From the NCBI GenBank assembly GCA_020052975.1, contig JAGVOC010000308.1:1-17540 (forward strand): 17,540 nucleotides of DNA, in the 5' to 3' direction. The translations under genes were made by a program, and so were the position numbers. Under the pieces are notes generated by a model. That model was not told the DNA's origin. It ran no database searches and worked only from the letters and a program-made list of their open reading frames with translations. This stretch comes from Desulfobacterales bacterium. Its GTDB lineage: Bacteria > Desulfobacterota > Desulfobacteria > Desulfobacterales > RPRI01. Positions 1 to 17,540 of this stretch are shown one piece after another; position 1 is the stretch's first letter; the number at the start of each line of letters is the position of its first letter.

Positions 1-1270
1 CCAGGTATTCCCGTTCGTTCGGCCCGAGTACTCCCAGAGAAAGACAAATGAGTGTCCAGAGGTGCACTACCGGATAATGACCGCCGTAATGCTCGCTCAG
101 TTCATGAATCTGGGCATGGCAGTTATGGCAGCCGGCAATGCAGTAGTCGGCTCCGGTAGCCTTAATCTGCTCATCTTTCAGTCTTCCGTATTCGAGGCGC
201 TGATCCTTGAACCCCGATTGCAGGAATCCGCCGCCCCCGCCGCAACAGTAATTATTGGATCTGTTGGGATGCATGTCTACAAAATTTTCTTCGCCGACCA
301 CCGATTTCACAACGAATCTGAGATCTTCGGCTATCGGATCGCCATAGCTCTTTCTGACAATCTGGCATGGATCCTGAACTGTAAATTTGATTTTCAGATC
401 CTTGTTCCAGTCGGAGTTGACTTTGAGTCTCCCTTCACGAATCCACTTGGCATAATATTCATAAATGTTCTTAACTTCGAAATTGTGCTCAAGGTTGAAT
501 TTTTTCAGTCCGGCCCGGACTGAGAATGTAACGTGCCCTCACTCGGTGTTGAGAAATATTTTACACCCCAGCTTATTGGCCTGGTTAACGGTTGTCCGGG
601 TGATCTTCTCCCAGGAATTATTGTCCGCAAGGAACAGGCAGTAGTTTTCGCCAGCCCAGCCATGGCTGCCATACGTCCAGTCCGCCCCGGCAAGATGGAG
701 AATTTTCCACAGGGGGACCATCTCATTCGGCTCGGTCACCGGTTCCCTGGAATTCTGATTCAAAAAGAATTCGGCTCCCTGCTTGTCGATGGGAGCCTCC
801 ATATCCGCAAATTCAGGTTGCGCCTCCCTGAATTCCTCGAGCACGTCATTTACGACGAATATGAAATCATCGGGGGTTGCACCCATGGCGCTGGTGCTTT
901 CATTCCGAAGCGCCATATCGCATGATCCGAGGATACCCTTGGGCCGCTGATCCCTTGGCCGCAATCCCCGGGCATTGTAGACAAGCTGAGGAATGTCTAT
1001 CTTCATCGGGCATACATAGATACACCTCTGGCACATCGTACACATCCACGGCCAGTCCGATTTTGCGATTTCATCATCCATACCCAGAGCCGCCATGCGC
1101 AGAAATTTTCTGGGGTCCATTCCATCGAGTCCCGTAGCCGGGCACCCGGACGAACAGGCTCCGCAGGTGAGACAAAGGTTCAGATTCCCGCCGTCAGGGA
1201 TAATTTCCTTAACTTTGTCTATAAACATGCTTTTCTTCTTACCGCCTAGTTTTATTGATTCTTCTGCCAT
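1..1270 (-). CDS. HdrC-HdrB-type Fe-S oxidoreductase subunit, selenoprotein, 3' end cut by window edge
   Basis: Iron-sulfur electron-transfer protein with an HdrC-like ferredoxin domain followed by an HdrB/HdrD/GlpC-like cysteine-rich (CCG) domain; 423 residues are visible. The ATG at 1270 has GGAG 6 nt upstream. Two [4Fe-4S] motifs lie at C33/C36/C39/C43 and C77/C80/C83/C87. After residue 243 there is an in-frame UGA (539-541); the same frame stays open to the window edge and encodes clear CCG-domain sequence: C302, C342-C343 followed by five Gly, C377, C381 and C384. The UGA falls in NTE-U-GH, where relatives carry TECGH, so it is read as selenocysteine 244. A stem-loop lies 16-34 nt after the UGA. 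It is probably the third gene of the operon with hdrA and mvhD, although a 192-bp repeat-containing gap separates it from mvhD. The likely role is the terminal thiol/disulfide or electron-accepting subunit, as in HdrBC, HdrD or BamD. Family assignment is firm; partner and substrate are inferred. Only the extreme C-terminus is probably missing. Confidence 0.88.
505..523 (-). promoter_or_regulatory. Bacterial SECIS-like stem-loop for Sec244 of the HdrCB-like protein
   Basis: Perfect 8-bp stem TCAGTCCG / CGGACTGA around the trinucleotide loop GGC. It lies 16-34 nt downstream of the UGA inside the coding sequence. Bacterial SECIS elements are compact hairpins with an apical G-rich loop roughly 16-37 nt after the UGA, which fits. 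It is not a terminator: it lies within the coding sequence and no U-run follows on the transcript. Confidence 0.75.
539..541 (-). other. Sec-encoding UGA codon in the HdrCB-like gene
   Basis: In-frame TGA on the minus strand, codon 244 of the HdrC-HdrB-like gene. Coding potential continues uninterrupted for 179 further codons with conserved family motifs. The preceding residues NTE and the following GH match the TECGH-type context of CCG-domain proteins, so U replaces C. Confidence 0.87.
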
Positions 1271-1307
1271 AATCTACTCCTTGTTTTTGGCTCTCGCCCA
1301 TTTCTTT

Positions 1308-1437
1308 AGGAGCCGTTAGTAAGTTAGATATTATTTCCTGCGTTTTCCGGCAGGAAATAATATCGTAAACTTACTTATCCCGTTTATCGGGGTTACGAAA
1401 TAACCATTACATTTCTGACCATTTCGTTACGGCTCCT
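1308..1437. repeat. 130-bp nested inverted-repeat element between mvhD and the HdrCB-like gene (MITE-like)
   Basis: The 192-bp gap inside the Hdr operon is filled by a highly structured segment. The outer inverted repeat AGGAGCCGT (1308-1316) / ACGGCTCCT (1429-1437) encloses a large hairpin: a perfect 14-bp stem 1327-1340 / 1351-1364 with a 10-nt loop, extended by AGTAAGTT / AACTTACT at 1318-1325 / 1368-1375. Two small hairpins follow: CCCG-TTTAT-CGGG (1379-1391) and GGTTA-CGAAA-TAACC (1391-1405). TTA occurs on both sides (1306-1308 and 1437-1439), consistent with a short target duplication. It could be a miniature inverted-repeat element or an RNA-processing/attenuation structure within the operon mRNA. 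No ORF is supported here. Confidence 0.6.
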
Positions 1438-1462
1438 TATGCCGTTTTTGATATTCGGATAA

Positions 1463-1888
1463 CTATGTTATTTTTTTATAGCGGCTTAAAGGGTTAGGCC
1501 CAAGCTTCTTTATATGTTCGGTCATCTCCTTTGCGTAAGCAGCAAAGGTGGGACCTTCACCTGAGGAAAGATTATACATTCTTACCCTGTCCCCCTCAAG
1601 ACCAATTTCTTCAAGCAGTTTCTGCACATGCATAACCCGTTCGCGGGCCCTTAAATTGCCTTCATTATAATGGCATGCTCCCTCCATGCAGCCAACCGCA
1701 TAAACTCCGTCAGCGCCTCGCTGGATTGCTCCGAGGAGATGCATAACATCGACTTTTCCTGTGCACGGCACACGGATTATTTTAATATTCGAGGGATAAT
1801 CGAGTCTCATGGAACCTGCCAGGTCCGCAGCCGAATATCCTCAGTAATCACAACAAAAAGTTATGATTGTCGGTTCAAATTCTGACAT
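1463..1888 (-). CDS. mvhD: MvhD/FrhD-type [2Fe-2S] electron-transfer subunit, selenoprotein
   Basis: Small cytoplasmic iron-sulfur protein of 141 residues that in Hdr complexes relays electrons between HdrA and a partner oxidoreductase such as a hydrogenase or formate dehydrogenase. The ATG at 1888 shares one base with the hdrA stop (TAATG) and has a strong GGAGGT 5 nt upstream, inside the end of hdrA (1894-1899). Codon 16 is UGA (1841-1843), read as Sec: residues 11-16 are FCCDYU, followed by GYSAADLAG. This matches the MvhD hallmark CCxxC-x-Y-x-x-ADLAG, with the third Cys replaced by Sec. Further conserved cysteines are C42 (PCTG), C67 and C72 (GCMEGACHY). A reading starting at the next Met (1810) would lose the N-terminal motif and has no such ribosome-binding site. 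The gene is translationally coupled to hdrA. It resembles VhuD of methanogens and BamF, both known Sec-containing homologues. Identification is very sure; the partner enzyme is unknown. Confidence 0.93.
1811..1826 (-). promoter_or_regulatory. Bacterial SECIS-like stem-loop for Sec16 of MvhD
   Basis: GGACCT-GGC-AGGTTCC folds into a 6-bp stem with one bulged T and a GGC loop, 15-30 nt after the UGA. An alternative fold, CTGC / GCAG around GGACCTG, is possible. Distance and apical GG match bacterial SECIS. The loop sequence equals that of the HdrCB-like SECIS candidate. Confidence 0.65.
1841..1843 (-). other. Sec-encoding UGA codon in mvhD
   Basis: In-frame TGA at codon 16. It falls exactly on the third Cys of the conserved CCxxC motif of MvhD/FrhD proteins, and the frame continues through all downstream family motifs. 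Confidence 0.93.
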
Positions 1889-4800
1889 TACATACCTCCC
1901 GCCATCAAGGCGTCTATTTTACACATTATCTGGTCATCTTCATAATAGTTTAACTGGATTGTTTGTCTTGGACAGACACCGGCACATATCCCGCATCCGT
2001 GGCAGAGAGCTTCATCTATTTGAATTAAACCCTCTTTTTCATTAAATACCGGGACCCCGAACGGGCAGGACCGCACACATGTAAGGCACTTTACGCAATG
2101 ATCGGTGTCAACCTTTGCGGTAATTGCCGAAAGCTTGATTTCCGATTTCGATAAGAAAGTAGTCGCTCTTGAAGCCGCAGCCTTTGCCTGGGCAATTGTC
2201 TCGGATATCAGCTTCGGCGCGTGGGCCATGCCGCATAGAAATATTCCGTCACCCGGCATGTCGACAGGTCTCAGCTTGACATGCGCCTCGATAAAGAAAC
2301 CTTCCGTATTCCGTCCGAGCTTCATGATTCCGCTCAGCTCTTCCGTGTCCTGAGCAACCACACCGGCGCTCAAAACTACCGCATCGGCTTCTATTTCAAG
2401 CTGTTTCCGGAGGATATGATCGTTTACCGAAACGACCAGCCCTTCGGGCGAACTTTTGACTTCAGGAGGAGTCTTCTCATCAAAGCGAATGAAAATCACA
2501 CCGAGCTTTCTTGCCTCGGTATAGTAATCTTCGAGGAGTCCGTACGTTCTCATGTCCCTGTAAAGGACATATACCATAGCCTCGGGATTCCGCTTTTTAA
2601 TAAGCAGGGCGTTCTTTACGGCATTCTGGCAGCAGATTCGCGAACAGTTCTGGTTTTTCTCATTTCTTGATCCGACGCACTGGATCATGACGACACTTGA
2701 GAGTCCGGATGCGCCCTTTTCCTCGAGGAGATCCCCGAGCTGAATCTGAGTCATAACGCGGCTGTCTTCACCGTAGAGATATTCCTGCGGCTTGTATTCA
2801 TTGGCGCCTGTTGCAACGATAATTATTCCATGTTCAATGTTTTGTTTTTCTTTTCCGGGGCCTGCCACTACATCCGTATTGAAGTTTCCCTTGTATCCAC
2901 CGAATCCCACAATGCGGGCATCGGTTAAGACATTGATTTTTCCGCAGCTATTTACCTCATCAGTAAGCTTTTCAATATATGCTCTTATATCCTTTCCTTC
3001 TATAGTATGATGAAGCTTTAAGGCCATTCCGCCAAGGGTTTTCTCTTTTTCAACCAGGACAACCTCAAACCCCTGTTTGCCGAGTCCAAGAGCCGCATTC
3101 ATTCCCGCAACTCCGCCGCCTATGACAAGGGCGCGCTTGTTTACAGGAATAACTCTTTCCGTAAGAGGTTTCAATGTTCCGACTCTCGCAACAGCCATGC
3201 GGACAAGATCCTTGGCCTTTTGAGTGGCAAGATCAGGACTCTTTGAGTGAATCCACGAATCCTGGTTTCTTATGTTGGCCATTTCAAACAGATACCTGTT
3301 AAGCCCGCAGGCTTCAAGAGTCTCCATGAACATCTTCTCATGGGTCTTGGGACTGCATGAGGCGACAACAAGGCGGTTTAACTTATGCTCTATTATTTTT
3401 TCCTTTATCTTGTCCTGTGTATCCTGGCTGCAGGTGAAAAGATTCTCGTCGGAATAAACGACATAAGGAAGTTTTGAGGAATATTCCTTAACCTCAGGAA
3501 CATTTACAACTCCCCCGATGTTTATACCGCAGTTGCAGACAAAAACCCCGATCCTCGGAACTTCTCCTTTTACGTCTATCTCTTCAGGAACCTCGCGGAA
3601 TTTGGTGTCGGTGCCCCTTGCTTCGGCCAGCCCGACTCCTGCTTCGCACGCGGCAGCTCCTGCTTCTGTTACAGAGCTTGGAATATCTTTGGGCCCTTGG
3701 AAAATCCCGCAGGTGAAAACCCCCGGACGGGAGGTTGCCACAGGCGCAAACGGATCAGTATCAACAAACCTGTACTTGTTCAGGTTAATATCAAGGCGTT
3801 TTGCAAGTTCCACGGAAGTATCCGGCACCTGAAGGCCTACCGAAAGAACAACCATGTTAAAGGTCTCTTCCATGATTTCGCCGCTTTCATCGGCAAAACG
3901 CAGACAAAGATCCCCTGTCTCAGGTACCTCGCTTATCGTGTGGACTCTTGCCTTTACGAAACGGACTCCGTCCTTGTCTTTAGCGCGCAGGTAATACTTT
4001 TCGTAATCCTTGCCGAAGGTCCTGATATCCATATTGAATATGGCGCAGTCAAGCTCGCCGTGCGAGTGCTCTTTTGCTATCATGGCATCTTTTATCGCGT
4101 ACATACAGCACACCGAAGAACAGTAGCCGTTTCCGCATTTGTTCGTATCTCTTGAACCTATGCACTGAAGCCATGCAATTTTTTTAGGATCGGTCTTATC
4201 GGAAGGACGCTCAAGATGACCCATTGTCGGTCCTGATGCGCTTAAGATTCTTTCAAACTCAAGGCTTGTCAGAACATTCGGGCTGACCTTGTACTGGTAA
4301 AATTGAGCAAGGGCAGAAGGATCATAGACGTCATTTCCTGAGGAAAGAATCACTGATCCCACCCTGATATCTTTTTCAGCCGTTTTCTGGGTATGGTCGA
4401 TTGCTTTTGCAAGACAGGCATTAACGCACTGGTAGCACTCCGAACATATTCCGCATTTTAAGCATCTTTCCGCTTCAAGGCGGGTTTCTTCTTCACTGTA
4501 TCCGAGGGCAACTTCGTTAAAGTTCCCGTCCCGTTCTTCAGGAGAAATCCGCTTCATCGGAAGACGCTCTTTTTTCTCTTCGAGAGACGTATGGGGCTTT
4601 TCAAAACTCCAGTCATTATCCCTGCCCTCTTTTAAATCGCGTCCATTTAAATAACGGTCTATGCTCTCTGCTGCCTCCTTACCGCTCGCAACGGCATCAA
4701 CTACGGATTTCGGCCCGTATACAATGTCGCCTCCCGCAAAAACCCACGGAACCGGAGTCTGGAAAGTAAGTAAATCGGATTCGAGCCCGCCTCTTTTTGT

Positions 4801-6324
4801 AACGGGAATATTCTGCTCTTTTGCAAAGGAAAGTTCGGCAGACTGCCCGATTGCAACTATAACAGTATCGGCATCAAGTGTTTGCAGGACATTTTCATCG
4901 TACTTGGGGTTAAAGCAGCGGTTGTCGTCGAATACGCATGTGCACTGCTTGAACTGGATGCCTGTGACTTTTCCGTCTTTTCCCGCAAAATTTTTAGGCC
5001 CGAAACAGTTTACTATCTGTATATTCTCTTCAAGAGCCTCTTCTATCTCATAATCCCATGCAGGCATTTCATCCCGCGATTCGAGGCAAACCATCGATAC
5101 ATCGGCTGCGCCAAGACGTTTGGCAGTTAATGCCACGTCAATGGCGACGTTCCCGCCGCCGACAACCACAACTTTTTTCCCGAGAGCAACTTTTTTATTC
5201 AATGCCGCGTCTCTTAAGAAAGCGACGCCGGGCAGAACCCCCTCCATATCTTCGCCGGGAACACCTAATTTCCGGCTGCCATGCAGACCGGTCGCAAGGA
5301 ATACGGCCTTGAACCCGTCGGTCTTCAGGCTTTCAAGGGTGATATCCTGGCCGAAAGTCACACCGGTCCTGATTTCAACTCCCATTTTCTCAATTATTTT
5401 TATTTCGGCTGCAAGCTCGTTTCTCGGAAGGCGGTATGCCGGAATTCCAACGGCCATCATCCCGCCGGCAACCGGCAGTTTTTCGAATACTGTTACCTGA
5501 TAGCCTTTCAGGGTAAGATAGTATGCGGTTGTCAGGCCTGCAGGACCGGAACCGATTACAGCAATCTTCTCAGGCCTCTTTTCCGCAACTTGCGGGACAA
5601 AAGGAGATTCTCCCCCGGAATCATGGTCAGCCAGAAACCTGTGAAGATACTGGATGGAAAGGGGTTTATCAACATCACTCCTTGTACAGACTCCTTCGCA
5701 GGGATGGTGGCAAACACGGCCGCAAACTCCCGGGAAGGGATGCTCCTGCTTGAAAAGTTCAAGAGCTTCCCTGTATTTGCCGGTGTTGATAAGCGCGATA
5801 AAACCCTGGATGCTCACATGGGCAGGGCATGTTGCCTTGCACGGGGCTGTTCCCCTCTTGCTTATTCCGTAAGCGCCGGGGATTGCCTGTGCATACTGTT
5901 TATATATCGCCTTTCTCTTTGAAAGACCCTTGTCGTATTCATTGGGGACTTCGATGGGACAAACCTTGGCACAATCTCCGCAGCTTGTACACTTTGACAT
6001 ATCGACAAAACGGGCATTCTGCCTCACTTTTGCCGTGAAATTTCCCGGATCGCCCTCAAGAGTCAGAAGCTCGGTATTTGTTAAAAGCTCGATGTTAAGA
6101 TGCCGGCCGACCTCGACCAGTTTGGGTGAGATAACTCACATCGCGCAGTCATTGGTTGGAAATGTCTTGTCGAGCTGAGACATCAGCCCGCCTATGGCAG
6201 CGGATTTTTCCACAAGATAAACGTAATAACCCGATTCGGCAAGGTCAAGCGCTGACTGCATCCCGGCAATACCGGCGCCGACAACCATAACTGACCCGCT
6301 TTTATTCTCTTTTACAGACCCCAT
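1888..6324 (-). CDS. hdrA: HdrA-type FAD/Fe-S oxidoreductase with inserted GltD-like NAD(P)H domain, selenoprotein
   Basis: Flavin-based electron bifurcating or confurcating core subunit of 1478 residues, about twice the usual HdrA. The ATG at 6324 has AGGAG 5-6 nt upstream. Layout: FAD motif GAGIAG (16-21); hallmark [11 protein letters not shown] with in-frame UGA as Sec63 where relatives have Cys or Sec; 4Fe-4S at C112/C115/C118/C122; then a GltD/NfnL-like insert of about residues 158-560 (Cys cluster C162-C213, FAD motif GSGPAG 258-263, NAD(P)H motif GGGNVAID 389-396, AGGD 530-533); a Cys cluster C621-C637; and the rest of HdrA unit 1. A second HdrA-like unit starts at about 924 ([13 protein letters not shown]) with GGGVAG at 1069-1074. 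It lacks the TFPTNDC segment. Two C-terminal ferredoxin motifs follow (C1410-C1420, C1441-C1451). First gene of the operon, overlapping mvhD by one base. The GltD part implies NAD(P)H as a redox partner (inference). Confidence 0.93.
6103..6120 (-). promoter_or_regulatory. Bacterial SECIS-like stem-loop for Sec63 of HdrA
   Basis: CTGGTCG-AGGT-CGGCCGG forms a 7-bp stem (two G-U pairs) with an AGGT apical loop, 16-33 nt downstream of the UGA. The loop resembles the AGGU of the E. coli fdhF SECIS, and the GG sits about 24 nt after the UGA, inside the usual window. Confidence 0.72.
6136..6138 (-). other. Sec-encoding UGA codon in hdrA
   Basis: In-frame TGA, codon 63, between NDCAM and VISPKLVE. 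HdrA proteins carry Cys or Sec at this exact place (methanogen type DC-S-I-C/U-I-L-x-P-K). The 36 codons after it, before the next possible start, are recognisable HdrA sequence, so this is recoding and not two separate genes. Confidence 0.93.
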
Positions 6325-6357
6325 TATTTCTCCTTAATCAATTTACCGGCAATACCC

Positions 6358-6502
6358 TGAGACCTTTGCATAACACCCCCTTTTGCCCGATTTCCTCGTC
6401 AGGCTTAAATTTTAATCCTCGAAATACTTCAATGTATTCCTGCGGTTAAAATTTTCGCCTTCCTTGAACTTGGACAAAATTGAATGTTCTTCAAAGGTCT
6501 CA
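6358..6502. repeat. 145-bp terminal-inverted-repeat element upstream of hdrA
   Basis: Perfect 11-bp terminal inverted repeats TGAGACCTTTG (6358-6368) and CAAAGGTCTCA (6492-6502). Inside is a second inverted repeat AAATTTTAA / TTAAAATTT (6407-6415 / 6446-6454), with a small AATAC / GTATT hairpin at its centre. There is no coding capacity. The form is that of a miniature non-autonomous element or dispersed intergenic palindrome. It lies about 34 bp upstream of the hdrA start codon, so its transcript-level structure could also affect hdrA. Confidence 0.65.
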
Positions 6503-6890
6503 CCCTTATTATACAAAACCATGAAAAGCTGTTAAAAAGCAGGGTAAAACAGGTTTTATTCAACATTTACCATATATTATTATAAGAGCCTTTATTGATA
6601 AAGTTAGTAAAAAGTCAGAATTTGCCCTTTTATGTCATTCCCGCGAAAGCGGGAATCCAGTCTTTTCAATTAGTTCTGGACTCCCGTTTTTACGGGAGTG
6701 ACGACTTTTTGACTTTTTACGAAGGTATCTTTATTAGATAATGCGAAATAGTTTTTTTGTCAAAGAAACAGGTAAGTGTCAAGGATTTAATAGCCAAAAT
6801 TAATTATTTTTCATATATAGTATTATGATACAAGTCAGATTTCAAAGTAAGGACAAGAAACCGTGAACTTCAAACCAGATATTTAATCAA
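6503..6890. other. Divergent intergenic spacer between hdrA and hrpA
   Basis: AT-rich spacer with no supported gene. It contains the miniature element at 6597-6729, annotated separately. Some promoter-like AT-rich hexamers occur, such as TATAAT on the minus strand near 6580 and TATGAT on the plus strand near 6835. None has a convincing -35 partner, so no promoter is called. hrpA lacks an obvious Shine-Dalgarno in the last 20 bp of the spacer. Confidence 0.5.
6597..6729. mobile_element. Miniature inverted-repeat element, copy A (TIR GATA...GTAAAAAGTC)
   Basis: The ends are inverted: left GATAAAGTTAGTAAAAAGTC (6597-6616), right gactttttacgaaggtatc (6711-6729). TTTATT flanks both sides (6591-6596 and 6730-6735), as expected of a 6-bp target duplication. 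Inside are two hairpins in inverted order: ATTCCCGC-GAAA-GCGGGAAT (6638-6657), with the very common GTCATTCCCGC...CCAG repeat context, and ACTCCCGT-TTTT-ACGGGAGT (6680-6699). The whole is a large cruciform palindrome. Its right end is identical to that of copy B near 13972-13990. Confidence 0.7.
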
Positions 6891-9800
6891 ATGAAGAAAC
6901 GCATATTATTAATTAAAAATATTGAATTCAGGCTCCGGCAAGCGATGCGTACCGACAGGCATATTATTCGCCGTGAAGTCGCAAAACTGAAATCTGCCGG
7001 CTTGGAAATGTTGCCTGAAAAGGATTTTGATAAAAAGATGGGGTCGGTTGAAAAAAAACTTGCCGTTTCTATCAACAAGAAAATATTGAGAAAAACGAAT
7101 GTTCCGAAACTTGTTTTTGATTCAGCCCTTCCGATAACGGCCAAAAAAAATGAAATAATCGATTCAATTTCAAAAAACCGGGTTATCATAATTTCAGGTG
7201 AGACCGGCTCGGGTAAAACCACACAAATTCCAAAATTCTGCCTTGCCGCAGGAAGGGGAATAAATGGCAAAATCGGCTGCACCCAGCCAAGAAGAATTGC
7301 GGCTATAACAGTTGCTGCCCGTATCGCCGAAGAGCTTGGAGAAGAGTCTGGAAAATCGGTCGGTTATAAAATCCGTTTTACGGACAAAACCAGCAAAGAC
7401 TCCTATATAAAGATAATGACCGACGGGATTCTTCTCGCCGAGGCTCATAATGACCCGTATCTTAATGAATATGACACAATAATTGTCGATGAGGCCCATG
7501 AAAGAAACCTGAATATCGACTTTATTCTCGGTGTGCTGAAAACTCTTCTGGCAAAAAGAAGAGATCTTAAGCTTATAATAACGTCGGCCACGATCGATAC
7601 TGAGAAGTTTTCAAAGGCTTTTGATAATGCCCCGATAATAGAAGTTTCAGGCCGGATGTTTCCCGTTGAGGTACGTTATCTGCCGGTTGATCCGGACCTT
7701 GAAGAAACCGGGGAACAGACTCATGTTGACCTTGCTGTCGAAGCCATTGACAGACTTTTGAAGGAAAACCGCACCGGTGATATTCTTCTTTTTATGCCGA
7801 CAGAGCAGGATATCCGTGAAACCTCGGAGTTGCTTGAAGGAAAAAAATACAGAGCCGTCGAAATTATCCCGCTTTTCGCAAGGCTCCCGGCTTCGGAGCA
7901 GTCAAGGGTCTTTTTACGTCTGCCGGTAAGAAAGATCATTGTCGCAACCAATATCGCTGAAACATCAATCACCATACCCGGCATAAGATATGTCATAGAC
8001 ACGGGCCTTGCCCGGATATCGCAGTATACGCCAAGATCGAGAACAACTGCCCTGCCGGTTGTATCCGTTTCAAAAAGCAGTGCGGACCAGCGAAAAGGAA
8101 GATGCGGCAGGGTTGAAAACGGAATCTGCATACGACTCTATTCAAAAGAAGATTATGATGCACGCCCCCTTTTTACGCCTCCTGAGATCCTGAGATCAAA
8201 CCTTGCAGAAGTAATTCTAAGAATGATCGCGTTGAATCTGGGAGACATATCGGCTTTTCCCTTTATTGACCGCCCTGCCGTAAAAAGCGTTAAAGACGGA
8301 TACGAGATTCTCCTGGAACTGGGAGCCATTGAACCGGAAATAGAAAATAAATCAGGATTCGCCCTCACACACAACGGAATGATCATGGCTTCACTCCCGA
8401 TTGATCCGAGACTGTCACGAATGCTGATTGAAGCGCAAAGAAGAGGCTGCATTCAAGAGATAACTATATTAGCTGCCGCTTTAAGCTGCCAGGATCCAAG
8501 GGAAAGACCCGCTGATAAGACAGGCGAAGCAGCCCGGGCTCACGCGCTCTTTTCAGACCCGTTGTCCGACTTTATAACCCTTCTTAATATATGGAACAAG
8601 TTTCACGAGGTTTCAGACACCGAAAAAACCACTGCCGCCTCAAAAAGATTTTGCAAGGCGAATTTTCTTTCTTTCAGAAGAATGAAGGAATGGCGCGACA
8701 TATACTCGCAGATTAAGGATATCCTGAATGAAAACGGCATGAAAAGCCAAAAAAAGGAGTTGGAAACAGATGAAAGCGGTGAGAATAAATCCTGCATATA
8801 CAGCTATTTATATACGGTCATTCATAAATCAGTCTTAAGCGGTTTTCTTTCCAATATCGCAGTAAAAAAGGAAAATAATATCTTTTCGGCAACAAAGGAA
8901 AAATCGGTTATGATCTTTCCCGGATCGGGACTGTTCAAAAATCCCGGAACCTGGATTGTAGCGGCTGAAATGGTGGAAACTTCAAGGCTCTTTGCAAGAA
9001 CTGCGGCATCCGTAGACAGTTCATGGATTGAAGAGATAGGAAAAAGCCAGTGCAGATATTCCTATTACAACCCTCACTGGGAAAGAAACAGGGGAGAAGT
9101 TGTGGCTTCCGAGCAGGTGAGCCTTTACGGGCTGATAATTGTTCAGGGGCGTCCTGCGGCATATGGCAGGATAAACCCTGCGGAAGCGTGGGATATATTC
9201 ATAAGGGATGCCCTTGTTGAAGAGGATGTTAAAACACCTTTACCATTCATTGAGCATAACAGAAAATTAAAGGAAGAGATAAGGGAGATCGAGAACAGGG
9301 TCAGAAGAAGAGATATCCTTGTGGGCGACGATGTTTTGATCGAATTTTACAGGGAAAAACTTCCCGGTATTTACGACATCAGAACCCTTGGAAAATACAT
9401 AAAAGAGATGGGAGGTGACCGGTTTTTGCGCATGGCAAAAGAAGATTTTCTTCGATACATGCCCGATGAGGAGGAAATATCCCTTTATCCCGACAAAATC
9501 GCACTTGGAGAGAATGCCTTTGAATGTCTTTACAGTTTTGATCCGGGAAAACCTGCAGACGGAATAACCGTTAAAATACCCTCTTCTGTTGCCTCAACAG
9601 TTCCGCCCGAAACAACAGACTGGCTTGTGCCTGGATTATTAAGGGAAAAAATTAATGCGCTCATAAAAGGACTTCCCAAGGAATACAGGAAGAGGCTGCT
9701 TCCCCTGTCAAAGACCACCGAAACCATCCTTTCTGAAATGCCCCGGCAAAAGACTTCGCTTATGACAGCCCTTTCAGAATTTATTTATCATTCTTTCGGA

Positions 9801-10868
9801 GTCGATATTCCCGCAAGCGCATGGCCCGGTGAAAGACTTCCCGACTATTTAAAAATGCGTATCTCAATAACGGGAACAAAAGGAGAAGAAATATACTCCG
9901 GAAGAGATAAAGCCATGTTAAAAAACACATTATTGGCACCTGCAGATAATGAATATTTTAATTCGGCACGGGAAAAATATGAAATAACCGGCATCACAAA
10001 ATGGGATTTCGGGGATATTCCCGAAAAAATCATTATCAAAGGGAGCGATAAATACGAGTGGCTTTATTTCCCCGGCCTTGAAAAGGATGAAGGCTGTGTA
10101 AATCTGCGGATCTTCAATTCGGAAACAGAATCTGTTAAATCTCATCGGGAAGGAATAATCGCCCTGTTTTCAATTGTTTTTGAAAAGGATTTAAAGTCTG
10201 TAAAAAAACTGCTTCTATTGCCCAAAAAGATGAATGAATATACCGTTTTTTTCGGTGGTGAAAACAAGTTTAACAGACTGCTGTACAAAAGCACTGTAAA
10301 AGATCTTTTGAATGTTAATATAAGAACAAAAGAGGCTTTTGAGTCACGCGCCCTGTTTGTGCTGCAAAATATTTTTGAGTATGGGCAGAAAAAAACTAAA
10401 AACATAGCGCCTGTCTTAAAAACCTGCCATGAAACAAGAGAAACTCTTTTGAACCTGAAAGCAAAATGCTTACCAAACAGAGAGGCCTCCGATCTTCTTT
10501 TCAGGCTCGAACAGGATCTTAATAAATTAATACCCGAAAACTTCATGGAACTGTACGAAGAAGAACGCCTTTTAGATCTCCCCAGATACATTCAGGCCGT
10601 TTCAGTCAGGGCACAAAAGGGAATAATTGATCCTGAAAAGGAGAAGGCCAGATCAGACGGGCTTGAAATACATACCACCCGTCTGGATAAACTGCTGAAA
10701 AGCCTTTCTCAGCTTGTTTCTGATGAAAAGAAAAAAGCTGTTGAAGAATATTTCTGGCTTATCGAAGAATACAGGGTTTCCCTTTTTGCGCAGGAGTTGA
10801 AAACCCCGGTTCCGATATCAGCAAAAAGGCTGGATAAAAAGTTCAAAGAGATTGAAAGAATGGTATGA
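6891..10868 (+). CDS. hrpA: ATP-dependent RNA helicase HrpA (DEAH box)
   Basis: Large cytoplasmic DEAH-box RNA helicase of 1325 residues, close to the roughly 1300 of E. coli HrpA. Motifs in order: Walker A GETGSGKT (103-110), Ia TQPRRIAA (131-138), DEAH (200-203), SAT (232-234), motif V TNIAETSIT (353-361), and motif VI QRKGRCGR (400-407) with the Cys typical of HrpA. The helicase-associated (HA2/OB) region follows, then a long C-terminal region of the HrpA type (DUF3418-like). In E. coli HrpA has been linked to rescue of stalled ribosomes; in this organism that role is by homology only. The start at 6891 is the first Met in frame, with no clear Shine-Dalgarno. Met19 (6945) is an alternative, also without a good site. 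The gene is preceded by a miniature-element-rich spacer and followed 95 bp later by miaA. Confidence 0.95.
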   Translation: MKKRILLIKNIEFRLRQAMRTDRHIIRREVAKLKSAGLEMLPEKDFDKKMGSVEKKLAVSINKKILRKTNVPKLVFDSALPITAKKNEIIDSISKNRVIIISGETGSGKTTQIPKFCLAAGRGINGKIGCTQPRRIAAITVAARIAEELGEESGKSVGYKIRFTDKTSKDSYIKIMTDGILLAEAHNDPYLNEYDTIIVDEAHERNLNIDFILGVLKTLLAKRRDLKLIITSATIDTEKFSKAFDNAPIIEVSGRMFPVEVRYLPVDPDLEETGEQTHVDLAVEAIDRLLKENRTGDILLFMPTEQDIRETSELLEGKKYRAVEIIPLFARLPASEQSRVFLRLPVRKIIVATNIAETSITIPGIRYVIDTGLARISQYTPRSRTTALPVVSVSKSSADQRKGRCGRVENGICIRLYSKEDYDARPLFTPPEILRSNLAEVILRMIALNLGDISAFPFIDRPAVKSVKDGYEILLELGAIEPEIENKSGFALTHNGMIMASLPIDPRLSRMLIEAQRRGCIQEITILAAALSCQDPRERPADKTGEAARAHALFSDPLSDFITLLNIWNKFHEVSDTEKTTAASKRFCKANFLSFRRMKEWRDIYSQIKDILNENGMKSQKKELETDESGENKSCIYSYLYTVIHKSVLSGFLSNIAVKKENNIFSATKEKSVMIFPGSGLFKNPGTWIVAAEMVETSRLFARTAASVDSSWIEEIGKSQCRYSYYNPHWERNRGEVVASEQVSLYGLIIVQGRPAAYGRINPAEAWDIFIRDALVEEDVKTPLPFIEHNRKLKEEIREIENRVRRRDILVGDDVLIEFYREKLPGIYDIRTLGKYIKEMGGDRFLRMAKEDFLRYMPDEEEISLYPDKIALGENAFECLYSFDPGKPADGITVKIPSSVASTVPPETTDWLVPGLLREKINALIKGLPKEYRKRLLPLSKTTETILSEMPRQKTSLMTALSEFIYHSFGVDIPASAWPGERLPDYLKMRISITGTKGEEIYSGRDKAMLKNTLLAPADNEYFNSAREKYEITGITKWDFGDIPEKIIIKGSDKYEWLYFPGLEKDEGCVNLRIFNSETESVKSHREGIIALFSIVFEKDLKSVKKLLLLPKKMNEYTVFFGGENKFNRLLYKSTVKDLLNVNIRTKEAFESRALFVLQNIFEYGQKKTKNIAPVLKTCHETRETLLNLKAKCLPNREASDLLFRLEQDLNKLIPENFMELYEEERLLDLPRYIQAVSVRAQKGIIDPEKEKARSDGLEIHTTRLDKLLKSLSQLVSDEKKKAVEEYFWLIEEYRVSLFAQELKTPVPISAKRLDKKFKEIERMV

Positions 10869-10876
10869 TGAGGCGA

Positions 10877-10998
10877 GAAGCGTGAATCGTAGATCGTGAA
10901 GCGTGAATCGAACAACGAACCACGAACGACGATCAACGAAGTACGAAATTCGAGGTACGATATATGAACCGGAAACCAGAAACCACAAACCACAAACC
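10877..10998 (+). repeat. Degenerate short-repeat block running into the start of miaA
   Basis: The spacer after hrpA consists of loosely repeated units. gaagcgtgaatcg occurs exactly twice (10877-10889 and 10898-10910), followed by cgaac/acgaac/acgaag variants, then by AACCGGAAACCAGAAACCAC-type units that continue into the miaA coding sequence to about 10998. The same aaccagaaacc vocabulary recurs near 14775-14815 and 16848-16913. There is no fixed period, so it is not a CRISPR or a simple satellite. Confidence 0.65.
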
Positions 10999-11917
10999 TT
11001 TTATCATTGTTATCTGCGGGCCAACAGGTATAGGCAAAACCCTGGCAGGAATCGAAGTGGCAGAGGCTTTCGGCGGTGAAATCATCAGCGCGGATTCAAT
11101 GCAGGTATACAAATACATGGATATTGGCACCGCAAAGCCAACGCATGGGGAAAGAGAACGCGTCTTTCATCATATGATCGACATCATCGAACCGGATGAA
11201 GATTTCAGCGCCGCACGATTCGCGTCTCTTGCAATTGAGACAATCAGAAAACTGAGTGAAAAAAAGACTGCCCCGTTTGTTGTGGGCGGAACCGGTCTAT
11301 ATATCAAAGCCCTTACTCACGGTCTTTTTGACCCGGGTGCAATCCGCGCGGATGCAAAAGTGCGCCTTAAAAAAGAGGCCGAACTTCACGGTACAGAGTT
11401 TTTGTATAACCGCCTTAAAAAGTCCGATCCGGTCTCAGCAGACAGAATTCATTCCAACGACATATTCAGGATAATAAGGGCTTTGGAAATATTTGAAACA
11501 ACCGGAACCGCCATTTCTGAATATCACGGAAAGCATGGGTTTTCAGAAAGAATGTTCAATGTCTTAAAAATAGGTCTTACAATTGAGAGACAAGCCCTCT
11601 ATGACCGTATTGAAAAAAGGGTTGACTCTATGATAGAAGCCGGTTTTATTGACGAAGTAAGGCGGCTTATTGAAATGAATTACACGGCAGATCTGAAATC
11701 GATGCAATCGATAGGCTACCGCCATATTGTTGATTACATTGCAGGCCGCATACAGCTTGATGAAACTGTCCGGATTTTAAAGCAGGATACAAGAAGATTT
11801 GCAAAGCGGCAAATGACATGGTTTAATGCCGATCCTGAAATTATCTGGATAAAACCGGATCAGGTAAATGAGATTAAAATGTTAGCCGGCAGTTTTCTCA
11901 AGGCAACAGGCAGATAA
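10964..11917 (+). CDS. miaA: tRNA dimethylallyltransferase MiaA
   Basis: Transfers a dimethylallyl group to N6 of A37 in tRNAs that read UNN codons. It has 317 residues, normal for the family. Visible motifs: P-loop GPTGIGKT (19-26), SADSMQVYKYMDIGTAKPT (42-60) for substrate binding with the conserved Asp, GGTGLYIKAL (108-117), and a C-terminal RRFAKRQMTWF segment that contacts tRNA. The ATG at 10964 has GAGGT 7 nt upstream; no other Met precedes the P-loop, so this start is well supported. The first 12 or so residues (NRKPETTNHKP) are encoded by the aaccagaaacc repeat block and precede the beta-strand PFIIVICGP, so they look like a repeat-derived extension. The spacing after hrpA (95 bp) and before the synthetase (33 bp) allows co-transcription. 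Confidence 0.96.
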   Translation: MNRKPETTNHKPFIIVICGPTGIGKTLAGIEVAEAFGGEIISADSMQVYKYMDIGTAKPTHGERERVFHHMIDIIEPDEDFSAARFASLAIETIRKLSEKKTAPFVVGGTGLYIKALTHGLFDPGAIRADAKVRLKKEAELHGTEFLYNRLKKSDPVSADRIHSNDIFRIIRALEIFETTGTAISEYHGKHGFSERMFNVLKIGLTIERQALYDRIEKRVDSMIEAGFIDEVRRLIEMNYTADLKSMQSIGYRHIVDYIAGRIQLDETVRILKQDTRRFAKRQMTWFNADPEIIWIKPDQVNEIKMLAGSFLKATGR

Positions 11918-11950
11918 TCTTTCTCAAGTTTGTTAAAAAGGAGAAAAAGC

Positions 11951-13825
11951 ATGGAAAATGAACTTATAATCCGGAATCTTTCTGATATCGAAGCAATCGA
12001 AAGGGTTCCTCTTTCGGAACGGGTCAGGGAAAAAAGCACATTTGAACTTATCGAAAAAGGCGCCAGCATAAATCCGGATGCCCTTGCAATAAGTTTTTTG
12101 AAAGACGGGGCGAGCTACGAAACTCCGCTTCAGATAACCTACAGGCAGCTTATAGGAAAAATTCGCCAGGCTGCCAACATGTTTTATGATCTCGGTGTTG
12201 GTCCAACAGACGTTGTTACATATGTTCTGCCCAACCTGCTCCAAACTCATTTTACCCTCTGGGGAGCAGAGGCAGCCGGAATCGCCAACCCCATCAACCC
12301 CATGCTGGAAGCCTCTGCAATCCGCGACATATGCAGAGCTGCAGGCACAAAGGTTCTTGTAACACTCGGAGATCTTCCCGGAACGGAAATATGGAAAAAG
12401 ATAGATTCCATACGCAAAGATATACCGTCACTAAAGTACGTTGTTTGTGTCATGGGAAAAAAGAACGAAGCCGAAGGCATATACGGGTTTGAAGAAAAAA
12501 TGGAGCAGTATCCGGGCGACCGACTCACATTTGAGCGCAAAATTCATCCGGATGATATTGCTTCGCTCTATCATACCGGAGGAACAACCGGAAGACCCAA
12601 GCTTGCCAGAAGAAGCCATCATAACGAAGTTGTTCTGGCATGGGACATTATGGCGGGAAGCGGGCTTAAACCGGGGGAAACGGTCATGGTTGGCCTTCCG
12701 CTTTTCCACTGCAACGGAACCTGCGTTACAGGACTTATGCCCTTTTCCGTCGGCGGGCATGTTGTAATGCTTTCGCCCGCAGGATACCGCGAACCCGACA
12801 TAATGAAAAACTTCTATAAGATAGTTGAAAAATTCAGGCCGGTCTTTTTCTCGTGCGTTCCAACCGTGCTCTCCGTGCTTCTCGATATCCCGGTCGGAAA
12901 CGCCGATATATCATCGCTGAGATATGTTGTGTGCGGAGCCGCTCCTTTAAGCGTAGAACTCTTCAACAGGTTCGAAGCCCATACGAAAATGAAGGTTCTC
13001 GAGGGCTACGGACTTACAGAGTCAACCTGCGCGTCCGCCATCAATCCCAAAGATGGGGAAAGAAAGGTGGGAAGCATAGGCATAAGGCTTCCCTATCAGG
13101 AGATGAAGATATCGATCCTGGATGAAAACGGAGAATATATTCGTGAAGCTCAAATGGATGAAATAGGCGTTGTCTGCATAAAAGGGCCGTGTATATTCAA
13201 GGGTTATGTGGAAGAGATGCACAACAAGGGGATATGGCTGAAAGACGGCTGGTTCAATACCGGGGATCTTGGCCGAAAAGACAAGGACGGTTTTTTCTGG
13301 CTGACCGGCAGAAAAAAGGAACTCATTATAAGGGGTGGACACAACATAGACCCTGTAACAATCGAAGAGCCAATCTACAAAATGAAGGGAGTAAAAGTTG
13401 TTGCTGCTGTTGGCCGTCCCGATCCCCACGCCGGTGAAGTTCCTGTTGTTTACGTTGAAGTTTCAAAGGATGCCGGCATCAGTAATACCGGGATCATGGA
13501 GTGGGCGTCAGCAAATATTGGCGAAAGAGCAGCTGTTCCAAAGGAAGTAATAATATTAGACCGGATACCTTTAACCGCGGTCGGAAAAATATTTAAACCT
13601 GCGCTGAAGTGGGATGCAATTAAAAGAACTTATGAAAAAGAACTGAAGGCATTAGAGAGCCTTGCGGAATCCTTCGATGTTTCGGTGGGCGAAGATAAAA
13701 TATACGGCACGAGCGCGTCTATAAAGGTCAAACCTGCTTCAGGCGTTGCTCCCGAAAAAATCAGGAAGCGTATTTCAGAAATTCTTGCTAACTACACCGT
13801 GCATTACGATATTATAGTTGAATAA
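11951..13825 (+). CDS. AMP-forming acyl-CoA synthetase (AMP-binding family)
   Basis: Activates a carboxylic acid to its CoA thioester through an acyl-adenylate, using ATP and CoA; 624 residues. The ATG at 11951 with AGGAG 7 nt upstream is preferred over an in-frame TTG at 11930. ANL-family motifs are present: phosphate loop YHTGGTTGRPKLARR (207-221), YGLTES (353-358), DGWFNTGDLG (432-441), the hinge region TGRKKELIIRGGHNI (452-466) and catalytic Lys546 in TAVGKIFKP. About 75 residues follow the catalytic lysine region, a longer tail than in plain FadD and seen in some FadD-like subfamilies. The substrate (fatty, branched or aromatic acid) cannot be read from sequence. It was probably co-transcribed with the downstream phosphoesterase before an element inserted between them. 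Confidence 0.92.
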   Translation: MENELIIRNLSDIEAIERVPLSERVREKSTFELIEKGASINPDALAISFLKDGASYETPLQITYRQLIGKIRQAANMFYDLGVGPTDVVTYVLPNLLQTHFTLWGAEAAGIANPINPMLEASAIRDICRAAGTKVLVTLGDLPGTEIWKKIDSIRKDIPSLKYVVCVMGKKNEAEGIYGFEEKMEQYPGDRLTFERKIHPDDIASLYHTGGTTGRPKLARRSHHNEVVLAWDIMAGSGLKPGETVMVGLPLFHCNGTCVTGLMPFSVGGHVVMLSPAGYREPDIMKNFYKIVEKFRPVFFSCVPTVLSVLLDIPVGNADISSLRYVVCGAAPLSVELFNRFEAHTKMKVLEGYGLTESTCASAINPKDGERKVGSIGIRLPYQEMKISILDENGEYIREAQMDEIGVVCIKGPCIFKGYVEEMHNKGIWLKDGWFNTGDLGRKDKDGFFWLTGRKKELIIRGGHNIDPVTIEEPIYKMKGVKVVAAVGRPDPHAGEVPVVYVEVSKDAGISNTGIMEWASANIGERAAVPKEVIILDRIPLTAVGKIFKPALKWDAIKRTYEKELKALESLAESFDVSVGEDKIYGTSASIKVKPASGVAPEKIRKRISEILANYTVHYDIIVE

Positions 13826-13827
13826 TC

Positions 13828-13997
13828 ATATAATGATGGACTTGTAAAAAGTCCATCAGCAGGCCGAGGGCGATTAAGCCCCGGCCTGGGGTGAGGGTGG
13901 AACCGCTTGAATTTACTTCAAGCGGCGGGAGAGAGGGAAGCCCTTTCCCGTCAAGTAAAAAGTCATTTTTTGACTTTTTACGAAGGTATCATATAAT
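13828..13997. mobile_element. Miniature inverted-repeat element, copy B, with flanking duplication
   Basis: ATATAAT occurs at 13828-13834 and 13991-13997 (within a 12-bp direct match ATCATATAATGA at 13825-13836 and 13988-13999), bracketing a segment of 156 bp. Its ends are inverted: left GATGGACTTGTAAAAAGTC (13835-13853), right gactttttacgaaggtatc (13972-13990). The right end is identical to copy A at 6711-6729. Inside are hairpins: 13835-13857 (9-bp stem), AGGCCG..CGGCCT (about 13861-13886), CCGCTTGAA / TTCAAGCGG (13903-13925) and GTAAAAAGTCA / TGACTTTTTAC (13955-13981). The interior differs from copy A, so the shared ends define the family. It starts just after the synthetase stop codon. 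Confidence 0.72.
13982..13986 (+). promoter_or_regulatory. Element-supplied Shine-Dalgarno GAAGG of the phosphoesterase gene
   Basis: GAAGG, part of the conserved right end of miniature element B, lies 9 nt before the ATG at 13996. The only purine-rich site near this start is thus inside the inserted element. Confidence 0.5.
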
Positions 13998-14619
13998 GAC
14001 TAAAACCAGTTTAATCGGGATAATGGCCGACAGCCATGGCAAACCGGATACAATAGCCGCTGCCGTCGCCCTTTTTAAAAGCAAAGACTGCCTTTACATG
14101 TATCATCTCGGTGATATTTGTGACAGTGGCTATCCGGAAACAGTCGAGTCATGCGTCAGCATACTTAAGGCAAACAATGTTGCAGCGATTAAAGGGAATA
14201 ATGATCATGCAGTTGCTATAAACAATCCTGAACTGAATTTTTCTGTTATATCCAAAAATACGATTGATTATTTATCAGGTTTGCCTCTTGTTACAGAGAA
14301 CGGGGAGGTAATTTTCACACATTCCCTCCCCTTTGTGAAAACGCTCGGCCTTTCATGCATGATAAAGGGTATGGGCAGGGATGAGGCCGCCCTTTTTTTT
14401 AAGGAACATCCGGGGAAAATTCTGTTCAGAGGACACGGACACAGCCCTGAAATTATATTAAAGGAAAGCGGAGAGATGGTTGTCCGGAGCATCCTTCCCG
14501 GAAAAAATACTGAGCTTGCCGGCAAGTTTCCATGCATCATCACCTGCGGAAGCCTCGCCGCCGGTTATTGCATGATATGGAAGCCCGATGAAAAAAGTGT
14601 GAAATGTTATTCGATATAA
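13996..14619 (+). CDS. YfcE/MJ0936-type calcineurin-like metallophosphoesterase
   Basis: Predicted cytoplasmic metal-dependent phosphodiesterase of 207 residues. Metal-binding motifs in order: D-x-H as ADSHG (11-15), GD (39-40), GNND (67-70), TH (108-109) and GHGH (146-149), all intact. The ATG at 13996 is chosen because the protein then begins right before the first beta-strand and motif. An upstream in-frame GTG extension (from 13891) would encode the inserted element and is rejected. The gene lies directly after miniature element B, which supplies its ribosome-binding site. Removing the element would leave about 10 nt between the synthetase stop and this ATG, suggesting an ancestral operon. 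The natural substrate is unknown; family members act on phosphodiesters in vitro. Confidence 0.9.
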   Translation: MTKTSLIGIMADSHGKPDTIAAAVALFKSKDCLYMYHLGDICDSGYPETVESCVSILKANNVAAIKGNNDHAVAINNPELNFSVISKNTIDYLSGLPLVTENGEVIFTHSLPFVKTLGLSCMIKGMGRDEAALFFKEHPGKILFRGHGHSPEIILKESGEMVVRSILPGKNTELAGKFPCIITCGSLAAGYCMIWKPDEKSVKCYSI

Positions 14620-14629
14620 AGGCGTGAGG

Positions 14630-14815
14630 CAAATATCAGGGAGCAGTGGCCAGGGATCAGGGGGCAGTAGTCATGGGACAAAAAGGTGTAAGATGGTGGG
14701 TTTTTCACTTGAACCCTTGAATCCTTGGCCCCTTGAACCCTTTATTTTATTCGATATTCGATGTACGGCTTCTCGAACCAGAGACCAGAAACCATGAACC
14801 AGAAACAAAACTTTT
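14630..14815. repeat. Three successive blocks of degenerate short repeats
   Basis: The 207-bp spacer holds no gene but three repeat flavours in a row: cagggagcagtggccagggatcagggggcag (about 14638-14668), cttgaacccttgaatccttgg...ccccttgaaccctt (about 14708-14742), and cgaaccagagaccagaaaccatgaaccagaaac (about 14774-14806). Units are 7-10 bp and imperfect. The last type matches the blocks before miaA and after the dienoyl-CoA-reductase-like gene. The Shine-Dalgarno AGGAG of the next gene (14816-14820) follows immediately. Confidence 0.65.
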
Positions 14816-14826
14816 AGGAGAATTTC

Positions 14827-16827
14827 ATGTACAGATATCTGTTCAGCCCGATCAAAATCAACAAGCTTGAAATCAAAAACAGGATTGCATACCCGGCTCT
14901 CGGACTGCTCTATTCCTACGACAGCAAACTTAATGACCGCTACTACAACTATTTTAAGGAAAGAGCCGAAGGGGGCACTGGCCTTGTTACTGTCGGCCCA
15001 GTCGGAATAGATTTTATAGGTTCCGGAATTCTTGCTCTTTCGCTGGCAAACGATGAGGCGATTCCGTCGTTTCAAAAGCTCACCTCAATAATTAAAAACG
15101 GGGGAGCACGCGCCTGGGTTCAGCTTTTCCACGCTGGAGCATATTCTCATCCGTTTCTGATCGACGGTAAAGATCCGATGGCTCCGTCTCCTCTTTATTC
15201 AGTATATTCAAAAGCCACTCCGCGCGAAATGTCAAAAGACGATATAAGGGAGGTTCAGGAAGCTTATGCAAAGGCTGCTTTAAGGGCTATTGAGGCCGGA
15301 TTTGACGGAGTCGAAATTCTTGCTTCAGCCGGTTACCTTATCACTCAATTTCTTTCGCCCCTTAAAAACAAAAGAACCGACGAATACGGGGGGAGTTTTG
15401 AAAACAGGGTCAGGTTCCCAAGGGAGGTCATCGAACTCGTACGGAAACGGGTAGGCCCGGGTTATCCTCTCACAATAAGAATAGCGGGCAATGATTTTGT
15501 GGCCGGAAGCAACACGGATACCGAGACTCCTGAATTTGCAAAGGTTTATGAGAAGGCTGGAATAGATGCAATCAATGTAACCGGAGGATGGCACGAATCT
15601 AAGGTGCCCCAGCTTCCGATGGAGCTTCCGAGGTCGGGCTATTCATACCTTGCTCTTAATATCAAAAAAGCGGTATCCGTCCCGGTCATGGCGTCAAACC
15701 GTATAGCCGACCCGGAAAGCGCCGAAAAAATAATCAGGGACGGCTATGCGGACATGGTCAATCTCGGGCGGGTTCTTATCGCCGATCCCGAATGGCCGTT
15801 GAAGGCCTTTGAAGGGAGGGCGGATGAAATCAGGCCCTGCGTTGCCTGCTCCCAGGGATGCACCGACGAGGTATTCAGCGGACGGCCTGTTTTCTGCGTC
15901 GGAAATCCGCAAGCCGGCTTTGAAGCCGAACGGAAAATAGAAAAAACGAAAAATCCGAAGAACGTCATGGTTGTCGGCGCCGGAGCGGCAGGGCTTGAAG
16001 CTGCCGTAACAGCGAAAAAGGCGGGACATAATGTAGAGCTTTACGATAAGGACGACGATATCGGCGGCCAGCTATGGATTGCAAGCGCTCCTCCCCACAA
16101 GCAGGAGATCAGGGAATTTATCCGGTACTACAGGGCAATGGTCAGTAAATATATGATTCCTTTGTTCCTGAATACATGCGTGGACAAGGAGTTTATCGCA
16201 AAAAAGAAACCCGGCCATATTATTATTGCCGAAGGAGCTGAAGCGGCTGTTCCCCCGGTGGAGGGAACGGATGATCCGCTTGTTCTGTCTGCATGGAAGG
16301 TTTTAAAGGATAATCCCCCGCTGGCAAAAAACATCGCCATCATTGGCGGTGGCGCGGTTGGACTTGAAACAGCACTTTTTATAGCCTCGAAAGGGACAAT
16401 ATCTCCTGAAATACTCTATTTCCTTTTTGCCTATGAAGCAGAAAGTCCAGAGCGCCTTAAGGAGCTCATGTTCAAAGGCTCATGTTCCGTAACTGTATTC
16501 GAAATGCTCCACAAGATAGGAAAAGATATTGGAAAATCAACAAGATGGATCGTTTTCGATAACCTTAAAAGATACGGCATAAAAACCATTACAGGAGCAA
16601 AGGTATCTTCTGTAAGAAACGGAAAGGTAATTTTTGAGAAAGACGGCAATAAAGAGGAGATGCAGTTTGGAAATGTAATTCTTGCGTCCGGTTCACGGTC
16701 GGTAAAAAAGCTTTCGGCTGAAGTCGCGACTCTCGGAATTCCGTTTACGACGGTAGGCGACTGTATCACACCGGGTCGGATAAACGATGCCATACACGGC
16801 GGCTTCCTCGCAGCATTAAAGATTTGA
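14827..16827 (+). CDS. NADH:flavin oxidoreductase / 2,4-dienoyl-CoA reductase-type FMN/4Fe-4S/FAD enzyme
   Basis: Soluble enzyme of 666 residues built like E. coli FadH, enoate reductases and BaiCD. An N-terminal FMN-binding TIM barrel (about 1-335) includes QLFHAGAYSHP (99-109) and probable catalytic residues Tyr170 (SAGYLITQFLSP) and His256 (GWHES), matching FadH Tyr166/His252. A 4Fe-4S site C338-x2-C341-x3-C345-x11-C357 has the family spacing. The FAD/NAD(P)H-binding half carries GAGAAG (384-389) and a second dinucleotide motif GGGAVGLE. It would reduce activated C=C bonds of enoyl- or dienoyl-CoA-like substrates with NAD(P)H. The start has AGGAG 6 nt upstream. It lies next to acyl-CoA synthetases on both sides, which supports a role in fatty or other acyl-CoA metabolism. 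Exact substrate not determinable; all cofactor residues look intact. Confidence 0.93.
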   Translation: MYRYLFSPIKINKLEIKNRIAYPALGLLYSYDSKLNDRYYNYFKERAEGGTGLVTVGPVGIDFIGSGILALSLANDEAIPSFQKLTSIIKNGGARAWVQLFHAGAYSHPFLIDGKDPMAPSPLYSVYSKATPREMSKDDIREVQEAYAKAALRAIEAGFDGVEILASAGYLITQFLSPLKNKRTDEYGGSFENRVRFPREVIELVRKRVGPGYPLTIRIAGNDFVAGSNTDTETPEFAKVYEKAGIDAINVTGGWHESKVPQLPMELPRSGYSYLALNIKKAVSVPVMASNRIADPESAEKIIRDGYADMVNLGRVLIADPEWPLKAFEGRADEIRPCVACSQGCTDEVFSGRPVFCVGNPQAGFEAERKIEKTKNPKNVMVVGAGAAGLEAAVTAKKAGHNVELYDKDDDIGGQLWIASAPPHKQEIREFIRYYRAMVSKYMIPLFLNTCVDKEFIAKKKPGHIIIAEGAEAAVPPVEGTDDPLVLSAWKVLKDNPPLAKNIAIIGGGAVGLETALFIASKGTISPEILYFLFAYEAESPERLKELMFKGSCSVTVFEMLHKIGKDIGKSTRWIVFDNLKRYGIKTITGAKVSSVRNGKVIFEKDGNKEEMQFGNVILASGSRSVKKLSAEVATLGIPFTTVGDCITPGRINDAIHGGFLAALKI

Positions 16828-16847
16828 AACAGGAGATAGTCTCTGGT

Positions 16848-16913
16848 CTCTGGTTCCTGGTTCCTGGTTTATTATTGTATTTTTAACCAGAAACCAGAAA
16901 CTGTGAACCAGGG
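16848..16913. terminator. Long imperfect hairpin of aaccagg repeats between convergent genes
   Basis: Left arm tctggttcctggttcctgg (ending near 16871), loop ttattattgtattttt, right arm aaccagaaaccagaaactg followed by gaaccaggga (to 16913). The arms pair over more than 20 positions with a few mismatches and a small bulge. It occupies almost the whole 89-bp gap between two convergent genes, so it could act as a bidirectional transcription barrier. It has no canonical GC stem plus U-tract, hence moderate confidence. It is built from the same repeat vocabulary as the blocks before miaA and at 14774-14806. Confidence 0.45.
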
Positions 16914-16916
16914 ACA

Positions 16917-17540
16917 TTATTTTTTACCCTTCTCCATATCCTCGGCCCTTAGAGTCTTTCTCAATATTTTCCCGACATTTGTTTTGGGAAGCTCTTTCCT
17001 GAATTCTATCTGCGTGGGAAGCTTGTACGCAGCAAGTTTTGTTTTGCAGTAACCGATAAGCTCTTCCTGGGTAGCAGTTTCCCCCTCTTTCAGCACGACA
17101 AAAACCTTTATCTGCTCCCCGCGGGTAGGATGAGGTATCCCGATAGCACATGCTTCCTGTACTTTCGGATGCTCAAAAAAGACCTCGTCTATATCCCGCG
17201 GATACACATTAAATCCACCTGATATTATCATGTCCTTTTTCCGGTCCACTATATAAAAATATCCGTCATCATCCATTCTGGCAATATCGCCGGTATACAG
17301 CCAGCCGTCTATAAGGGTTTTGAGCGTCTCTTCAGGCCTGTTCCAGTAGCCTTTCATCACCTGCGGCCCTCTTACAATGAGCTCTCCTGTCTCGCCGACA
17401 GGGACATCCGTCACACCATCATTTAAGTCCACTACCCTGCATTCGGTATCAGGGTAAGGTATCCCGACGCTTCCTATTTTCTTATTTCCCTTGAAGGGAT
17501 TTGCATGGGTGACGGGAGACGACTCGGTCATGCCGAATCC
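16917..17540 (-). CDS. fadD: Long-chain fatty-acid-CoA ligase, FadD type (C-terminal part, cut by right edge)
   Basis: AMP-forming acyl-CoA ligase; 207 C-terminal residues are visible and the frame is open to the edge, beginning [15 protein letters not shown], the adenine-binding YG(L/M)TE motif. Then come [28 protein letters not shown] with the ATP-binding Asp, hinge [16 protein letters not shown] typical of FadD, and catalytic Lys in TNVGKILRK. It ends with a basic EDMEKGKK tail. The missing N-terminal part should be about 350 residues. It is convergent with the dienoyl-CoA-reductase-like gene. It activates long-chain fatty acids for beta-oxidation or lipid synthesis; the FadD subfamily is likely from the hinge motif, but a related medium-chain ligase cannot be excluded. 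Confidence 0.9.

Follow-up and report, generated by a model that had tools for sequence, protein, structure and literature searches.

The window analysed here is a stretch of 17,540 nucleotides from a Desulfobacterales bacterium. Three consecutive minus-strand genes, placed at its beginning, carry a UGA codon within their frames. The genes and the codons are the following:

1888..6324, minus strand: hdrL, encoding a HdrA-GltD-HdrA fusion flavoprotein of 1478 aa (Moorella-type HdrA), with one predicted selenocysteine (Sec), residue 63
6136..6138, minus strand: predicted Sec UGA of hdrL, DCAM-U-VISPK (TNDCAM-U-VISPK); the same column is X in 9sfi_A
1463..1888, minus strand: mvhD (FlpD family), 141 aa, with one predicted Sec, residue 16
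1841..1843, minus strand: predicted Sec UGA of mvhD, CCDY-U-GYSAAD (FCCDY-U-GYSAAD); the same column is X in 9sfi_K
2..1270, minus strand: HdrD-like gene (HdrC-HdrB fusion; DsrK/TmcB/HmcF/GlpC-like), first 423 codons, with predicted Sec residue 244
539..541, minus strand: predicted Sec UGA of the HdrD-like gene, NTE-U-GH, which is the UGH motif

Each of the three frames contains exactly one in-frame TGA, in agreement with the original prediction of one UGA in each of three consecutive genes. The ATG of mvhD overlaps the stop codon of hdrL by one base (TAATG), and hrpA is divergent from hdrL. The HdrD-like frame reaches the edge of the window after 423 codons; six full-length relatives have 433-450 aa. 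The first gene had been named hdrA. The HdrA family assignment stands, but the gene is not a plain hdrA, since its product is the 1478-aa HdrA-GltD-HdrA fusion.

Gene order in related loci and the HdrD-like protein

The related loci were obtained by an HdrL-alignment scan of genome contigs, from which the best 80 were retained; the proportions given below are valid for these 80 loci and are no census. Genes were counted on the hdrL strand only, within 600 bases for mvhD and within 6 kb for hdrD, metV and metF. The mvhD gene is found downstream in 69 of the best 80 loci, carrying U in 63 of them and C in the remaining six. Among these 69 loci containing both genes, HdrL and MvhD are both in the Sec form in 57, a Cys HdrL accompanies a Sec MvhD in six, and a Sec HdrL never accompanies a Cys MvhD. 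A downstream hdrD is present in 15 of the best 80 loci (16 genes), and HdrL, MvhD and HdrD all carry U in 15/15.

The genes metV and metF are both found in 55 of the 59 loci, among the best 80, with at least 2.2 kb of downstream sequence (BLASTP with the L017 copies). The domains PF12225 (MetV) and PF02219 (MetF) were detected by Pfam in the four loci tested (L017, L065, L062 and L041). The earlier description of the locus as an Hdr operon is correct for the Hdr genes and incomplete in leaving out metV and metF.

Gene order was tallied in the 43 of the best 80 loci whose downstream sequence spans 5.5 kb or more. The order hdrL:U-mvhD:U-metV-metF occurs in 21 of them, and the same order with hdrD:U after metF in seven. 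In five loci hdrD:U is placed between mvhD and metV, and in one at both places. The order hdrL:C-mvhD:U-metV-metF is found in four loci and hdrL:C-mvhD:C-metV-metF in three; one locus (L077) has no metV or metF and one (L080) has metV only. The set hdrL-mvhD-metV-metF stands without an hdrD within 6 kb in 28/43 loci. Consequently, hdrD is an optional partner.

The closest syntenic relative of the window is L017, where a gene of the hrpA type, with the same Pfam domains, also lies beside hdrL. Its order is hdrL:U-mvhD:U-hdrD:U-metV-metF. Another locus, L067, likewise contains the three Sec genes together with metVF. In the window, mvhD and hdrD are separated by a dispersed palindromic repeat, and L017 has a related repeat. 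Given the order hdrL-mvhD-hdrD of the window and the metVF genes of the relatives, metV-metF are most likely to be expected just beyond base 1 of the window. The gene order downstream of the window may differ from that of L017, since the identity between the two is only 76% for hdrD, compared with 91% for hdrL and 96% for mvhD.

The place of hdrD varies, as the gene lies before metVF, about 2 kb past metF, or has no copy within 6 kb (30/43 loci, among the best 80). This suggests an alternative in which the HdrD-like protein works outside the complex, as a neighbouring DsrK/GlpC-like disulfide reductase with a use of its own. The palindromic repeats mentioned above, of the window and of L017, point in the same direction, as do the two UGA-containing hdrD copies in each of the genomes G002 and G006. 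On the other hand, hdrD sits between mvhD and metV in 7 of the 15 loci with a downstream hdrD, the three proteins are all Sec in every one of these 15, and the sole Cys hdrD among the best 80 loci (L077, upstream) lies beside a Cys HdrL and a Cys MvhD. A separate HdrD-like reductase is therefore rather unlikely, though it is the strongest of the alternatives, and the HdrD-like protein is treated here as a probable, optional member of the complex.

The HdrD-like protein contains Fer4 and CCG domains and its Sec lies in UGH, which fits the Fe-S oxidoreductase-like (GlpC) selenoproteins. The two-domain fold of HdrB is also present. A full HdrB fold carries two five-Cys non-cubane cluster motifs. 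Two complete motifs were not found in the HdrD-like protein, which has the C-terminal one only: C302, C342, C381 and C384 are invariant and C343 nearly so (alignment A2, 35 sequences). In the N-terminal half, the same alignment retains three positions instead of five, with C211 and residue 244 as invariant Cys and C236 nearly invariant. Foldseek and VIA-align matches ranking below the HdrB/EtfD/LutA group (racemases and binding proteins) were set aside as common-fold matches, and a literature search for DsrK structure papers found none.

Cys211, Sec244 and, in most cases, Cys236 would lie near the site of the first non-cubane cluster of HdrB. Sec may then have replaced an Fe-S cluster in this subunit, leaving a selenol-thiol pair that faces a single cluster as a disulfide-reducing site. 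This proposal is speculative and on present evidence doubtful. If true, a three-Sec methylene-THF reductase would connect a pool of disulfides, of proteins or of small molecules, with the Wood-Ljungdahl pathway.

HdrL architecture and the proposed methylene-THF reductase assignment

The first HdrA module of the window HdrL is split by a GltD/Fer4_20 insert (residues ~157-650), a domain for NAD(P)H and FAD of the GltD/Nfn-like kind, and a second HdrA module follows at residues ~921-1474. According to excerpts of Kremp et al. 2022 (PMC9430772), the same HdrA layout is found in the methylene-THF reductase complex of Moorella thermoacetica, with a C-terminal module at 922-1487. The bifurcation signature of the M. 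thermoacetica HdrA is E696/K750, and a second pair is E1204/K1246 (PMC9430772, excerpts). Residues E691/K745 of the window match E696/K750 by spacing and both are invariant in alignment A1 (ten sequences). The second pair maps, also by residue spacing, to Q1195/K1237, and the presence of Q1195 leaves the second flavin site of the window HdrL without the signature Glu.

Two of the features that define the Hdr-type methylene-THF reductases, an HdrA with a GltD insert and a second HdrA module and an adjacent mvhD, are found in the window; a third, metV and metF in the same cluster, would lie outside it. The window genes are very probably the first part of such a cluster, hdrL-mvhD-hdrD-metV-metF, with the three UGAs read as Sec. 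Observations on the related Sporomusa system are counted against a complex with MetVF. In the accessible text of PMC9430772, MetVF did not co-purify with the Hdr-like proteins, the contact between them being seen by pull-downs only, and crude extract gave no NAD(P)H oxidation with methylene-THF; co-reduction of NAD(P)+ or ferredoxin was not observed either.

The same three selenoprotein families are also known from one operon of another kind (PMC1794560, in the accessible part), and the window stops before the next gene past the HdrD-like gene. The cluster could thus encode a hydrogenase- or formate-linked HdrA-FrhD-GlpC complex as in Syntrophobacter fumaroxidans, instead of a methylene-THF reductase. 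This is improbable, given the metV and metF genes in 55 of the 59 related loci mentioned above and the HdrL's own NAD(P)H (GltD) domain, which resembles that of the MetVF-linked HdrA of Moorella.

Selenocysteine codons and bSECIS hairpins

The methylene-THF reductase reading includes three Sec residues, each of which had been predicted to occupy a conserved Cys position. This is borne out by the homologues. The HdrL column holds UGA in 64 and Cys in 16 of the best 80 related loci. Among the 120 HdrL homologues listed in the protein databases, 118 are not aligned over the Sec column and the other two have Cys; for MvhD, 113 of the 120 listed are not aligned over it, six have Cys and one has Arg. 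The non-coverage mostly reflects predicted proteins that start past the Sec column, so the loss in automatic annotation anticipated by the original prediction is confirmed. For HdrD, Cys stands at the column in each of the 120 homologues listed. A Sec HdrD would be split in two in these databases, so this count shows only that the residue is Cys when it is not Sec. In PDB 9sfi, a non-standard X stands at precisely these positions of HdrA (DCAMX) and MvhD (YQXGY), and this X is probably Sec. The entry appears, from its molecule names, to be a methanogen-type HdrABC complex, and its MvhD differs in having a second X.

A compact stem-loop with an apical GG had also been predicted past each UGA, and was found in the three genes:

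6103..6120, minus strand: bSECIS hairpin of hdrL, 7 bp, loop AGGU
1812..1826, minus strand: bSECIS hairpin of mvhD, 6 bp, loop GGC
505..523, minus strand: bSECIS hairpin of the HdrD-like gene, 8 bp, loop GGC

These hairpins begin 15-16 nt past each TGA and the apical GG lies 21-25 nt past the UGA. Their conservation was compared between Sec places and Cys places, which are homologous sites with UGA or with a Cys codon, respectively. The sets were built with bit-score floors of 1000 (hdrL), 140 (mvhD) and 500 (hdrD), sites near contig ends were left out, and codon entropies were computed only on rows with the majority residue. The hairpin loop is AGGT in 67/67 Sec places of hdrL and GGC in 64/64 of mvhD; in hdrD it is GGT or GGC in 16 of 17 and GAC in one. 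Paired cells amount to 99% (hdrL), 100% (mvhD) and 92% (hdrD) in distinct Sec rows, against 71% (n=16), 67% (n=7) and 62% (n=1) in Cys rows.

The codons themselves follow the same pattern. In hdrL, codons +5 to +10 have zero entropy in 67 distinct Sec sequences, whereas the same codons vary with 0.9 to 1.6 bits in 16 Cys genes. For mvhD, 64 Sec sequences show no variation at codons +5 to +8, where seven Cys sequences range from 0.7 to 1.5 bits. The mean codon entropy from +4 to +11 is 0.20 bits in Sec places of hdrL (1.32 outside) and 1.36 in Cys places (1.23 outside). For mvhD these values are 0.37 (1.32 outside) and 1.11 (0.96 outside). For hdrD the Sec value is 0.48 (0.88 outside), and the single Cys place (n=1) gives no usable contrast. 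This freezing of synonymous sites within the hairpins is strong evidence of a functional RNA element.

Folding energy is a weak SECIS test, and for mvhD a negative one. The mvhD hairpin is absent from the minimum-energy fold of a 48-nt piece, and the piece is no stabler than its shuffles (z +0.68). A synonymous-codon control gave no signal for mvhD (mean z -0.07 in Sec places and -0.11 in Cys places); the mean z was -1.13 (Sec) and -0.51 (Cys) for hdrL, and -2.02 (Sec) for hdrD, with -1.24 for the single Cys hdrD. Conservation was therefore used to judge the SECIS elements, and it is conservation, not energy, that backs the mvhD hairpin. The pairs are frozen and do not covary, so that compensatory changes give almost no support. 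A Rfam scan of the window had no match at the gathering score, and with a relaxed threshold the interval 1200-1500 gave four matches only, to PhrS and to three miRNA families, each scoring far under its gathering threshold.

The Sec machinery was searched with family cut-offs in 15 genomes with related loci, of which ten had been found by way of a Sec hdrL and five by way of a Cys hdrL, and in 14 controls. Matches over the cut-off were found for selB in 15/15 genomes (controls 2/14), for selA in 14/15 (controls 1/14) and for selD in 7/7 genomes tested (controls 2/14), with one UGA within each best selD match. The tRNA-Sec is over the cut-off in 12/15 genomes (controls 5/14). Matches with E up to 0.001 occurred in 14/14 controls, and only those well over the cut-off were used (69-77 bits, 12 genomes). 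The genomes of the closest relatives, G001 (with L001) and G002 (with L017), both contain selA, selB and selD; the tRNA-Sec is over the cut-off in G002 only.

As judged from these comparisons, a Sec residue at all three UGAs appears close to certain, since the HdrL column is UGA or Cys only and the hairpin codons of hdrL and mvhD are frozen, third positions included, in Sec loci and variable in Cys loci. Automatic gene calls start past the UGAs, as they would if these were plain stops or sequencing or assembly errors in broken genes, but the same UGA in 64 of the best 80 loci and the frozen synonymous sites of the hairpins leave this explanation a negligible probability. An organism-wide sense reading of UGA, as Trp or Gly, which the long frames would allow, is just as implausible, since each of the three genes has a single UGA and this falls on a Cys column. 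TGA also terminates other window genes (hrpA at 10868 and an OYE-like gene at 16827), which shows that it is not a general sense codon.

Known systems and proposed electron flow

The window cluster is a real, conserved selenoprotein cluster and a variant of the selenium-rich operons described since 2006. The three-Sec operon had been thought unusual. This view finds no support, as 15 of the best 80 loci contain all three Sec genes and, in the accessible text of Zhang et al. 2006 (PMC1794560), a selenoprotein operon glpC-hdrA-frhD-frhG-frhA is given for Syntrophobacter fumaroxidans and Desulfotalea psychrophila. Excerpts of a 2026 review (PMC13188914) describe this operon as four selenoprotein genes, including FrhA, and give CxxU as the Sec motif of HdrA and MvhD, with UGH as that of the Fe-S oxidoreductase-like family. 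The window shares with it the Sec in HdrA, FrhD/MvhD and a GlpC-like Fe-S oxidoreductase, as well as the bacterial SECIS. However, the published operon begins with glpC and contains the hydrogenase genes frhG and frhA, whereas the window has a HdrA-GltD fusion and metVF follows in its relatives.

The cluster also resembles MetFV-HdrABC-MvhD of Moorella thermoacetica and the related cluster of Sporomusa ovata, as far as described in the accessible parts of PMC9430772 and PMC5861303. The likeness includes MvhD, MetV and MetF (those of the window being predicted from its relatives) and an HdrA of ~1480 aa with a GltD insert, two TrxR-like modules and the E/K signature in the first module. The window differs in its three Sec genes and in the optional HdrD/DsrK-like UGH fusion that takes the place of HdrB and HdrC. 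Sec is reported in HdrA and FrhD of Moorella (Zhang 2006, PMC1794560, excerpts), which may or may not be the MetVF-linked copies.

In Desulfobacterium autotrophicum HRM2, HdrL is a Hdr/glutamate synthase fusion encoded beside mvhD, and the Sec genes include hdrL1, hdrL3, hdrD4 and four mvhD (Strittmatter et al. 2009, PMC2702500, excerpts). The accessible text of that paper differs from the present picture in that it neither places Sec hdrL, Sec mvhD and Sec hdrD4 in one locus nor links hdrL to metF. Partial texts of other studies report Sec forms of Hdr, of methyl-viologen-reducing hydrogenase and of Fe-S oxidoreductase in a single deltaproteobacterium (2021 MAG study, PMC8318568), hdrABC-mvhD-metVF in Chloroflexi (2017, PMC5736913) and putative MetFV-MvhD-HdrABC sets in 8 Proteobacteria genomes (2018 survey, PMC6085437). 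No published report of the three-Sec set joined with metVF was found in the open-licence literature.

The host of the proposed hdrL-mvhD-hdrD-metV-metF cluster would be a Desulfobacterota bacterium. One Sec per gene would be inserted at the UGA by SelB and tRNA-Sec, directed by the bacterial SECIS hairpin directly downstream. By homology with the Moorella and Sporomusa proteins, HdrL may use its GltD domain to exchange electrons with NAD(P)H, and may split or merge them at its flavin sites. MvhD and the HdrD-like protein would then relay electrons among HdrL, MetVF and a further partner, possibly a disulfide substrate or the quinone pool. In a complete acetyl-CoA oxidiser, the reaction would run mostly from methyl-THF to methylene-THF, and in the reverse direction in autotrophy. 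The Sec residues are expected to accelerate redox steps at conserved Cys positions.

The cluster joins two bodies of work, on selenoprotein-rich Hdr operons and on Hdr-type methylene-THF reductases, whose link was not found in the literature searched. Where the best 80 loci contain both HdrL and MvhD, the Sec form of the pair prevails (57 of 69), and therefore public predictions of a complex of a central carbon pathway are mostly truncated. The selenium dependence of the electron flow in the methyl branch, and the role of Sec in UGH, become testable.

Selenocysteine and cysteine states of HdrL and MvhD

The HdrL and MvhD states appear ordered across the best 80 related HdrL loci (L001-L080). 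MvhD with Cys occurs in none of the 57 loci that carry HdrL with Sec and in which mvhD was found, and MvhD with Sec occurs in 6 of the 12 loci with HdrL in the Cys state and mvhD found. By these state counts, the pattern looks as if HdrL loses Sec ahead of MvhD.

Intergenic palindromes

The 192 nt between mvhD and hdrD fold strongly in the window (z -7.8) and include the following feature:

Window 1309-1436, nested palindrome between mvhD and hdrD (folding and recurrence in relatives' genomes)

This palindrome is a dispersed repeat, with two parts of about 53 and 80 bp that each recur separately. The genomes of the two closest relatives contain at least 48 and at least 51 matches (lower bounds, as 40 candidates were scored per genome), two more distant genomes contain 24 and 12, and three other genomes searched gave no matches. 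A related palindrome occupies the same intergenic place in L017, the closest syntenic locus.

A second intergenic palindrome, spotted by eye, lies 5' of hdrL at window 6633-6720 and contains the motif ATTCCCGCGAAAGCGGGAAT; it presumably belongs to a type widespread among bacterial genomes.

Gene content and divergence of hdrD

Separately from any downstream metVF, a metF-like match is placed 5' of hdrL, on either strand, in 28 of the best 80 HdrL loci.

L041:8988-9857, upstream metF-like match, checked with NCBIfam
Window 2-1270 (minus strand), hdrD, compared with L017:9631-10899, 76% identity
L062:7367-8635 and L062:10525-11787, UGA-containing hdrD genes, one on each side of metVF

The corresponding identities to L017 are 91% for hdrL and 96% for mvhD. 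The L062 cluster, another related locus, holds four predicted selenoproteins in a single stretch, two of which are hdrD. The genome of L017 (G002) and G006 each contain two UGA-containing hdrD copies. The low hdrD identity to L017, together with the two copies in G002 and in G006, may reflect paralogue replacement or gene conversion inside the operon.
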